Assembly (NCBI GenBank): GCA_020849765.1
Contig: JADLAY010000043.1
Coordinates: 1-64,000 of the forward strand
DNA: 64,000 bases
Direction of reading: 5' to 3'
From: Anaerolineae bacterium
GTDB taxonomy: Bacteria > Chloroflexota > Anaerolineae > Aggregatilineales > Phototrophicaceae
Part shown: positions 1-64,000 of the stretch, one piece after another
Numbering within the stretch: position 1 is the stretch's first letter
Layout: each line of letters opens with the position of its first letter
Program-made: the position numbers and the translations under genes
The notes under the pieces: generated by a model
What the model was told of the DNA's origin: nothing
Databases searched by the model: none
What the model saw: the letters and a program-made list of their open reading frames with translations, nothing else

Positions 1-185
1 TGCGCGTCAGCCCTGGCGACTGGATCATCGGCGAGGCCGATGGCGTGATCGTCGTCCCGCAGGCGATTGCCATGGAGACGCTGATCAAGGCGGAAGAACT
101 CGAAGCCCAAGAACAGGGGATGCGTGAAGACGTCGCCGCCGGCATGTCCTTTGACGACGCCTACAAGAAATGGGGCCGCGCCTGA
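1..185 (+). CDS. RraA-like / HMG-aldolase family protein, C-terminal fragment
   Basis: Only the last 60 codons are in the window, in the frame that ends with the TGA at 183-185. The fragment begins with RVSPGDWIIGEADGVIVVP, the pattern near the end of RraA-like proteins and 4-hydroxy-4-methyl-2-oxoglutarate aldolases (formerly annotated as menaquinone methyltransferases). A charged helix with EELEAQEQ and a short tail ending KKWGRA follow. Family members are either class II pyruvate aldolases or RNase E regulators; the fragment cannot separate these. It converges on the ABC transporter locus on the other strand, so co-regulation with it is possible but not shown. Confidence 0.6.
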   Translation, partial: RVSPGDWIIGEADGVIVVPQAIAMETLIKAEELEAQEQGMREDVAAGMSFDDAYKKWGRA

Positions 186-275
186 ACTGGGCGCAAGTGC
201 CTCAACACAAGCCGGGGCATACAACCATGCCCCGGCAAAACCTATGTTGTCTAAACTGTTGATAGACGACGACCG

Positions 276-2228
276 TCAGCCTTTCAAGCTCCCCGCCGTC
301 AGCCCTTCAACCAGGAAACGCTGAGCGAAGATGTAAACTGCCGCCACCGGGACGGCCATCAGCAGCGAGGCCGCCATCATCTGCCCCCATGGATAGATAT
401 CACCAAAGACCAGCAGTTGCAGCCCGACCGGGAGCGTCTTCAAGCTGTCACTCGTGATGAACACGAATGCGAACAGGAATTCGTTCCAGGCATTGGTGAA
501 GGCGAAAAGCGTGACCGACAGCAGCGCAGGCGCTGCCAGCGGCAGTGTGATGCGCCAGAAGGCGACCAGACGCGTCGCTCCGTCAATCATCGCCGCCTCT
601 TCCAGTTCCACCGGAATCGAGCGGAAATATCCCATCATGACCCAGGTCGCAAACGGCATCAGAAACGTCGGATAGGTCAGGATGAGCGCGGCGTGCGAGT
701 TGATAAGCCCCAGGTTTGTCAGAGTGCGATACAGAGGGATAAAGAGCAGCGACCCAGGCAGCAGATAGGTCACCAACAATAGCGTCGTGATCGTCCCTGC
801 ACCCAGAAACTTCAGCCGAGAGAGCGCATAAGCAGCCAGTGCCGCCAATACAACTGAGATAGCGGTGCTGCTGATCGCGACGAACGCTGTGTTGCGAAAC
901 CAGGTCACGAAAGGTGTGTCAAACAAGAGTGATCGATATTGTTCGGTCGTCCACGGATTCGGCCAGAAGACAGAGTCCATTTGCTGGATCTGCGGCGTGC
1001 CCTTGAACGATGTGATCAAGATCCAGTAAAACGGAAACAAGACGAAGATCATGAACGGGATGAGCAGAAGTAGTCGCGCAGCCACCCCCATACTCCCCCG
1101 TTGCGAGCGGGTGAGACGCGGCTGGCCGCTCTTGTCCGGCGGCAGGATCAGGTGCATCAGGCTGCCCAGCACCTGTGCCACCCATTCGAACGGTAAAAAG
1201 ATCAGGTCGAGCAGCGCGCCCAACCAGCGACCGATCGAACCAAGCATACGGTCAAAGAGTGACTCTTTCTTGCTGACGGCCATACCTGGGTCACGCCGCA
1301 TAACGCGCGCCAGGATGAAAATCAGCAGGAACAACAAGGGCGCCATGCTGAACGCGACTGCGGCTCCCGGGCCAAAGCGCAGACTGATAATGGCCTTTTC
1401 GTATGCAAGGATCGAGTAGACGCGGGTAGCACCGCCAGGTCCGCCTCCGGTCATGAGGTAGATGAGGCCAAACGTGTTGAAGGTCGAAATAAACGACAAC
1501 AGCAGCGTTACGATAATGACATAGCGTAGGCTCGGCAGCGTGATATGTCGGAAGCGCTGAACGGCGTCTGCGCCATCCACCTCGGCTGCCTCGTACTGCT
1601 CGCGATCAATGGCTTTGAGCCCGGCAAGCAAGAGCAGGACGTAAAACGGGATGCCTTTCCATACATTGACTGCGATGACACTTGGCATCGGATAGTCGGC
1701 CAGCCAGGCAACCGGGCTATCAATGATTCCCACGCGCATCAAAATTGGGTTCAGGCCACCGAAAATCGGGTGATAGATGCTGAGCCAGGTCAAAGCAGTT
1801 ACGACCTCCGGCACAATCCATGGCAGCAGCATTAGCCCCGTCAGCACGCTGCGAAACGGCAGACGGCTGTTGAGCAACAGGGCTATTCCCATCCCCACGA
1901 CGAATTTGATGACAATCGAGAATAACGTGAAGTGAAAAGTATTGCTGACGGCGACACGAAAGTCGTTATCCGCAAACAAGCGCACGTAGTTATCCAGCCC
2001 AACAAATTGATCGGTTCGCGTAATCACATTGCGGGTGGTCATGCTCACCAGAATGGCATTGATAAAGGGCCACAGGACAAGCCCAGCCATGATAATGACG
2101 ATGGGAAGCACGAACGGAATCGCCACACGCCAGTCACGCCCCAGGATCGTGTCGAGACGTCTGGAACGCGAATTCACGGCGGGTGGATACCTTTGCGGTA
2201 CTGACCTCAGCCGAGCTTGCTCGTCCAT
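276..2228 (-). CDS. Fused MalF-MalG type ABC transporter permease
   Basis: One 650-residue protein carries both membrane permeases of a carbohydrate (CUT1-type) ABC importer. Residues about 35-310 resemble MalF/UgpA and residues about 385-650 resemble MalG/UgpE. Each half has its own EAA loop that docks on the ATPase: YEAAEVDGA near residue 213 and LEEAAMIDGA near residue 542. The linker at about 310-380 is partly hydrophobic. The ATG at 2226-2228 (MDEQARLRS) is chosen because AGAGG sits just upstream and because a longer reading frame would run through the hairpin at 2281-2308. The binding-protein gene lies directly upstream on the same strand. No ATPase gene is present, so a shared MsmK/MalK-type ATPase encoded elsewhere is likely. 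The fusion is continuous in the sequence; only an assembly error would undo it. Confidence 0.9.
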   Translation of the reverse strand: MDEQARLRSVPQRYPPAVNSRSRRLDTILGRDWRVAIPFVLPIVIIMAGLVLWPFINAILVSMTTRNVITRTDQFVGLDNYVRLFADNDFRVAVSNTFHFTLFSIVIKFVVGMGIALLLNSRLPFRSVLTGLMLLPWIVPEVVTALTWLSIYHPIFGGLNPILMRVGIIDSPVAWLADYPMPSVIAVNVWKGIPFYVLLLLAGLKAIDREQYEAAEVDGADAVQRFRHITLPSLRYVIIVTLLLSFISTFNTFGLIYLMTGGGPGGATRVYSILAYEKAIISLRFGPGAAVAFSMAPLLFLLIFILARVMRRDPGMAVSKKESLFDRMLGSIGRWLGALLDLIFLPFEWVAQVLGSLMHLILPPDKSGQPRLTRSQRGSMGVAARLLLLIPFMIFVLFPFYWILITSFKGTPQIQQMDSVFWPNPWTTEQYRSLLFDTPFVTWFRNTAFVAISSTAISVVLAALAAYALSRLKFLGAGTITTLLLVTYLLPGSLLFIPLYRTLTNLGLINSHAALILTYPTFLMPFATWVMMGYFRSIPVELEEAAMIDGATRLVAFWRITLPLAAPALLSVTLFAFTNAWNEFLFAFVFITSDSLKTLPVGLQLLVFGDIYPWGQMMAASLLMAVPVAAVYIFAQRFLVEGLTAGSLKG

Positions 2229-2280
2229 ACAAACCTCTGGTTCTAAAGAAACGGTTTTCGTCTGTTTCGAACAATAAGTA

Positions 2281-2308
2281 TGAGAGAGCGACCGGCGTCG
2301 CTCTCTCA
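2281..2308 (-). promoter_or_regulatory. Strong intercistronic mRNA hairpin
   Basis: A perfect 12-bp inverted repeat (TGAGAGAGCGAC and its complement) with a CGGC loop lies between the binding-protein stop and the permease start. No T-run follows, so it is not a classical terminator. In binding-protein operons such hairpins often protect the 3' end of the upstream message, so that the binding protein outnumbers the permease. That role is inferred here. Confidence 0.6.
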
Positions 2309-2321
2309 CTCTGCATTGCTA

Positions 2322-3719
2322 TTAGCCTTGCGGAACCCCGCCTTCTTCCCAGATGAGCGCAATGCGATTGTGCGCGTCGGCCACGGCTTCCTCCGGTGAC
2401 ATACCGCCGGTGACGATGTTTGCCATCATCTGGCTCATGACCGCCTGTGCATTCACCGTGTCGTGCAGCGGACTTGGGAGCGCCGGATGAGAAATGCCAT
2501 AGTAGATTTCCGGGTTGAACATAATGTCCCGGAAGACCGAGAAGTTCGGGTCAATCGCCAGCAGCTCTTCCGACCACAAATCGGTATACGCGGGCAGGAA
2601 TAAACCACCGCCGTTCTCTGCCATCGGCGTGATATTGGCCGGGTCGAGCAGGTTCAGGATCAGTTCTTTCGCAAGGTCGGCATTCTTCGCACCCTTGAAG
2701 ATCGTGAACCAACCGTTTTGGGGCGCTTCCATCCGGCGTCCATCCAACCATGTGGGACCACGGAGCACCGCCGTGTTGGCAAAAAGTTCGGGATCATTGG
2801 CCTTAGAAGCGCCGTACACGCTGGGCTGATTGAGCGTGAGCGCAATCGTGCCCGCCAGATAAGCTTCGTTGTTGCCTGTATCCGTCCAGCTCGCGACGCC
2901 GGGCGGCAGCATGGGCGCGTACATCGGGTTCGTATAGATGTCCGCCAGCCATGCGACAGCAGCAACGGTCTCCGGTGAGTTGAAGTTGACCACCAACCCG
3001 GTCTCGTCGCTGATGGTGCCGCCATAGGCCTTGATGACGGAATCGATCAGACCATGGGCATCGCCACTCCGGTTGATCGTGAAGCCCCAACCCCACATTT
3101 GATTGTCAGGGTTAGATACCGCCAGGGCAGCATCCCGGTGCTCGTCCCAGGTTTCGAGTGAATAGACGTCGATGCCGTTCGCCTCGAAAACATCGCGCCG
3201 ACCAAACCATGCACCAGTGACGCTCATGAACGGCACGCCCCACCAGCGCCCATCAATCTTGCCATTGAACTCGGCAATCGCGGGCACGACATTCCCGTAA
3301 CGGCTGATGGCTTCTTCGACGACATCTGTCACATCTTCGAGGATATCCTGCGAGTACATCAGCGGAATGCTCAGTTGGTTGTAGCTGAGGTCAGGTGGAT
3401 TGCCTGCCTGGACAGCGGCCACCATCTTGGCGATAAAATCGCCGAAAAGCTCCGGGTTGGCCGTCGAAATGTCCAGATCGACCCCCTTGTTATCAGCAAA
3501 CCGGACAACAGAGTCGCGGAACATGTTCTGGACGATTTCAAAGTATTCGGTTCTATGAATGACGGTCAGGCGTCCCTCAACACCTTCCGGTAGCGGAAGG
3601 GGCGTCGCGGTGGGGTCTTGGGCAAAAACGCCCGGGATGCGCGCCCCTGCCGCAAGCAGCGCTGCACTTGCACCGGCGGTGCGCAGGAAATCCCTACGGC
3701 TCATCTTCTTCACGCTCAT
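2322..3719 (-). CDS. Extracellular sugar-type solute-binding protein, Tat-exported
   Basis: This 465-residue family 1 solute-binding protein should deliver a sugar or similar ligand to the fused permease downstream. The N-terminus has a twin-arginine signal (SRRDFLR, then a hydrophobic stretch rich in Ala and Leu, ending near VFAQD) and a short Pro/Thr linker (PTATPLP). The body has the usual periplasmic-binding-protein fold features, including WGVPF near residue 160 and a Trp-rich central part. GAGGAG lies just before the ATG. There is no Cys after the signal, so it is not an obvious lipoprotein, and its retention at the membrane is unexplained. The ligand cannot be read from the sequence. 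Confidence 0.9.
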   Translation of the reverse strand: MSVKKMSRRDFLRTAGASAALLAAGARIPGVFAQDPTATPLPLPEGVEGRLTVIHRTEYFEIVQNMFRDSVVRFADNKGVDLDISTANPELFGDFIAKMVAAVQAGNPPDLSYNQLSIPLMYSQDILEDVTDVVEEAISRYGNVVPAIAEFNGKIDGRWWGVPFMSVTGAWFGRRDVFEANGIDVYSLETWDEHRDAALAVSNPDNQMWGWGFTINRSGDAHGLIDSVIKAYGGTISDETGLVVNFNSPETVAAVAWLADIYTNPMYAPMLPPGVASWTDTGNNEAYLAGTIALTLNQPSVYGASKANDPELFANTAVLRGPTWLDGRRMEAPQNGWFTIFKGAKNADLAKELILNLLDPANITPMAENGGGLFLPAYTDLWSEELLAIDPNFSVFRDIMFNPEIYYGISHPALPSPLHDTVNAQAVMSQMMANIVTGGMSPEEAVADAHNRIALIWEEGGVPQG

Positions 3720-3954
3720 GGTTTTTGTCTCCTCAATAGATTTTTCTTCAAAGGTTTGCGGGAATGATCTGGCGGAAACATTGTGCCTGCGAAACGTTAC
3801 CCCGTCCGACAGACAACTGGTTATGCTCCGTCGATATAGACCTCCTTTGTTGCCTGGCGCTCTTGTGCCGCTTGAGCGCTAACGTACTTCTTGGAGTTTT
3901 GTAGCTTTCTTCTGTGATAACTCCTTTCGGTTAATGCGAGGCAATTTGGAGAGA

Positions 3955-4629
3955 TTATTCAGGATAGATATGTGGCCAGATGAGCATGATATGCTCCTGA
4001 ATGGCAGACGCTGCCGCTTCTGCATTATGGTTGCGCAAGGCATCTACAATCGGCTGGTGCCGCATCGCAACCTCCACGAAGTCGAGATAGTGCATAGGGT
4101 GAGACTCTACGACAAATCGCTCAATCTGGTTCGAAAGTGGTGCCCATAGACGCAACAATCCCGTGCTGCCAGACCATTCGACCAGCCGACGGTGAAACTG
4201 CATATCATGTTCTGCCAGCAGAAAGATATCGTCCTGATTACCGGCCAGCGACATCTTCTGCATCAGATCATCCAGTTCCGCACACTGAGCCATTGTGATA
4301 TTCGTTGCCGTACGCCGGCAGGCGAAACCTTCGATCGTGCAGCGAATGGAAAATAACTCATACATTTCATCGGTTGAAAGGAAGGTAACATGGGTCGCGC
4401 TGCGTTTCCGCCGCTCTACCAGCCCGTCACGTTCGAGTCGTTGTAGCGCTTCGCGGACGGTACCTTGGCTGGTTCCCATCTTCGCCGCAATGTCGAGTTC
4501 GACCAGCCTTTCCCCTGGCTGCAAATCAGCGCAGACGATCGCAACGCGTAAATGTTCGTAAACCTGATCAGATAGAGACCCAAGTCTGGTGGTTTGAAGA
4601 CGTAATCGCTGTCGAGAGGTTTCAACCAT
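3955..4629 (-). CDS. GntR-family transcriptional regulator, FCD (FadR-like) type
   Basis: The 224-residue protein has an N-terminal winged helix (about residues 18-85, with LVELDIAAKMGTSQGTVREAL as the recognition part) and an all-helical FCD ligand-binding domain behind it. FCD domains bind small carboxylates through metal-coordinating Asp/His residues; here EHDMQFHRRL supplies a typical pair. It lies 235 bp upstream of the binding-protein gene on the same strand and is its likely regulator. A perfect inverted repeat just upstream of its own start suggests autoregulation. The effector is unknown; FCD proteins beside sugar transporters and an RraA-like aldolase often respond to sugar acids. 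Confidence 0.88.
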   Translation of the reverse strand: MVETSRQRLRLQTTRLGSLSDQVYEHLRVAIVCADLQPGERLVELDIAAKMGTSQGTVREALQRLERDGLVERRKRSATHVTFLSTDEMYELFSIRCTIEGFACRRTATNITMAQCAELDDLMQKMSLAGNQDDIFLLAEHDMQFHRRLVEWSGSTGLLRLWAPLSNQIERFVVESHPMHYLDFVEVAMRHQPIVDALRNHNAEAAASAIQEHIMLIWPHIYPE

Positions 4630-4645
4630 TCTGTCAGTCTTCTGC

Positions 4646-4667
4646 CATGGATTATTGATAATCCATG
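4646..4667. promoter_or_regulatory. Candidate GntR operator, 10-2-10 inverted repeat
   Basis: CATGGATTAT and its exact complement flank a TG dinucleotide, 17 bp upstream of the GntR-family start codon. The size and position fit an autoregulatory operator. No second copy was seen by eye in front of the binding-protein gene. Confidence 0.5.
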
Positions 4668-4804
4668 ATAAGTAGCGGGGACGAGTATGTCAAGCCATTG
4701 GCGACCAATAGTCGATGCCATCATGCCCTTGGGCAGATCAATATTTCATCCTGAGAGCAGATATGATGTATTCAGATGGGAACGGCGAAGAAGAGGATAA
4801 TGAA

Positions 4805-4840
4805 AAACGCTTCATCGCTTGAATAAGAGATGAAGCGTTT
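4805..4840 (-). terminator. Intrinsic terminator of tRNA-Glu
   Basis: A perfect 12-bp stem (AAACGCTTCATC and its complement) with a 12-nt loop lies 2 bp beyond the tRNA 3' end. Read on the minus strand the stem is followed by further T residues. Confidence 0.8.
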
Positions 4841-4842
4841 CA

Positions 4843-4915
4843 TGACCCCAACGAGACTCGAACTCGTGTCTTCACCTTGAAAGGGTGACGTCCTAGACCG
4901 CTAGACGATGGGGCC
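4843..4915 (-). tRNA. tRNA-Glu (UUC)
   Basis: The cloverleaf folds fully on the minus strand. The acceptor is GGCCCCA paired with TGGGGTC (one G-T pair), the anticodon loop CTTTCAA gives TTC, and the T loop is TTCGAGT. CCA is not encoded. The remaining bases between 4630 and 4990 hold only the operator and terminator listed here. Confidence 0.95.
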
Positions 4916-4990
4916 TCAGCGTTGAACAGTCTACCAGTCAGGCACAGTACCGTCAAGCCTCAACGACGGCGTTTGAGGGCTTGGGAGCCC

Positions 4991-5404
4991 TCAGTTTTGC
5001 GAGGATGTACCTTCGCTCTTGGAGGGGGTATCCGAGGGTTTGGCGGGCTGCTGCCAGGACAGAATTCGCATGATCAACTCGCGCGGGTTGAACGGCTTGC
5101 TCAGGTAACCATCCGCGCTCAGCACGACGCCCTGCGCCGTGTAATCTTCCAGGCGAGATGCTGTCAGCATCAAGACCGGGATGTCGCCGGTCGCCGGATC
5201 ATTCTTGAGCTTGTCGCACACCTCGAACCCGGTCATACCTGGCATATTGACGTCGAGGATCACCAGATCAGGCTTGCGATCCTGCACCAGTGACAGCGCC
5301 TCCGGGCCGTCAAACGCGCTGACCACCTCGTGGCCAATACTCTCGATGATATCGATCAAGAGCTGGCGGTTGTCCGCGTTGTCGTCGGCGATCAGGACGA
5401 GCAT
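4991..5404 (-). CDS. Single-domain response regulator (second receiver)
   Basis: This is a stand-alone receiver domain of about 137 residues with no output domain. The acidic pair (LIADDNADN), the phospho-acceptor Asp (VILDVNMPGMTG), the Thr switch (LMLTAS) and the Lys (LSKPFNP) are all present, so it should be phosphorylatable. A Pro/Ser-rich tail follows. The start is placed at MLVLIADDN because GGGAG lies upstream and receivers begin at this point; an ATG at 5420-5422, overlapping the upstream stop, is the alternative. It is the last gene of a kinase-receiver-receiver set. Confidence 0.85.
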   Translation of the reverse strand: MLVLIADDNADNRQLLIDIIESIGHEVVSAFDGPEALSLVQDRKPDLVILDVNMPGMTGFEVCDKLKNDPATGDIPVLMLTASRLEDYTAQGVVLSADGYLSKPFNPRELIMRILSWQQPAKPSDTPSKSEGTSSQN

Positions 5405-5422
5405 GAGCGCGCAGTCTCCCAT

Positions 5423-5794
5423 CTAACCCATGTATCGAGCGAGCTTTCCGGCTAGCTCTCTGAAATTGATGGGCTTGGAAACGTAATCATCGCACCCGGC
5501 GGCCAGCGCGCGTTCTTTATCGCCCAGCATGGCATGCGCCGTCAGGGCAATGATCGGGATGTTCGCGAGCGCCTCGTTCTCCTTGATCTTCTTGGCCGTG
5601 GTCCAACCATCCATCAGCGGCAGCGACAGATCGAGCAATATCAATGCAGGCTTCTCTTTATCCAGGATCTCCAGCGCCTCTTCGCCATTCGACGCGACCA
5701 GTGACGCATACTGCAAGGATTGCAGCAGATCGAGGATCAAGGTCATATTGTCCTTGTTGTCTTCGACGACCAGAATTTGCTTCTGTTCTTGCAT
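5423..5794 (-). CDS. Single-domain response regulator (first receiver)
   Basis: A 123-residue CheY-like receiver with intact residues: VVEDNKDN for metal binding, LILLDLSLPLMDG with the phospho-acceptor Asp, IALTAHA, and VSKPINF. The gene starts at MQEQKQILVV, with AAGAGAG upstream on the minus strand. Its sequence resembles DivK/CpdR-like single receivers that relay phosphate or bind partner proteins. The next receiver gene follows at once. The kinase gene upstream lacks the phospho-donating His, so the source of phosphate for this receiver is uncertain. Confidence 0.87.
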   Translation of the reverse strand: MQEQKQILVVEDNKDNMTLILDLLQSLQYASLVASNGEEALEILDKEKPALILLDLSLPLMDGWTTAKKIKENEALANIPIIALTAHAMLGDKERALAAGCDDYVSKPINFRELAGKLARYMG

Positions 5795-5899
5795 GACGAT
5801 GCTCTCTTGCGTGCGCGAGCGCTGCGAGGATAGCACGCAATATCTTCGCACTGTAACGCAATTGTAACGCAGATCTTTAGAGATTGAAGATAAGCAAGC

Positions 5900-6925
5900 T
5901 CAAGCTTGCGGATTATCGGTCACACGTGGCACCTGAACCGTCTTGGCGCGCGCGGGCACATAGGCGCGCAGCGCCACAAAGAATGTGCTGCCCTGCTTCT
6001 CCACGCTCTTGACCCAGATGACGCCCTGCTGCATTTCCAGCAGGCGCTTGACGATCGCCAGTCCCAGTCCCAGCCCGCGCTCGTCATGCGTTTGATCGCG
6101 ATGCACGCGGTAGAATGTGTCGAAGATGCTTGCCTGATCCTGTGAGGCAATGCCGATGCCGGTATCGCGCACGGACAGCACCACCCAGGCGCCATCGCGC
6201 AGCCAGCCGATGGTCGGCAGCTCGACCTTATCCGCGACACCGTTCTTGACCTGCACACCGCTGGCGGCAAGCGTCACACTGCCCTTCTGGGTGAAGCGCA
6301 GCGCATTGATCAGCAGTTGCGACAAGACCTGCTCGACGCGTTGGGCATCGCCCAGGATCGGGATGATGTCCGGCTCGACCTCGTGGAGCAGTTCGACCTC
6401 GTCGCTCGTTTTTTCCTGCACGTCGGCGATCACGCGCTCGACCACAGGCAGCACCTCGACCGGTTGGATGTTGAGCGTCACCGCGCCGTAATCGAGCCGG
6501 TGCAGTTCGAGCATGTCGGTGATATAGGTCAGCAGGTCGTTGCCGCTGCGCTGGACGGCGGTGATGCGTTCGCGCGCCTGATCGCTGAGGGCGCCATATG
6601 TGCCATTCAGTAGCAGATCGCTGTAGCCGATGATCACGTTGAGCGGCGTGCGCACGTAGTAGCCCATATTGTCGAAGAATGTCCCGCGCGTGCGCCGGAC
6701 TTCCGTCAGATCTTGCTTGAGCGATTCGACTTGCCTGCGTTCGCTGGTGAGGTCACTGCGCACGCCAAGCAGCTCACGGCGCATGCGCTCGACCTCCGCC
6801 TTGAGATCGGCCGCCGCATCCGTGTCGGCCTCGAGGCGCCGCAGACGCATCGCCTGAAAGACGTTGTAAGCGACGGATACGACCAGGGCGATCACCGAGA
6901 TCAACGCAATATCGCCGGGTTGCAT
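5900..6925 (-). CDS. Membrane-anchored histidine-kinase-like protein lacking the phospho-acceptor His
   Basis: The 341-residue protein has one N-terminal membrane helix (residues 5-23), a coiled coil (about 30-80), a HisKA-type dimerisation helix and a HATPase domain. The H-box, normally NMSHELRTPL, reads NMGYYVRTPL at residues 86-95. The His is Tyr89 (TAC at 6659-6661) and the following Glu is Tyr90. The ATP-binding boxes look intact: N box LLINALRFT around Asn207, G1 DTGIGI at 254-259, F box IFDTFYRV, and G2 GLGLGL at 284-289. It may bind ATP but cannot autophosphorylate in the usual way. DivL of Caulobacter is a studied protein with the same His-to-Tyr change. Two receiver genes follow on the same strand. 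Confidence 0.88.
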   Translation of the reverse strand: MQPGDIALISVIALVVSVAYNVFQAMRLRRLEADTDAAADLKAEVERMRRELLGVRSDLTSERRQVESLKQDLTEVRRTRGTFFDNMGYYVRTPLNVIIGYSDLLLNGTYGALSDQARERITAVQRSGNDLLTYITDMLELHRLDYGAVTLNIQPVEVLPVVERVIADVQEKTSDEVELLHEVEPDIIPILGDAQRVEQVLSQLLINALRFTQKGSVTLAASGVQVKNGVADKVELPTIGWLRDGAWVVLSVRDTGIGIASQDQASIFDTFYRVHRDQTHDERGLGLGLAIVKRLLEMQQGVIWVKSVEKQGSTFFVALRAYVPARAKTVQVPRVTDNPQA

Positions 6926-6989
6926 GAGAAAGATCTATCTCCTCAGGGATGACCGCGCGCGATGGCGCGGCTCGCCATTGACTGGCGTG

Positions 6990-7277
6990 CTAGGGCTTCA
7001 ACCGCTGGCTGTTGTTGACGTCGGCATTCTCGTGCGCAGATGAACGCGCAGCCGCCCGCATGTCTTCGGGCGCTGCCATCAATTGTCCCGTGATCTGCTC
7101 AAGATGGTTCAGCGCGTCGTAATCGAACTCCTGATACTGGCAGATATCGCACGTCCAGGAATCCATATTGGGAATGCTGAGGGGCATCCCGCGATAGAGG
7201 GTCACGAACGCGGCCTGGCTGCGATGCAGATGCCCTATCTGACACCGAGGGCAAGAGTACGTGCTTTTGTCTGTCAT
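6990..7277 (-). CDS. YgiT-type zinc-finger protein
   Basis: A 95-residue protein with two CxxC pairs (CPRCQIG near residue 9 and CDICQYQ near residue 43), as in the zinc ribbon of YgiT/MqsA antitoxins. The part after the ribbon is a short helix (FDYDALNHLEQITGQL) and an Ala-rich tail, with no recognisable HTH domain. AGAGGTG precedes the ATG. Such isolated ribbons are common in Chloroflexota and usually have no assigned function. It follows the two signal peptidase genes on the same strand, separated by 18 bp, so it may be co-transcribed with them. Confidence 0.7.
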   Translation of the reverse strand: MTDKSTYSCPRCQIGHLHRSQAAFVTLYRGMPLSIPNMDSWTCDICQYQEFDYDALNHLEQITGQLMAAPEDMRAAARSSAHENADVNNSQRLKP

Positions 7278-7295
7278 GCTGCACCTCTTCTACAA

Positions 7296-7868
7296 TCATG
7301 GAAAGCGAAACCGCGTGATCACACCCCAATCCGAGGGGGGCCAGTAACGCACCAAAGCCTCACCGACCAGATTCGAACGCGGAACCGGCCCGAAGTAACG
7401 TGAATCGTTGCTGTTGTTTCGGTTATCGCCCATCAAGAAAAATTCATCCGCGCCCAGTGCCCATTCTGCATCTCGGCAGCGGTTTTGCTGGCATTCCTCT
7501 TTAATATACGGCTCGTCGAGGATGATGCCATCGACGAACACCTGCCCGTCACGAATCGTGACCGTCTCGCCGGGCAGCCCGATCAGGCGCTTGATCAGCG
7601 ACGGATCGTCGTAGCGCGCGCCAGGCGTATTGAAGACGACGATGTCCCCGCGCTGGGGCTCGCCCACCAGGTACGGGACCCGGCTCACGAGCACGTACTG
7701 CCCCGTATAAAAGCTGGGCTGCATGCTCGGCCCATCAATGAAATAACGGGTTGTCGCCAGGTTGACCAGGGTATAGACAAACACGATCAGGAGCGCTGTA
7801 TCCAGCAGCTCATGCAACCATCCTGCACGGCGCAATCGCGGGCGCGCAGGTGGAGGATCGATGACCAT
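7296..7868 (-). CDS. lepB: Signal peptidase I
   Basis: A type I signal peptidase of 190 residues that removes Sec and Tat signal peptides outside the membrane. One N-terminal membrane helix (LLDTALLIVFVYTLVNLA) anchors it. The catalytic Ser is in DGPSMQPS and the catalytic Lys in SLIKRLIGLPGE. The GDNRNNSNDSR motif of box E is intact. The start at 7866-7868 (MVIDPPPARPRL) has AAGG upstream; an upstream extension would overlap the preceding gene. It is a tandem paralogue of the next gene and is 17 bp from it. Confidence 0.93.
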   Translation of the reverse strand: MVIDPPPARPRLRRAGWLHELLDTALLIVFVYTLVNLATTRYFIDGPSMQPSFYTGQYVLVSRVPYLVGEPQRGDIVVFNTPGARYDDPSLIKRLIGLPGETVTIRDGQVFVDGIILDEPYIKEECQQNRCRDAEWALGADEFFLMGDNRNNSNDSRYFGPVPRSNLVGEALVRYWPPSDWGVITRFRFP

Positions 7869-7885
7869 ATCGTCAGCCTTCAGGG

Positions 7886-8485
7886 TTAGTCTGCACCAAT
7901 GCGCGTGACCAGCCCCCAGTCCGATGGCGGCCAATAGCGCAGGAGTGCCTCGCCAACGAGATACTGTCTGGACACAGCGCCAAAACGCCGCGAGTCGCTG
8001 CTGTGATTCCGGTTATCGCCCATCACGAAGAACTCGTCCGCTCCCAGCGTCGGGTAGACGCGGTCGGGGCAACTGGAGCGATTGCACGGTTCGTTGATGT
8101 AGGGCTCGTCAATCGGCTCGCCGTTGATGTAGACTTGCTGGTCGCGGATCTCAATCGTATCGCCCGGCACGCCAATCACGCGCTTGATGTAGTCCTCTTC
8201 CGGGTTGCCCGGATAGTGAAAGACGACGATATCGCCGCGTGTGGGTTCGCCCAGCATGTAATTCAACCGGCTGACGATGACGAACTGACCGGTCGCGAAG
8301 TTGGGCTGCATACTCGGCCCCTCGACGATGAAGCGCGCGCTGAGCAGGTTCACCAGAGTGTAAATTGCCGCCACCAACACGACCGTCTCGATGAGTTCGC
8401 GCAGGAGATTCATAAACCCCTGATTCTTGAGTCTGGGTCGAGCGAAGCTCTCAAATGTGGTGCTTTCAGCGGGCGATTGTTGCAC
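7886..8485 (-). CDS. lepB: Signal peptidase I, tandem paralogue
   Basis: This second type I signal peptidase (199 residues) has the catalytic Ser in EGPSMQPN, the Lys in DYIKRVIGVPGD and box E GDNRNHSSDSR. The start is the GTG at 8483-8485. A downstream ATG (MNLLREL) has a better ribosome site, but the residues before it (ARPRL) match the N-terminus of the neighbouring paralogue, which favours the longer form. Both copies insert a Cys pair (EPCNRSSCP here, EECQQNRCR next door) that could form a disulfide. Duplication followed by specialisation for different substrates is the likely reason for the pair. Confidence 0.92.
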   Translation of the reverse strand: MQQSPAESTTFESFARPRLKNQGFMNLLRELIETVVLVAAIYTLVNLLSARFIVEGPSMQPNFATGQFVIVSRLNYMLGEPTRGDIVVFHYPGNPEEDYIKRVIGVPGDTIEIRDQQVYINGEPIDEPYINEPCNRSSCPDRVYPTLGADEFFVMGDNRNHSSDSRRFGAVSRQYLVGEALLRYWPPSDWGLVTRIGAD

Positions 8486-8568
8486 AGCGAATCACCGATC
8501 AATTACTGTCGAGGTCATTGGCATTATAGAGCCATACCGGATCAGGCGCAATTCCGATTCCCTTAAGC

Positions 8569-8604
8569 AAAACATGAGCGCGGTGACTGCCGCGCTCATG
8601 TTTT
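8569..8604. terminator. Bidirectional intrinsic terminator
   Basis: A 15-bp stem, with arms 8569-8583 and 8590-8604 around a TGACTG loop, has A/T ends on both sides. It ends the membrane-protein gene that stops at 8634 on the minus strand. Confidence 0.8.
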
Positions 8605-8633
8605 TGCGTTTTCTGTTGGTCGGCGTCAGGCAC

Positions 8634-9260
8634 TTATTCGGCCAGCGCTTCTTCAATCTTGCGCTTCAATTCGGTGTCGCCATCGCCGTTGTTCTTGCGC
8701 TTGGCTGGTGCAGTGTACGGCAGCTCATGACGAGCATTGCGCGCCCGCCACAGCATGAAGCCACCGCCGAGGATCATGAAGCCTGCGATCACGACGTTCA
8801 CGGTTCTGCCATCGACGCCGCGGAACAGGATCAGCTCGAAGAAGGTGCCAAATGCTGCCAGCAGCGCCACGCCAATCACCACCAGGTTGCGCCCGGACTT
8901 GACGCTGTTCGCATTGTCCGTGCGACTGCCGTAGTAGATCAGCGCCAACCCGACGAAAACCGGATACAGCGCCCAGACGTAGGCCCAGCTTTCCCAGTAG
9001 TTGGTCAGATTCTGAACAAACAGGATCAGGCCGGTGCCGGTGACGATGGTGCCAGGGAAGACGAGCGATGCGGCTCGCTTATCGCCGGAAACGGCGATCG
9101 CCAGCATGAACAAACCCGGAAGGATGACGAAGAACGGCCAGCCGCCTTCGAAGACGAACAGATCGATGTTGAAAACGTTGCTGATGAGGAACACCAGACC
9201 CGTCGCGATGATCGCGACTGCGATGGCCTGACGCCCGCGTTCACTTGTCCTGCTATTCAT
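8634..9260 (-). CDS. Multipass membrane protein, LiaF/DUF5668-like transmembrane region
   Basis: The 208-residue protein has five or six hydrophobic helices (about residues 12-32, 42-58, 68-85, 92-110, 124-145 and 152-170) and a charged cytoplasmic tail ending KRKIEEALAE. The spacing of paired helices with GGWPFF and ALYPVF resembles the LiaI/LiaF-like transmembrane module of cell-envelope stress proteins. The C-terminal LiaF domain itself is missing. It stands alone between a terminator and the amine oxidase gene. The function is unknown. Confidence 0.65.
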   Translation of the reverse strand: MNSRTSERGRQAIAVAIIATGLVFLISNVFNIDLFVFEGGWPFFVILPGLFMLAIAVSGDKRAASLVFPGTIVTGTGLILFVQNLTNYWESWAYVWALYPVFVGLALIYYGSRTDNANSVKSGRNLVVIGVALLAAFGTFFELILFRGVDGRTVNVVIAGFMILGGGFMLWRARNARHELPYTAPAKRKNNGDGDTELKRKIEEALAE

Positions 9261-9327
9261 GATCTCGCCTCTGCAATGTCCACATATCTATCGCTTTATA
9301 CGCAGAGACGGACGGATGCGTTGCAAA

Positions 9328-10617
9328 TCAATCTTGTTGCAGCGAGGCCATGCACTCTCTGGCGGCGCGCCAGCCGGATTCGAGTGCGCCATGCACGGTC
9401 TGCGGGTTCGTATCGTAGGCTGTGGCTTCGCCCGCGAAGAACAGAATGTCGCCTTCCGGCGCGGCCAGGCTCAGGCGGGCATTGGCGGCGCCCGGCGGGA
9501 TGTGGGCATAGCCACCCCGCGCATACGGATCGTGCGCCCAGGCGACCCGGCGCGCCGCGACCAGATGCGGCTCCAGGTTGCGCACGCCGAGCAGGCCTTC
9601 CAGTTCGCGCAGACCCAGCGCCAGCGCATCGTGCTCGCTCAGGGTGTCGACGTAACGGGCCCGCCCCGCCGTCACATAAGCGCTGATGACCGGCTCGCCG
9701 TCGTCGCGGCCATAGGCGGGCGTCCACCAGCGGGCGATCGTGCCGGTGTGCGCCATATAGGTCATCGCTCCGTCCCAGAACTGCTGATCGAAGCGGTAGA
9801 TCAGCTTGGTCGCGGCCTCCGTGCGCATCGCGGCGATGGCGTATTGTTTGCGCGTGCTCAAAGGCGGCTCGAAGTGGATCGTGTTGCGCTGCAAGAGCAC
9901 GGGCGGCACGCTGACGATGCAGCGCGCAGCTTTGAATTCGCGATCTTCGGTCTGCACGCTTACGCCGTCACTGTTCCACGCGATCGTGCGGACGACCGTC
10001 TCCAGCATGAGCGGGATATCCTTCGCCAGCCAATTGAGCAGAGGCGCGTAGCCCTGGCGGATGCGGAACTCGCGCGCGCCCGCGTGATCGACCTTCATCT
10101 CCCGGATCAGGTCGGCGCAGCTCAGCGTCTCTATCGACGCGCAGCAGGTCTGCGCCAGCAGCACGTCGGCGATCTCCAACGCACGCTGGTCGAAGCCCAT
10201 GCCGCGCAGATAATCGGCCAACGAACGGTCGCCGTGCGTCACCGGCTGATCGGGCAGATGGCGCTGGGCGTTGTATAGCTTGTCAATCAAAAAGCACGTC
10301 TCGTGCGCGGATTGCGAGCAGGTCACGGCTTTGTCGCCGTCCGACCAGAACAGGCCGCCCTTGCGATCGACCTCAAGCGGCTGCAAATCCGCCGCCGCGA
10401 GCAGCCCGTGGGTCGCGGCTCCCTCGCCATGAATGAATTCGGCACCGAGCTCGATGGGGAAATTGGCAAAGTCACATGTCGTCCAGATGCGCCCGCCAAT
10501 GCGGTCACGCGCTTCCAGCACGCAAATGGAATGGCCTGCATCCTGAAGCAAGCGAGCCGCCGCCAAACCTGAGGCACCCGCGCCGATGATAATCACATCC
10601 CAGGTCGTCGTGTTCAT
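9328..10617 (-). CDS. Flavin-containing amine oxidase
   Basis: A 429-residue FAD-dependent oxidoreductase of the monoamine/polyamine oxidase family. The Rossmann dinucleotide motif [17 protein letters not shown] is at residues 8-24 and the second GG motif [11 protein letters not shown] at about 38. The C-terminal FAD-binding signature [19 protein letters not shown] is near residue 395. The family oxidises amines with release of aldehyde, ammonia and peroxide; the substrate cannot be read here. Start at the ATG 10615-10617 with AAAGGTG upstream. There is no signal peptide, so it should be cytoplasmic. It is not clearly co-transcribed with the upstream ferredoxin gene, 116 bp away. Confidence 0.88.
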
Positions 10618-10733
10618 CAATTTTCACCTTTGTCTCGACAGCCTGTTTTTTGGCGTATCCGAAAAAAATAAAGATTTCATCCTCAAAGATACGCGAACCG
10701 ATGCAGACCTCGAAGAAAGCTGTGCAATCTATC

Positions 10734-11702
10734 TCATGATTGCCCGCTTGTGGCCGCCGGAAGCTGAACGTCGAGCCGCTCGTCGCCGCCAACGTCGAAG
10801 CCGAAGGCGAGCTTCAGGGCATCGTCGGGGCAGGTGTTCATGCATTCCAGGCACAGGGTGCACTCCGTCGAGAGCACGCGTTTGCTGTCGAGTACATAAT
10901 CCGGGATGCGGATGTTCATCGGGCAGACTTTGATGCAGACCTGCGTCTGGCAGGCCGCGCACAAAGTTTGCTCGCCCTTGAGCTTGAGCAGTGAGTAACG
11001 GCTGACGGTCTTCAGCGGCACGGCGATCGGGCACAGGTACTTGCAGAAGGCCCGGTTATCGTGCAGCGCAATCGCCAGTCCCACGCCGATCAGGTGATAG
11101 AGCAGCAGCCCGACGAAGAACCAGTGCTGGCCGGTCTCGCCGAGCGCGCCGTCGCGGTAGCCGAACACGAACCACAGACCGAGCACCAGCGCCAGCGAGA
11201 GCCCAAAGTGGGCATAACGCAGCCAGCCCGAGCGCGGCGAAATCAAACGGTCGCCACTCTTGTAGGGCAGCAGGTCATAGACCATGCTGTACCAGCAGGC
11301 CCAGCCGCACCAGATGCGCCCCATCACGAGCGGGCCGAAGATCTTGGCGATGCCATAGTGCAGGATGACCGGCAGGCTCAGGCTGGTCAGCAGGCCGAAG
11401 AACAGGCCTTCGATCTGCATGTTGCCGCGCCGTGAGGCGAAAGCGATGCCGACCAGAAATGAGCCGGTGATGATGAGGACGATGCGCCGCCCGAAGGTGC
11501 GTCGCTGGCGTGGCAGCGCGATGAAGAAGGCGACACTCCCGCCAATCGACGCCGGGCCATAAGCGATCAGCAGTACAGGCGCGATCTCGCCGGTGAAATA
11601 CCACTGCAAGACGACCAGCGTCCAGAAGGAGACGGCGGCGAACGCGAAGATCAACATCGCGCGCTGCAAATCTGCACCGTTTTTTCGAGACGCGCGCATC
11701 AT
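10734..11702 (-). CDS. NapH/NosR-like membrane 4Fe-4S protein
   Basis: The 322-residue protein has about six membrane helices and two cytoplasmic iron-sulfur sites near the C-terminus. The membrane part carries GRIWCGWACW (near residue 130) and FCKYLCPIAVPL (near 218), typical of the NapH/NosR/CcoG-like quinol-linked electron-transfer family. The first cluster is CAACQTQVCIKVCP (spacing 2-4-3) and the second is the standard CTLCLECMNTCP. No nap or nos genes adjoin, so its partner is unknown; it could feed electrons to a periplasmic or membrane reductase. GAGGGGG lies before the double ATG. Confidence 0.82.
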   Translation of the reverse strand: MMRASRKNGADLQRAMLIFAFAAVSFWTLVVLQWYFTGEIAPVLLIAYGPASIGGSVAFFIALPRQRRTFGRRIVLIITGSFLVGIAFASRRGNMQIEGLFFGLLTSLSLPVILHYGIAKIFGPLVMGRIWCGWACWYSMVYDLLPYKSGDRLISPRSGWLRYAHFGLSLALVLGLWFVFGYRDGALGETGQHWFFVGLLLYHLIGVGLAIALHDNRAFCKYLCPIAVPLKTVSRYSLLKLKGEQTLCAACQTQVCIKVCPMNIRIPDYVLDSKRVLSTECTLCLECMNTCPDDALKLAFGFDVGGDERLDVQLPAATSGQS

Positions 11703-11872
11703 CTGGCCCCCTCAACAGTGGTCTAGTCTCACTCTACGGGGAATGCCGCATGCTGAATATTGCGGATCGTCACGCTTGCAGGGTGTCGTGTTGCCTGTTC
11801 GCACCGGGGATCGAGGCCGCTATTGTCATAGTTTGTGCCTCCGCCTAGAATTCAGCACATTCCTGCATCCAT

Positions 11873-13606
11873 ATGATCGCCGAAGGATCGACACCTGTGA
11901 AATTGCTGCCTCACGAAATCGCCGCGTTGGTCGCGCATGCCGTCCAGGCCGCGCAAGCTGCCGGCGATCTGCCCGCGTTCGAGCTGCCCGCCATCGACAT
12001 CCGCCCCCCCAAGCGGCCGGAACAGGGCGACTACGCCGCCTCAGTCGCGCTGGCGCTGGCGAAATCCGCCGGGATGGCGCCGCTCGAAATCGCCAACCGC
12101 ATCGCTAAACACGTGCCGTCCGCGGATTTCATCGGCAGCGTCGAGATCGCGCCGCCGGGCTACATCAATTTCCGCCTGAGCGAGTCCTGGCTCAAGCAGC
12201 AGATCGAAACGATCATCGCCGAAGGGGAGTCAGCCTTTGCGCTCGATCTGGGCGCGGGCAAGCGCGCGCAGGTCGAGTTCGTCAGCGCCAACCCGACCGG
12301 CCCGCTGACCGTCGGGCGCACCCGTGGCGGTGTCATCGGTGATTCGACCGCGCGCGTGCTCGAAGCCGCCGGTTACGAGGTCGAGCGTGAGTACTACTTC
12401 AACAACGCCGGTCGCCAGATGCGCAACCTGGGCAACAGCCTGCGCCTGCGCTATCTCCAGGCGCTGGGCCGCGAAGTCCAACTGCCGGACGACGATTCGT
12501 TCTACCAGGGCAAGTACCTGATCGACTTCGCCAACGAGCTTGTCAAGGAGCAGGGTGAAGCACTGGCCGACGCCGATTGGCAGCCGTTCAAGGACTACGC
12601 CGAAAAGCGCATGTTCGAATGGATCAAGACCAGCCTGGGGCGCATTCAAATTCGCCACGACGTCTTCTTCAACGAAAACAGCCTCTACGAGAGTGGGGCG
12701 ATCTGGCAGGTGTTGGAGGAGTTGGAGGAGCGCGGCTATGTCTACAAGGCCGTGCTGCCTGAAGATGCCGATGCCGAAGACAAGGCCGACAACGACGGCA
12801 AAGGCGAGGCGGTCTGGTTCCGCAGCACGCAGTTCGGCGATACGAAAGATCGCGTGCTCGTCAAGAGCAGCGGCGAACCGACCTACACCCTGCCGGACAT
12901 TGCTTACCATGCCAATAAGATCGGGCGCGGCTTCGACCTGATGGTCAACATCCTCGGCTCGGATCATCTGGTGCAGGCGCAGGTCGTCAAATACGGCCTG
13001 ATGGCGCTCGGCCTCGACCCAAGCAAAGTGCGCGTCATCATCAACCAGATGGTGCTCGTCATGCAGGATGGCAAGCCCGTGCGCGGCTCGACGCGGCGCG
13101 GCATCTTCGACACGCTCGACGACTTGGTCGACGAGACCAGCCCGGATGCCGTGCGCTACCTGATGCTCGCCCGCAGCCCGGATAGCCAGCACACCTTCGA
13201 TCTCGACCTGGCGGTCAAGCAGTCGAACGACAACCCGGTCTACTACATCCAGAACGCGCACGTGCGCTGCGCTGGCATCTTCCGCGAGGCGGCGGCGCGC
13301 GGCGTCAGTGACGAGGGCGCGGATGTGGGCCTGCTGAGCGCGGACGAGCTGCGCTTCATCCGCAAGGCGCTCGAACTCGGCGAAGTGATCGAGGTGGCGG
13401 CGCGCAATCTCGAAGCCTACCGCATCGCTTTCTATGCCCAGGAGTTGGCGCAGGTCTTCCATCCGATCTATGACAGTGTCCGCGCGCTGCACAGCGACGT
13501 GCCGCCGGAATTGCAGAAGGCGCGCCTGCGCTTTTATCGCGCTGCGCAGGTCGTCTTCAAGCGCGTGCTGACGATGATGGGCATGACCGCGCCGGACTAC
13601 ATGTAG
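11873..13606 (+). CDS. argS: Arginine-tRNA ligase with degenerate HIGH motif
   Basis: A class I aminoacyl-tRNA synthetase of about 577 residues with the N-terminal Add-1 domain, the Rossmann core and the C-terminal helical anticodon-binding domain. SANPTGPL, DSTARVLEAAGYEVEREYY and DLDLAVKQSNDNP identify ArgRS. The ATP-binding HIGH signature, normally HVGH, reads TVGR at residues 146-149 (12308-12319). The KMSKS region reads VRGSTRRG near residue 403; ArgRS enzymes often vary there. A GTG at 11897 preceded by GAAGGA may be the true start instead of the ATG used. The gene is alone on this strand, facing away from the ferredoxin gene. Confidence 0.92.
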   Translation: MIAEGSTPVKLLPHEIAALVAHAVQAAQAAGDLPAFELPAIDIRPPKRPEQGDYAASVALALAKSAGMAPLEIANRIAKHVPSADFIGSVEIAPPGYINFRLSESWLKQQIETIIAEGESAFALDLGAGKRAQVEFVSANPTGPLTVGRTRGGVIGDSTARVLEAAGYEVEREYYFNNAGRQMRNLGNSLRLRYLQALGREVQLPDDDSFYQGKYLIDFANELVKEQGEALADADWQPFKDYAEKRMFEWIKTSLGRIQIRHDVFFNENSLYESGAIWQVLEELEERGYVYKAVLPEDADAEDKADNDGKGEAVWFRSTQFGDTKDRVLVKSSGEPTYTLPDIAYHANKIGRGFDLMVNILGSDHLVQAQVVKYGLMALGLDPSKVRVIINQMVLVMQDGKPVRGSTRRGIFDTLDDLVDETSPDAVRYLMLARSPDSQHTFDLDLAVKQSNDNPVYYIQNAHVRCAGIFREAAARGVSDEGADVGLLSADELRFIRKALELGEVIEVAARNLEAYRIAFYAQELAQVFHPIYDSVRALHSDVPPELQKARLRFYRAAQVVFKRVLTMMGMTAPDYM

Positions 13607-13805
13607 CGACTGGCTGGTCTGGGAGCGCTGACCTAGGGTACAGCCGCCGCGGGTCGCTGTCTCCCTCCCCCATCGCGCCGCCCGTCGACTCCCGCGCACG
13701 ATCCGGCTGGCTGGCAAAGCGTGAGGGGGAGTTGAGAACCGTGGTAATCCATCACAAGGCGTATGGGGGAGCGACAAGGGATCACGCCGGGCACAGGCGG
13801 TTGTC

Positions 13806-13831
13806 TTGGGATATATTGGGATAACTTGGGA
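13806..13831 (+). repeat. Three TTGGGA repeats at 10-bp spacing upstream of dcd
   Basis: TTGGGA occurs at 13806, 13816 and 13826, exactly one helical turn apart, about 65-90 bp before the dcd start. The rest of 13607-13895 is G/C-rich sequence in which nothing else was recognised. A regulator binding the same face of DNA is possible. Confidence 0.4.
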
Positions 13832-13895
13832 AAACCGAATTCGACCGCTCCGCTTTTGGAGCGTCTTGACCTCGTCTTCTTCAGGAGCAGCAACT

Positions 13896-14450
13896 ATGGG
13901 TCTCAAGCCTGATCATTGGATACGCAAGATGGCGCTCGAACACGGCATGATCGAGCCGTTTGTCGAGAAGCAGGTGCGCGAGGGCGTCATCAGCTTTGGC
14001 CTCTCGTCCTACGGCTATGATCTGCGCGTGGCCGGGGAGTTCAAAGTCTTCACGGACGTCTTCAACGCGATTGTCGACCCCAAGCATTTTGCGCCCAACT
14101 CGTTCGTCGACATCAAAGCCGACGAATGCGTCATCCCGCCGCGATCGTTCGCCCTGGCCCGCTCGGTCGAATATTTCCGCATCCCGCGCAACGTGCTGAC
14201 CGTCTGCGTCGGCAAATCGACCTATGCCCGCTGCGGCATCATCACCAACGTGACGCCGCTCGAAAGCGGCTGGGAGGGCTTCGTTACGCTCGAAATCAGC
14301 AACACGACACCGCTGCCCGCCAAGATCTACGCCAACGAGGGTCTGGTGCAAGTGCTCTTCTTCGAGGGCGACGGCGAGCCCGAAATCTCGTATGCCGATC
14401 GCAAAGGCAAATACCAGGGCCAGACGGGGGTGACGCCCCCCAGACTGTGA
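13896..14450 (+). CDS. dcd: dCTP deaminase
   Basis: The 184-residue enzyme converts dCTP to dUTP (or, in the bifunctional form, to dUMP) for thymidylate synthesis. The family hallmarks are present: [23 protein letters not shown], the catalytic stretch [19 protein letters not shown], and the C-terminal [15 protein letters not shown] lid. The start at 13896 follows AGGAG. An upstream in-frame ATG at 13806 lies in the TTGGGA repeats and lacks a ribosome site. The double-HTH gene follows after 10 bp and is probably co-transcribed. Confidence 0.95.
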
Positions 14451-14460
14451 GGCACGCCCG

Positions 14461-15327
14461 ATGGATGACGACCGCCAAGCCCTGCGCGATCAGGCGCGCC
14501 GCCTGCGTCAGCAAGGGCACTCCCTCAACGAGATCGCGCGTATGATTGGCGTCTCCAATACTACGATCCTGCGTTGGGTGCGCGATGTCGAATTGACGCC
14601 GGAGCAAACGACTCAACTGCAAAAGCGCTGGGGCGCACACTCGATCTCAAAGCCGGAAGCACGGGCGGAAGCGCGTCGTCTCCGCCGCGACCACGGCATG
14701 TCGATCAAAGATATTTGCAGGCGCCTCGGCGTGTCGAAAAGCTCTGTCAGTTTGTGGGTGCGCGACATTCCGCTCACAGACGCGCAAGTGGAGCGCCTGG
14801 AGCAAAAGCAGATTGTACAGCGCAACCAACATCACGGTGCGCGCAGCAACTACGAGAAGCACCTTGCCATCCGGCGGGCGTATCAAGAGGAAGGCCGCGC
14901 CCAAGCTCGCGAGGGCAATCTGCTGCATCAGGCAGGCTGTATGCTCTACTGGGCCGAGGGCTCAAAAGATAGAACTTCTTTGACCTTCGTCAATTCCGAC
15001 CCGGACATGGTTTGTTTCTATGTGAGGTTTTTGCGCGAAGGGCTGGGCTTATCCGACGGAGAGTTCAGCATACGTATCTATTGTTATGACACGAATGGGA
15101 TCGCCGTCGATGACATTGAACGATATTGGCTTGGCTTTCTCGATTTGGATCAAACCGCGCTCAAAAAGACCGTGGTGAACAAACGCCCACGAAGCAGCCA
15201 ACAAAAACGCCGCAAGCTCATGTATGGCGTCTGTTCAGTACGTGTGCATAGTGTGCGCTGGAAACAGCACGTCTATGGGGCCATCCAGGAATACGCAGGC
15301 ATTGATAAACCAGATTGGTTACTATAA
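14461..15327 (+). CDS. Protein with two tandem HTH repeats and a YWAEG/NSDP domain
   Basis: The 288-residue protein starts with two similar helix-turn-helix modules (residues about 11-47 and 70-107; each ends in a LRWVRDVELT / SLWVRDIPLT pattern), so it almost certainly binds DNA. A basic linker follows, then a domain with LYWAEGSK (162-169), FVNSDPDM (176-183) and a basic C-terminus. HTH proteins with this YWAEG-NSDP part are scattered in actinobacteria and other groups and are not characterised. The pattern recalls the LAGLIDADG fold of homing endonucleases and WhiA, which is a guess. The second half is visibly A/T-richer than dcd, hinting at transfer. It sits 12 bp before tRNA-Val. Confidence 0.6.
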   Translation: MDDDRQALRDQARRLRQQGHSLNEIARMIGVSNTTILRWVRDVELTPEQTTQLQKRWGAHSISKPEARAEARRLRRDHGMSIKDICRRLGVSKSSVSLWVRDIPLTDAQVERLEQKQIVQRNQHHGARSNYEKHLAIRRAYQEEGRAQAREGNLLHQAGCMLYWAEGSKDRTSLTFVNSDPDMVCFYVRFLREGLGLSDGEFSIRIYCYDTNGIAVDDIERYWLGFLDLDQTALKKTVVNKRPRSSQQKRRKLMYGVCSVRVHSVRWKQHVYGAIQEYAGIDKPDWLL

Positions 15328-15339
15328 ACTCAAAGTGTC

Positions 15340-15413
15340 GGGCGTTTAGCTCAGTTGGTTAGAGCGCATCTTTTACAAAGATGAGGTCGTGGGTTCGAGT
15401 CCCCCAACGCCCA
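15340..15413 (+). tRNA. tRNA-Val (UAC)
   Basis: The acceptor GGGCGTT pairs with AACGCCC. The anticodon loop TTTACAA gives TAC, the D loop is AGCTCAGTTGGTTAGAGC and the T arm is GTGGGTTCGAGTCCCCC. CCA is not encoded. Confidence 0.96.
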
Positions 15414-15500
15414 CTCGACGTGATTCCTCATTGACCGTCACGGCCATTCCCGAACCAGAACGAACGCCAGAGCATCGAGCGCCCATCATCAGATGAGCTT

Positions 15501-15863
15501 TCAACGATTCTCGTCCATCTTCCCTGACAAAAACGCCGTCTGGATGAACCGTATCCCCGCCAGGATTTGATCGATCCGCCACTCGTCCAGCATCCCGATG
15601 TAGTCGCCCAATTGGGATGGTTCTATTGTGATGACTTTGGCGACTTCAACCACGCTTTGACGGGGCAGACTGGCTTCTCCGGCTTCGAGCAAGACATTGC
15701 CCGGCAAGCTCACGCGCTTGTGGTTCGACGTCAGGGCGCAGGCGACGACGGTGTGATCCGACTCGTTGATCTGAATGATCACGTGGGGATGCGGGATGGC
15801 AGGTTCCAGCACGTCCGCATTTGCCAACGCCACCCAATAGACGTCGCCCCGCTTGATCGCCAT
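15501..15863 (-). CDS. PemK/MazF-family toxin-like protein, no antitoxin seen
   Basis: A 120-residue protein that begins MAIKRGDVYWVALANAD, the usual start of the PemK/MazF SH3-like barrel, and continues with HPHVIIQIN, VVACALTSNHKRVSLPGNVLL and SVVEVAKVITI. MazF proteins are mRNA interferases. AGAGG lies before the ATG; longer upstream reading has no support. No small antitoxin gene is found directly before it on the same strand, where the groEL terminator lies instead. It may be an orphan toxin, a toxin neutralised from elsewhere, or a family member with another role. The usual MazF Arg after GDVY is not obvious. Confidence 0.75.
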   Translation of the reverse strand: MAIKRGDVYWVALANADVLEPAIPHPHVIIQINESDHTVVACALTSNHKRVSLPGNVLLEAGEASLPRQSVVEVAKVITIEPSQLGDYIGMLDEWRIDQILAGIRFIQTAFLSGKMDENR

Positions 15864-15954
15864 GCGTCCTCTCTCGCTCACTCTCGCCGGAATTCTAGAC
15901 GCCTCCTGCCCGAACTGCGAACGTGAAGCACGCGCGCTTGATCCAGGCAAACGA

Positions 15955-15986
15955 AAAGAGGCAGAGCGTTTGCCCTGCCTCTTTTG
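15955..15986. terminator. Intrinsic terminator after groEL
   Basis: AAAAGAGGCAG pairs with CTGCCTCTTTT over a 10-nt loop, giving an A/T-flanked stem that can act in both directions. It separates groEL from the MazF-like gene. Confidence 0.8.
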
Positions 15987-16010
15987 TGGATGTTAGGTGC
16001 CCGTGTCGGA

Positions 16011-17645
16011 CTAATATTCCGGCATGGCCGGCGCAGGAGCGGGTTTGTCCTTCTCCGGCGCGTCCGTGATCAGAACCTCGGTCGTCAGGATCATGCTGGC
16101 GATGCTGGCCGCATTCTCGACCGCGCCGCGCGTGACCTTGGCCGGGTCCGGGATGCCCGCGTCGATCATGTCGACGTATTCGTTCGTCAGCACGTTGAAC
16201 CCGATGTTGTGGTTCTTCTTGCTCTTCTGAATGCGGCGCACTTCCTGGATGACCACCGCACCATCGACGCCCGCATTGCCGGCGATCTTCTTCATCGGCA
16301 CTTCCAGAGCACGGCGCACAATCTGCACACCGGTGTTCTCATCGTCATTCGACAGCTTCAGGCCCGACAGCGACTCGACAGCGTTGACCAGCGCCACACC
16401 ACCGCCAGGGACGATGCCTTCTTCAACCGCGGCGCGGGTCGCGCTCAGCGCGTCTTCCACGCGGTGCTTCTTCTCTTTCAGTTCCGTCTCGGTCGCCGCG
16501 CCGACGCGGATGATGGCCACGCCGCCGCTCAGCTTCGCCAGACGTTCCTGCAGCTTCTCACGGTCGTAATCGCTCGTGCTGGCGTCGATCTCGCGGCGGA
16601 TCTCCTCGATACGCCCGGTGATCGCGCTTTCCTCGCCGTAACCGTCGACGATGGTCGTGTCGTCCTTGGTCGAAACGACCTTCTTGGCGCGGCCCAGGTC
16701 CTGCAGCGTGACGGTTTCGAGCTTGCGCCCGGTCTCTTCACTGATGACGGTGCCACCGGTCAGGATGGCGATGTCACGCAGCATGGCCTTGCGGCGGTCG
16801 CCGAAGCCCGGCGCCTTGACCGCGAGCACATTGAGCATGCCGCGCAGCTTGTTCAGCACCAGCGTCGCCAGCGCCTCGCCGTCAACATCTTCCGCGATGA
16901 TGACGATGTCGCGCTTGCCGATCTGCACCAGCTTCTCCAGCAGCGGGACGATGTCCTGCGCCGCGCTGATCTTCTTTTCGTAGATCAGGATGTAGGGTTC
17001 GTCGATGGAGGCTTCCATCGAGTCCGGCGACGTCATGAAGTAGGCGCTGACGTAACCGCGGTCGAACTGCATACCTTCGACGTACTCGGTTTCGAAGTCG
17101 AGGCTCTTGCTCTCTTCAACCGTCACCACGCCGTCCTTGCCGACCTTATCCATGACCTCGGCGATCAGGTTGCCGATTTCGTCGTCCTGCGCCGAGACGC
17201 TGGCGACGCTGGCGATTTCCGCCTTGGTGCTGATCGGGGTGGCCTGGCTGGCGATGTTGCGGGCGATTTCATCCGCTGCGGCCAGAATGCCGCGCTTGAG
17301 CAGCATCGGGTTCGCGCCCGCTGCCACGTTGCGCAGACCTTCGTTGACGATGGCCTGGGCCAGAACGGTCGCGGTCGTCGTGCCGTCACCGGCGATGTCG
17401 TTGGTCTTGGTCGCGGCTTCCTTCAGAAGCTGAGCGCCCATGTTCTCATACGGATCTTCGAGTTCGATTTCCTTCGCCACGGTCACGCCGTCGTGGGTCA
17501 CCGTCGGCGCGCCGAACTTCTTGTCGAGCGCCACATTGCGGCCCTTGGGGCCAAGCGTCGTTGCGACTGCTTCCGCAACCTTATCGACACCGCGCTGCAA
17601 ACCACGTCGTGCTTCCTCGCGGAAAACGAGCTGTTTGGCTGCCAT
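16011..17645 (-). CDS. groEL: Chaperonin GroEL
   Basis: The 60-kDa chaperonin subunit, 544 residues, which folds proteins in the cytoplasm with GroES and ATP. The ATP site motifs are intact: [22 protein letters not shown] near residue 85, and the C-terminal [11 protein letters not shown]. The tail ends [11 protein letters not shown] and lacks the Gly-Gly-Met repeats common in group I chaperonins; several phyla show such variants. GGAGG lies 7 bp before the ATG. It is the second gene of the groES-groEL operon controlled by the CIRCE element at 18085. Confidence 0.98.
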
Positions 17646-17714
17646 TGTTTTTCCTCCAGAGCTTCGTTAGATGATGTTCGTTATTAACAAAAATCCTGCG
17701 AATGGCCGCGGCGC

Positions 17715-18014
17715 TTACGCCTCGACGATCCCCAGGATGTCGGCTTCCTTCATGATGAGGAGCTTCTTGCCATCGAGCTTGACTTCGGTGCCGGCATACT
17801 TGGCGAACAGCACGGTATCGCCTGCCTGCACGTCCATGTCGATGCGCTTGCCGTCATCATCACGACGCCCTGCGCCCACCGCGAGCACCTTGCCCTGCTG
17901 GGGCTTCTCTTTTGCAGTTTCGGGCAGCACCAACATACCACCGGCAATCGTCTCTTCCTGTTCAATCGTTTCGACGAGTACACGGTCGCCCAACGGACGA
18001 ATCTGGATAGCCAT
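17715..18014 (-). CDS. groES: Co-chaperonin GroES
   Basis: The 99-residue GroES subunit that caps the GroEL cavity. It shows [11 protein letters not shown] at the start, the mobile loop [19 protein letters not shown], and [24 protein letters not shown] at the end. GGGAGG sits 5-6 bp before the ATG. groEL follows 69 bp downstream. A strong promoter and a CIRCE site lie directly upstream, so the operon should be repressed by HrcA at normal temperature. Confidence 0.98.
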
Positions 18015-18084
18015 GCAAAACCTCCCTAGTCTTGGTCATTGACGCGACAGTCAATCGACTTTGCGCATTGGCTGGAAACACAAT

Positions 18085-18111
18085 TTAGCACTCTCATCTC
18101 AAGAGTGCCAA
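18085..18111 (-). promoter_or_regulatory. CIRCE element (HrcA operator)
   Basis: TTAGCACTC, a 9-bp spacer, then GAGTGCCAA matches the CIRCE consensus TTAGCACTC-N9-GAGTGCTAA with one mismatch. It lies just downstream of the predicted start of transcription of groES, where HrcA would block the polymerase. Confidence 0.93.
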
Positions 18112-18122
18112 AACTAGGTGAT

Positions 18123-18151
18123 AAGATACAGAGAATCGGCTCTTTCGTCAA
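18123..18151 (-). promoter_or_regulatory. Sigma-70 type promoter of groES-groEL
   Basis: On the minus strand TTGACG (18146-18151) and TATCTT (18123-18128) are separated by exactly 17 bp, and the CIRCE element begins about 12 bp further on. Confidence 0.75.
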
Positions 18152-18209
18152 GACGAGACCTGATTCTCTAGCACACTTCTTATGCGACTGCTAACGCAGA
18201 TGGATATTC

Positions 18210-19124
18210 TCAGGCCAGCGCCTTCGAGCGCGCATGCCGCAGTGACGGTAAGCGGCGCAGTTGCAGCAGAATGGCCGCCAGCAAGATCAGCGCGCCGCCG
18301 ACGATTTGCTGGAAGGCCAGCCGCTCATTCAGCAGCAAGAACGACAGCACAAGCACGATCACTGGCTCCAGCGTGCTGATGATGGCGGCCTGACCCGCGC
18401 CGACGCGCTGCATCCCCGCGTAGAAGGCGAAGATTGGCCCGGCAGTGCTGACGACAGCGGTCGCGAGTAGCACCAGCCAGCCCGTGCTCGTCGCCGGGGC
18501 CTTCAGCCCGAAGATCAGCGCCATCATGACGAAGGCCAGCAGCGTCCCGCTGATGCTGAAGGCGCTTGCCATCGCCATCGCGCTCTGCCCGCGCAGCAGG
18601 CGGCTGCTGATGACAATGTAGACCGCGTAAAAGGCGCCGTTTGCAATCGCGAACAGGATGCCTTCGCCGCTGCCGCCCTGCAGCGCCTGTTCCAGATCGC
18701 GCACGGTCAGCACCACGCCGATCAGCGTCAGCGCCAGCGCGAACCAACCGCGCCGTGACAGCGGCTCGCCCAGCGCCAGCAGCAGCAGGGCGACCATCGC
18801 CGGATAACTGTACAGGAGCACCGTGTAGAGGCTGGCATCGATCCGCACCAACGCCTGCACCGAACAGTACGACGTGCTCGCGAAGATGACGCCGACGCCT
18901 ATCAACCGCCAGCGCGGCAGCGAGCGCGCCGCCGCGTCGCCGGTCTGCCCCGTCAGCCGCAGGATCAGCCAGATACAGGGTGTCGCAAACACAAAGCGCC
19001 AGATCACGAAATCAAGCGGCGCCAGACCCGACTCGTAGGCGACTTTGGTGAAAACGGGCAGACATGCATAGCCTGCGGCGGCGATCACCAGCAGAAGAAA
19101 CCCGGAACGTTGTGAGGATGCCAT
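18210..19124 (-). CDS. EamA/DMT-family transporter
   Basis: A 304-residue inner-membrane protein with ten predicted helices in two EamA repeats. The first repeat begins FLLLVIAAAGYACLPVFTKVAY and the second ILFAIANGAFYAVYIVISSRLL. FYAGMQRVGAGQAAIISTLEPV near the end is the typical EamA motif before helix 9. Members export or import amino acids, purine-like metabolites or sugars; the substrate is not predictable. The gene is alone, between the groES promoter region and the methyltransferase gene. Confidence 0.88.
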   Translation of the reverse strand: MASSQRSGFLLLVIAAAGYACLPVFTKVAYESGLAPLDFVIWRFVFATPCIWLILRLTGQTGDAAARSLPRWRLIGVGVIFASTSYCSVQALVRIDASLYTVLLYSYPAMVALLLLALGEPLSRRGWFALALTLIGVVLTVRDLEQALQGGSGEGILFAIANGAFYAVYIVISSRLLRGQSAMAMASAFSISGTLLAFVMMALIFGLKAPATSTGWLVLLATAVVSTAGPIFAFYAGMQRVGAGQAAIISTLEPVIVLVLSFLLLNERLAFQQIVGGALILLAAILLQLRRLPSLRHARSKALA

Positions 19125-19245
19125 GGTCGCGACCGCCAGGATGCACGCAAAGCCAGCTTACAAGTCTACGAGACGGTCTTCGTTTGTCAACGTCGTGGTC
19201 AGTACCATTCTGTGGGTCGCCGTCACGTTGTACCTGGCGTGGAAG

Positions 19246-19929
19246 CTAAGGCTGCTTCTGCGCCCAGACGAGATCGTAATCGACCTGCCACGTCTCGAAG
19301 GCGACCGCTTGCATCCCGCACTCGATCAGCAGGTCGTGGAGCTGTGTCTCGGTGAACGTCTTGCCCGGCATCAGCCGCCCCGTACGACGGTTCGTGATCA
19401 GCAGCCAGCCGCCGGGGCGCACCACGCGGCACAGCTCGCGCGCGACCCGCGCCGGGCGCTCCATGAATTCCAGCGCTTCCAGGCACGTGACCACGTCGAA
19501 TTCGCCGTCTGCGGTCGGGATCTGCTCCGCTGTCGATTGGATCAGGAGCACACCAGCCTGGCCTTCGAGCTTGAGCGCGGCCACATCGAGCATCCGGCGG
19601 CTGGCGTCGAGCGCGAGGATCGGCCCGGCGAACTGCACGTGCCGCAGCATGGCGGCGGGTAGCCGTCCCGTGCCCGTCGCCACGTCGAGCACGTAGGGCG
19701 CTTTCTCCGGCGCGACCCGCTGCATGATCGGCTGCGCCAGAAACATGTGATCGTGTTCGGGGTGAAAGCGCTTGATCCCGTCGTAGCGTGTGGCGAACAC
19801 GTCGTAAAGCCAGACGACGACTCGTCGGCCCAGGTAGACGCCCTCGGTCGCGAACAGCAGCCACCAGCCAAGCACGACGATGGCGAACGCAAGCAGTGCA
19901 ATCGCCACGGCGGCGCCGAAAGTGCTCAT
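19246..19929 (-). CDS. SAM-dependent methyltransferase with N-terminal membrane helix
   Basis: The 227-residue protein has one N-terminal membrane helix (residues 5-26) and a class I methyltransferase domain. Motif I is VLDVATGTGRLPAAML, acidic motif II ILALDASRRML, and motif post-I DVVTCLEALEFM. RVVRPGGWLLITNRR is the usual UbiE/type 11 pattern. The start ATG overlaps the stop of the upstream epimerase gene (ATGA), so the two are translationally coupled. The substrate may be a membrane lipid or quinone-like compound, given the anchor, but this is inference. Confidence 0.82.
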   Translation of the reverse strand: MSTFGAAVAIALLAFAIVVLGWWLLFATEGVYLGRRVVVWLYDVFATRYDGIKRFHPEHDHMFLAQPIMQRVAPEKAPYVLDVATGTGRLPAAMLRHVQFAGPILALDASRRMLDVAALKLEGQAGVLLIQSTAEQIPTADGEFDVVTCLEALEFMERPARVARELCRVVRPGGWLLITNRRTGRLMPGKTFTETQLHDLLIECGMQAVAFETWQVDYDLVWAQKQP

Positions 19930-20933
19930 GTGAGCAGCCCTCGTTGGCGCAGCCATTCCGCACAGCGCCCGATGCCCTCCTCCAGGCTGACCTGCGGCTC
20001 CCAGTCGAGTAAATCACGTGCCTTCGCCATGCTGAACTGCGCGCGCTTCTGCATGAAGTCCACGTAATCGGGCAGCATCTTGCCCGGGCTGTAAGGCGGC
20101 GAGAACATCATGCCCACACCCGCCAGCGCATAGAGCATCCACGGCGGCAGTTCCAGGAAATCGTCGTTGACGCTGCGCGCCAGCCGCGAGTACTCGCCGA
20201 GGTACGAACGCCACGTCACCGCCGGATCGTAAGTGCAGTTGAATGCCTCACCCACCGCGCGCGGATGCTCCGCTAGCACAATCATCATGTCCGCCACGTC
20301 GTCGACGTAGATGCAGTGTGCAAAGCCTTTGCCACTGCCGAACCACGGCGTTGGCTTGAGCCGAGCCAGCCGGAAGACGACCTCCGTCCACATGTGTGAA
20401 CGCGCGCCGAAGATCATGCCGGGGCGGATGATGGTGTATTCCTGCCCGCGCGCCGCGCCGACTTCACGCACGGCGCCTTCGGCCTCGGATTTCGTCAGCC
20501 CGTAGGCATCACTGCCCGGACCGTGCGCCATATCTTCGGTGATGACTCCGTCGTAAAGCATGCCGTAGACGGACAGCGTGCTGACGTGGACGACCCGGCG
20601 CACACCCGCATCCGCTGCGGCTTGCATCAGGTTGCGGGCACCGACGACGTTGACCTGCCGCTGCACGCCGAGCTTGCCACCGAGCGCTGCCGCGCAGTGG
20701 AAGACGACCGTGCAGCCCTCCGCCGCTGCCGCCAGCGAGGCCGCATCGAGCACGTCACCCTGCACGATCTCGATGTCGCCGACGCCAACCGCCTCGCGCA
20801 GAAGGGCGGCCTTCCGCGGCGAACGCACCAGCGCCCGCACCTTGACCCCATTCGCCACCAGGCGCTGTGTCAGCGCGCTACCCAGAAAGCCGCTCGACCC
20901 CGTCACCAGCACCGTCTGTCCATTCAGCGCCAT
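19926..20933 (-). CDS. NAD-dependent epimerase/dehydratase (extended SDR)
   Basis: The 335-residue protein starts with the Rossmann motif VLVTGSSGFLGSALTQRL and has the extended SDR features: acidic GDVLD, VHVSTLSVYG, and the active-site YGLTKSEAE (YxxxK). This composition matches 3-beta-HSD/isomerase-like and nucleoside-sugar epimerases. AGAGGTG lies before the chosen ATG; the longer frame has no ribosome site. Coupled to the membrane-anchored methyltransferase, it probably works on the same lipid or glycolipid pathway. Confidence 0.85.
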   Translation of the reverse strand: MALNGQTVLVTGSSGFLGSALTQRLVANGVKVRALVRSPRKAALLREAVGVGDIEIVQGDVLDAASLAAAAEGCTVVFHCAAALGGKLGVQRQVNVVGARNLMQAAADAGVRRVVHVSTLSVYGMLYDGVITEDMAHGPGSDAYGLTKSEAEGAVREVGAARGQEYTIIRPGMIFGARSHMWTEVVFRLARLKPTPWFGSGKGFAHCIYVDDVADMMIVLAEHPRAVGEAFNCTYDPAVTWRSYLGEYSRLARSVNDDFLELPPWMLYALAGVGMMFSPPYSPGKMLPDYVDFMQKRAQFSMAKARDLLDWEPQVSLEEGIGRCAEWLRQRGLLT

Positions 20934-21101
20934 CGTCACCTCTGCTCTATATTGTGAAATCCAGGCCAGCCCATCGCAGCCGGAGAAAGCTCGCCGCCGC
21001 CAGTCCACGGTCTCGCCCGGCACTATCCAGGTGTGAAAAACCATGCATACTGAAACACACAGTATCTTGACTCACACACATCTCAACGAGGAAACCCGCG
21101 T

Positions 21102-22349
21102 ATGGCGCGCCGTCTCCCCTTTCACTACGCCTGGATTGTGGTCGTCGTCACGTTCTTTGTCCTGCTCTTCGCAGCGGGCATCCGCACCATCCCCAGCGTC
21201 ATCATTAAGCCCCTGGAAGCGGAGTTCGGCTGGGATCGTACCAGCTTATCGTTCGGTGTCGCCATTAGTTTGTTCGCCTTTGGCCTCGGCGGCCCCATCG
21301 CCGGCACGCTCGTCGATCGCTTTGGGCCGCGCCGCGTCATGCTCGGTGGGTTGGCCTTCACCGCTGCTGGCCTCGGCCTGATGGCGAATCTCAACACGAT
21401 CGTCGAATTCAACCTGCTCTGGGGCATCCTGGTCGGCGTCGGCACCGGCATCATCTCTAACGTCCTCGGCGCGACCATCGCCAACCGTTGGTTCAACCGC
21501 TACCGCGGCGCGATCATCGGCCTGCTCGTGTCTGCCTCCGCCGCGGGGCAACTGATCTTTCTGCGGTCACTGGTCGAGGTCACCGTCAACACGGGTTGGC
21601 GAAGCGGCATTACGATCGTCGCCATCGGCACCGCGGCACTGCTCGTGCCTGTGCTCCTGTTCATGCGCGATCGCCCGGAGCAGCTCGGCATCGAACCCGT
21701 GGGCGGCGTGCCGCAGGTCGGCGCAGGCAAACAGGTGGAGGATAAGCGCACGACCCTGAGGCAGGCCATGCGCACGCGCGACTTCTGGCTGCTCGCGGGC
21801 AGCTTTTTCATCTGTGGTTACACGACCAACGGCATGATCGGCACTCACCTGCTGCCGCACGCCGTCGAGCACGGCTTCGTCGAGGTCGAGGCGGCCAATG
21901 CCATCGCCTTGATGGGCGCGATGAACATCATCGGCACGCTCGCCTCCGGCTGGCTGAGCGACCGCTACGACAACCGCAAGCTCCTTGCCGGATACTATGG
22001 CTTCCGCGCGCTGTCGTTGGTGGCGCTGCCCTTCATTATCGACATGCAGGGATTGTTCATCTTTGCCGTCATCTATGGCCTGGATTGGGTCGCCACCGTG
22101 CCGCCGACGGTCAATCTGACAGCACAGCGCTTCGGGCGCGCCTCCCTCGGCACGATCTACGGCTGGATCTTCTGCTCACATATGATCGGTGCAGGCATCG
22201 CCGCCCAGGCGGGTGGTATCTTCCGCGATTGGCTTGGTGACTACCATCTGATTTTCCTGACCGCCGCGGTGATGGGTTTCATTGCCACGCAGCTTGCCTT
22301 GCGCATCAGCGTGTCGGCACGACCGGCGGTCTCCGGCGCGCCCGCCTGA
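21102..22349 (+). CDS. MFS transporter, monocarboxylate-transporter-like
   Basis: A 415-residue transporter of twelve predicted helices. RFGPRRVMLGG after helix 2 is the MFS signature A loop, and IANRWFNRYRG before helix 5 resembles the NreB/OFA and monocarboxylate-like branch (MCT, OxlT). GAGGAAA sits upstream of the start. The C-terminus ends 2 bp from the stop of the convergent glycosyltransferase gene. Substrates in this branch are mostly organic acids; none can be assigned. Confidence 0.86.
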   Translation: MARRLPFHYAWIVVVVTFFVLLFAAGIRTIPSVIIKPLEAEFGWDRTSLSFGVAISLFAFGLGGPIAGTLVDRFGPRRVMLGGLAFTAAGLGLMANLNTIVEFNLLWGILVGVGTGIISNVLGATIANRWFNRYRGAIIGLLVSASAAGQLIFLRSLVEVTVNTGWRSGITIVAIGTAALLVPVLLFMRDRPEQLGIEPVGGVPQVGAGKQVEDKRTTLRQAMRTRDFWLLAGSFFICGYTTNGMIGTHLLPHAVEHGFVEVEAANAIALMGAMNIIGTLASGWLSDRYDNRKLLAGYYGFRALSLVALPFIIDMQGLFIFAVIYGLDWVATVPPTVNLTAQRFGRASLGTIYGWIFCSHMIGAGIAAQAGGIFRDWLGDYHLIFLTAAVMGFIATQLALRISVSARPAVSGAPA

Positions 22350-22351
22350 TC

Positions 22352-23650
22352 CTAACTGCGTTTGCTGCGCATGACGCCGCGCCACAGCTTGCGCGTCGTG
22401 CGTTTGCGCACCTTTGGGCGCATCAGCGGCGTCAGATAGACTGCGCCGCTGCGGTAGATGGCGCGGGCGGTCGGCAGTTTCCCCAGCGTCCGCAGGCGGC
22501 GGCGCTTGGGATTCACAACTGGCGGACGTTGTGCATAATCCCAGACGTAGGATGCGATCTCCCAGACTGCGTCCGGCGTGCCGAGCTTGGCTGCTGCCTT
22601 GGCCCGGCGCTGCAGTTCTTCACCGCCGCCGCGCAGCCAGCTTTCGACCGCGCTGGCGACCTGGCGTGAACTCGGCGCGAACACCCCGGCATCGTTGCTG
22701 ACCAGCCACTCGACATTGCCCGTTTCCTGTCCGGGGATCGCGTCGTAAATGACCGATGGCACCCCGGCGATACAGGCCTCGTTGAGCGTCGCCGGGCCTG
22801 CCTTCGTCACCAGGATGTCCGCCGCGCCCATCAGCAGCGGCATGTTGTTGACGAAACCATAGACATGCGTCGGTTGATTCCAGTCGCTCGTCTCCAGCTT
22901 GTCTTTGAGCTGCCGGTTGCGCCCGGCGACGATCGCGAGCTGGCACTTCAGGCGCCGAGCGTTGATGGCCTTAGCCGTTTTCTGCAGCGGCCCCATACCG
23001 TCGCCGCCGCCGACGACCAGGATCGCGGGCAGGTCAGGGTCCCAACCGAGTTCGGCGCGCGCCACGTCGCGGTCTTTCAGCCGCTCGGAGAACTTGGGGT
23101 TCACCGGCAGCCCGGTGATGTGCACCTGATCCGGCGACAGCCCGGCGCGCAGTCCGCGCGTGTAAGCGGGCAGCGTCGGCACCAGCGTCAGATCCGCGCG
23201 GCGGTCGTACCAGAACATGTGCGTCGAGACCAGATCGGTGACGACGACGACGAACTGCGGGCGTGATTCGAGCTTGGCATAGGCTTCCATGCAGGGCCGC
23301 GTCAGCACCGAATGCACGCACACGACGACGTCAGCCGGGTGCTCGCGCGTCATCTGCTTCAGGCGGCTCTCACTGTAGGCATACATGCCCTGTGACAGCG
23401 CCTTGGCCCGCGCTCGTGTATTCGAGAGCTTGTAGCCCACGCCCCAGGACGATTTGCTATTGTTGATCAGCCACGGATAAAACTCCGGCATGTATTTGTA
23501 GGGAAACGGCGTGTATTCACGAAAAACGTCGACCATTTCCATTTCGACGTCACCGGCGTGCTCGATCGCCAGTGCGTCCATGATCGCTTCCGCAGCCGCA
23601 CGGTGCCCGCCGCCCGTGTCGGACATCAAGAACACTATTCGCTTGACCAC
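22352..23650 (-). CDS. MGDG-synthase-like glycosyltransferase (GT28)
   Basis: This 432-residue enzyme resembles plant-type monogalactosyldiacylglycerol synthase and processive diacylglycerol glucosyltransferases, which add a sugar to diacylglycerol at the inner membrane face. The N-terminal SDTGGGHRAAAEAI is the family hallmark for lipid docking, and the C-terminal domain carries TKAGPATLNEACIAGVPSV for sugar-nucleotide binding. The start is a GTG with AAGGAG upstream. It overlaps the DUF951 gene by 16 bp, which in turn follows the TIR-protein gene, so all three are likely one operon. The very basic C-terminus (KVRKRTTRKLW) should bind acidic lipids. Confidence 0.87.
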   Translation of the reverse strand: MVKRIVFLMSDTGGGHRAAAEAIMDALAIEHAGDVEMEMVDVFREYTPFPYKYMPEFYPWLINNSKSSWGVGYKLSNTRARAKALSQGMYAYSESRLKQMTREHPADVVVCVHSVLTRPCMEAYAKLESRPQFVVVVTDLVSTHMFWYDRRADLTLVPTLPAYTRGLRAGLSPDQVHITGLPVNPKFSERLKDRDVARAELGWDPDLPAILVVGGGDGMGPLQKTAKAINARRLKCQLAIVAGRNRQLKDKLETSDWNQPTHVYGFVNNMPLLMGAADILVTKAGPATLNEACIAGVPSVIYDAIPGQETGNVEWLVSNDAGVFAPSSRQVASAVESWLRGGGEELQRRAKAAAKLGTPDAVWEIASYVWDYAQRPPVVNPKRRRLRTLGKLPTARAIYRSGAVYLTPLMRPKVRKRTTRKLWRGVMRSKRS

Positions 23651-23883
23651 TCGTTCTCGCTCCTTGTTTCCTGCAGCGTTGGCCCGGCCTCAGAATCGGC
23701 GTGCGCGATCTGCTTCATTCGTTTCATTAACACGCGACGAGGCAGCATGATGCGCCTGCCACAGCCCGCGCACGTGAGTCCGATGTCCGCGCCGGTGCGG
23801 TTGACCGTCCACGTCGTGCTGCCACACGGATGTGGCTTGCGCATCTCGATGCGATCGCCAATCTGGATCGCGACCTCGCTCAC
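23635..23883 (-). CDS. DUF951 family protein
   Basis: An 82-residue protein of the DUF951 family, recognised by IGDRIEMRKPHPCGS and by ADIGLTCAGCGRRIMLPRR. The two Cys of CAGC plus the earlier Cys may bind zinc; the fold is a small beta domain seen widely in Firmicutes and Chloroflexota without a fixed function. A GTG at 23881-23883 follows AGAGG and is chosen. An ATG at 23896-23898, overlapping the TIR-gene stop, is possible but has no ribosome site. It overlaps the next gene by 16 bp. Confidence 0.85.
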   Translation of the reverse strand: MSEVAIQIGDRIEMRKPHPCGSTTWTVNRTGADIGLTCAGCGRRIMLPRRVLMKRMKQIAHADSEAGPTLQETRSENEWSSE

Positions 23884-23894
23884 AGTGCCGCCTC

Positions 23895-25217
23895 TCATGA
23901 GTCGCGCAGTTGGATATACACGTTGATGCGCCCTGTCCCGCCCGCCGGATCGCTGACCTCAACCTCATACGAACTATTCGAATCGACGGTCACTGAGATC
24001 CGATTCGAACTCGACGTAACCAGGTTGCCATTCGCATCGCGCAAGTCGATCTGGATCATGTCGGCGAAGTTCTCCTCGACTTCCACGTGGACATCCACGA
24101 TGGTGAAGCGTTCCGTGTTGAAGCTGGCCGTGTAGATCTGATGGGGGAAGTTGATGTCGGCTGGCAAATAGATCTCGCGGGTCGCCGGTGTTGGCGACGG
24201 GCTGGGTGTCGGCGTCATCGTCGGGGTGGGTGTGCTGGTGGGTGTGGGAGGCACGGTCGCAGCGGTCGGCACCGGCGCATTGTCCGCTTGCAGGTCGACC
24301 GTCACGCCGGAGATCCAGACGCGTCCGGTCACCGGGTGTTGGATCAAATACCACGTCTCGGTTCCGGCGGCGGACTGGGCCTGAGCGACGACCGCGAACG
24401 TCTCGCCCTGCACGGCGAACACGCTGACCTCCGGATACTCCACGCCCGGTCCGGTGCGCAGCCTCGCCGAGGACGACCCCACGACGACAACCGGAATCGC
24501 GGCTGCCGTGGTCGCTGCCGGTGTTGCGGTCGACCCCGGAGTCGTCGTCTGGTCGACATCCGGCGCACGGGTTGCCGTCGCCCGCGTCGCCGCGCCGAAC
24601 AGATCGGCGCCGCCCAGTGCGAAGAACCCGACGACTGCCACCACGGCGATCAAGACCAGCCCGGCGCAGCCCAGCGTGAACAATCCGCGATTGGAGCTTT
24701 TGCGCACCGGCCGTGATGCGGGCAGCGACTGCGTCGGCGCAATCGGCGAGCGTGCTGACTCGGCGGCGCGGATCTGCTGGGGGAATGGGCGCGGGACGGG
24801 TGTCGTCACGGCGTTTGGCGGCGGTCGCAGGGAGATGCCGTTGCGCCACAACTCGGCGTGTAATTGCGTCAGCGCGATCTCATACGGCTGCCCGGCAAAA
24901 TTGACGTATTGCAGCCGCCCAAGCTGGTAGTGCAGCTGCGCCGGGGCGACCATCACCGGCACGATCGGCTTGCCCCGGTCGCGATAATACTGCCACTCGT
25001 CTTCCACATTGTCCGAGGAGGCGGAGCTTGGCGTGATGACGACGATCATCGCGTCGCACACGTCCAGCCCTTGCTGAATGGCGCTGCTCCACTTCATCCC
25101 CGCCGGAATGTTTTGGATGTCGATCCAGATATCCGCGCCCATCTCCGAAAGAGATGTCGCCAGTCGGCGCGCAAATGACTCATCAGTGCGGCTATAACTG
25201 ATAAAGAGGCGCGGCAT
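23895..25217 (-). CDS. TIR domain - membrane helix - SH3b protein
   Basis: A 440-residue protein. The N-terminal TIR domain (4-125; LFISYSRTDESFARRL, then IWIDIQNIPAG, then NVEDEWQYY) contains a Glu (74) at the place of the NADase catalytic residue. A Pro/Ser linker precedes a single membrane helix (179-201), so the TIR domain is cytoplasmic. Outside are an SH3b-like domain (247-308; LRTGPGVEYPEV), a Pro/Thr-rich stalk (316-346) and a beta-rich C-terminus like a pre-peptidase or adhesion domain. This gives a receptor-like layout. AGAGGATTG lies before the ATG. The gene leads an apparent operon with DUF951 and the glycosyltransferase. Confidence 0.85.
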   Translation of the reverse strand: MPRLFISYSRTDESFARRLATSLSEMGADIWIDIQNIPAGMKWSSAIQQGLDVCDAMIVVITPSSASSDNVEDEWQYYRDRGKPIVPVMVAPAQLHYQLGRLQYVNFAGQPYEIALTQLHAELWRNGISLRPPPNAVTTPVPRPFPQQIRAAESARSPIAPTQSLPASRPVRKSSNRGLFTLGCAGLVLIAVVAVVGFFALGGADLFGAATRATATRAPDVDQTTTPGSTATPAATTAAAIPVVVVGSSSARLRTGPGVEYPEVSVFAVQGETFAVVAQAQSAAGTETWYLIQHPVTGRVWISGVTVDLQADNAPVPTAATVPPTPTSTPTPTMTPTPSPSPTPATREIYLPADINFPHQIYTASFNTERFTIVDVHVEVEENFADMIQIDLRDANGNLVTSSSNRISVTVDSNSSYEVEVSDPAGGTGRINVYIQLRDS

Positions 25218-25279
25218 ATCAATCCTCTCCGCTCGTGACACCGTCACCCATTATAGACAAACGCTGGGTTGAGCGGCGA

Positions 25280-25690
25280 TCAACCACGCATCACACCATC
25301 CGTCATCCAGCAGTCGGTGTGGGGCGCTTCCGCCTGCCGCGATAACGACCAGACATAATGGAACTTGGCTCCTTCGGCGTCGACCAGATCGACCCGCACC
25401 TGTGCATGCGCGCCCAGGATCAACATTGGCCCCAGCGACGCCCGCTGAAAGCCGATGATCGGCCGATACGACGGGCGCTTGACCAGGTCGATGAAGTGTT
25501 CGACCGGGCCGGTGTAAACGCGGTTGCCGGGCGAGGCAAACCCGAACGCGATGCGAATGCCGCCGTCGTTGTCGTACAGATCGTTGTTTTGCAGGGCTTC
25601 AAGCTGAATCATGACGACCTCTCGTGGCGAGAGATCGGGGTTCGGTTCGGGTAGTGCTATCGGGCGCGGATACACGTCCGTTACCATCAC
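25280..25690 (-). CDS. DUF4864 family protein
   Basis: A 136-residue protein with the DUF4864 pattern: LSPREVVMIQLEALQNND, then FGFASPGNRVYTGPVEHFIDLVK, YRPIIGFQRA and a C-terminal YVWSLSRQ strand. The family adopts a small alpha+beta cone like NTF2/SnoaL and is seen in cyanobacteria, algae and Chloroflexota with no known role. It is probably a soluble cytoplasmic protein. GGAG lies 10 bp before the GTG used here; an ATG one codon later is equally possible. Confidence 0.8.
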   Translation of the reverse strand: MMVTDVYPRPIALPEPNPDLSPREVVMIQLEALQNNDLYDNDGGIRIAFGFASPGNRVYTGPVEHFIDLVKRPSYRPIIGFQRASLGPMLILGAHAQVRVDLVDAEGAKFHYVWSLSRQAEAPHTDCWMTDGVMRG

Positions 25691-25776
25691 AGGTTCGTGA
25701 CTCCTCTACTGGTCAAGGCTGATTCATTATAGAAGTTAGAAGCAGGTTACACAATCACCGGCCAGCCTGCGCGCGG

Positions 25777-26478
25777 CTAGGGTTCTTCCGGCTTGACGCG
25801 GATCATCACGGCGAGGTTGTGGCCGATGATGCGGTACTCCTTGCCGACGCGCAGCTGGATCGGGCCGTGGAACGGCGCCATGTTAAGCACCTCGAGCGAC
25901 GTGCCCGGCACCAGGCCGAGCGCTTCCAGGTACTCCAGGCGATCGCGTTCGCGCGTGAGCACGCGTGTGAGCACGAGCGGCGTCTTCAGCGGAGAGTCGG
26001 AGAGCAGCACGTCATCAATCGGCGGGATGTTGCCTTCGGCATCCGGGATTGGCTCGCCATGCGGGCACATGGTCGGGTTGCCCGCCATCTCCGCCATGCG
26101 CTGCGCCATCACGTCGCTCAGCTTCTGGCTCATGCGGTTGGCTTCGTCGTGCACCTCGTGCCAGCCGAAGCCCATCACGTTGACCAGAAACGCCTCGACG
26201 ATCCGGTGGCGCCTCAGTTGCAGCAGCGCCTCGCGCACGCCGCTCTCGGTCAGGTGGATGCCCTGGTACGGCTCGTGGACGAGGTATCCGGCTTCGCGCA
26301 GTTTCGTCACCATGCGGTTGACCGCTGGGGCGCTCACGTCGAGCATATCCGCCAGCGCGGACGTGCTCACGTAGATGTTGTCCTCGCGCTCCTGATCGTC
26401 CAGGCGGTAGATCGCCGCCAGATAGGTCCGCATCGTCTCGCTGAGTTCGTCGGTTCGTGTCTTGCCGGAGTTTTCCAT
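25777..26478 (-). CDS. DtxR/MntR-family metal-dependent repressor
   Basis: The 233-residue regulator has an N-terminal winged helix (about 15-75), a dimerisation/metal-binding domain with CPHGEPIPDAEG (residues near 140) and a C-terminal FeoA-like SH3 domain (LGLVPGTSLEVLN to the end). This is the IdeR/DtxR architecture rather than the shorter MntR one. Metal-loaded protein should repress iron or manganese uptake genes, but none adjoin, so its regulon lies elsewhere. It starts 25 bp after the stop of the MocR gene on the same strand. The ATG 26476-26478 is chosen; a longer frame would overlap that gene. Confidence 0.9.
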   Translation of the reverse strand: MENSGKTRTDELSETMRTYLAAIYRLDDQEREDNIYVSTSALADMLDVSAPAVNRMVTKLREAGYLVHEPYQGIHLTESGVREALLQLRRHRIVEAFLVNVMGFGWHEVHDEANRMSQKLSDVMAQRMAEMAGNPTMCPHGEPIPDAEGNIPPIDDVLLSDSPLKTPLVLTRVLTRERDRLEYLEALGLVPGTSLEVLNMAPFHGPIQLRVGKEYRIIGHNLAVMIRVKPEEP

Positions 26479-26503
26479 CGACCGCTCTATTCCATGTCGT
26501 CGC

Positions 26504-28018
26504 TCAAAGCAGATGCGCCTTCTCCATCCCCGCATAGTGCTGCGCGATTTCGCGCCAGGCTTTGCCCAGACGGCGAAAGCCTTCTTCGATGTCCTGGGGC
26601 TTGTGTGCGCCGAAGTTTATCCGCAAATGGTACTTGCCGTCACCATCTGGATAAAAGACGCTCCCAATCGCGTAGGCGACACCGTTTTCCACCGCGCTCA
26701 GATAGAGTTCAGCCGCGCTCGGCCCATCTTCTGGCAGCTTAATCCACAAATATAACCCACCACTCGGAATGTTCCACGTCGTTCCTTTGGGCAGATGCCG
26801 GGACGCGGCCATCGCCGCCACGTCGCGCCGCCGTCGCAGTTCGCGGTTGTTGCGTTCAAGCTGGCGCGCCAGCACGCCGCGTTCGAGCAGCAGATGGATG
26901 GCGCGCTGGTTCAAGCCCGGCGTCGAGACGTCGGCGGTTGTCTTGACGCGCACCAGCCGCTCGTGATGGAAATTGTTGGCGATCACGTAGCCGATGCGCA
27001 TGCCCGGCATCAGGTTCTTGGTGTAGCCGCTCGCATGAATGACGATGCCGTGCTCGTCCAGTGCCTTGAGCGGCGGCAGCGGCTCGCCCTCGAAGCGCAG
27101 CTCGTGATAGACGCCGTCTTCCAGAATCGTGACGTTGTACTGATGTGCCAGCGCCAGCAGTTGGCGGCGACGATGCAGCGGCATGACGACGCCGGTCGGG
27201 TTCTGGAAGTTGGGCATCACGTAGATCAGTCGCACGGGATGGTCGATCAGGTAATTCTCCAGGATGTCGAGGCGCATGCCGTCCTCGTTCATCGGCACGC
27301 CCAGCACCTGCTGCTTGCGCGTGCGGGCCAGGTCGATCACGCCCAGGTAGGTCGGCGATTCCGTGATCAGCAGGTCGCCTTCGCCCAGCACCGTCTGCAA
27401 GACGAGGTCGAGCGCTTGCTGCGTCCCGCCGGTGATCAAGACCTGCTCAGCGCTGCAATTGATGCCCAGCGCGCTCACGTACTCGCGCACGGCCACGCGC
27501 AGTGGGTAATAGCCTTCCGGTGCTTCGTAGGTCAGGGCTTTGGAGCCGTCGCGGTCGAGCGTGAAGTTGAGCGCCTCGCGCAGGTGGTGCACGGGGAAGA
27601 ATTCGAGCGGCGGCGCGCCCATGCTGAAGTTGATCACACCCGGCTTGGAGGCGACGCGCATCATCTCACGCAGCGAGCGGTCGTTCGCCACGTAGGATTG
27701 AAAGCGCTCACCCTGGCCGTTGTGGCGCCCGTTACTGGTCGCCAGATGCGGCAGCGCCGCGTCGACCGTCCCGTTGACGAAAGTCCCACGCCCGGCGCGC
27801 GCGCTCAAATAGCCCGCGGCGCGCAGTTCCGCGTAAGCATTGACGACGCTGATACGGCTGATGCTCAACATCTGGGCGAGGTCACGGCTGGCTGGGAGGC
27901 GGGTTCCGGCCCCCAGCGTGCCACTTTCGATCTGGCTCTTGATGTGGCGAATAAGCTGGCGATAGATAGGTTCTTCGCTGTCTTTATCAACCTTCATCAA
28001 GAGATCATTGTCAATCAT
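26504..28018 (-). CDS. MocR-type GntR regulator / PLP aminotransferase fusion
   Basis: This 504-residue protein joins an N-terminal GntR winged helix (about 15-85; LPASRDLAQMLSISRISVVNAY) to a fold-type I aminotransferase-like domain. The PLP Lys lies in HASGYTKNLMPGMRIGYV and the Asn-Pro-Thr-Gly loop in PNFQNPTG. MocR proteins bind PLP or PLP-amino acid adducts as effectors and often control vitamin B6 or amino acid genes. The start follows GGAG with 6 bp spacing. It diverges from the HEAT-repeat membrane protein gene, which it may control, and precedes the DtxR gene. Confidence 0.9.
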   Translation of the reverse strand: MIDNDLLMKVDKDSEEPIYRQLIRHIKSQIESGTLGAGTRLPASRDLAQMLSISRISVVNAYAELRAAGYLSARAGRGTFVNGTVDAALPHLATSNGRHNGQGERFQSYVANDRSLREMMRVASKPGVINFSMGAPPLEFFPVHHLREALNFTLDRDGSKALTYEAPEGYYPLRVAVREYVSALGINCSAEQVLITGGTQQALDLVLQTVLGEGDLLITESPTYLGVIDLARTRKQQVLGVPMNEDGMRLDILENYLIDHPVRLIYVMPNFQNPTGVVMPLHRRRQLLALAHQYNVTILEDGVYHELRFEGEPLPPLKALDEHGIVIHASGYTKNLMPGMRIGYVIANNFHHERLVRVKTTADVSTPGLNQRAIHLLLERGVLARQLERNNRELRRRRDVAAMAASRHLPKGTTWNIPSGGLYLWIKLPEDGPSAAELYLSAVENGVAYAIGSVFYPDGDGKYHLRINFGAHKPQDIEEGFRRLGKAWREIAQHYAGMEKAHLL

Positions 28019-28193
28019 GATCGGCTCCGAACGGACGGGAAGTAACGATGAGATTGAAGATAACCAAACTACATAGAGCCATGTATAACCATAGGATACC
28101 ATTTCTCCTACCCGTTATGCGCAAGTTCATGTTACGAAATGCCGAAGTGTTTTATGATGGAGAGAATTCTGCGACACGATTGGAGCCGGGGAG

Positions 28194-29456
28194 ATGTCGG
28201 AGTCAAATCCAAGAGCAAAAGCGCGCGAACGAGAAATCGAACGCAACCTGAGCAAGTTGAGATCGGATAGCCCGCAAGAACGGCGCGAAGCGGCTCAGTA
28301 CCTGGGTGAGGCCGCCGTCAGCGAATCGATCCCCGAATTGATCGATCTGTACGAGACCGACGACGACCGCAAAGTGCGCCGCGCCGCGGCCTACGCCCTC
28401 GGCCAGTTCAAAGCCATCGATCGCGAATTGGAGAAGGGCCAGCAAAAGAAGGTCGAACTCCTGCTCAAGCGCGTCGAGGTCAACGGCAAGCTCGGCAAAC
28501 GCGCCCCGGTCGGTGCCGCCGTGCAGGTGTCGATCATCCTGGTCGTGCTCTTCGTCCTGTTGCTGGCGGCCAATCTGTTCGCGCCGCAGGTGCGCGCGCG
28601 CCTGGACGAAGCGCGCCAGATCGTCGAGAGCGTTGCCGCGCCGCGCCGCGACCGTCCCACCCTGATCGACGACACAGAGACCTACTACCTGCAGCTCCGC
28701 TCGGATGTCGAGGCGCTGGCCGGGGAATACCAGCGCGTCCTTGGTGGCGATAGCGTCAGTTGCTCGGTCGATTTCAGCGGCGCCCCGACCTACATGATCA
28801 ACCCGGCGGATGCCAGCAGCAACCCGGACATCCGCAATATTGCCGGTCGGTTGAACGCCGTGCAGGAGTCCTTGCAGACCAGCCTCGTATCCTATGACGA
28901 GATCTGTGCTGGTACGCGCGAACTGGAAGTCGGCGGTGTCGGCGAACTGATGCGCCCGGTGGTCGATATGCGCGCCAGCCTGGAAGAGATCGAGCCGCTG
29001 TTCGAGGCGGCTGGGGGCAGCGTCGCCCCAACCGCCACGCCTCCGCCGGAGCCGGTCGGCAGTGCCATCGTTCGTGAGCATCTCGCGGCGCTCAACGCCA
29101 TCGTCGAGCAGATGATGGGCATCAACGGGGCTGCCGTCCAGCTTGTCGCCTATTGGGGTGAGGCCGCCAATACCGATTCGACCGCCGGTTGCACAGCAGA
29201 ACGCCCGGACATCCCGGATAACTACGAACTGCCGCCGGATGATGCGGCCCTGTCGTCCAACCTGGCCCAGGCCGTCTCGCTCATCAACAGCGCGCTCGAC
29301 GCCACGCGCAATGGTTGGAATCAGCTCCAAACCTCGTGTGGCAACGACACGCTCGGCCAGCAGGCGCGCAGCGGCCTGATCAACGCCAGCGCAGCTTCCG
29401 ACTCGTTCGAGCTGGCCCGCCAGACGCTGGCCATGATCGAGGACGGGGATTTCTAG
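28194..29456 (+). CDS. Membrane protein with N-terminal HEAT-like repeats
   Basis: A 420-residue protein with no assigned family. Residues 10-75 look like two HEAT repeats (ERREAAQYLGEAAVSESIPELIDLYETDDD, then KVRRAAAYALGQFK) on the cytoplasmic side. A single membrane helix follows at about 108-128. The rest is a helical extracytoplasmic domain with four Cys (e.g. SCSVDF, EICAGT, GCTAERP, TSCGND), which could pair as disulfides, and a short Pro-rich stretch (PTATPPPEP). GGAG lies 8 bp before the ATG. The role is unknown; the layout suggests a bridge between cytoplasm and envelope. Confidence 0.6.
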   Translation: MSESNPRAKAREREIERNLSKLRSDSPQERREAAQYLGEAAVSESIPELIDLYETDDDRKVRRAAAYALGQFKAIDRELEKGQQKKVELLLKRVEVNGKLGKRAPVGAAVQVSIILVVLFVLLLAANLFAPQVRARLDEARQIVESVAAPRRDRPTLIDDTETYYLQLRSDVEALAGEYQRVLGGDSVSCSVDFSGAPTYMINPADASSNPDIRNIAGRLNAVQESLQTSLVSYDEICAGTRELEVGGVGELMRPVVDMRASLEEIEPLFEAAGGSVAPTATPPPEPVGSAIVREHLAALNAIVEQMMGINGAAVQLVAYWGEAANTDSTAGCTAERPDIPDNYELPPDDAALSSNLAQAVSLINSALDATRNGWNQLQTSCGNDTLGQQARSGLINASAASDSFELARQTLAMIEDGDF

Positions 29457-29471
29457 ACGAGGCTTTCGTAG

Positions 29472-29491
29472 GGGCGCATCACGATGCGCCC
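29472..29491. repeat. GC-rich palindrome between convergent genes
   Basis: GGGCGCATC and its complement flank AC, preceded by GTAG. It sits between two converging stops and may be a terminator or a copy of a dispersed palindromic repeat; similar GTAGGGGCG-type palindromes are frequent in several Chloroflexota genomes. A genome-wide count would decide. Confidence 0.45.
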
Positions 29492-29507
29492 ACTCGGCCT
29501 TCTTGCT

Positions 29508-30533
29508 TTACACCAGCGCCAGCGCCACGCCGACCATCGCGCTCAACAGGCCGACCAGCCACAAGCGCTGGACGACCTGTGTCTCGCTCCAACCCGTCAT
29601 CTCAAAGTGATGATGCAGCGGCGCCATGCGAAACAGGCGCTGACCCTTCGTGCGCCGGAAATACCACACCTGCAGCACGACGCTGACCGTCTCAGCGACT
29701 GGCACAATCGCGATTATCGGCAGCAGCATCCATTGCCCGGTCATGATGGCGACTGTCGCCAGCATACCGCCCAGCGCCAGCGAGCCGACGTCGCCCATGA
29801 ACAACTGCGCCGGGTGCGCGTTGTACCACAGGAAGGCGAAACACGCGCCGACGATGATGAAGCAGAACTGGATCAGGAACACCTGCCCCTGCAAGAACGC
29901 GATCACGCCGTAGGCCGCGAACGCGCTGGCCGTGATGATGCCCGCCAGCCCATCCAGCCCGTCGGTCAGGTTGACGGCGTTCGACATCGACACGATGATG
30001 AACGTGCACAGCGGGATGAAGAGGATCGGGTGCAGCGGAATGCTGATGCCGATCAACGGGACTGCGATCTGGTTGGCATACTGGAAGCCGCCGTCGTAGA
30101 GTGAGATCACGATCGAGGCGGCGCCCGCCAGCACGATTTGCCCGATCAGCTTGGCCCGCGGCGGAATGCCCAGCCCGCGATCCGCGCCGCGCGAGCGCTG
30201 GATGCCTTCCCAGTCGTCGTAACCGCCGAGCAGCGCGAAGCCGATCATCACGAGCAGCGGCAGCAGGATCGACGCGCCTGTCACCGGCTGGCTGCTGCGG
30301 ATGACGTTGACGAGGTTGAGCGCCAGAGTGACCAGCAGAATAGGCACCAGGATCATGAGGCCGCCCATCGTCGGCGTGCCGATCTTTTGCTCGTGGCTGC
30401 CCGGCATCCCCTCACGGATCTGCTTGCCCAGCTTGAGGCGGCGCAGAATCTCGATGAACGGTGTGCCCCAGATCACGCCAAGCAAAAATGCGACACCACC
30501 CACGGTGAGCGCAAAAGGAAGTGCATTCTCCAT
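29508..30533 (-). CDS. mraY: Phospho-N-acetylmuramoyl-pentapeptide transferase
   Basis: MraY (341 residues) makes lipid I from UDP-MurNAc-pentapeptide and undecaprenyl phosphate on the inner membrane face. Ten hydrophobic helices are predicted. The diagnostic loops are HEQKIGTPTMGG, MSNAVNLTDGLDGLA with the Asp pair, YNAHPAQLFMGDVGSLALGG, and the cytoplasmic LHHHFEMTGW. The gene is 107 bp downstream of the class B PBP gene on the same strand. murE and murF, usually found between them, are missing here. Confidence 0.97.
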   Translation of the reverse strand: MENALPFALTVGGVAFLLGVIWGTPFIEILRRLKLGKQIREGMPGSHEQKIGTPTMGGLMILVPILLVTLALNLVNVIRSSQPVTGASILLPLLVMIGFALLGGYDDWEGIQRSRGADRGLGIPPRAKLIGQIVLAGAASIVISLYDGGFQYANQIAVPLIGISIPLHPILFIPLCTFIIVSMSNAVNLTDGLDGLAGIITASAFAAYGVIAFLQGQVFLIQFCFIIVGACFAFLWYNAHPAQLFMGDVGSLALGGMLATVAIMTGQWMLLPIIAIVPVAETVSVVLQVWYFRRTKGQRLFRMAPLHHHFEMTGWSETQVVQRLWLVGLLSAMVGVALALV

Positions 30534-30640
30534 GAAACCGTTAGCCTTTGATCATGACCGGCTGGCGCGCTCGTTCAATGCGCCGCGTAGAGTCCCTATT
30601 CTACACGCGCGCAAAAGCCGAGTGCCAATCTCGCCCGCCG

Positions 30641-32389
30641 CTAGCGCTGGATGTTGAGGACCGAACCGCCCTGCGCATCCAAGGCCAGCCGCACGTCATC
30701 GGTCGGGATCTCCATCAGGATGACGAGTCGTTCGACCAGCCGGCGGAAGATCGGCGCCACGACCTGGCTCGCCCAGTAGCCGCGCGGGCGGTCGAGCTTG
30801 ATCAGGATCGAGATCTGCGGCGCATCGGCAGGCAGGAAGCCGACGAAGGTTGTGATCGACGCGTCCGGCTCGTAGCCGATGGCATTCGGGATCTGCGCGG
30901 TGCCCGTCTTCCCGGCGATTGTGTAGCCCGGCAGGCGCGCCTGATTATCGAGGCCCTGCTCGACCACGGCGATCATCATCTGCGTCACCTCGTTGGCGAC
31001 CTCCGCCGAGATTGGGCGTCCCAGCGCCGACGGCTGCGCGTTGATCACCTGGTCGCCGTCGACGAACTGGCGCACGACGTGCGGCTGCATCATCAGGCCG
31101 TCGTTGGCAATCGCGGAGACGGCGGTTAGCATTTGCAGCGGCGTCACCGAAATGCCCTGGCCGAAGCTGCTTGTGATGAAGTTTGCCTCGCTCCAATTGG
31201 GGTCGCCCGGCACGGGCATCAGGCCGCTTTCCTCGCCCTGGAGGTCGATGCCGGTGCGCCGCCCGAAGCCGAAATCGTCGAATTCGTCATAAAAAGCCGT
31301 CGTGCCCATCTCCTGCGCGACCGTCGCCGCGCCCACATTGAGCGATTGCACCAATAACTGTGTCACGTCGACCACGCCGTGTGATTGATCGTCCCAGTTT
31401 TCCACATTGATGCCCGCGATATTGAGCGAGGCCTGATCGACGTAGGTGAAATCCGGCGTGATCACGCCGCGATCCAGCGCCGATGCCACGGTGATGACCT
31501 TCATGACCGACCCCGGCTCGTAGTTCTCGCTGATGGCCGGGTTGATCAACTGGCGCTCGTCTTCGATGTTGTAGTAAGCGTTCGGGTCGAAGGTCGGGTA
31601 GCTCGCCATCGCCAGGATTTCGCCATCGCGCGGGTTCATGATGATGATTGTGCCCCCGGTCGCGCCCGTCTCCTGGATCGAGCGCAGCAGTTCGTTTTCG
31701 GCGATGAACTGCGCGTCGCGGTCGATCGTCAGCACGATGTCGCGCCCATGCCCGACGGTCGTGATCTCCGGTAGGTCGAACGGGATGTTGCTGATCTCGC
31801 GCTCGCGCACCTGCCCGGCCAGTTGGTCCTGATAGTAACCTTCGACGCCGTAATAGCCCTGGAGATCGCCGCTGACGAAGCCGATCACCTGCGCGGCCAG
31901 CGGCCCTTGCGGATAGCCGCGCCGCGGGATCGGCGTCATCGTCACGCCGGTGATGTCCAGCGCGGCAATCTGCTGGCGCACACTGGAACTCACGCGCGGC
32001 GCCAGTTGTACCCACAGCACATCGCTCGTGATCGCTTCGTAGACTTCGAGTTCGTTGACGCCCAGCGCCGAGGCGAGCTGTGTCGCCACCTGCCGCGGAT
32101 CGGCAATGAGGTTCGGGCTAATGCCGATCATGTAGTCGAGCGAATTGACCGCCATCGGTTCACCGTTGCGGTCGTAGATGATGCCGCGGTCAGCCGCCAG
32201 TTCGAGCGTCTGCCGGTAGCCCGCGTCGCGCAGGCTTTCGAGGTAGCTCTGCACTTCCGGCGGCAGCGGAAACTGGAACGACGCCAGCCGCAGGAACAGC
32301 AAGCCGGTCAGGGCCAGCATGACGCCGATCACGAACGGCATGCGGCGGCGGACGACATCCTGCTGGTTGTATTCGCCTCGTAGCTGCAT
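30641..32389 (-). CDS. Class B penicillin-binding protein (FtsI-like)
   Basis: A 582-residue peptidoglycan transpeptidase: one N-terminal membrane helix (20-40), a PBP dimerisation domain with RGIIYDRNGEPMA near residue 68, and the transpeptidase domain. The active site is intact, with SVMK at 294-297, SLN at 349-351 and KTG at 494-496. There are no PASTA repeats. With the ftsL-like gene and rsmH directly upstream this is the division-type PBP3/FtsI of the dcw cluster. Its ATG overlaps the ftsL-like stop (TGATG), indicating coupled translation. Confidence 0.93.
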   Translation of the reverse strand: MQLRGEYNQQDVVRRRMPFVIGVMLALTGLLFLRLASFQFPLPPEVQSYLESLRDAGYRQTLELAADRGIIYDRNGEPMAVNSLDYMIGISPNLIADPRQVATQLASALGVNELEVYEAITSDVLWVQLAPRVSSSVRQQIAALDITGVTMTPIPRRGYPQGPLAAQVIGFVSGDLQGYYGVEGYYQDQLAGQVREREISNIPFDLPEITTVGHGRDIVLTIDRDAQFIAENELLRSIQETGATGGTIIIMNPRDGEILAMASYPTFDPNAYYNIEDERQLINPAISENYEPGSVMKVITVASALDRGVITPDFTYVDQASLNIAGINVENWDDQSHGVVDVTQLLVQSLNVGAATVAQEMGTTAFYDEFDDFGFGRRTGIDLQGEESGLMPVPGDPNWSEANFITSSFGQGISVTPLQMLTAVSAIANDGLMMQPHVVRQFVDGDQVINAQPSALGRPISAEVANEVTQMMIAVVEQGLDNQARLPGYTIAGKTGTAQIPNAIGYEPDASITTFVGFLPADAPQISILIKLDRPRGYWASQVVAPIFRRLVERLVILMEIPTDDVRLALDAQGGSVLNIQR

Positions 32390-32865
32390 CAGCGTCTGAC
32401 CTCGCGATTGCTAAACTGGTCGATCTGGCCGGTCAGCAGATCCCACTGCTGCTGCAGCCAGCCCGTGAACGACTCCTCGTACGCGGGCAGCGGCGCTTCC
32501 TCGGCCTCCAGCGGCACGACCGAGATCGTACGATTCGGGTCGTAGCCGTCGATCACGATGTATTCGATGTCGTCGCTGCTTGCCTGCACGAAGCCCAGTT
32601 CCTGGGCGCGGCGCAGCAGCCGCTCGACCGTGCGATAGCCGGCGATTTCGGCGCGGAGCTGCTCGTTGAATTGCTGAAGCTGGTCGCGCTCCTCGATCAA
32701 CTCGCCAAGTTGGCGCCCCAGCGTCGACGTCGCCGACGACTGTGAGAGATAGAGCGCGCCGATGAATATGGCGACGAACATGCCCAAAATCGCGAGCGAT
32801 GCCGCCTGCCTGCGCGGGTTCATCGTCCGGCGGTAGAGCGCGTGACGAATCCAGGTCTGTGACAT
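32389..32865 (-). CDS. FtsL/DivIC-like septum formation protein
   Basis: A 158-residue bitopic protein: a short basic cytoplasmic part, one membrane helix (about 23-41), a coiled coil (about 47-95; LGELIEERDQLQQFNEQLRAEI), then a region with IEYIVIDGYDP. This matches the layout and gene position of FtsL, between rsmH and the PBP. FtsL with FtsB and FtsQ scaffolds the septal PBP/FtsW pair. Sequence identity is low in this family, so context carries the call. The ATG is chosen over an upstream GTG two codons earlier. Confidence 0.75.
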   Translation of the reverse strand: MSQTWIRHALYRRTMNPRRQAASLAILGMFVAIFIGALYLSQSSATSTLGRQLGELIEERDQLQQFNEQLRAEIAGYRTVERLLRRAQELGFVQASSDDIEYIVIDGYDPNRTISVVPLEAEEAPLPAYEESFTGWLQQQWDLLTGQIDQFSNREVRR

Positions 32866-32897
32866 AGCCACCCATCACATTCGACTAGAAATCCATT

Positions 32898-33830
32898 CTA
32901 CCGCGTTTCATCGCCCAGTTTCTCTACGATTCGCAGTTTGGCGCTGCGGCTGCGCGGGTTGTGCGCGATCTCCGCCTCGTCCGCGGTGATCGGCTTTTTC
33001 GTGAGCGGGCGCACGCTGGCGTGATGTCCACATATGCAAACCGGCGTCTTCGGCGGGCAGATGCAGTCCGTGCTTGCCAGCCGGAAGGCGTCTTTGACGA
33101 TCCGGTCTTCCAGGCTGTGAAAGCTGATCACGGCCAGATGACCCCCAGGCGCGAGCAGATCGATAGCGAGCGGCAGCGTCCGCCCCAGCGTGCCCAACTC
33201 GTCGTTGACGGCGATGCGCAGCGCCTGGAACACGCGCGTCGCCGGGTGGATCTTGTCGTCGCGGCGGCGCGGCACCGCGCGCTCGATCGTCGTTGCCAGG
33301 GCGGTCGTCGTCTCCAGGGGGCGGGCCTGCACAATCGCGCGGGCAATGCGCCGCGAGTCGTGCTCCTCCCCATAGCGATAGAAGATGTCCGCCAGCTCGT
33401 CCGCATCCCACAGGTTGATCAATTCGGCGGCGGTTGGCGCATCACTCGTCGGGTCGAAGCGCATGTCGAGCGGTGCTTCGTAGCGAAACGAGAAACCGCG
33501 CTCCGCTGTATCGAACTGCATCGACGACACGCCCACGTCGAGCAGAATCGCATCTACGGAATCCCAGCCCAGCTTGTGTGCTTCTTCCGTCATGTCCGCG
33601 TAGCTGGCGTGGGCGATGTGCGCGCGCTCGCCGAAGGGAGCCAGCGCCGCTTGCGCCAATGCCAGCGCCTGCGGATCGCGATCCAGCCCCAGCAGCGACT
33701 CGGCGCCTGCATCCAGCAGCGCGGCGCTGTGGCCGCCCGCGCCCAACGTGCCGTCGATGACTCGGCGCGCGGGCAGCAGGGCTTCCAGAATGGGTTCGAG
33801 CAGAACAGGGATGTGGGGCGCGTCGTTCAT
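32898..33830 (-). CDS. rsmH: 16S rRNA m4C1402 methyltransferase
   Basis: The 310-residue RsmH (MraW) methylates N4 of C1402 in 16S rRNA using SAM. Marks are HIPVLLEPILEAL at the start, the SAM loop VIDGTLGAGGHSAALL, DAILLDVGVSS, AFRIAVN-like QALRIAVNDEL, and the C-terminal Cys-rich CICPPKTPVCICG, which is usual for this enzyme. The ATG overlaps the stop of the esterase gene (ATGA). mraZ, the usual first gene of this cluster, is not present upstream. Confidence 0.96.
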   Translation of the reverse strand: MNDAPHIPVLLEPILEALLPARRVIDGTLGAGGHSAALLDAGAESLLGLDRDPQALALAQAALAPFGERAHIAHASYADMTEEAHKLGWDSVDAILLDVGVSSMQFDTAERGFSFRYEAPLDMRFDPTSDAPTAAELINLWDADELADIFYRYGEEHDSRRIARAIVQARPLETTTALATTIERAVPRRRDDKIHPATRVFQALRIAVNDELGTLGRTLPLAIDLLAPGGHLAVISFHSLEDRIVKDAFRLASTDCICPPKTPVCICGHHASVRPLTKKPITADEAEIAHNPRSRSAKLRIVEKLGDETR

Positions 33831-34903
33831 ACGCCGTAGACGGTTTCCAGGGCGCGCGGCAGCATGCGCCGCCATGCGCTGTAGTTGTGCCCGCCGTGAT
33901 ATTCCTGATAGTGGAAGTCGTAGCCACGGGCGCGCAGCAGCGCGCTCATCTGCCGATTGGCCGCGATCAACGGCTCGTAGATGCCGCAGTCCAGCCACAG
34001 CTTGAGCGGCGGCAGCGGCGCATGCGCTGCCAGATCGACGACCACGAACCGTCGCTCAGGGTCGACAGCGAACGCGCCGGAATGGCTGATGATGTGCCCG
34101 AAGATGTGTGGGATGCGCAGCCCGGCATAAAGCGACATCAATCCACCCAGCGACGCACCTGCGACGCCATGAATCCCCGGTGTTACCTTCTCGTCCAGCA
34201 GCGGGATGCGCTGCCCAACGAAGGGCACCACCACGTCATGCAGCAGCGCCAGTGTGGCATCGTTGGTCGCATATTCGAGGAGGCGCCCGGCTGGCGAATT
34301 GTCGATCAGCGCCAGCGCGATCGGGCGGATGCGCTGGCTGGCGATCAGCGTATCGACGATCGGCACAATCGACGCGCGCTTGTAGAAGTCGCTGCCATCC
34401 AGCACGATCAGGAGCGGCACCGGCTCATCGACCGGCGGCTGGTACAGACGCACGTAGCGCTTGCCGCCGACCAGGGACCAGCTCGCCTCCACCGAATCCA
34501 GCAGCAGCCGCGTCACCTTGCCGCGTGCGATACCCCGTGGGCGCTGCGCTTCCGGCACATCGGTCTGGGCCTCCAGCATGGAAAAGTAATGATTGTAGGC
34601 TTTGATGCCGTTCCAGACCGTCCGCGGGTTGAACGGATCGGGCAGCCGCTCCTCGCTGTCACGCGTGACCAGATAGGCATATTCGAGGTACGCGTCGCGC
34701 TCGAAGCTGGCCGTGTGTGCCCAGACGTCCTCGCCGACTCGCTCCAATGCAATCGGCTCGCGTCCAGCGCCCCAATAGTTGAAATCACCCACCAGCAGTG
34801 GCGCCGGTGCTGGCCCGTGCCAGACGAACGTCGCCTGATCGCCATCGATCAGTGGTGTGCCTTCTCGTTGTGCACGTTCCAGGAGAGGGTGAGAAGTGGA
34901 CAT
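33827..34903 (-). CDS. Enterochelin-esterase-like alpha/beta hydrolase
   Basis: The 358-residue protein has an N-terminal E-set/CBM48-like domain (LLVGDFNYWGAGREPI, near residue 38) and a C-terminal Esterase D/Fes-like hydrolase with VLDGSDFY, the nucleophile elbow GASLGG and a late His in YHGGHNYSAW. Fes-type enzymes hydrolyse siderophore trilactones; the same fold covers feruloyl and other esterases. It has no signal peptide. Coupling to rsmH by ATGA overlap looks like operon layout rather than function. It follows the terminator-like hairpin after the oxidase operon. Confidence 0.8.
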   Translation of the reverse strand: MSTSHPLLERAQREGTPLIDGDQATFVWHGPAPAPLLVGDFNYWGAGREPIALERVGEDVWAHTASFERDAYLEYAYLVTRDSEERLPDPFNPRTVWNGIKAYNHYFSMLEAQTDVPEAQRPRGIARGKVTRLLLDSVEASWSLVGGKRYVRLYQPPVDEPVPLLIVLDGSDFYKRASIVPIVDTLIASQRIRPIALALIDNSPAGRLLEYATNDATLALLHDVVVPFVGQRIPLLDEKVTPGIHGVAGASLGGLMSLYAGLRIPHIFGHIISHSGAFAVDPERRFVVVDLAAHAPLPPLKLWLDCGIYEPLIAANRQMSALLRARGYDFHYQEYHGGHNYSAWRRMLPRALETVYGV

Positions 34904-34933
34904 GACAATCGCACTCGCTTGGGAAAATCAGAA

Positions 34934-34953
34934 GGCGCAGACCATGCTGCGCC
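34934..34953 (-). terminator. Hairpin ending the oxidase operon
   Basis: GGCGCAG and CTGCGCC form a 7-bp stem around a 6-nt loop between the subunit IV stop and the esterase start. On the minus strand it is followed by TTCTGATTTT, a weak U-tract. Confidence 0.5.
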
Positions 34954-34981
34954 CTCGAAGTCGTCGGTGAGCTACGGAGGC

Positions 34982-35353
34982 TTAGTAGCCAGTGACGGGC
35001 ACGGCGAGCAGGAAGAAAGCGGCGATCAGGCCAATACCCAACGGGACGACCAGGGCCAGCGCATAAAGCGGATTATCATCCTTGAGGTGCATGTAGAAGA
35101 GCACCACCAGCACCGCTTTGATAATCGATGCGATCACCAGCAGCCCCGTCGTCAGGAAGTTGCGCGGGAACAGTTCCGCGATCAGCAGTTCGAACAGCGT
35201 CAGCGCACCCAGCGCGCCGAAAACCACGGTGTAGACCGGCGCATTGATCGTCGTGCCGAACAGCACCGTCTTATCGCTGTGATCGGCGCTGTGGCTGTCG
35301 TGGGCTTCCTGTGCCAGTTCTTCTGCCTGGGTCGTCGTCGACATATCCGTCAT
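34982..35353 (-). CDS. ctaF: Cytochrome c oxidase subunit IV (prokaryotic COX4/CyoD-like)
   Basis: The 123-residue small subunit has three membrane helices (about 40-62, 67-87 and 95-118) with IIKAVLVVLFYMHLKDD, the family hallmark. It is thought to support assembly of the CuB site. GAGGA lies 9 bp before the ATG 35351-35353. It is the last gene of the oxidase operon and is separated by 19 bp from subunit III. The N-terminal 35 residues are rich in Thr, His, Asp and Glu. Confidence 0.88.
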   Translation of the reverse strand: MTDMSTTTQAEELAQEAHDSHSADHSDKTVLFGTTINAPVYTVVFGALGALTLFELLIAELFPRNFLTTGLLVIASIIKAVLVVLFYMHLKDDNPLYALALVVPLGIGLIAAFFLLAVPVTGY

Positions 35354-35372
35354 GGTCAATGTTCCTCGCGCC

Positions 35373-35993
35373 TCAAATCAGGTAGATAAACGTGAACAGG
35401 AAGATCCAGACGACGTCGACGAAGTGCCAGTACAGACCGAAGACTTCGACGCCCGCGTAATTTTCCGCGCTGTAGTTGCCGCGTCGGGCATTCCAGATGA
35501 TGAACAACGCCCACAACACGCCGACGATCACGTGCGCGCCGTGAAAGGCCGTCGGTGCGTAGAAGCGCATGCCGAACTCGCTCAGTTCGCCACCCGTGTA
35601 GAACAAGACCACGCCCGCGTCGGACAGGGTGCGGTACTCGACGTACTGCAGCGCGACGAAGACCGTCCCCAGCAGCGCCGTCCGCCCGATCCAGGTGATC
35701 AGACCCTGGCGGTTGCCCAGCTTGAGCTGGCGCAGGCCCATCACCATCGCCCAACTGCTTGACAGCAGGATGAACGTGTTGAGCGCCACCAGCACGATGC
35801 CGGATTTCTCGTGCACCTCGTGCACCACTTCACGGTTGTTCAGGCTGAAGACGACGTAGGTCGCAATCAACACGGTGAAAATGACGACTTCTGACGCCAA
35901 ATAGAGCCAGGTCGCGAACTTGAGGTTTTCGAGCCGCACCGCCGGCGACGCGTGGCCGTGCTCGTGTTCGACCTGATGTTCAATCGCAGCCAT
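35373..35993 (-). CDS. ctaE: Cytochrome c oxidase subunit III
   Basis: A 206-residue subunit III with five helices, as in short bacterial forms. It carries TWLYLASEVVIFTVLIATYV, the helix with FHGAHVIVGVLWALF and the terminal EVFGLYWHFVDVVWIFLFTFIYL with the conserved Glu and His. It is part of the caa3-type complex in the membrane. A more divergent subunit III-like gene lies two positions upstream, making two copies in one operon. Confidence 0.93.
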   Translation of the reverse strand: MAAIEHQVEHEHGHASPAVRLENLKFATWLYLASEVVIFTVLIATYVVFSLNNREVVHEVHEKSGIVLVALNTFILLSSSWAMVMGLRQLKLGNRQGLITWIGRTALLGTVFVALQYVEYRTLSDAGVVLFYTGGELSEFGMRFYAPTAFHGAHVIVGVLWALFIIWNARRGNYSAENYAGVEVFGLYWHFVDVVWIFLFTFIYLI

Positions 35994-36014
35994 AAATGCT
36001 TTCTCCCCCGGAAG

Positions 36015-37121
36015 CTAGCGCACCGTACCGACCCAACGCAGGAAACGCGCCAGCAGACCCGCGATCTGTCCGATCAGACGCGTGACCCACAGCGGGCGCA
36101 AAATGAGCAGCGGAATAATCAACGCGTTCAGCAGCGACACAATCACCCGCTGGATTTGCAGGCTGTCGCCGCCCAGATTCGGGAACACCGCCGTATACAC
36201 CAGCCCGACGAGCACGTGGTAGAACAGCGGATAGAGGAAGGTCACGATTGCGAAATAGACGGCCAGCGGCATCAGGATGTTGCGCGGGCGGGCAATCCCC
36301 GCGGCCAGTGCCAGCGCGCCGGAGATGCTGAAGAACAGCCGCGCATCGTCGGCGATTGGCACGATCGTCGCCAGAATCTGGTCGGATATGAACGGCACGA
36401 CCAGCAGCCACAGCGCGGCATATGCCGCCAGGAAGACAACCACGAACAGCAGATTGCGCACGGCATCCGGCGGCCCGGCAACCGGAGTGGCCTCCGCCTT
36501 GGCCTCGGCAACCGGCGCACCAGACGGCAGTTGGAACAGTTGGCGTTCCAGCGGCGTATGCGTGGCAACCGCCGCATTGGCGATCCCGCGCGACAGGCCG
36601 AAAAACACCGCGCCAATGGCGCCCGCCGCCAGGAGCAGCGACACCATCATGATGATGACGAAGGCGATGAAGACCACCAGCTCGCTCACCATCACGACCT
36701 GATTGCCCAGGCTCAACTCGAAGTAGCCGATCTGAACTGGCGACGCCAGTGCATTATCCGTCACGGTCAGTCGCGGGCCACCGGGCACCCAGGCGACAAA
36801 CCCGATCACGATCATGAAGACGATCAGGATGGTGCTCAACTGCCAGATCGTGCTGCTGAGGAGCGCTGCCGGTTTCGGTTCCCCTTCAGGTTCCGCAGGA
36901 TGCTCGGCAGCCTCGCCATGCACGCTCATGCGCGGGTCGAAAGCGCCCATACCCCAGACGAAGAAGCCCGCACCCATGAACACCGCCAGCACCGCGCCAA
37001 CGCCCACGTCCCAGATCGGGGTCAGGCCTTGCAGCGCTCGCAGAATAATGACGATGAGTGCGCCGAGTAGAAAACCGAGGATACCCATCGGTACAGCGCG
37101 TGACAAACCGGGTTGTATCAC
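36015..37121 (-). CDS. Uncharacterised multipass membrane protein of the oxidase operon
   Basis: The 368-residue protein has about eight hydrophobic helices and no family I recognise. Its position between two subunit III genes, with short gaps on both sides, says it acts with the oxidase. A Pro/Glu-rich loop (AAEHPAEPEGEPKP) lies near residue 75 and an Ala/Pro-rich loop near 215. No heme or copper motif (CxxCH, paired His) was seen. It could be an accessory subunit or an assembly or quinol-side factor. Confidence 0.65.
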   Translation of the reverse strand: MIQPGLSRAVPMGILGFLLGALIVIILRALQGLTPIWDVGVGAVLAVFMGAGFFVWGMGAFDPRMSVHGEAAEHPAEPEGEPKPAALLSSTIWQLSTILIVFMIVIGFVAWVPGGPRLTVTDNALASPVQIGYFELSLGNQVVMVSELVVFIAFVIIMMVSLLLAAGAIGAVFFGLSRGIANAAVATHTPLERQLFQLPSGAPVAEAKAEATPVAGPPDAVRNLLFVVVFLAAYAALWLLVVPFISDQILATIVPIADDARLFFSISGALALAAGIARPRNILMPLAVYFAIVTFLYPLFYHVLVGLVYTAVFPNLGGDSLQIQRVIVSLLNALIIPLLILRPLWVTRLIGQIAGLLARFLRWVGTVR

Positions 37122-37199
37122 GTCGTTTCTCTCCTTGATGACCCTTCGCCCGCGCGCAAAAACGGCTTCTGCGAATGGCCGGAAGCAAATGAGCCGCGA

Positions 37200-37778
37200 T
37201 TATAACACGTACAGTACCACGTAAAACATAATCCAGGCCACGATCACGAAATACCATAATTTGGTGCCCGCCTCGACCGCCCAGGTGTCGTGAGAGGTCA
37301 CCTGACCGGCACGCACACGCCGGTCGACGAGCCACATATACAGCCCGATGACGAGTGCGTGGATGGCATGAAAAGCCGTCATCACGCGGAAGACGGTGCT
37401 GTACATGCCGCTGGTCGGGATCGTGATCCATTCGAACGCAATCACGACCACGAACGCCGCGCCCAGCACCAGCGCCAGCCGCCACTGGCTGAAAAAGCGC
37501 CCAAGCTGATCCGCATTGATCGCCTGGAGCGCGTTGTGCACCAGCCATCCGCTGGCGGCGAGGAACAGAGTCACAATCGTCGGCAGGATGGACGACAGCG
37601 GTTCGACGCCTGCCGGAGGCCACGACGGTGCGTTGCTGCGAATTTGCCAGTTCACCACGATCAGGCAGACGAAGGCCATAATCCAGCTCACCTGGAAGAC
37701 CGTCATCCCTGTGCGCTTATTGCGCAGCGCCATCAGCTCGTCGCGCGTCAGCCCTTGTTCGGCTACGTGTTGTGCCAT
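37200..37778 (-). CDS. Divergent cytochrome c oxidase subunit III-like protein
   Basis: A 192-residue protein of five helices. The last part, VMTAFHAIHALVIGLYMW then EAGTKLWYFVIVAWIMFYVVLYV, follows the subunit III pattern (FHxxHV, then ExxxxYWHFVDxVW). The Trp-His-Phe-Val of true subunit III is replaced by Trp-Tyr-Phe-Val. The N-terminal 20 residues are hydrophilic. It sits between ctaD and the 368-residue membrane protein. It may be a NorE-like/second subunit III or replace it under other conditions. Confidence 0.75.
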   Translation of the reverse strand: MAQHVAEQGLTRDELMALRNKRTGMTVFQVSWIMAFVCLIVVNWQIRSNAPSWPPAGVEPLSSILPTIVTLFLAASGWLVHNALQAINADQLGRFFSQWRLALVLGAAFVVVIAFEWITIPTSGMYSTVFRVMTAFHAIHALVIGLYMWLVDRRVRAGQVTSHDTWAVEAGTKLWYFVIVAWIMFYVVLYVL

Positions 37779-37814
37779 CGCTCGCTTATTTCCGTTCCAT
37801 CATCTTCAAACATC

Positions 37815-37841
37815 ATGGGGGCGACCACTGGCCGCCCCCAT
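37815..37841 (-). promoter_or_regulatory. mRNA hairpin between ctaD and the subunit III-like gene
   Basis: ATGGGGGCG pairs with CGCCCCCAT over a 9-nt loop in the 114-bp gap after the ctaD stop. No T-run follows. It may protect or partly attenuate the message, giving more subunit I and II than the later subunits. Confidence 0.45.
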
Positions 37842-37892
37842 AAGTGCGTTGAACACCGTTCACACCTGGAGGGCGCGTCAGACGCCGCCCGG

Positions 37893-39608
37893 CTATTCTG
37901 TGCCCGCGCTGAGCGGCCCGATCTTCTCGACCGGTTCGTAATCGGAAGGGTTCACCGTCCCGTACTTCTTGTTCTGCGACTCGACGTAGTTGTAGGCGGC
38001 TTCCGTCCCGTAGCCATAGGGATTCGGGAACGGCACCGGGTCGCCGATGAAGTTGGTGCTCGGCGGCGGTGAGCTTGTGGCCCACTCCAGCGTCAGCGCG
38101 CGCCACGGATTGGCGCCTGCCTTCTCGCCGTAGAACAGGCTGTGCACCATGTTGTAGAGCAGGATGAACGTCGAAATACCGAGCACGAACGCCGCGATGC
38201 TGATGAAGACGTTCAGCGTCTGGAATTCCGGCGCGTACTGCGCCACGCGGCGCGGCATACCGAGCATACCCGCCAGGTGCATCGGGAAGAAGGTCAGGAA
38301 GAACGCCGGGTAGGTAATCCAGAAGTGGATCTTGCCCAGCCGCTCGTCCAGCATGCGCCCGGTGATCTTCGGGAACCAATGATAGATGGCGCCATAGACC
38401 GCCAGCACGCTGCCGCCGAACAGCACGAAGTGCAGGTGGCTGACGACGAAGTACGTATCGTGGACGTGAATGTCGAACGGCACCGAGCCGAGCATGACGC
38501 CGCTGATACCGCCGATCACGAACATGCTCAAAAAGCCGAGCGCGAACAACATGGCGCTCGTGAAGTGGATCTTGCCGCCCCAGATCGTGCCCAGCCAGCT
38601 AAAGACCTTGATGCCCGTGGGCACCGCGATGATCATCGACGTGATCATGAACGGGATGCGCAGTTCCGGCGTCAGGCTGGTGAACATGTGATGCGCCCAC
38701 ACCGTGAAGCCGACCAGCGCAATCGCCATGCTCGACAGCGCAATCGCGCGGTAGCCGAAGACCGGCTTACGGCTGTGCACCGAGAGCAACTCGCTGATGA
38801 TGCCGAACGCGGGCAGCACCATGATGTAGACGGCCGGATGGCTGTAGAACCAGAAGATGTTCTGCCACAAAAGGACATCACCACCCTGGGCCGGGTTGAA
38901 GAAGGCCGTCCCCGCCACGCGGTCGAGAATGAGCAGCGTCAGGGCGCCTGCCAGGAACGGCGTCGCCATGACGATAATGATCGAAGTCGCCAGCATCGCC
39001 CAAACGAACAGCGGCATCTGGAAGTAACCCATACCCGCCGGGCGCATGTTACGGATCGTGACGATGAAGTTGATCGCACCCAGGATCGACGACACGCCGA
39101 GCAGATGCAGCGAGAGCGCCCACAGCGTCTGCCCGTCGCCGCTGAAGAGCGTGCTCAGGGGCGGGTAGCTCGTCCAGCCCGCTTCCGTCTGTCCAACGAA
39201 GTAGCCGAGGATCATCATGATGCCCGCCGGCGGGATCAGCCAGAAGGCGAAGGCATTCAGCCACGGGAAGGCCATATCCTTCGCGCCCAGCATCAGCGGC
39301 ACGAGGTAGTTCGCGAAGCCCGCCATCATCGGGATGATCCAGAGGAAGATCATCACCGTGCCGTGGATGCTGAACAGGCTGTTGTAGGCCTGTCCATCGG
39401 CCATCAGGTCGATGGCCGGGGTTAGCAGTTCCCAGCGAATGAGCATCGCCAGCGCGCCGCCGAAGATGAAGAAGAACAACGCCGTCGCCATGTACTGGAC
39501 GCCGATGATCTTGTGGTCGACGCTCCAACGCAGATAATCACTCACGCGCAGTCGTTTGGGCTGCTCGATTGCTGCGCCGGGAAGCGTTGGTGCGGTTACG
39601 GCTGCCAT
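37893..39608 (-). CDS. ctaD: Cytochrome c oxidase subunit I (A2-type)
   Basis: The 571-residue catalytic subunit binds low-spin heme, high-spin heme and CuB and reduces oxygen to water while pumping protons. Twelve helices are predicted. The CuB region reads WFYSHPAVYIMVLPAFG, so the GHPEV motif with the D-channel Glu is replaced by YSHPxV, which marks A2-type heme-copper oxidases as in Rhodothermus. The conserved HDTYFVVSHLHFVLFGGSV with the heme His pair is present. It follows subunit II by 39 bp. Confidence 0.96.
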   Translation of the reverse strand: MAAVTAPTLPGAAIEQPKRLRVSDYLRWSVDHKIIGVQYMATALFFFIFGGALAMLIRWELLTPAIDLMADGQAYNSLFSIHGTVMIFLWIIPMMAGFANYLVPLMLGAKDMAFPWLNAFAFWLIPPAGIMMILGYFVGQTEAGWTSYPPLSTLFSGDGQTLWALSLHLLGVSSILGAINFIVTIRNMRPAGMGYFQMPLFVWAMLATSIIIVMATPFLAGALTLLILDRVAGTAFFNPAQGGDVLLWQNIFWFYSHPAVYIMVLPAFGIISELLSVHSRKPVFGYRAIALSSMAIALVGFTVWAHHMFTSLTPELRIPFMITSMIIAVPTGIKVFSWLGTIWGGKIHFTSAMLFALGFLSMFVIGGISGVMLGSVPFDIHVHDTYFVVSHLHFVLFGGSVLAVYGAIYHWFPKITGRMLDERLGKIHFWITYPAFFLTFFPMHLAGMLGMPRRVAQYAPEFQTLNVFISIAAFVLGISTFILLYNMVHSLFYGEKAGANPWRALTLEWATSSPPPSTNFIGDPVPFPNPYGYGTEAAYNYVESQNKKYGTVNPSDYEPVEKIGPLSAGTE

Positions 39609-39647
39609 AAATCGCCCCTTTTCCTTACTACTATCTCTCTCATCGCC

Positions 39648-40880
39648 CTAGTTACTTGGGTTCGCCGTCTGCGTCAACAGGTAGGCGACAATGGCTTCCA
39701 GATCGTTCTGGGGCATGTAATTCGGTTGGCCCTGATCCGGATTGAACTGCGGCATCAGATTGCCGAAGCCCGGCACCAGGAAGTCGCCCGGATGCCGCAG
39801 CGAATGCTCGATGTAGGCGGCGCCGTCCGCATCGCCGGTCGTTTGCGCGCGCTCAGCGGCGCGGTCGCCGATGCCGTTCAGGTTGGGGCCGATATTGCCC
39901 GTCCAGCCCTGATCGTCCAGGGTGTGGCAGGTCGCGCACGGGTATGCACCGCTGGCGAGGATTTGCCGCCCCAGCAGCGCCGGGTCATCCGGCGGGACGA
40001 GCACGGCGGTCGCCGCATCGTCAAAGAAGTTCGCCAGATATTCCTCTTCGGTCGCGTACACGATCAGCCATGCGCCCAGCAGTTCGCCGTCGCGCCCGAC
40101 TTCGCCCGCCATCGCGCCATGCCCGGAGCCGCACAATTCCGCACAAACGATGCGATAATTACCGGCTTCCGTTGGCGTGAAGCGGATTTCAGTCGTGCGC
40201 CCCGGCAGCACGTCCTGCTTGACGCGCATCGCCGGCACCCAGAAAGCGTGATTGACGTCCTGCGACTGCATTTCCATCACGATTGGCTGGTCGACCCAGG
40301 TATACAATTTCGGATTGCTGAAATGAACGACGCCATCCTCGTCCGTCAGGTCGGTCTGGACTTCCGGCTTCAGATCGCTGAAGTTGAGGGTCGTCGGCAG
40401 CGTGTCCTGGCTGACTTCATAATTGAACGTCCAGGCGAAACGGGCCGCCGTCGCGCCGACGGTCATCTCGTTAGGGACGACCGCGCGCGTATTGACCCAG
40501 ACGACGTAGCTCAGGATCGCCAACACAGCGACCAGCACCGCCGGGACCGCCGTCCACACCAGTTCCAGCATCGTATTGCCGTGAATCGGTGGGCCATCCG
40601 AAAGGTCGCCCGGCCGCGCCCGGAACCGGATGACCGAGACCAGGATCAGGCCTTCAACCAGGATGAAGATGACGCCCCCGAAGAAGAGCAGGAATGTGAA
40701 AAGCTGGTCGACTTGCTGGGCCTGCGTCGATGCCTGGGGAGGCAAAATCTGAGGCACCAACAGGGTCAGCCCCAGGGCACCCGCAATGATGACGACCACG
40801 CCCACGATGATCAGGCTCAGCGAGGGCATCAGGCTGGGGTTGCTGCGCGGCGTAGGAGGATGGCTCGAACTCATACTCAT
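39648..40880 (-). CDS. ctaC: Cytochrome c oxidase subunit II with fused cytochrome c (caa3)
   Basis: A 410-residue subunit II: two membrane helices (about 17-42 and 60-82, with a further hydrophobic stretch at 105-125), then the extracellular CuA domain with the ligands in DVNHAFWVP and CAELCGSGHGAM, then a C-terminal cytochrome c domain with CATCH (near 312) and the distal Met in NLMPQF. The fusion marks a caa3-type oxidase that takes electrons from soluble or membrane cytochrome c. It is the first gene of the operon, with a predicted promoter about 120 bp upstream. Confidence 0.95.
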   Translation of the reverse strand: MSMSSSHPPTPRSNPSLMPSLSLIIVGVVVIIAGALGLTLLVPQILPPQASTQAQQVDQLFTFLLFFGGVIFILVEGLILVSVIRFRARPGDLSDGPPIHGNTMLELVWTAVPAVLVAVLAILSYVVWVNTRAVVPNEMTVGATAARFAWTFNYEVSQDTLPTTLNFSDLKPEVQTDLTDEDGVVHFSNPKLYTWVDQPIVMEMQSQDVNHAFWVPAMRVKQDVLPGRTTEIRFTPTEAGNYRIVCAELCGSGHGAMAGEVGRDGELLGAWLIVYATEEEYLANFFDDAATAVLVPPDDPALLGRQILASGAYPCATCHTLDDQGWTGNIGPNLNGIGDRAAERAQTTGDADGAAYIEHSLRHPGDFLVPGFGNLMPQFNPDQGQPNYMPQNDLEAIVAYLLTQTANPSN

Positions 40881-41001
40881 GTCCCATCAACAGTTAATTA
40901 TGCGGCTCAAGAGGTTGGCGACTCACAGCCCGCCAATAAACGAAGAAGGGTCAAAATAATCAGCACGTTTAATTTGTTCAATTTTACACAAACGCTCCAC
41001 G

Positions 41002-41030
41002 ATTCTACCTGAGACTTGGATGAGGTGCAA
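41002..41030 (-). promoter_or_regulatory. Candidate promoter of the oxidase operon
   Basis: On the minus strand TTGCAC (41025-41030) and TAGAAT (41002-41007) are 17 bp apart, 122 bp before the ctaC start. The leader between is A/T-rich with no clear structure. Confidence 0.5.
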
Positions 41031-41060
41031 GGAATGTATTGTGTGATTTCAAGTGTTACC

Positions 41061-41080
41061 TGTCACTGTCGTATGTGACA
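41061..41080. promoter_or_regulatory. Inverted repeat TGTCAC-N8-GTGACA between divergent genes
   Basis: A perfect 6-bp inverted repeat with 8-bp spacer lies upstream of both the oxidase promoter and the GT9 gene. It has the size of a dimeric regulator site; the CRP/FNR half-sites TGTGA/TTGAT do not match, so the regulator is unknown. Confidence 0.4.
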
Positions 41081-41104
41081 TCCATACTCTGCCAAAGGTT
41101 TTAG

Positions 41105-42175
41105 ATGGTAAAGTATACACCCATGCTTTTCAAACGGATCATCCTCGTTCTGCCCTGCTGCATTGGCGATGTCGTCCTCGCGACGGCGACCCTACAGGCC
41201 TTGCGCCGTGCTTTTCCAGGGGCCCACATCGCCTGGGCGGTCGGCTCCTGGTCGAAGTCTGCCGTCGACAGTCACCCCCTGCTCGATGCCGTGGTCGATA
41301 CCGGCCCTGAGGCGCTGCCGATGCGCACGCCCGGTGGCATGCTGCGCTTCGTCCGCCAGCTTCGCGCCGGGCATTACGATCTGCTCGTCTCGCTCGTTCG
41401 CTCGCCGTGGATGAGCGTCGCCGCGCTGCTCTCCGGAATCCCCACTCGCGCAGGCATCGACAGCGCTGGGCGCGGCTTCGGCTACACCGTGCGCGCCGCC
41501 GTCGATCCGCAGACGCCTCGCCACGAAGCCGACATCTATCTCGACGTCGCCCGCGCGCTCGGCGTCGATGTTACGGGCTGTTACGCCAACGTGCCCGTCC
41601 CGGCGGATGCGCGCGGTTTGATGGCCCGCCGCGGCCTCAGCGGCCCGTACTTCGTCGTCAATCCGGCGGGCGGGCGCAACCCTGGCATGACGATGGATGT
41701 CAAGCGCTATCCTCCGGCCAGCCTCGCCGCCTTGACCGATCGCCTCGCGCAGCACCTGAGTGCGCAGCCCGTCCTGCTGGCCGGGCCGGGCGATGCCGAG
41801 ATCGTGGCCGCCGTCCAGGGAGCATTAAACGCCGAGTCGAGAGCTTTAGTAGGTGAATTGAGTTTCGGCGAGATCGCCGCGCTGGCGGCGGAGTCACAGC
41901 TCTACGTCGGCAACGACACCGGCCTGACGCACTATGCGGCGGCCGCGGGCGCGCGCACCGTCATGATCATGGGGCCGAGCGACCCGGCGCGCTATGCACC
42001 GTTCACGCCGAAGGCGATCGCATTGTGGAAGGCGGCAGATCTGCCGCGCGGTGGGGTGGCGGCGGGGGCGCCGCAATCCTTCGATTGGGGTCGTGATGGC
42101 ATCAGTGTCGACGAGGCCGAAGTGCGCATCCTCGCCTGGCTGGCGGATTCGTCAGAGGGCAAGCCGCCGCAATAG
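41105..42175 (+). CDS. GT9 family glycosyltransferase (heptosyltransferase-like)
   Basis: The 356-residue protein resembles ADP-heptose:LPS heptosyltransferases (GT-B fold). It begins RIILVLPCCIGDVVLATATLQALRRAFP and has the C-terminal donor-binding pattern SFGEIAALAAESQLYVGNDTGLTHYAAAAGA with the Asn-Asp-Thr-Gly motif. In a phylum usually regarded as lacking LPS, its acceptor is more likely a cell-surface glycan or glycolipid. AAAGG precedes the ATG used; MLFKRI six codons later is an alternative start. Its end overlaps the next gene tail to tail by 24 bp. Confidence 0.85.
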   Translation: MVKYTPMLFKRIILVLPCCIGDVVLATATLQALRRAFPGAHIAWAVGSWSKSAVDSHPLLDAVVDTGPEALPMRTPGGMLRFVRQLRAGHYDLLVSLVRSPWMSVAALLSGIPTRAGIDSAGRGFGYTVRAAVDPQTPRHEADIYLDVARALGVDVTGCYANVPVPADARGLMARRGLSGPYFVVNPAGGRNPGMTMDVKRYPPASLAALTDRLAQHLSAQPVLLAGPGDAEIVAAVQGALNAESRALVGELSFGEIAALAAESQLYVGNDTGLTHYAAAAGARTVMIMGPSDPARYAPFTPKAIALWKAADLPRGGVAAGAPQSFDWGRDGISVDEAEVRILAWLADSSEGKPPQ

Positions 42176-42577
42176 GCTGCGACCGCTTCCGCCGCCACGT
42201 GGGTGCGCCGCGACGCTCGCATCCGCCCGCGCCAGGTCATCCTGGATGGCGCACAGCCGGGCCGCTGCGTCGGCGCGAATGTGGGCATCATTGCAGCGCG
42301 GCGCCTGAGTGATCAACTCCAGTGCCTGGCGCGCGGCATGAGCGCGGAACGCATCGCGCACTCGGCCCGCCTTGGCAACGATCAGCCGCAGTTCAGTGAC
42401 GTCCGGGTTGTTCGCCATGGCGACGAACACGTAGCCCCAGTCCCCCTTCAGCCCGATCAAGATCGGCGCCTCGCGCAGGGCAATCACCTGCTCGGCGTCG
42501 CTGAGAGTTTTCCTGGCGGTGTCGATCGCGCCGCTGCGGGATGTCTTCAAAGTGATCGACTGGTCGAACGCGGTCAT
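42152..42577 (-). CDS. Hypothetical protein
   Basis: A 141-residue soluble protein starting MTAFDQSITL with GGGGA upstream. The N-terminal half has alternating strands (APILIGLKGDWGYVFVAMANN, ELRLIVA) and the rest is helical with Ala, Arg and Cys (RCNDAHIRADAAARLCAIQDDL). I recognise no family. Codon use is like that of the neighbours, so it is a credible gene despite its 24-bp tail overlap with the GT9 gene on the other strand. Confidence 0.5.
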   Translation of the reverse strand: MTAFDQSITLKTSRSGAIDTARKTLSDAEQVIALREAPILIGLKGDWGYVFVAMANNPDVTELRLIVAKAGRVRDAFRAHAARQALELITQAPRCNDAHIRADAAARLCAIQDDLARADASVAAHPRGGGSGRSLLRRLAL

Positions 42578-42717
42578 GGCGATCCCCTGAATCAAGCACC
42601 TGTCGATACCTCATTCTAGGGGCAGATGCCGTGTCGAAGACTTGATTTTTCACTCAATTTTGTGAATTTTTCATCGCCCGTCAATTATTTCGGCGGGCTG
42701 GTGGATGCGTACTGAGG

Positions 42718-43278
42718 TCACTCCAGGTTGGCGTGGCGCGCATACATCTGATCCGACGTCTGCTCCAACTCGTCCATCAATTGGATGATGATGATGTCGA
42801 GCAGCAGCACCAGCACCTGCTCGAACAGCGACGCCATTGGCTGGGCGGACGTCTGGATGCTGGTCGTCTTCGGGCTGGGCGCGGGGATGACGACGACCAC
42901 GTCCGCTAATTGCGCCGTCTCGGACTCTGGATTTGCGGTCAACAGCGCGATCTGTGCACCGATGGCGTGCGCCTTCTCCGCGTACTGAACGACGGACGGC
43001 GTTCCGCCCGACCCGGATGCCAGCAGCAGCAGGTCGCTCGCGCCGATCGAGGGCGTCGTCACGTCATCCACGACGTGCGCGGTCAGGCCGAGATGCATCA
43101 GGCGCATCGAGTGAGCGCGCATCAACAGCCCGGAGCGCCCCTTGCCCGCCACAAAGATGCGCCGCGCCGCGAGGATGGCCTGGCGGCAGCGCGCCACGTC
43201 ATCCGGCGAGATCTGGCGCAGCACCGTGCCCACTTCGGCCAGCACCAGGTCGGCCAGGTCGAGATATTCAGGCGTCAT
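42718..43278 (-). CDS. hxlB: 6-phospho-3-hexuloisomerase
   Basis: A SIS-domain isomerase of 186 residues that converts 3-hexulose 6-phosphate to fructose 6-phosphate in the ribulose monophosphate pathway. RIFVAGKGRSGLLMRAHSMRLMHLG and LLLLASGSGGTPSVV match the sugar-phosphate site of PHI enzymes, and TTSIQTSAQPMASLFEQ the catalytic part. It lies 6 bp after hxlA, so the pair is made together. The pair fixes formaldehyde or, in reverse, supplies ribulose 5-phosphate. Confidence 0.88.
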   Translation of the reverse strand: MTPEYLDLADLVLAEVGTVLRQISPDDVARCRQAILAARRIFVAGKGRSGLLMRAHSMRLMHLGLTAHVVDDVTTPSIGASDLLLLASGSGGTPSVVQYAEKAHAIGAQIALLTANPESETAQLADVVVVIPAPSPKTTSIQTSAQPMASLFEQVLVLLLDIIIIQLMDELEQTSDQMYARHANLE

Positions 43279-43284
43279 ATTGGC

Positions 43285-43905
43285 TTACATCCGTTCCCCA
43301 AAAGCCCGCGCCACCTGTGCTGGATTGGCCGCCCGCGTGATCGCCCCGCCCGCGACGACGATATCCGGGCGCTCCGGCATCAGCCTTTCGAGCGAGTCCA
43401 GGCGAATGCCGCCCGCCGCCGCCAGCGGTGCGTCCGGCAGCGCGCTGCGCACCAGGCGCAGCGTTTCCATCGGCGATGCGACCTCCCGGTCGTCAAACGC
43501 TGTGTGAATGCAGAGGACGTCGCAGCCCAGCGCCAGCAGCTCGCCCGCGCGTTTGACCGGGTCACCCACTTGCAGCATGTCGGCGACGACCTTGCGCCCA
43601 AAGCGCCGGGCCGCGCTGACCGCACCTTCCACGGTTCTATCACCGGCGACGCCCATCACCGTCACGTAGTCACAGCCTGTCGCGAAGGCGATGCTCGCCT
43701 CCTCGTCACCGGCGTCGATGATCTTCAGATCGGCCAGCAAGCACAGGTTGGGGAAACGTTCGTGCAGGTATTGGGCAACGCGGATGCCTTCGCGATAGAT
43801 GAGGGGGGTGCCGATCTCGGCGATCTGGACGAACGGCGCGACCTCTTTCATGATCGCTGCCGCCTGTTCGAATGTACCGTCAAGCGCAACCTGAAGTTTT
43901 GTCAT
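43285..43905 (-). CDS. hxlA: 3-hexulose-6-phosphate synthase
   Basis: A 206-residue TIM-barrel enzyme of the OMP decarboxylase superfamily that condenses formaldehyde with ribulose 5-phosphate. The metal/phosphate motif DLKIIDAGDEEASIAF corresponds to the DLKTMDAGxxE of HPS, followed by VTVMGVAGDRTVEGAV. AAAGGIRLDSLERL near the end supplies the phosphate loop. It is 8 bp from the YhhN gene and 6 bp from hxlB. No methanol or methylamine dehydrogenase genes lie in the window. Confidence 0.9.
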   Translation of the reverse strand: MTKLQVALDGTFEQAAAIMKEVAPFVQIAEIGTPLIYREGIRVAQYLHERFPNLCLLADLKIIDAGDEEASIAFATGCDYVTVMGVAGDRTVEGAVSAARRFGRKVVADMLQVGDPVKRAGELLALGCDVLCIHTAFDDREVASPMETLRLVRSALPDAPLAAAGGIRLDSLERLMPERPDIVVAGGAITRAANPAQVARAFGERM

Positions 43906-43912
43906 AGCCTGC

Positions 43913-44629
43913 TCATACTATCCGTGAAAGTGCTGCGACCGAAGTGACGATCAACATCTGCGCCGGTCCATAAGTCAGCCAGATCATATCGCCAATCGAC
44001 GTGAAATGCAGCCCGGCAAACAATTGCGCCGCCAGGATCAGATCACTGAGGAGAAACAGCGCCGTCCCCAGCGCCAGCGGCGCGAAGGCGATCTGCTGCA
44101 CGGCGAGGCCGGTGGCGAACCCGGCGGTGCTGGCGAGCAGCAGCGCATAGGGCAGCGCCGCCAGATGGATCGGCGAGCGCACCGGTGCCCGGCTGTAGAC
44201 AACCCCATACCAGCCGACCACACCGACCGCCAACCAGGCTGCCCATGCGCCGACGCGCGGCGCGAATTCATTGTAGCCGAGCTGATCGCCGATCCAGATC
44301 AAGGCGGCAATGTAGGCGACGTGGCCGAGGCCGAAGGCCGCGATGCCGCCAATGACGTGATTCTCGACGCGGATCAGCCCGGCCATGAACAGATCGCCGA
44401 CCAAGCCGAGCGTCATCCCGATCGCGATCAGGAGGCTGTAAGTGGAGTATGCCGGCGCCGTCTGGTTCAGATAGAACCACCACGCCAGCGCGACCAGCGC
44501 CAGCGAGGAACCGATGCGCGCTGCCGTCGGCATCCGGTGTACGCGCTGGCTGTCGAGCTTGCCGAGGATAAAGCCGCCAAACAGCAGCGCTGCCCACAAC
44601 CCCAACAGGATGATCGATATCGTGTCCAT
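43913..44629 (-). CDS. Lysoplasmalogenase (YhhN/TMEM86 family)
   Basis: The 238-residue integral membrane protein has eight predicted helices. Conserved acidic motifs GLVGDLFMAG (near 83) and ALFLLSDLILA (near 200) match the YhhN/TMEM86 family. Known members hydrolyse the vinyl-ether bond of lysoplasmalogens, releasing an aldehyde. Clustering with geranylgeranyl reductase fits lipid metabolism. GGGGAATGC lies before the ATG. The downstream hxlA gene is 8 bp away. Confidence 0.82.
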   Translation of the reverse strand: MDTISIILLGLWAALLFGGFILGKLDSQRVHRMPTAARIGSSLALVALAWWFYLNQTAPAYSTYSLLIAIGMTLGLVGDLFMAGLIRVENHVIGGIAAFGLGHVAYIAALIWIGDQLGYNEFAPRVGAWAAWLAVGVVGWYGVVYSRAPVRSPIHLAALPYALLLASTAGFATGLAVQQIAFAPLALGTALFLLSDLILAAQLFAGLHFTSIGDMIWLTYGPAQMLIVTSVAALSRIV

Positions 44630-44653
44630 GCATTCCCCGGATGCCCCGCAGGG

Positions 44654-45850
44654 CTATTTGAGTACCAGCCCCGTCGTGATCAACGTGCGCGCTTCCAGCA
44701 GCAGCGCCGGATGACGAGAGAGCACCGCCAACAGAATTTCGCCGAGCGACATCGTCGCCAGCGGCAGCCCGGCGGCGGTGCGCACGAGTGCGTCGAAGTC
44801 GCGCTGCGACATGCGCGTGATGATCTTGCGGATGGCGAGCAGAGCGGTGTGCATCTGGCCGAAGCGTGCGCGCCACGCTTCCTCATAAGGATGCAGCGCC
44901 CTCGTCGAGACGTCCCCACGCGCCAACGCCGGGATCGCCGTCTCCATGGCCAGCTCCGCGCCCATCATGCCCAGGCTGATGCCACCCGCCGTCAACGGAT
45001 CGGCCTGATGGGCTGCATCGCCAACCACGACCAGCCCATTGACGACCATCTGCTTGATCGCGCCCGTGACCGGGATACCGCCCGAGACGACGCTGAGCAC
45101 GGATGCCCCCTCGAAATGGCGCGTCACAAAGCGGTCGAGCCATTCCGTGGCCGATGTCTCGCGATTGCGTCCGCCAGGGATGACGACGCCGACGTTGGCT
45201 TTTTCGTCGCTCTTGGGGAAGACCCAGACGTAACCGCCGGGCGCGATCGTCTCCTGGCCGACGTGATATTCACAGCGGCTGGGGTCGAGCCTGCCGCGCA
45301 GCCCGGCGAGCGTGTACTGCGCACCGACGAAGAAATCGTTCATGGCGGGCACGGTCTTCAGCCCGGCCCAGCGCGCGACCAGTGACTCGACGCCGTCGGC
45401 GGCGACCACCAGCCGGGCGCGCACGTTGTGCGACTTGCCGAACGATTGCAGCCGCACCCCGGCGACCGTATCACCGTTCCAGATCAGGTCGACCGCCGCC
45501 GTGTTGACGCGCACCTCCGCCCCCTCGCGGACGGCCTGCGCGGCCAGTGCCTCGTCGAAGACTTTGCGATCCACGATGATCGTATCGCCGCTCGGTGGTA
45601 CGCTGACGACATCGCCCGATGCGCTGCAGATGGCATACGTTTCGACGTGGTTGTTGATCCAGCGCGGATCGAGATCGACAAAGCGCTCCGTCGTCTCGAT
45701 GTCGGTCGCTTCACCGCAGCGCACCGGCACGCCGATCTCCTGGCGCTTTTCGATCAAAAGCACGTCCAGCCCGGCCTGGGCTGCACGGATGGCCGCGGCG
45801 GAACCGGCGGGACCGGCGCCAACCACGATGATGTCGTATGCGGATTTCAT
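44654..45850 (-). CDS. Geranylgeranyl reductase family flavoprotein
   Basis: A 398-residue FAD protein of the geranylgeranyl reductase/digeranylgeranylglycerophospholipid reductase family. The FAD motif YDIIVVGAGPAGSAAAIRAA opens it, the family-specific GVPVRCGEATD follows near residue 43, and VVGDAAHQADPLTAGGISLGM is the second FAD motif. Such enzymes saturate isoprenoid double bonds in quinone tails, chlorophyll or ether lipids. The start overlaps the ferredoxin stop (ATGA), and that ferredoxin is the likely electron donor. Confidence 0.88.
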   Translation of the reverse strand: MKSAYDIIVVGAGPAGSAAAIRAAQAGLDVLLIEKRQEIGVPVRCGEATDIETTERFVDLDPRWINNHVETYAICSASGDVVSVPPSGDTIIVDRKVFDEALAAQAVREGAEVRVNTAAVDLIWNGDTVAGVRLQSFGKSHNVRARLVVAADGVESLVARWAGLKTVPAMNDFFVGAQYTLAGLRGRLDPSRCEYHVGQETIAPGGYVWVFPKSDEKANVGVVIPGGRNRETSATEWLDRFVTRHFEGASVLSVVSGGIPVTGAIKQMVVNGLVVVGDAAHQADPLTAGGISLGMMGAELAMETAIPALARGDVSTRALHPYEEAWRARFGQMHTALLAIRKIITRMSQRDFDALVRTAAGLPLATMSLGEILLAVLSRHPALLLEARTLITTGLVLK

Positions 45851-46080
45851 GATGCGGGCCTTTGCACGGAGGGGACGAAGGCGAGCGCCTGCACGGGGCA
45901 CATATCTGTGCATCGGTCGCAGGCGGTGCAGGCGGGCTGGATCACGTGCAGATGCAAATGGTCGAGGGTTAGCGCCCGTGGCGGACAGACAGCCACACAG
46001 GCCCCACAGGCAAGGCAGGTCGCGTGATCGACGACGAGCTGCTGCGTCGGGCGAGGATCGGATGCGTGTCGCTTGAACAT
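45847..46080 (-). CDS. 2[4Fe-4S] ferredoxin
   Basis: A 77-residue ferredoxin with two cluster motifs, CLACGACVAVCP (near residue 22) and CTACDRCTDMCP (near 51). The N-terminal 20 residues are basic. AAGGA lies 8 bp before the ATG at 46078-46080. As first gene of the operon with geranylgeranyl reductase it probably supplies the low-potential electrons that this reductase family needs. The lipid and RuMP genes follow. Confidence 0.88.
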   Translation of the reverse strand: MFKRHASDPRPTQQLVVDHATCLACGACVAVCPPRALTLDHLHLHVIQPACTACDRCTDMCPVQALAFVPSVQRPAS

Positions 46081-46223
46081 GCGAATATCCTTTCTCACAG
46101 GCCTGACTGTGTTAACCCAGCTTAATTATGGCGCGTTTGACGGGCGATCACCAACGAAAACGGGCGTTCAGGTGTACAATTCGGCCCGTATTCATACAAA
46201 ATGCCTGTCAGGATCGGCCCCAC

Positions 46224-47729
46224 TTGACCGAGTTTTCCGCCTCTTCCTTATCTACGGATGACGCCCGCCGCGCGGCGCGCAACATCGGCGCCATCGCCCT
46301 GGCCCAGATCATCAGCAAGGGTGTGCTGTTCGTCTGGCAGTTGGTCTTGATCCCGATTCTGGGCAGGGATGCCTACGGTATCTACACGACCGTGACGGCC
46401 TTCTTCCTGGTCGGCGTCGCCGTCGCCAGCTTCGGCATGGGCAACATCGTCATCCGCGAAGTGGCTCGCCGCCCGTCGTTGGCCGGGAAGTATTGGAGCG
46501 CCACGCTCTTCCTGCAGACGATCCTGGCGCTGCTGGCCTACGTCGGCGTCAATGCTGCGGCGGCCCTCGGCGATTACACGCCGGAAGTGCGCGGCTTCGT
46601 CGCCATCGCCGGGCTGAGCCTGTTCGTCGATCAGTTGGGCACAATGGTTTACGAGCAGCTCATTGCCCGCGAACGCATGGTGACGACCTCCCTGGTCGAG
46701 ATCGGCACGGTCGTCGGGCGCATTATCCTGACGGCGGTCGCTCTGCTGGCGGGATGGGGCCTGGTCGGCGTCTATGGCGCGACCATCCTCAGCGGGCTGG
46801 TGCGCGCGCTCATCCTCTGGTGGGCGCTCATGAGTGATGGCGTTCACCCGGAGTTCCCGCTGGATCGCCCGCTGGTGCGGCAACTGCTGGCCGATGCGAC
46901 GCCGCTGGCGCTGGCCGCCTTCGTCGGTCAGGCGTATTCGCAGCTCGACCGGCTCGTGACCGGGCGCTTGATCCCGGAGGGCGTCGCCTACCTGGGCGCG
47001 GCTTTCATCATCATCGTCGGCATGGTCGAGCTGTTGAGCACGACGGTGCTGATCGCCGTCTTCCCGATCATGTCGCGCACGTATGCGGAGAACCCGGCGG
47101 TCTTCCGCGCGCTCGTGACCAAGCTGGCCTTCTTCACGCTGCTGATCGTGCTGCCGATCACGCTGGCGCTCTCGATCTTCTCGCACACGTTCACACTCGT
47201 CTTCGGCGTGGACTTCCTGCCGACCGCCGACATCCTGCGCCTGATGGTCTGGTATGGCCTGCTGGCGATGGTCTCCAACGTCTTCGCACAGGCGCTGCTC
47301 GTGCAAAACCGCCAGCGGATCACGCTGTTCGTGCGTGCCGCCGGGCTGGCGATCAACCTCGTCCTGCTGCTGATCCTGCTGCCGATGTTCGGCGTGCGCG
47401 GGGCACCGCTGGCGACGATCACGGCGGAGGCGCTCGTGCTCGCCGCACTGATGACACTGTTCTGGCGTCAGGCGCAGGACGGCACGGGTTCATCCACCAA
47501 TGCGGCCAAGATCGCGCGCCTACTCCTGTCCGGCGCCCTCGCCGCCGCCGCGATGCTGCTTCTGGGCAACCTGCATTTCATCGCCGGTATCGTGGGCGGG
47601 TTGCTCGTCTACGCGGGTGCGGTGCTGCTGCTGCGCGTTCTCCAACCGGACGACTGGGCGCTCGCCCGCCGCATGATCGAGGCGATGCCGGGCGGCCACC
47701 TGATCGCGCGCTGGCTGCCGTCGACGTAA
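46224..47729 (+). CDS. Oligosaccharide flippase (MATE/MOP, Wzx-like)
   Basis: A membrane protein of about 501 residues with 12-14 helices, of the polysaccharide-biosynthesis/MurJ-MVF superfamily. The start QIISKGVLFVWQLVLIPILGRDAYGIYTT and SQLDRLVTGRLIPEGVAYLGAA are typical of Wzx-like exporters of lipid-linked sugars. A TTG at 46224 with AGGA upstream is taken as the start; in-frame upstream codons to 46128 show no ribosome site and unlikely composition. It probably serves surface glycan assembly, like the GT9 gene 4 kb away. Confidence 0.8.
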   Translation: MTEFSASSLSTDDARRAARNIGAIALAQIISKGVLFVWQLVLIPILGRDAYGIYTTVTAFFLVGVAVASFGMGNIVIREVARRPSLAGKYWSATLFLQTILALLAYVGVNAAAALGDYTPEVRGFVAIAGLSLFVDQLGTMVYEQLIARERMVTTSLVEIGTVVGRIILTAVALLAGWGLVGVYGATILSGLVRALILWWALMSDGVHPEFPLDRPLVRQLLADATPLALAAFVGQAYSQLDRLVTGRLIPEGVAYLGAAFIIIVGMVELLSTTVLIAVFPIMSRTYAENPAVFRALVTKLAFFTLLIVLPITLALSIFSHTFTLVFGVDFLPTADILRLMVWYGLLAMVSNVFAQALLVQNRQRITLFVRAAGLAINLVLLLILLPMFGVRGAPLATITAEALVLAALMTLFWRQAQDGTGSSTNAAKIARLLLSGALAAAAMLLLGNLHFIAGIVGGLLVYAGAVLLLRVLQPDDWALARRMIEAMPGGHLIARWLPST

Positions 47730-47771
47730 GGGCGCAATCAGACCCCCGCTCGCGCCCAATCTGCTCCCATC

Positions 47772-47798
47772 TGTCACAAAAGCACACTGCTTCCGGTC
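47772..47798 (+). promoter_or_regulatory. Candidate ECF41-type promoter
   Basis: TGTCACA (47772-47778) followed after 16 bp by GGTC (47795-47798) fits the known ECF41 promoter pattern (TGTCACA at -35, CGTC at -10) with one mismatch in the -10. It lies about 45 bp before the oxidoreductase gene that precedes the ECF41 sigma gene. Confidence 0.6.
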
Positions 47799-47842
47799 TT
47801 GATTCATGACACACAGGCCAACGAGTCATGAGGAGCAAGATC

Positions 47843-49096
47843 GTGGCAATCAAGACGATACAAGCAACGCGGATCGTCGTCATCGGCGCGGGCTATGCGG
47901 GGCTGCTGGCGACCGTCCGGCTGGCGGGCAAAGTCCGCGGGCAGGCGGCGACGGTGACGTTGATTAACGGAACCGATTACTTCATCGAGCGGCTGCGGCT
48001 GCACCAGTTCGCCACCCACCACGACTTTCCACAGCGCGCCATCGCCGACGTCTTGCGCGGGACGGGCGTGACGTTCGTCAAAGGCTGGGCGGCGCGACTC
48101 GATCCGGGGACGCACCAGGTGACGATCAGCAGCGAAACAGGTGAGCAGCAGATCGGCTACGACATCCTGGTCTACGCACTCGGCAGCACCATCGAGATCG
48201 ACCGCGTGCCCGGCGTCCGCGATTTCGCCTACACGCTGACGCCGTCTGGCGCACGCTCGGCGGATGCGCTCCGCACGATGCTGCCGGAGCTAGCGGCGCG
48301 ACACGGCACCGTCATCGTCGCGGGCGGCGGCGCGACCGGCATCGAAGCTGCGGCGGAATTCGCCGACTCGTATCCGGAGCTTCAGGTGCAGCTCGTCACG
48401 CAAGATGCGTTCGGCCACTTTACCAAACCGCGCGTGGCGAACTTCATGCGCCGTTCGCTCAACCGCCAGGGCGTGACCATTCAGGATCGCACCAGCATCC
48501 GTGAAGTGCGCGCCGATGGCGTCGTCACCGCCGGTGGCGAACACCTCCCCGCCGATCTGGTGTTGTGGACGGGCGGCTTCAAGGCGCTGCCGTTGGCGCG
48601 TGAGAGCGGGCTGGCCGTCAACGAACTCGATCAGGTGCTCATCGATCCACTCCAGCGCTCGATCAGCCATCCTGACATCTACGTCGTCGGTGATGCGATG
48701 CAGCCGGTCGAGCGGCCCGGCGCGAACGTACGCATGTCGGCGCTGGTGGCCGTCATCAGCGGCGCGCACGCCGCGGATAATCTGGCGGCGCTCGTGCACG
48801 GACGACCGCAGAAGCCTTTCAGTTTCGCCTACATGGGCCAGGGGATCGCGCTGGGGCATCGCAATGCCATCGGCTTTCTGAATTACCCGAACGACGCCCC
48901 GCTGATGCCCTATTACACCGGCAGGTTGGGGATGGCCGTCCGCGAGCTGTTCGTCAAGCTGCTGTTTGCCCTACCCGCCATCGAGCGGCGGCTGCCGGGC
49001 GCCTTCTTGTGGCTGGGCCGCGGGCGCTATGCCGCACAGAAACGCCGGGAGATGCGGACAACGCGTCAGGTCGGCACGCCCGTGCATACGCAGTAA
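47843..49096 (+). CDS. NDH-2-like FAD-dependent oxidoreductase, ECF41 partner
   Basis: A 417-residue two-dinucleotide-fold flavoprotein. RIVVIGAGYAGLLATVRL binds FAD, TVIVAGGGATGIEAAAEFAD binds NAD(P)H, and IYVVGDAMQPV is the second FAD motif. It resembles type II NADH dehydrogenases without the C-terminal membrane helix being clear. A GTG at 47843 has GAGGAG 7-8 bp before it and is preferred to the ATG at 47828, whose upstream bases show no site. ECF41 sigma genes are regularly linked to oxidoreductases (the COE group), as here. Confidence 0.85.
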   Translation: MAIKTIQATRIVVIGAGYAGLLATVRLAGKVRGQAATVTLINGTDYFIERLRLHQFATHHDFPQRAIADVLRGTGVTFVKGWAARLDPGTHQVTISSETGEQQIGYDILVYALGSTIEIDRVPGVRDFAYTLTPSGARSADALRTMLPELAARHGTVIVAGGGATGIEAAAEFADSYPELQVQLVTQDAFGHFTKPRVANFMRRSLNRQGVTIQDRTSIREVRADGVVTAGGEHLPADLVLWTGGFKALPLARESGLAVNELDQVLIDPLQRSISHPDIYVVGDAMQPVERPGANVRMSALVAVISGAHAADNLAALVHGRPQKPFSFAYMGQGIALGHRNAIGFLNYPNDAPLMPYYTGRLGMAVRELFVKLLFALPAIERRLPGAFLWLGRGRYAAQKRREMRTTRQVGTPVHTQ

Positions 49097-49123
49097 ACTG
49101 GGATGGCGAGCGGAGGACGACCC

Positions 49124-49990
49124 ATGACTCACGCAGACCAGTTCGAAAGCCAGCGCGGCCTGATCTTCTCGATTGCCTACCGCATGCTGGGCAGCGCGGT
49201 CGAGGCCGAAGATATGGTACAGGAGACTTACCTGCGCTATCAGGCCGTGCCCTACGATCAGGTCGACTCGCACCGCGCGCTGCTGACGACTATCGTCACG
49301 CGGCTGTGCCTGAATCAGATGGAGCTGGCGCGTGTCAAACGCGAGACCTACCTCGGCCCCTGGCTGCCGGAACCGCTCGCCACGGACAGCGATGCCGCCC
49401 TCATGCCAGCCCAGCGCGCCAGTCTTGACGAGACGATCTCGATGGCGTTTCTGATCCTGCTCGAAAGCCTGACGCCCGCCGAGCGCGCCGTCTTCCTCCT
49501 GCGCGAGGTCTTCGACTACGGTTACGACGAAATCGCGTCAATCCTGGGCAAAGAGGAAGCCGCCTGTCGCCAATTGTTCAGCCGTGCCAAACGTCGCATC
49601 GCCGAGCAGCGCCCGCGCTTCCAGGCAACGCCGGAGACGCACCGTGCGCTGCTCGACCGCTTTCATCAAGCCATTCGCGATGGCGATCTCGACGGCTTGA
49701 TGGCCGTGCTGGCGCAGGACGTGACTCTGTGGGCGGATGGTGGCGGCAAACGGCGCGGCGCGGCCATTCATCCCGTGCACGGGCGCGAAGCAGCGGCCCG
49801 CTTCCTGATGGCGTCGACTCGCTTGCCCGATCAAGCATTCACGGGCGCCATCGAGCGCGTCAACGGCGAACCGGCGCTGGTCATCCGCGCCGGAGGGCAG
49901 GCGCTGGTCGTCGTCTTCGTCAGCGCGCAAGGCGACACCATCTCCGAGGTGCGCGCCATCGGCAACCCGGATAAGCTGCGCGCCTTGTGA
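49124..49990 (+). CDS. ECF41-group sigma factor with SnoaL-like C-terminal domain
   Basis: A 288-residue RNA polymerase sigma factor with sigma region 2 (about 10-75), region 4 (about 110-165) and a C-terminal NTF2/SnoaL-like domain. The ECF41 marks are all present: the linker motif WLPEPL (80-85), DGGGK (near 203) and NPDKL (near 282). In ECF41 the fused domain replaces an anti-sigma factor and sets activity. GGAGG lies 8 bp before the ATG. The oxidoreductase upstream and an ECF41-type promoter suggest an autoregulated unit. Confidence 0.93.
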   Translation: MTHADQFESQRGLIFSIAYRMLGSAVEAEDMVQETYLRYQAVPYDQVDSHRALLTTIVTRLCLNQMELARVKRETYLGPWLPEPLATDSDAALMPAQRASLDETISMAFLILLESLTPAERAVFLLREVFDYGYDEIASILGKEEAACRQLFSRAKRRIAEQRPRFQATPETHRALLDRFHQAIRDGDLDGLMAVLAQDVTLWADGGGKRRGAAIHPVHGREAAARFLMASTRLPDQAFTGAIERVNGEPALVIRAGGQALVVVFVSAQGDTISEVRAIGNPDKLRAL

Positions 49991-49996
49991 AACAAA

Positions 49997-50018
49997 AAGC
50001 CCTGTGGAAACGGGGCTT
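49997..50018 (-). terminator. Intrinsic terminator
   Basis: AAGCCCTG pairs with CGGGGCTT (one G-T pair). On the minus strand it is followed by TTTTTGTTT. It lies where a terminator of the tRNA-like remnant would be and may also stop the sigma gene on the other side. Confidence 0.7.
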
Positions 50019-50024
50019 GATTCA

Positions 50025-50097
50025 TGACTCTGCCAGGACCCGAACCCGCAACCGATTGATTGAGTGACATGTCCCCCAGGGAATCGATCACTCGACC
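50025..50097 (-). pseudogene. Decayed tRNA-like sequence related to tRNA-Lys
   Basis: On the minus strand the stretch TCAATCAATCGGTTG, a T-arm (GGGTTCGGGTCC) and AGAGTCA match the 3' half of the intact tRNA-Lys at 50670-50745. The 5' half has lost the acceptor and anticodon stems, although a D-loop-like GGCTGGTCGAGTGATCG remains. A terminator follows, as for the intact gene. It looks like a degenerate tRNA copy. Confidence 0.45.
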
Positions 50098-50181
50098 AGC
50101 CGAGGAATCTCTTAACCATTGCCCGATGTCTATTAAGTGAGAATAAGGTAATCAGAGACACGGATATGAAGGTAGGTCACG

Positions 50182-50592
50182 ATGTATGGCGCAATTCGCT
50201 CTTTTGCTACCTTCCTCAAAATCGGCGCTGCGATTTGGGCGATGATTGGCATCGTCGGGTTTCTTGCCTATCTTCTCGATCCACGTGCATTTCTCGGCGG
50301 GTTCGCTCCACCGGGGAGCCTGCTCGGAATCCTGCTGGTGGGCGGTGTCTTGCTCTTTCACTGGCTCATGCTCTGCCTGGGCATGTATGCCTTTGGTCAG
50401 TTCCTCGATCTCCAGATCGCGATGGGCGAAACGCTGACCGAGGTGGCCCGGCGCAGGAAGAAGTACAAGGGCTACGATGAAGTTCCTAAGGATGGCAATT
50501 GGGCGTCGATGCCCCAGCGGCCCGGATCGCCGATGCGCTTGTTGAAGACCGAGGAAGAGGATCAAGGGCGCAACGTGTGGGCAGGGCGCTGA
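50182..50592 (+). CDS. Small membrane protein with two helices
   Basis: A 136-residue protein with two membrane helices (about residues 12-32 and 45-68) and a basic cytoplasmic tail (TEVARRRKKYKGYDEVPKD). The pattern of two short helices before a hydrophilic tail is common in small envelope proteins of unknown function; I recognise no family. A weak AGGTAGGT site precedes the ATG. It lies between the tRNA remnant and tRNA-Lys. Confidence 0.6.
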   Translation: MYGAIRSFATFLKIGAAIWAMIGIVGFLAYLLDPRAFLGGFAPPGSLLGILLVGGVLLFHWLMLCLGMYAFGQFLDLQIAMGETLTEVARRRKKYKGYDEVPKDGNWASMPQRPGSPMRLLKTEEEDQGRNVWAGR

Positions 50593-50637
50593 CAGCCCTT
50601 AAGTGATCGCGCAACCGATAAGCACTTACAAGCAAAA

Positions 50638-50655
50638 ACCCGCTCGAAAGCGGGT
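50638..50655 (-). terminator. Intrinsic terminator of tRNA-Lys
   Basis: ACCCGCT pairs with AGCGGGT around CGAA. On the minus strand GGGTTTTTGC follows. It lies 14 bp after the tRNA and can also act on the small membrane protein gene. Confidence 0.75.
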
Positions 50656-50669
50656 CTTCTTGTGTCTTC

Positions 50670-50745
<76 letters not shown>

Positions 50746-50815
50746 GACTATGCAACGCATTATAGCAAAGGCGGAGGTAGCGTCAAGACGCAGCAGGCCG
50801 CGCGATGCGGGTATT

Positions 50816-51559
50816 CTAGGCGCGCTTGGCTTTCGGCTTCTGCGTGTCCAGCATCTCGTGGACGAACAGCCCGGCCAGCGCGCCGCTCACTGGCCCCTGC
50901 AGGCCCAGGTAGACCAGCGTCCCCAGGCATGGGATGCCGTTCAGCACCCCGAAGAGGGCGCTGAGCAAGATCACGTTTAAGATGTAGCGCAGCGTGACGT
51001 CGCTCCGAGCGCGCAGCAAGCTGAGCATCCCGCCAACGTCGAAGAAGGCGCCCAGGCGCGGATCGTCGAGGAAGCGCCCCATGCCCAGCGTATGCAGCAG
51101 CAGCGCAAACGCCAGGTAGATCAGCAGGAACGGGGACAGGCACAGGATGCCGAGCATGACCGTGCTGCTCAGGTCGCCATTGCTCAGGAATGACAGGCTG
51201 GCGATGCAGCAGCCGAACAGGATCAGCGGCAGCATGTAGAGGACGAGCGCGATGAACGCCTGCGAGCCATTGTTGAAGTATTCGCTCAGGTCGATCCAGC
51301 GCGGCAGCGGATGTTGAATACCCGCGCGCAGGTTGGCGATCAGCGCCAGTTGGTAGCCGAGCAGCACGGCCCAGCCCGCCAGCCCGATCAAGAGCGGCGT
51401 CAGCAGGATCGAAAACGCGGTGACAATCGCCGCCATAGTCAGCTTGCTGACCCATTGCGGATCGTCGAAGACGATGCGGAGTGCGCTGACGAAATCCACC
51501 GGCTGAATGCTCCTCTCATCAGGGGCGACTCGCGGGTGATTATGCGCCAGTTCACCCAT
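50816..51559 (-). CDS. DUF4013 membrane protein
   Basis: The 247-residue protein shows the DUF4013 pattern: GYQLALIANLRAGIQHPLPRWIDLSEYFNNG and, later, RSDVTLRYILNVILLSALF. Five or six membrane helices are predicted. The family is found in archaea and Chloroflexota, with no function assigned. The ATG at 51557-51559 is used; a GTG two codons earlier is possible. The gene diverges from the secreted CAP-domain protein. Confidence 0.82.
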   Translation of the reverse strand: MGELAHNHPRVAPDERSIQPVDFVSALRIVFDDPQWVSKLTMAAIVTAFSILLTPLLIGLAGWAVLLGYQLALIANLRAGIQHPLPRWIDLSEYFNNGSQAFIALVLYMLPLILFGCCIASLSFLSNGDLSSTVMLGILCLSPFLLIYLAFALLLHTLGMGRFLDDPRLGAFFDVGGMLSLLRARSDVTLRYILNVILLSALFGVLNGIPCLGTLVYLGLQGPVSGALAGLFVHEMLDTQKPKAKRA

Positions 51560-51628
51560 TTGCACAATGGGCGCGATTCTGCGCTATGCTAATGATGCAC
51601 AGGGAAAAGTCTTCAGAAAGTGATAGCC

Positions 51629-52975
51629 ATGCGCCGATGGTTGTTCTGCGCGTTTTTGCTCGCTTTACTGCTAACAATTGTCCCCTTGTCGGTCACCGCA
51701 CAGCCTGAGTCCAATGCGAATGAGGCGCGTGCTCTGGTCGCAGCTTTGAATGCCTGGCGCATCGATCTGGGCCTGTCGCCGCTCAGCCCGAACCCGATTC
51801 TGGAGCGGATGGCGCTCGATCAGGCGCAGTATATTCTTGAGCAGCCACAGATTCCGAGCGGCGCGGCCATCCACACCGGCCGCAACGGCGAAGATCCGCG
51901 TGCCCGTGCCCTCTACCCGCGCTACAACTGGCCTGTCTACGGCCAACCGGAACAGCTCGTCCTCAGCGAGATCGCGTCGGCGCGCCCGAATGTGCAGGGC
52001 GCCATCAACTTCTGGCGCGGCTCGGATGTGCATAATCGGACGGTGAGCAACGGCTGGTATCGTGAGGTCGGCGTCGCCGTGCTGCCGTACCGGCTTGGGT
52101 TTGTCTATCTGGTCGTGCTCGGCAGCCAGCCGAACGTTCTGCCCGCGCTGGCGGACGTACGCTCCGGCACACTCTATCTTTCCAACGAGACTTACCCGCG
52201 CGGCCGCGGTGACTGGATTCGCAATGCCGATCAGATCCGTCTGTTCGACAGCCAGGGCCGACCGCTGGCCGATTGGCAGCCGTGGGCGGCAACGGTGATG
52301 CTGCCACAGACGAGCGGCGACAGCCTCTACGTCGTCTACAAGGCGGGCACTGCCGAGGCCGTGAGGCAGGTCAGCCTGCGCCCGCAGGATATCTTGCTGC
52401 CGCAGTATGCCGATGCCTGGCAGGGCAGTGTCGCGGTCGCCTCTGTGCCGACGAGCGCGCCCACCCTGCGCGCGACCAGCGCGGCCATGCTGGCGACGAA
52501 TACGCCCGAAGCCAACCCGACGCTCGCGCTGGTGCCGACGTCGACCACGGCCCCAATCATAGCCGGTGCCACGGCCACCACGGTCCCGACAACCAGCAGC
52601 GGATCGTCAAGCGCGCCGTCCGGGCCGACGGTGACGCTCATCTACACGCCCTCGACATTGACGATCCTGGCCGACCGAGCCGGGCTGAATTTGAGTGGCC
52701 TGGTGCTGACCAACGGCACGACCAGCATCCGCGTGGCGGCACTGCAAGCACAGTACATTCGCGGCACCATCCAATCGTTCGGCGCACGTGACTGCCTGTT
52801 CGTCACCATCGACCGCGCCATCACCTCGCCGACGGCAAGCTGCGGGTTCACCAGCACGACTTTCTACGAGGCGTCGCGCGCGGTCTGGCGCAACGACTTC
52901 CGCGTCGAGCGCAATGGTGAGGTCGCCGCGACCTGCCGCGCCACGGAGGGGCGCTGTGTTGTCCCGATGAGTTAG
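51629..52975 (+). CDS. Secreted CAP-domain (SCP/PR-1-like) protein
   Basis: A 448-residue exported protein: a Sec signal peptide (1-25, with MRRWLFCAFLLALLL), a CAP domain (about 30-165; ALVAALNAWRIDLGLSPL, then AAIHTGRNGE, then VGVAVLPYRLGFVYLVVLG), a middle strand-rich part, a Pro/Thr/Ala-rich linker (about 275-330), and a C-terminal domain with four Cys. The CAP His/Glu tetrad is only partly visible, so the cavity may be degenerate. The ATG at 51629 fits the signal peptide start. It converges within 2 bp on the next gene. Confidence 0.82.
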   Translation: MRRWLFCAFLLALLLTIVPLSVTAQPESNANEARALVAALNAWRIDLGLSPLSPNPILERMALDQAQYILEQPQIPSGAAIHTGRNGEDPRARALYPRYNWPVYGQPEQLVLSEIASARPNVQGAINFWRGSDVHNRTVSNGWYREVGVAVLPYRLGFVYLVVLGSQPNVLPALADVRSGTLYLSNETYPRGRGDWIRNADQIRLFDSQGRPLADWQPWAATVMLPQTSGDSLYVVYKAGTAEAVRQVSLRPQDILLPQYADAWQGSVAVASVPTSAPTLRATSAAMLATNTPEANPTLALVPTSTTAPIIAGATATTVPTTSSGSSSAPSGPTVTLIYTPSTLTILADRAGLNLSGLVLTNGTTSIRVAALQAQYIRGTIQSFGARDCLFVTIDRAITSPTASCGFTSTTFYEASRAVWRNDFRVERNGEVAATCRATEGRCVVPMS

Positions 52976-52977
52976 CG

Positions 52978-54354
52978 CTAGCTGGCGCGCTTCCAGGTGC
53001 CGTCGACCAGCCGGAAGACGACCTGCTCTTCGCGGGTCGAGCCGTCGGTGCCGAGCACGATCGTGCGCGCAAACAGCGCCGGATTGCCCACCTCGTCGAC
53101 ACCGCGCGTCACGTCGGAGACGAGCAGCCGTGTGCCGCGCGCGGCTTCTTCGAAGCGGCTGAAGGCGGCATCGCGCACGGCAATGTCGTTGAGATCGTAG
53201 AGCGCCAGGAAATGCGTATCGTCGCGCGCGGCGATCAGTTCCTGTTCCAGCGTCAGCCGCCAGGTCAGGAAGTCGCGCCAGTCGATCTCGAGATCGGCGA
53301 TGCTGGGGACTCCGGCGGCCTGCGCCATAACGGCGACGTTCGCCTCCGGCGTCATCTGTGCCAGCAAGCGCCCGACAACATCATCCCCATAGCGCGCGGT
53401 CAGCGTGTCGATGCTGTAGGTGTTGATCTCGACACCGCTGAAGCGTTTGGTCAGCCATGAGGCGATCACCTGGCGCAGATAATAGGCATCGGCGGGATAG
53501 ATCGGCTCCAGACCATTGCTCACGGTCGTCGTCAGTTGCTCGGCCAGCAGCCCGGCGACAGCCAGGCGGTTCTCCGGCTGCCAGATCGCATCCATACGCA
53601 CCGGCTGCAGGAAGGGCGAGGCGATGCGCATGTGCCACGGCTCGTCCGGCAGCCAGCCGGGCTGCACTGATTCATCGGGCAGGATGTTGACCACGAGCTG
53701 CGGAATCTGTGCGCAGTTCAAGGCCTGGCAACCGGCATTTAGCCAGGCGGGCAGCGATGCCGCCAGCTCTTGCGCGAACGGCTCGTCAACCGACCAGTAA
53801 CGAATCGCGAGCTGATCGTTTTCGAGCATGCGCTCGTCGCCCCAGAAGGTGTAATCCGGCGGCACGTGGCGCCAGCCATCGTCAAAGCGCCAGTAGAACC
53901 AGACACGCGCATACTGAGCGCCGTTGATGATCTCCTCGACCAGCACACGGCCACGCGGCCCGTCGATTTGGGTGTCGAGCACGCGCCCGCTCAGGACGAG
54001 ATTCGGCTGCTGCTTGAGCGCCTGATAATCGTCATAAAGCTGCTGCTGGCTCTGGAGCCAGGACTCGCTGTCACTGCGCTGTATGTTGGTGAAGCCGCTG
54101 CGATCGCCAATGCGCACAGCAGCCACTTCGTTTTCGACCGTATCGAGCAGATTCTGGCGGAAGATCTCGTCGACTTGCTGCAAACGCAGCATCACCAGCC
54201 CGACGATGCTCGCGCCGATGATGACCAGCAATACGGTAAACAGGATGATGCGGCGCAAGGCGCGGCGGCGCCGTTTGGCGGCTTCCGGGTCTTCGCCGAC
54301 GCTTTGCAAGCGCTCGCGCTCGCTTTCAATTTCCCAATCCAGCCGGATTCCCAT
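52978..54354 (-). CDS. Large bitopic membrane protein of unknown function
   Basis: A 458-residue protein: a basic cytoplasmic segment (GEDPEAAKRRRRALRRI), one membrane helix (about 36-57), then an extracytoplasmic domain of about 400 residues. That domain contains an NTF2-like start (LLDTVENEVAAVRIGDRSGF), WFYWRFDDGWRHV and, later, a peptidase-MA-like pattern (AVAGLLAEQLTTTVSNGL) but no HExxH. I cannot name a family. It faces the CAP-domain gene and may belong to the same envelope function. Confidence 0.6.
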   Translation of the reverse strand: MGIRLDWEIESERERLQSVGEDPEAAKRRRRALRRIILFTVLLVIIGASIVGLVMLRLQQVDEIFRQNLLDTVENEVAAVRIGDRSGFTNIQRSDSESWLQSQQQLYDDYQALKQQPNLVLSGRVLDTQIDGPRGRVLVEEIINGAQYARVWFYWRFDDGWRHVPPDYTFWGDERMLENDQLAIRYWSVDEPFAQELAASLPAWLNAGCQALNCAQIPQLVVNILPDESVQPGWLPDEPWHMRIASPFLQPVRMDAIWQPENRLAVAGLLAEQLTTTVSNGLEPIYPADAYYLRQVIASWLTKRFSGVEINTYSIDTLTARYGDDVVGRLLAQMTPEANVAVMAQAAGVPSIADLEIDWRDFLTWRLTLEQELIAARDDTHFLALYDLNDIAVRDAAFSRFEEAARGTRLLVSDVTRGVDEVGNPALFARTIVLGTDGSTREEQVVFRLVDGTWKRAS

Positions 54355-54499
54355 AATTCCGTTCCATCATCAAACGACATCTCTTATTGAACCACAGACA
54401 CCGACGACAAACCAAGGCGATTTGTGTCCTCTGTCGTGGATCGGCGTCATGCGGGGTTACGATGTGGCCGCGGGTCTCAGTGGGCAGGCGCCCATCGGT

Positions 54500-55246
54500 T
54501 CAGACCTCGAACACGTCACCGGCGAGCACCCGGCGCAGCGCGCCGCTCTCCAGGCGCAGCAGGAGCGCGCCCTCCGCCGTCACGTCCTCGGCGACGCCTT
54601 GCAAGGCGCCATCGTGCCCGGCCACCTGCACGCGCCCACCGAGCGCCAGCCTAACTCGCCACGCCTGATACAACGCCGCTTGACCGAGCCGCGCCCGCCA
54701 GCGGTCGACGCTCGCCAGCAGCCGCGTGAGCGTATCGAGGGCACTGACCTCACTTGCCATCTGCCTGGAAAGGCTGGTGGCGGTGTGCTCGAACGGCGTA
54801 CCGTTGAAATCGACCTTGAGGTTGAAGCCGATGCCGAGCACGGCCCCGCTCAGCCGATCCCCATTCCAGGCCGCCTCCGGCAGCACACCGCTGATCTTGC
54901 GCCCATTGACGCGCACGTCGTTCGGCCACTTGATATCTGCGTTGCCGACGCCGTAGGACTCGACCAGCTCGCACACGGCCAGCGCGCCGAGCATCGTCAA
55001 CTGCGGCAGATGCGCCGGGTGTGGACGCAGGACGATCGAGAGCAGCAGGGCGCTGCCGGGCGGCGCGTGCCAGATGCGCCCCAGCCGACCGCGGCCTCGC
55101 GTCTGCTCGTCGGTGATGACGACGGCGCCATCGGGCGCGCCATCGGCCAGCCAGGCGAGCGCGTCGTCGTTGCTGCTGCCTGTGCGCGGGAGGTAGCGCA
55201 CCGCGCGCGGCGCCAGCGCCTGAGTGAGCGATTCTTGAGTGAACAT
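54500..55246 (-). CDS. birA: Biotin-[acetyl-CoA-carboxylase] ligase, monofunctional
   Basis: The 248-residue ligase attaches biotin to acyl-CoA carboxylase carrier protein. It begins YLPRTGSSNDDALAWL, then has the ATP/biotin loop EQTRGRGRLGRIWHAPPGSALLLSIVL (GRGRxGR), KWPNDVRVNGRKISGVL and the C-terminal SH3-like part. It has no N-terminal HTH domain, so it is a group I enzyme without repressor function. The ATG 55244-55246 is chosen; a longer frame upstream overlaps the start of the divergent HIT gene and shows no motif. Confidence 0.92.
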   Translation of the reverse strand: MFTQESLTQALAPRAVRYLPRTGSSNDDALAWLADGAPDGAVVITDEQTRGRGRLGRIWHAPPGSALLLSIVLRPHPAHLPQLTMLGALAVCELVESYGVGNADIKWPNDVRVNGRKISGVLPEAAWNGDRLSGAVLGIGFNLKVDFNGTPFEHTATSLSRQMASEVSALDTLTRLLASVDRWRARLGQAALYQAWRVRLALGGRVQVAGHDGALQGVAEDVTAEGALLLRLESGALRRVLAGDVFEV

Positions 55247-55387
55247 GCGCAAGATTGTACTGGCGATGCCAACGGCGCGGAAGATCGAGTGGGCATAGCG
55301 GCGGGCAGCAGTCGGCTGCAATGACGTGGGAAATTCACCTGACGGATGACTGGCGAGGCGCGCACGTTTGCGCTTCAATTGTGGACT

Positions 55388-55873
55388 ATGAAACACCTAT
55401 GGGCACCCTGGCGAATGGCTTACATACGCGGCGATAAGCACCCGGCGGATGGCTGCATCTTCTGCAACAAAGTGCTGGCGGACGACGCAGAGGAACAGAT
55501 CATCGCGCGCTCACGTTTCGTCTACGTGACGCTCAACCGCTACCCTTACAACAACGGGCACCTGATGGTCGTGCCCTACGAGCACGTCGAGTCGCAGGAG
55601 ATGCTGACGACCGAAGCGCTGACCGACCTCATGCTGACGATCAACCGTTCGCTCGCGGCGCTGCGCGCGGTCTACAACCCGCAGGCGTTCAATATCGGCG
55701 CGAATCTGGGCGCAGCGGCGGGCGCGGGCATTGCCGATCACTTTCACTTCCACATCGTGCCGCGCTGGCAGGGCGACTCCAACTTCATGACCGCCGTCGG
55801 CGACACGCGCGTGATTCCCGCCAGTCTCGACGACACCTACCGTGACCTCCGCGCCGCATGGGAGAAGTTGTGA
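55388..55873 (+). CDS. HIT-family hydrolase/AP4A phosphorylase-like protein
   Basis: A 161-residue HIT-domain protein starting MKHLWAPWRMAYI with CIFCNK, as in Ap4A hydrolase/phosphorylase-type bacterial HIT proteins. The catalytic triad is HFHFHIVPRW, near residue 125. LNRYPYNNGHLMVVP is the substrate-binding part. The two Cys with His residues may bind zinc. It diverges from birA. The substrate is probably a dinucleoside polyphosphate or AMP conjugate. Confidence 0.9.
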   Translation: MKHLWAPWRMAYIRGDKHPADGCIFCNKVLADDAEEQIIARSRFVYVTLNRYPYNNGHLMVVPYEHVESQEMLTTEALTDLMLTINRSLAALRAVYNPQAFNIGANLGAAAGAGIADHFHFHIVPRWQGDSNFMTAVGDTRVIPASLDDTYRDLRAAWEKL

Positions 55874-55911
55874 TTGGTAGAGTCTTGAGTATTGAACTGG
55901 CGGTAGGGATC

Positions 55912-56322
55912 TTAATCCGGCACAGCTTCCCAATCCTCAAGCTTCAAATCGTTGATGCGCTCGAACTCACGCGTATTGTGGGTCACAAGCGTTAGCTTGT
56001 TTGCCAGGGCGATAGCTGCAATGAGGAGATCGTTCGCCCCGATGGGTGTTCCCGCGAGTTCGAGCAATGCGCGAATACGACCGTAGACGAGAGCGCAGTC
56101 ATCGTCAGAAGGCAACGAAACAAAGCGATCGGCAAAGGCGCGCTGCTTGGCGAGTGATTGTGCTGGTGTCTGGCTTTTCATCGCTCCAGCGTAGAGTTCC
56201 GCTTTCACGACCGAACACAAAGCGATTTCAGTTTCTGGTATAGCTTTCAGGTGGCTTGTGATGGAATCTGATCGTCGGTTGAGATGCCGGATGCAGGTAT
56301 TGGTGTCAAGCAGGTACTTCAT
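55912..56322 (-). CDS. vapC: VapC-type PIN-domain ribonuclease toxin
   Basis: A 136-residue PIN-domain toxin. Conserved acidic residues lie in LLDTNTCIRHL (first Asp), SVVKAELYAGA (Glu) and GANDLLIAAIAL (Asp), with HNTREFERI at the end. VapC toxins cut tRNA or rRNA. Its ATG overlaps the stop of the upstream antitoxin gene (ATGA), the usual arrangement. It is on the strand opposite the HIT gene and ends 38 bp past it. Confidence 0.9.
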   Translation of the reverse strand: MKYLLDTNTCIRHLNRRSDSITSHLKAIPETEIALCSVVKAELYAGAMKSQTPAQSLAKQRAFADRFVSLPSDDDCALVYGRIRALLELAGTPIGANDLLIAAIALANKLTLVTHNTREFERINDLKLEDWEAVPD

Positions 56323-56546
56323 TCCAGCGGCTCGCGTTCTTCAAGCGGGAGCTGAGTGGGACGCTCGAGCGGGTGATCTGCAAGGCTGCCCGCTGTTCGC
56401 TCAATGAATTCGTCCCACGGCATTCGCCGATAAGCTTCGGCTTGCAGGTCGTGTTGCATGACCGCGCTGAGATACTCGATCAGACGGGCTTTTTCCGCCA
56501 ACGTCAGCCGCTCGGCGGCGCTGACTGCTTCTTCATATGTCGTCAT
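56319..56546 (-). CDS. vapB: VapB-like antitoxin
   Basis: A 75-residue partner of VapC. The N-terminus is helical (TTYEEAVSAAERLTLAEKARLIEYLSA-like pattern) and the C-terminus is rich in Pro, Glu and Leu (PTQLPLEEREPLE) as in antitoxin tails that wrap the PIN toxin. The helical part recalls the DUF2281/PHD-type addiction proteins rather than a SpoVT/AbrB fold. The ATG at 56546 has GAGG upstream; ATGs further upstream are possible. Antitoxin and toxin overlap by 4 bp. Confidence 0.72.
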   Translation of the reverse strand: MTTYEEAVSAAERLTLAEKARLIEYLSAVMQHDLQAEAYRRMPWDEFIERTAGSLADHPLERPTQLPLEEREPLE

Positions 56547-56709
56547 TTGTCTCTGCCTCATCAGCCCTCTCGCCTCTTTTATTGTAGCAGCACTTGTGTG
56601 CACGGGATGCATTCCTCGTCTGACTCAGACCTCCTCATCTCCAACAACCGAATCCGCGTTAGAATAAAGACAATTACATCTGCAAAATAGTCTTTGAAGC
56701 ACAATCCTC

Positions 56710-58368
56710 ATGAGCGAACAGACTTATGATTACGTCGTGGTGGGCGCCGGCTTTGGCGGCAGTGTCTCCGCCCTGCGCCTGAGCGAGAAGGGCTACAGCG
56801 TCCTGGTGCTCGAACGCGGCAAGCGCTTTCGCGATCAGGACTTCCCGCGCAGCAACTGGAACCTGTTCAAATACCTCTGGCTGCCGGTTGCACGCTGCTT
56901 CGGCATTCAAGAGATCAGCTTCATGAACGATATCATGGTGCTGCATGGCAGCGGCGTCGGCGGCGGCAGCCTGGTCTGGGCCAACGTCGCCATGGAGCCG
57001 AGTGACTATCTGTTTGAAGCACCCGGCTGGCGTCACCTGGCCGATTGGAAGGCGATTCTCCAGCCGCATTACGCGACCGCCCGGCGGATGCTCGGCGTCG
57101 CGCCCAATCCGTTCGAGACGCCCGCCGACCGTGTGCTCAAATCGATCGCCAGGGAGCACGAACGCTCACACACCTTCCGCACGACCGACGTGGCTGTCTT
57201 CTTCGGCGAGCCGGGCGAGACGGTGCCCGATCCATATTTCGGCGGCGCAGGCCCGGCGCGCGCAGGATGCACCGGCTGCGGCGGCTGCATGGTCGGCTGC
57301 CGTTACAACGCCAAGAACACACTGGAAAAGAACTACCTTTACTTCGCGGAGAAGCGCGGCGCCGAGCTTCGCGCCGAATCCGAAGTGCGCGATATTCGCC
57401 CACTGCCAGAGGGACAGCCCGACGGCGCGCGCTATGAAGTCATCTACCGGCGCAGCACGTCGGCGCCCGTGGCCGGGCGTCCGCGCGTCGTGCGGGCGCG
57501 CAACGTGGTTGTCGCAGCGCATGCGCTCGGCACCATGCGTCTGCTTTTCCGCTGTCGTGACGTCCATCGCTCGCTGCCGAAGATCTCGCGCCAGTTGGGG
57601 ACGAATGTGCGCACGAACAGCGAGGCGCTGGTCGGCTCGACCAGTTGGGACGGGGAGACGGATTACTCGACCGGCCCGGCAATCACGTCGATCTTCGCCC
57701 TGGACGACGTGACGCAGGTCGAGCCGGTGCGCTACCCGCACGGATCGTCGTTCATGCGCATGCTCGCCATCCCGATGATCGAGCACGCCCAGTCGCGGCT
57801 GGCGCGCACGTGGCGCACGCTCTGGCGCGGCGTTACGCATCCGCTCGAATTCCTCTACGCCAAGTTCTTCGCCCAATGGGCCCGCCGCTCGACCATCCTG
57901 CTGATCATGCAGACCGAAGAAAGCACGCTGCGCGTTCATCCGGGCCGCAACCTGTTCACCTTCTTCCGCCGCGGGCTGGTCTCGGAACTGCCGGAGGGTG
58001 TTTCGCTCTCGCCGGAGATGGGCATGGTGCAGCGGCTGACGCGGCGCTTCGCCCAACTGACGCGCGGCATCCCGCAGGACACTATCCCGGAGACGTTCCT
58101 CGGCATTCCGGCGACGGCGCATCTGATCGGCGGCTGCCCGATGGGCGAGAGCGACGCCGACGGCGTGGTCGATAAATACTGCCGCGTCTTCAACTATCCC
58201 GGCCTCTACGTGATCGACGGCTCGATCATCCCGGCCAATCCCGGTGTCAATCCCAGCCTGACCATCACCGCGCTGGCCGAATATGCCATGAGCCACATCG
58301 AAGCTCGTGACGGCAGACAGGTGCAGCATCCGATCGGCATCGGCGATCGAGCCGCGACGACACGCTGA
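56710..58368 (+). CDS. GMC oxidoreductase, cholesterol-oxidase-like
   Basis: A 552-residue FAD-dependent GMC oxidoreductase. It begins YDYVVVGAGFGGSVSALRL, continues with HGSGVGGGSLVWANV and has the C-terminal IGGCPMGESDADGVVDKYC-like stretch then VNPSLTITALAEYAM. A Cys cluster CTGCGGCMVGC near residue 195 (spacing 2-2-3) matches that of mycobacterial-type cholesterol oxidase homologues and could bind a 4Fe-4S cluster. The substrate is probably a sterol-like or other hydrophobic alcohol. No signal peptide is seen. The thiolase gene follows after 130 bp. Confidence 0.87.
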   Translation: MSEQTYDYVVVGAGFGGSVSALRLSEKGYSVLVLERGKRFRDQDFPRSNWNLFKYLWLPVARCFGIQEISFMNDIMVLHGSGVGGGSLVWANVAMEPSDYLFEAPGWRHLADWKAILQPHYATARRMLGVAPNPFETPADRVLKSIAREHERSHTFRTTDVAVFFGEPGETVPDPYFGGAGPARAGCTGCGGCMVGCRYNAKNTLEKNYLYFAEKRGAELRAESEVRDIRPLPEGQPDGARYEVIYRRSTSAPVAGRPRVVRARNVVVAAHALGTMRLLFRCRDVHRSLPKISRQLGTNVRTNSEALVGSTSWDGETDYSTGPAITSIFALDDVTQVEPVRYPHGSSFMRMLAIPMIEHAQSRLARTWRTLWRGVTHPLEFLYAKFFAQWARRSTILLIMQTEESTLRVHPGRNLFTFFRRGLVSELPEGVSLSPEMGMVQRLTRRFAQLTRGIPQDTIPETFLGIPATAHLIGGCPMGESDADGVVDKYCRVFNYPGLYVIDGSIIPANPGVNPSLTITALAEYAMSHIEARDGRQVQHPIGIGDRAATTR

Positions 58369-58459
58369 GGCGACCGCTCGCAAACGCTTCGTTTGTTTGG
58401 CGCTTGTGAAATTTGTGATTATTCGTCTTTTGTGCCATCGTAATGTTGATGGCGTCTAA

Positions 58460-58472
58460 TAAGTATTACTTA
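58460..58472. promoter_or_regulatory. Palindrome TAAGT-ATT-ACTTA upstream of the thiolase gene
   Basis: A perfect 5-3-5 inverted repeat in an A/T-rich stretch, 26 bp before the thiolase ATG and just before its AGGAG site. It could be a repressor operator; the regulator is unknown. Confidence 0.4.
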
Positions 58473-58498
58473 AAATAACACTTGCTAGGAGACTTACG

Positions 58499-59710
58499 AT
58501 GCAGAACGGGACATCGGCACAGGACGCGGTCATCCTGAGCGCAGCACGCACGCCGCAGGGCAGGTTCCTGGGCGCGTTGTCGTCGTTGAGCGCCGCCGAG
58601 CTTGGCCGCATCGCCTATCGAGCCGCGCTTGACCGCAGCGGTATCGATCCCTTCGATTTGAGTGAGATCATCGTCGGCAATGTCGTCAGCGCTGGGGTCG
58701 GCCAGGCCTTGCCCCGCCAGATCAGCATCGGCGCGGGCATGCCGGAGCAGATCGGCGGGCTGGCTATCAACAAGGTCTGCGGCAGCGGGCTTAAGACGGC
58801 CATGCTGGCGTCGAGCGCCATTCGGGCTGGCGACGGCGAGGCCTATCTGGTTGGCGGCGTCGAGAGCATGAGCAACGCGCCTTTCCTGGTCGATGGGCAT
58901 CGCCAGGGGCACAAGTACGGCCATTCGACTCTGCGCGATTCGCTCCAGAGCGACGGACTCTGGTGCTCGCTGTGCGATTGGGGCATGGGCAATGCGGCGG
59001 AGTTCATCGCTCGCCAGCTCGAAATCCAGCGTGCAGACATGGATCTGTTTGCCTACGAGAGCCACATGAAAGCCCTGGCTGCGACCCGTGCGGGCAAGTT
59101 CCGCGCCGAGATCGTGCCGGTGACCGTCCCCACGCGCAAGGGCGCCATCATCATCGAGGATGACGAACCGATCCGCGCCGAGACGACGGTCGAATCGCTC
59201 GCCAGCCTCAAGCCCGCCTTCGAAGACGATGGCCGGGTGACGGCGGGCAACGCGCCGGGCATGAACGATGGTGCCGCCGCGCTCGTCGTCACGAGCCAGG
59301 CCTATGCTGAGCGCGCGGGCAAACAGCCGCTGGCGCGCATCGTCTCCTACGGGCAGGCGGCGGTCGAACCGGCCTGGATCTTCTACGCGCCGGTCAAAGC
59401 GATCCCGATCGCACTGGCGAAGGCGGGTTGGACGGTCGACGACGTCGATCTGTTCGAGATCAACGAGGCATTTGCCGCGCAGGTGCTGGCGGATGTCAAG
59501 GGCCTCGGTCGCGAGGGCCACGCCATCCCGGCGGAGAAGCTCAATGTTCACGGCGGTGCAATCGCGCTCGGCCATCCGCTCGGTGCCAGCGGCGCGCGCG
59601 TGCTGATCACCCTTGTCCACGCGCTGCGCGACCGCGGCATGAAGCGTGGTGTGGCGGCGTTGTGCCTGGGCGGTGCGGAAGCGGTCGCCATGTGCGTCGA
59701 GGTGATGTAG
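58499..59710 (+). CDS. Acetyl-CoA acetyltransferase (thiolase)
   Basis: A 403-residue biosynthetic or degradative thiolase. The acyl-carrying Cys is in [12 protein letters not shown] (near 98), the His in [19 protein letters not shown] (near 358), and the second Cys in [12 protein letters not shown]. The last motif is normally CIGGGQG, so Gly-to-Ala and Gln-to-Glu changes flank the active-site Cys, which may alter substrate choice. A strong AGGAG precedes the ATG. It lies alone, next to the GMC oxidoreductase, and would serve fatty-acid or isoprenoid metabolism. Confidence 0.92.
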
Positions 59711-59823
59711 CCCACAGACCATCGGGGCGCGGCGGGGCGAATTTCATCCCGCCGATTGTTCATCCTGGCACAACCGTGTCTTGACACTCCCATGGCCGTT
59801 TGCTACCATTTTCGTGCTCATCT

Positions 59824-59895
59824 TCCACAGTAGCTCAACGGCAGAGCAACCGGCTGTTAACCGGTGGGTTCCAGGTTCGAATCCTGGCTGTGGAG
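59824..59895 (+). tRNA. tRNA-Asn (GUU), integration site
   Basis: The acceptor TCCACAG pairs with CTGTGGA, the anticodon loop CTGTTAA gives GTT, and the T arm is CCAGGTTCGAATCCTGG. CCA is not encoded. The serine recombinase gene on the minus strand runs into it and uses its antisense sequence as its last 20 codons, suggesting that an element integrated at the tRNA 3' end. Confidence 0.95.
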
Positions 59896-61604
59896 ACAGA
59901 TTGGACGTGACTCGAACATTGTTCGGGGGAAACGGTGGGGGGAATTCCCTCACCGTTTTTTGTTGCGTAGCGTCTGCGCTTCACCGTTTTTTCGCTGCGA
60001 CGTTTCTCGCGCTTGATATCACTTGCCAATGTGTTGAGGTAACCGAACGGTGTGCGCAGTTCCAAGTTTACCTGACCGTCATCATCCACGATGACTCTTT
60101 CAACAACTTGACGCAGCAACTCTTTTTGATCGCTGCGCTGCAAGCCATTATACAGCGTTCCAATCCTCGCGATAATTTCCAGCGCCAAGTCGAGGTTATC
60201 GACATGAACCTGCTGCTCCTGCTGCATGGTTTCGAGCGTTCGTCGTATGGTTTGCCGACGATCCTGCCATTCCGCCCACATGCTCTCCCAAATCTCATCT
60301 GAAATCTTACCTGCTGCATACAAGCGCGCCGCTCGCGCTTCTTCTTCTTCCACCTGTTTCAATGCGAACTGCAATTGGCTGCGCCGGTCCGGGCGCGTGT
60401 GTCCCATGCGCTCTTGAAGCTCGCTTGTGTAGCTGACACGGATGAGCGGAATCAGGTTTGGATCAACCTGAACTCGACGGATTTCGTGTTCAACGGCTGT
60501 GTCGATCACAGCGCATAGGAAACTTGCTTCGCCCGCGCCTTCAATCCGGTAGTAGGGTGTGCCACCACCACATCGTCCGGCATTAGATGTGGATCCGCTC
60601 ATTCGGCGCAGCTTGCCATCCTTCTGGCGGAAGAAAACCAGTCCTGTGAGCAGGTAAAACTGCTTACGCTGCACTGTGCGATGCGCATTTCGCCTTGCGA
60701 GGATTTCCTGCGCTCGTTCAAACTCCTCCGTCGTAACAATCGGCGTCCAGTTGCCGCGCACAGTCTTGGGCAAAACCCCGTTTCTCAGGCTGATGACCCA
60801 ACCCGCATACGTCCAGTTGTGAAACATGTTGCAGAGGGAGTTGATATTGGCTTTGCGCTTTCCTGCTCGCGTCAGTTCAATAAAGGGTCTGCCAGAGCGG
60901 TGACGGTAGCCGCGTTCGTGCAGAGTCTCAGCAATTTCCCGTACCGACATTCTGTCTTCTAGTAGCAGTTCCCACGCTTCGCGGATGATTTTCGCGCGTT
61001 CCGGGTCCTGTTCGATCCACTTATCCCAGCGACCCAAATCATTCCGCTTCTGACTATCGGTGCGCGCCGTAACGTTCCTATAACCATCGGGGGCGTAGCT
61101 TACATAGCCGCCACTCTTGCGCTTCGCCTGCTGTCCGCCGCGTGTGCGGATGCCCAGTAGTGCCGACTCACGTCTTGCAAGTGTGAAGGAAAGCGCAACC
61201 AGCACTCGATCGTCGGGATCCATTGGATCAAGGTCGGGAGAGTTGGCAAAGCGTACTGCTACGCCGAACTCGTTCAGTTCATCAATGGCACGCAGTGCCT
61301 CCGTGTCATTGCGCCCGAACCGATCCGCTCGCTCGACGATCACGTGCGAGAACTTGCGTGCGCGTGCATCTGCCAGAAGCTGCTGATAGCCGACACGGTT
61401 TGGCGTTTTGCCCGTCAAGACATCTACATACTCATTGATGACAGGCAGATCGGAATGCTCCAGCACGTTGCCTTCGATGATGGCACGCTGGCGTGCTCGT
61501 GAAAGCTCCGGTTTCTGGTGATCCTCGCTGCTTGTGCGCAGATAAATCGCCCAGCCCGGCTCCGGCAGCACAGGAGATGATTGGGAATGCCGATACTTGC
61601 TCAT
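59835..61604 (-). CDS. Large serine recombinase (element side, reads into tRNA-Asn)
   Basis: A 589-residue site-specific recombinase. The N-terminal catalytic domain has YLRTSSEDHQKPELSRARQR with the nucleophile Ser25 or Ser26, VIVERADRFGRND and LARRESALLGIRTRGG. The recombinase domain follows (about 170-330), then a coiled-coil region (about 420-490). The Cys pairs of the usual zinc ribbon are missing where LTGLVFFRQKDGKLRRMSG lies. The last 20 codons and the stop are encoded antisense to tRNA-Asn, so the native C-terminus may differ elsewhere. The ATG overlaps the stop of the second recombinase gene (ATGA). Confidence 0.87.
   Translation of the reverse strand: MSKYRHSQSSPVLPEPGWAIYLRTSSEDHQKPELSRARQRAIIEGNVLEHSDLPVINEYVDVLTGKTPNRVGYQQLLADARARKFSHVIVERADRFGRNDTEALRAIDELNEFGVAVRFANSPDLDPMDPDDRVLVALSFTLARRESALLGIRTRGGQQAKRKSGGYVSYAPDGYRNVTARTDSQKRNDLGRWDKWIEQDPERAKIIREAWELLLEDRMSVREIAETLHERGYRHRSGRPFIELTRAGKRKANINSLCNMFHNWTYAGWVISLRNGVLPKTVRGNWTPIVTTEEFERAQEILARRNAHRTVQRKQFYLLTGLVFFRQKDGKLRRMSGSTSNAGRCGGGTPYYRIEGAGEASFLCAVIDTAVEHEIRRVQVDPNLIPLIRVSYTSELQERMGHTRPDRRSQLQFALKQVEEEEARAARLYAAGKISDEIWESMWAEWQDRRQTIRRTLETMQQEQQVHVDNLDLALEIIARIGTLYNGLQRSDQKELLRQVVERVIVDDDGQVNLELRTPFGYLNTLASDIKREKRRSEKTVKRRRYATKNGEGIPPTVSPEQCSSHVQSVSTARIRTWNPPVNSRLLCR
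59930..59961 (+). terminator. Terminator downstream of tRNA-Asn
   Basis: AAACGGTG pairs with CACCGTTT, with further GGG/CCC pairing inside, followed by TTTTTT on the plus strand. It lies within the 3' part of the recombinase reading frame on the other strand. Confidence 0.7.
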
Positions 61605-62548
61605 GACGCCTGCTCATCCATGTCGCCGTCTTCCAACTGTTCTAGAAGTGCGAGACCGGCTTCAAAGTCTTCCGTCGAGATCAGCGGTTCCCAATTCCCT
61701 CGAATGGTCTTGGGCGGGATACCATCGCCTTCGTTCACCACCCATCCGGCATACGTCCAGTCCTGGAAGGCACGCAGCAGCTTCTCAGTGAGTGGTCGCC
61801 GCCTGCCAGTCTTGGATACCACAACGAAAGGCTTGCCATTTCGGTCACAGTAGCCTTTGGCGTGCAGCGCCTCCGCGATGGCACTCGGCGACATTTGTCC
61901 GGTCAGCAGAAGCACCCACGCTTCCCGCCAAATGTGGGCACGATCTGGATCGGGTTCAATCCAATGACTAATGCGTCCCATCGCGCTGCGTTTGTCAAGT
62001 TCGGTTTGACCATGCACATTGAGATAGCCATCGGGCGCGCGTCCGGCATAGCCGCCGCTTTCACGCTTTGCCTTCAAACCACCTTTTACGCGGATGCCCA
62101 TGAGTGCTGACTCGCGGCGCGCGAGCGCAAAGGTGAGCGTGACAAGGACGCGATCATCTGGATCGATAGGATCAAGGTCTGGTGCATTCGCAAAGCGCAC
62201 AGCGACGCCAAACTCGTGCAGTTCGTCAATTGCCCGCAACGCCTCGGTATCGTCACGTCCAAAACGATCAGCGCGTTCAACGACTACGTGCGAGAACTTG
62301 CCCGCGCGGGCGTCGGCGAGCATCTGCCGATAGGCTTTGCGTCGAGGGTCTTTCCCTGTCAGCACATCAATGTATTCCCCGTAGATCGGCAGATTTGACG
62401 AATCCAGGAGATTTATTTGGATCATAGTGCGCTGCCGTTCGCGTGACAATTCTGGTTTCTGGTTCTCGTCGCTGCTCGTCCTCAAATAGACTGCCCACCC
62501 TGGCTGGGGCGGAGCAGGGCTACGTTTCTTTCGCCTGTCTGCTGCCAT
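61601..62548 (-). CDS. Second serine recombinase, short form
   Basis: A 315-residue paralogue of the neighbouring recombinase. It shares YLRTSSDENQKPELSRERQR, VVVERADRFGRDD and ARRESALMGIRVKGG, so the catalytic residues are present. It ends after the recombinase domain and lacks the 270-residue C-terminal part. The frame is open and ends in TGA coupled by ATGA to the long form, so it looks like a designed short partner rather than a broken gene. GAGGT lies 7 bp before the ATG. Paired serine recombinases occur in SCC elements (CcrA/CcrB). Confidence 0.85.
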   Translation of the reverse strand: MAADRRKKRSPAPPQPGWAVYLRTSSDENQKPELSRERQRTMIQINLLDSSNLPIYGEYIDVLTGKDPRRKAYRQMLADARAGKFSHVVVERADRFGRDDTEALRAIDELHEFGVAVRFANAPDLDPIDPDDRVLVTLTFALARRESALMGIRVKGGLKAKRESGGYAGRAPDGYLNVHGQTELDKRSAMGRISHWIEPDPDRAHIWREAWVLLLTGQMSPSAIAEALHAKGYCDRNGKPFVVVSKTGRRRPLTEKLLRAFQDWTYAGWVVNEGDGIPPKTIRGNWEPLISTEDFEAGLALLEQLEDGDMDEQAS

Positions 62549-62562
62549 TGCTGTACCTCGCT

Positions 62563-62739
62563 CTACCTATGTTTCGGTTGTTCCCCTTCACAATACTGCA
62601 ATTCGTCTGGACGCTGATTTTTGGCACTGTTTTCTGCTGTCTTCGATTCATCGCCGTCTTGAGGGTTGGCGCTGGCGAGGATTTTTGCTGCCTTGAACAC
62701 TCGCTTGAGCATGGTCTCCGCTGTATCCAACTCATTCAT
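62563..62739 (-). CDS. Small helical protein of the element
   Basis: A 58-residue protein starting MNELDTAETMLKRVFKAAKIL with a strong AGGAG site 8 bp before the ATG. The first half is an amphipathic helix; the rest is polar with many Glu, Lys and Asn. It has no recognised family. It lies 14 bp before the short recombinase gene on the same strand and after the RHH gene, so it belongs to the same operon and could be a directionality factor or accessory protein. Confidence 0.55.
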   Translation of the reverse strand: MNELDTAETMLKRVFKAAKILASANPQDGDESKTAENSAKNQRPDELQYCEGEQPKHR

Positions 62740-62818
62740 GCAGACTCTCCTGTAACGAACGGTCATTTTCCTGCAGAGCTGAATGTTGCTGCGTCTGGTT
62801 TCATAGGAAACACTGCTT

Positions 62819-63016
62819 CTATTGAGGATTATTCATTTGCATCTCTTTTGACTCGGCGGTCTTCAGCTCGCGCTCGGTCACTGCCTGCTTGACCAACGTG
62901 AAAATGAGATTAGCGAGCGGACGATCTTCCTCGTCTGCCCATGATGCCAATTTGTCATAGAGCGATTGGGGTAGTCGAAAGGCGATTCGTGCTGCAAATG
63001 GGGCTTCACGATTCAT
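62819..63016 (-). CDS. Ribbon-helix-helix-like protein
   Basis: A 65-residue protein: a short strand (ARIAFRLPQSLYDKLASWADEE), then a helix (ANLIFTLVKQAVTERELK), the Arc/CopG-type ribbon-helix-helix layout. Such proteins bind DNA as dimers and usually repress their own operon. AAGGAG lies before the ATG. It is the first gene of the recombinase operon, with two palindromes just upstream as possible operators. Confidence 0.72.
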   Translation of the reverse strand: MNREAPFAARIAFRLPQSLYDKLASWADEEDRPLANLIFTLVKQAVTERELKTAESKEMQMNNPQ

Positions 63017-63059
63017 TTGGTTGCTCCTTAGAACTCACTGTGTCCTCAGCGTAACCGCT

Positions 63060-63087
63060 AGTTAACTGTGCGATGTGTAGTTCTACA
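63060..63087. promoter_or_regulatory. Two palindromes upstream of the RHH gene
   Basis: AGTTAACT (63060-63067) and TGTAG-TT-CTACA (63076-63087) are both perfect inverted repeats, with centres about 18 bp apart, in the 273-bp region between divergent operons. Pairs of small palindromes are typical RHH operators. No clear -35/-10 pair was seen; TTGACA at 63127 has no matching -10 at the right distance. Confidence 0.4.
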
Positions 63088-63289
63088 ACGTTCGTATGAC
63101 AAAGGCGGTGATGAGGTCAGCATAAATTGACAACCGAAGAATTTTTGCCAGCCAGCGCAGAAAATTCCCCGCATTACAACTAAGTATGCTTAAAATGGAC
63201 TTAATTCCCCTTTTTTTCTGCATCTCAAACCTTTATACTGGGTTCCCGTTTACGGATTTCACACATACAATTGACCGTGAGGTTCATCC

Positions 63290-63820
63290 TTGGCTATACG
63301 ACCCCATATCCACCGCTCGGTGGAGGTTGCTATTGACGCGCTTGGCTACGACTTCAAGGTGTTCAACATTGACGATTTCCTGCACCATGTTGCACGACAA
63401 AGGCACCGACCCGTAAGGGTACATACCGTTCCTCTCTCACATGACTTGTTTGGTTTCTGGTATCCAACACAAGAGACCGACTTCATTGCCATAAACGCGA
63501 ACCTCCACCACGTGCATCAACTCCACACGCTGCTTCACGAACTTGCTCATATGCTGCTCGGTCATCGCGGAACGGATTTGCGGTTGTTGCTCACCGAGGA
63601 TCTCGTTCACCAACTCAACCTCGTTCAGTCAGAAGGACATTTGCGATCTGCAAGCTCAATTGACCAAGCAGACAATCTGCAGGAGCGTGAAGCGGAACAG
63701 TTCGTCATGGTGATTCGTCGAAAATTGGTTTCAGTTCGGCGACTTCAAGAGTTATATGGAGAGCCGACCTCCAACGCAATGTTGAGACCCTATGTGCGTG
63801 GGCTAGACTTCAATAGCTGA
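63290..63820 (+). CDS. ImmA/IrrE-like metallopeptidase
   Basis: A 176-residue protein with the zinc-protease motif HELAHMLLGH (83-92) and a later acidic helix LQEREAEQFVMVI that supplies the third ligand, as in ImmA/IrrE (M78) peptidases. ImmA frees mobile elements such as ICEBs1 by cutting the ImmR repressor. No HTH domain is fused here. The start is a TTG with GAGGT 7 bp upstream; an in-frame ATG upstream is lacking. The next gene begins 3 bp after the stop. Low GC fits the element. Confidence 0.78.
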   Translation: MAIRPHIHRSVEVAIDALGYDFKVFNIDDFLHHVARQRHRPVRVHTVPLSHDLFGFWYPTQETDFIAINANLHHVHQLHTLLHELAHMLLGHRGTDLRLLLTEDLVHQLNLVQSEGHLRSASSIDQADNLQEREAEQFVMVIRRKLVSVRRLQELYGEPTSNAMLRPYVRGLDFNS

Positions 63821-63823
63821 TTG

Positions 63824-64000
63824 ATGAGCAATCAATTTCCGCTGCTTGGATTGAGCCTGATCCTCTGGATTTTTCTCGGCTATCGTTTTTTGCGTGCATT
63901 CACACGGCGACGGCTCACCGACCGCGCATCCCTCTATGCTTGGATCGTGTTTTTCCTGTGCTATCTGGTGGTCGCGCTGGATGTGCCCTCGGTTGAGCAA
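63824..64000 (+). CDS. Membrane protein, N-terminal part (cut by window edge)
   Basis: Only the first 59 codons are in the window, beginning MSNQFPLLGLSLILWIFLGY. Two membrane helices are visible (about 6-20 and 37-55) with a basic loop between (RAFTRRRLTDRA). The ATG lies 3 bp after the metallopeptidase stop, so the two are coupled. In actinobacteria, ImmA/IrrE-like genes are often followed by multipass MAB_1171c/DUF6545-type membrane proteins with a similar N-terminus. This resemblance is tentative. Confidence 0.6.
   Translation, partial: MSNQFPLLGLSLILWIFLGYRFLRAFTRRRLTDRASLYAWIVFFLCYLVVALDVPSVEQ

Follow-up and report, generated by a model that had tools for sequence, protein, structure and literature searches.

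The window, by which we mean the whole 64,000-nucleotide stretch of Anaerolineae DNA analysed here, contains a gene for a histidine-kinase-like protein (HK) with tyrosine in the place of the phospho-accepting histidine, next to genes for two receivers (RR1 and RR2), and the question raised by this locus is what such a protein can still do and how it came to lose its histidine. The H box of the translated frame reads FFDNMG-Y89-Y90-V-R-T-P-L-N, where Tyr89 stands for the phospho-accepting His and Tyr90 for the acidic residue that follows it. When the coding strand was re-read, the TAC codons that a sequence-only reading had reported for the His and Glu positions were found to be correctly placed (Table 1). 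The four ATP-binding boxes described as intact were all present (N box N207-A, G1 D254-TGIGI, F box F268/F271 and G2 GLGLGL), as were the Asp, Thr and Lys of both receivers (D74/T104/K126 in RR1 and D57/T87/K109 in RR2). The protein was matched by the Pfam families HisKA (43 bits, cut-off 26.9) and HATPase_c (79.6 bits, cut-off 26.4), and in the AlphaFold model (pLDDT 80.5) the DHp and CA folds are normal and the ATP lid is poorly defined. The residue at His+4, the phosphatase residue of HisKA proteins, is Thr93. A homologue of histidine kinases that lacks catalytic features and has been retained by selection, the window HK qualifies as a pseudo-histidine kinase.

Table 1. Features of the locus, given as positions in the window.
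Feature	Position	Strand	Remarks
Pseudo-histidine kinase, 341 aa	5900..6925	-	ORF, Pfam and structure model; residues 1-78 N-terminal membrane helix and coiled coil, 79-147 HisKA/DHp, 191-322 HATPase_c
Two TAC codons	6656..6661	-	Tyr89 (phospho-His position) 6659-6661; Tyr90 (acidic position) 6656-6658
RR1, DivK-like single-domain receiver	5423..5794	-	D, T and K intact
RR2, single-domain receiver	4991..5422	-	without C-terminal class III nucleotide cyclase domain
Small zinc-ribbon-like protein	6990..7277	-	paired CxxC cysteines; conserved neighbour upstream of HK
Signal peptidase I (Peptidase_S26)	7296..7934	-	conserved neighbour
Second signal peptidase I	7886..8485	-	conserved neighbour; called by similarity to the first

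The start of RR1 was set at the ATG at 5794 from the homologue in G013, another species of the genus; the longest ORF begins with a GTG at 5851.

Loss of the histidine is uncommon. Among 92 HisKA domains found in the window's genome, 89 were examined (88 fetched and the window's own), and 86/89 have His and 3/89 do not; in a 2025 survey His-less domains made up 0.9% of HisKA domains (722/76,471; PMC12632262). The two other His-less proteins of this genome are one with VQEFRTPM (L292:966-4307, plus strand; His to Gln), which has its ATP boxes and a very long coiled coil, and one with SEELRRPL (L293:2152-3849, minus strand; His to Glu), in which the G1 and G2 boxes are degraded.

The search for orthologues covered 98 genomes from the family and 154 from the order, and the loci were then read. 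The conserved gene order is signal peptidase(s), small zinc-ribbon protein, HK, DivK-like receiver RR1 and RR2, but not every locus has an HK in it: at 11 loci RR1 comes immediately after the zinc-ribbon gene, and in two genomes of the window's own genus (G001 and G006) RR1 is present and the HK is absent from the site. The D/D/T/K residues of RR1 are intact in 72/73 loci of the order, whether an HK is adjacent or not. Given that RR1 is intact at loci without the HK, another kinase must serve RR1, if RR1 is phosphorylated. To this extent the earlier proposal of a sensor controlling receivers served by another kinase holds, in that such a kinase is needed if the receivers are used, whereas the label "sensor" does not, since the protein lacks the multi-helix membrane domain that its orthologues have and retains just a single predicted membrane helix and a coiled coil.

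Several other features were seen in these loci. The tandem pair of signal peptidase I genes (7296-8485) is conserved beside the receiver pair across much of the family. Upstream of it lies a gene for a LiaF/LiaI-like membrane protein (8634-9260, minus strand; about 27-29 bits, barely over the cut-offs), which among the loci read is common to the window and G013 only; elsewhere a divergent receiver gene is found there. At seven loci of genus g13 (L073, L095, L096, L104, L106, L109 and L111) the slot between the zinc-ribbon gene and RR1 holds other genes, one for a protein of 212 aa that no Pfam family matched and one for an EutN/CcmL shell protein of roughly 103 aa (88.9 bits, one tested). The 212-aa protein presumably resembles a microcompartment shell trimer, and shell genes within a two-component gene order were unexpected. 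In G003 an opposite-strand ORF of 798 codons (L055:3407-5803, plus strand) is inserted between HK and RR1.

The orthologues outside the genus indicate the state from which the window HK departed. In five genomes of other genera (G016, G017, G021, G085 and G089) the HK has about 505-525 aa, a canonical SHELRTPLN and an N-terminal multi-helix membrane domain, a term used because the match of this domain to HisKA_7TM (22.1 bits) lies below the cut-off of 28.6; a sixth orthologue (G020) is shorter, 379 aa, and its H box is canonical. In other genera RR2 carries, besides its receiver domain, a class III nucleotide cyclase domain (PF00211; 86-96 bits in three proteins tested). We infer that the ancestral operon encoded a membrane HK, a DivK-like receiver and a receiver-class III nucleotide cyclase. 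Operons of this type (e.g. in G017, G016 and G021) have the gene order and neighbours of the window locus and an HK core 36-45% identical to that of the window, but they have the canonical SHELRTPLN, the multi-helix membrane domain and the cyclase output, all three of which have been lost in the window. CyaC may be an analogue of this operon in a single protein.

The eight HKs of the window's genus form one clade (support 99/96 in a tree made without the H-box columns), and they preserve steps between these two states. The acidic residue is gone in 8/8 (Y, Y, F, K, R, R, R, R), which requires one change on the tree, and His is kept in 3/8 (G003, G005 and G004, all His-Arg) and replaced in 5/8 by Tyr (window, G013 and G012), Gln (G002) or Val (G008). 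Thus the syntenic orthologues pass from His-Glu to His-Arg and then to Gln-Lys, Val-Arg or Tyr-Tyr, a series in which, on the tree, the genus lost the acidic residue before His. Just outside the clade, G034 has Leu at the His position and keeps Glu. The best tree has four His changes, of which the tests support at least two: descent of all six His-less forms from one loss was rejected (AU, p 0.007), while a single loss within the genus was not (p 0.24), four being the count on the best tree and not a proven number.

Tyrosine itself was found in the assemblies of three species with the same gene order, and the HKs of the two other species are about 68-70% and 52% identical to that of the window. 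A sequencing error as the source of Tyr was rejected because the residue is common to the three species. On the same ground, and with the gene under purifying selection (see below), the Tyr is no recent mutation of this strain only, the outcome named beforehand as speaking against the proposal, and the view of a non-phosphorylating HK is supported. The combination of Tyr with the kinase-receiver-receiver order, proposed as a check, is conserved in these three species; the other HKs of the genus have His, Gln or Val. The ATP-binding boxes are kept in 7/8 of the genus HKs. The exception is G004 (L057, HK 6919-8454), which has His-Arg but has lost the N and G1 boxes as well as RR1, so that the receiver-cyclase follows the HK directly.

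The multi-helix membrane domain has been lost in the window, G013 and G012, leaving one N-terminal membrane helix and a coiled coil, and the RR2 cyclase domain has been lost in the window and G013 and is present in every other syntenic RR2 orthologue read. On this distribution the window's lineage lost the membrane domain first and the cyclase domain afterwards. The possibility that the cyclase had been moved or frameshifted just downstream was rejected, as no remnant of it was found downstream in the window or G013 beyond a 40-residue match with an E value of 0.27. Two further class III cyclases are encoded next to each other on contig C69 of the window's genome.

So many losses might mean that the HK is a decaying relic without present function. 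The stepwise disappearance of membrane domain, acidic residue, His and RR2 cyclase would fit such decay, as would the absence of the HK from the locus in G001 and G006, but the conservation of the gene makes it unlikely. The HK reading frame is open in all species, and dN/dS between the window and G013 is about 0.16 (a rough value, with dS 1.4 near or at saturation). Between these two species identity is highest in DHp helix 1 (27/28, i.e. 96%, against about 68-70% overall), whereas the CA domain reaches 76% and the N-terminal part 64%. Arg92 (+3), Thr93 (+4), Leu95 and Asn96 (+7) are invariant in 15/15 syntenic orthologues.

If the protein is functional, it is almost certainly not as a kinase. 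Autophosphorylation on Tyr or on another residue might be considered with the ATP-binding boxes intact and with the title of PDB entry 4Q20 having once labelled DivL a tyrosine kinase, but it is highly improbable: the acidic residue is gone too, the position is occupied by Gln, Val or Leu in other members, and DivL itself does not autophosphorylate (PMC4211667). In four HisKA proteins, CrdS and HK853 among them, kinase activity requires the acidic residue and phosphatase activity does not, the Thr/Asn at His+4 is required for phosphatase activity alone, and CrdS-H371A, which lacks the histidine, keeps most of its phosphatase activity and still dephosphorylates its receiver (PMC3510030). By this rule, kinase activity would have ended when the genus lost its acidic residue, which freed His to change, while the residue needed for phosphatase activity stayed; loss of the acidic residue with retention of Thr favours a phosphatase-only protein (K-minus P-plus). 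The window HK resembles in this respect the K-minus P-plus mutants CrdS-E372A and HK853-E261A, in which the acidic residue is lost and Thr/Asn at +4 kept; these are, however, laboratory mutants that still have His, whereas the change in the window HK is natural and fixed in the genus, and His is lost too.

Our best explanation, held tentatively and at somewhat less than even odds, is therefore that the window HK is a phosphatase acting on RR1 or RR2 after their phosphorylation by a kinase encoded elsewhere. The protein still has the helix pair for dimerisation and receiver docking, together with a domain of the ATP-binding type. The ancestor of the genus HKs probably ceased to be a kinase when the acidic residue beside His was replaced, and His would thereafter have been free to drift, becoming Tyr in the window's lineage. 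Docking to RR1, and perhaps also to RR2, has most likely persisted, and the retained Thr93 would serve to remove phosphate from a receiver presumably phosphorylated by an outside kinase. Several observations speak against this explanation. PleC-H610A loses both activities (PMC3510030), and a phosphatase role as the general function of pseudo-histidine kinases is at odds with how His loss is distributed over HisKA and HisKA_3 (PMC12632262). DivL has Arg(+3) and Thr(+4) yet no phosphatase activity (PMC4211667), so the retained Thr is no proof of a phosphatase. Finally, the losses in G004 (N and G1 boxes, RR1) and the absence of the HK in G001 and G006 may mean that the lineage is sliding towards loss.

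DivL of Caulobacter, which has neither kinase nor phosphatase activity and stabilises DivK~P (PMC4211667), offers a possible though less probable model, in which the DHp helix of the window HK would bind RR1~P and alter the state of a third protein, either another kinase or the HK's own membrane and coiled-coil part. The His-to-Tyr change is identical in the two HisKA-type DHp domains, both of which have Arg(+3) and Thr(+4), and Arg92 corresponds to DivL R553, which is required for DivK binding (PMC4211667). The candidate partner of the window HK is a DivK-like single-domain receiver, with DivK the closest solved relative of RR1 (93.6 bits); DivL (4Q20) is among the profile matches of the HK (165.7 bits) and its fold matches (32-33% identity), and the loss of the HK's own signal input also speaks for this model. 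GacS, HK853 and RetS, on the other hand, match the window HK as well or better (the nearest solved relatives in the fold search include GacS, HK853, WalK, RetS and DivL), and the locus identifies no third partner. The acidic residue, lost in the window HK, is kept as Glu in DivL, and the receivers of the window HK, a protein from Chloroflexota, are encoded next door. Pfam detected no PAS domain in the window HK, whose N-terminal 78 residues are a membrane helix and coiled coil, and the PAS domains of DivL are thought to set its phospho-specific binding (PMC4211667); nor was ChpT (PF10090), a component of the CckA-ChpT-CtrA pathway, found in the window's genome, the Caulobacter control being positive. 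Membership of the DivL family was rejected on these two grounds, and the comparison with DivL drawn earlier stands for the His-to-Tyr change itself but as a look-alike and not as the same system. Since the syntenic orthologues of the window HK have His, its Tyr arose independently of that of DivL. Phosphatase-only action is slightly favoured over such a reading of RR1~P, although sequence alone cannot separate the two.

It is also conceivable, but unlikely, that the window HK is active only when paired with a different HK, in a heterodimer of which it is the subunit that recruits receivers or binds ATP. Most members have intact ATP-binding boxes, and the genome offers about 90 HisKA domains as possible partners, but the locus names none of them and the boxes are lost in G004. 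A precedent is the ChrS pseudokinase of Corynebacterium glutamicum, which heterodimerises and acts with HrrS (PMC9491836): this too is a kinase-dead HK affecting a receiver phosphorylated by another HK, but it arose by a laboratory-evolved frameshift in the CA domain, whereas the change in the window HK lies in the DHp domain.

Pseudo-histidine kinases are an already recognised class. What is new here is the series of graded intermediates at one syntenic locus, which shows an order of loss: the genus HKs share the loss of the acidic residue, which preceded that of His, and the losses of the membrane domain and of the cyclase output are coupled. Possibly, although we hold this with considerable doubt, the HK of the whole Chloroflexota genus only reads or resets a DivK-like receiver that once belonged to a receiver-cyclase system, having lost in turn its acidic residue, its His (several times, to different residues), its membrane sensor and the cyclase, so that the Tyr lineage would have arrived independently, for a second time, at the DivL-DivK arrangement. 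The routes from kinase to pseudokinase are usually guessed from their end points, whereas here syntenic orthologues show the intermediates with the receivers still intact. With such a series it can be clearly tested whether the loss of the acidic residue was what first ended kinase activity, and what effect on its receiver a dead kinase retains.
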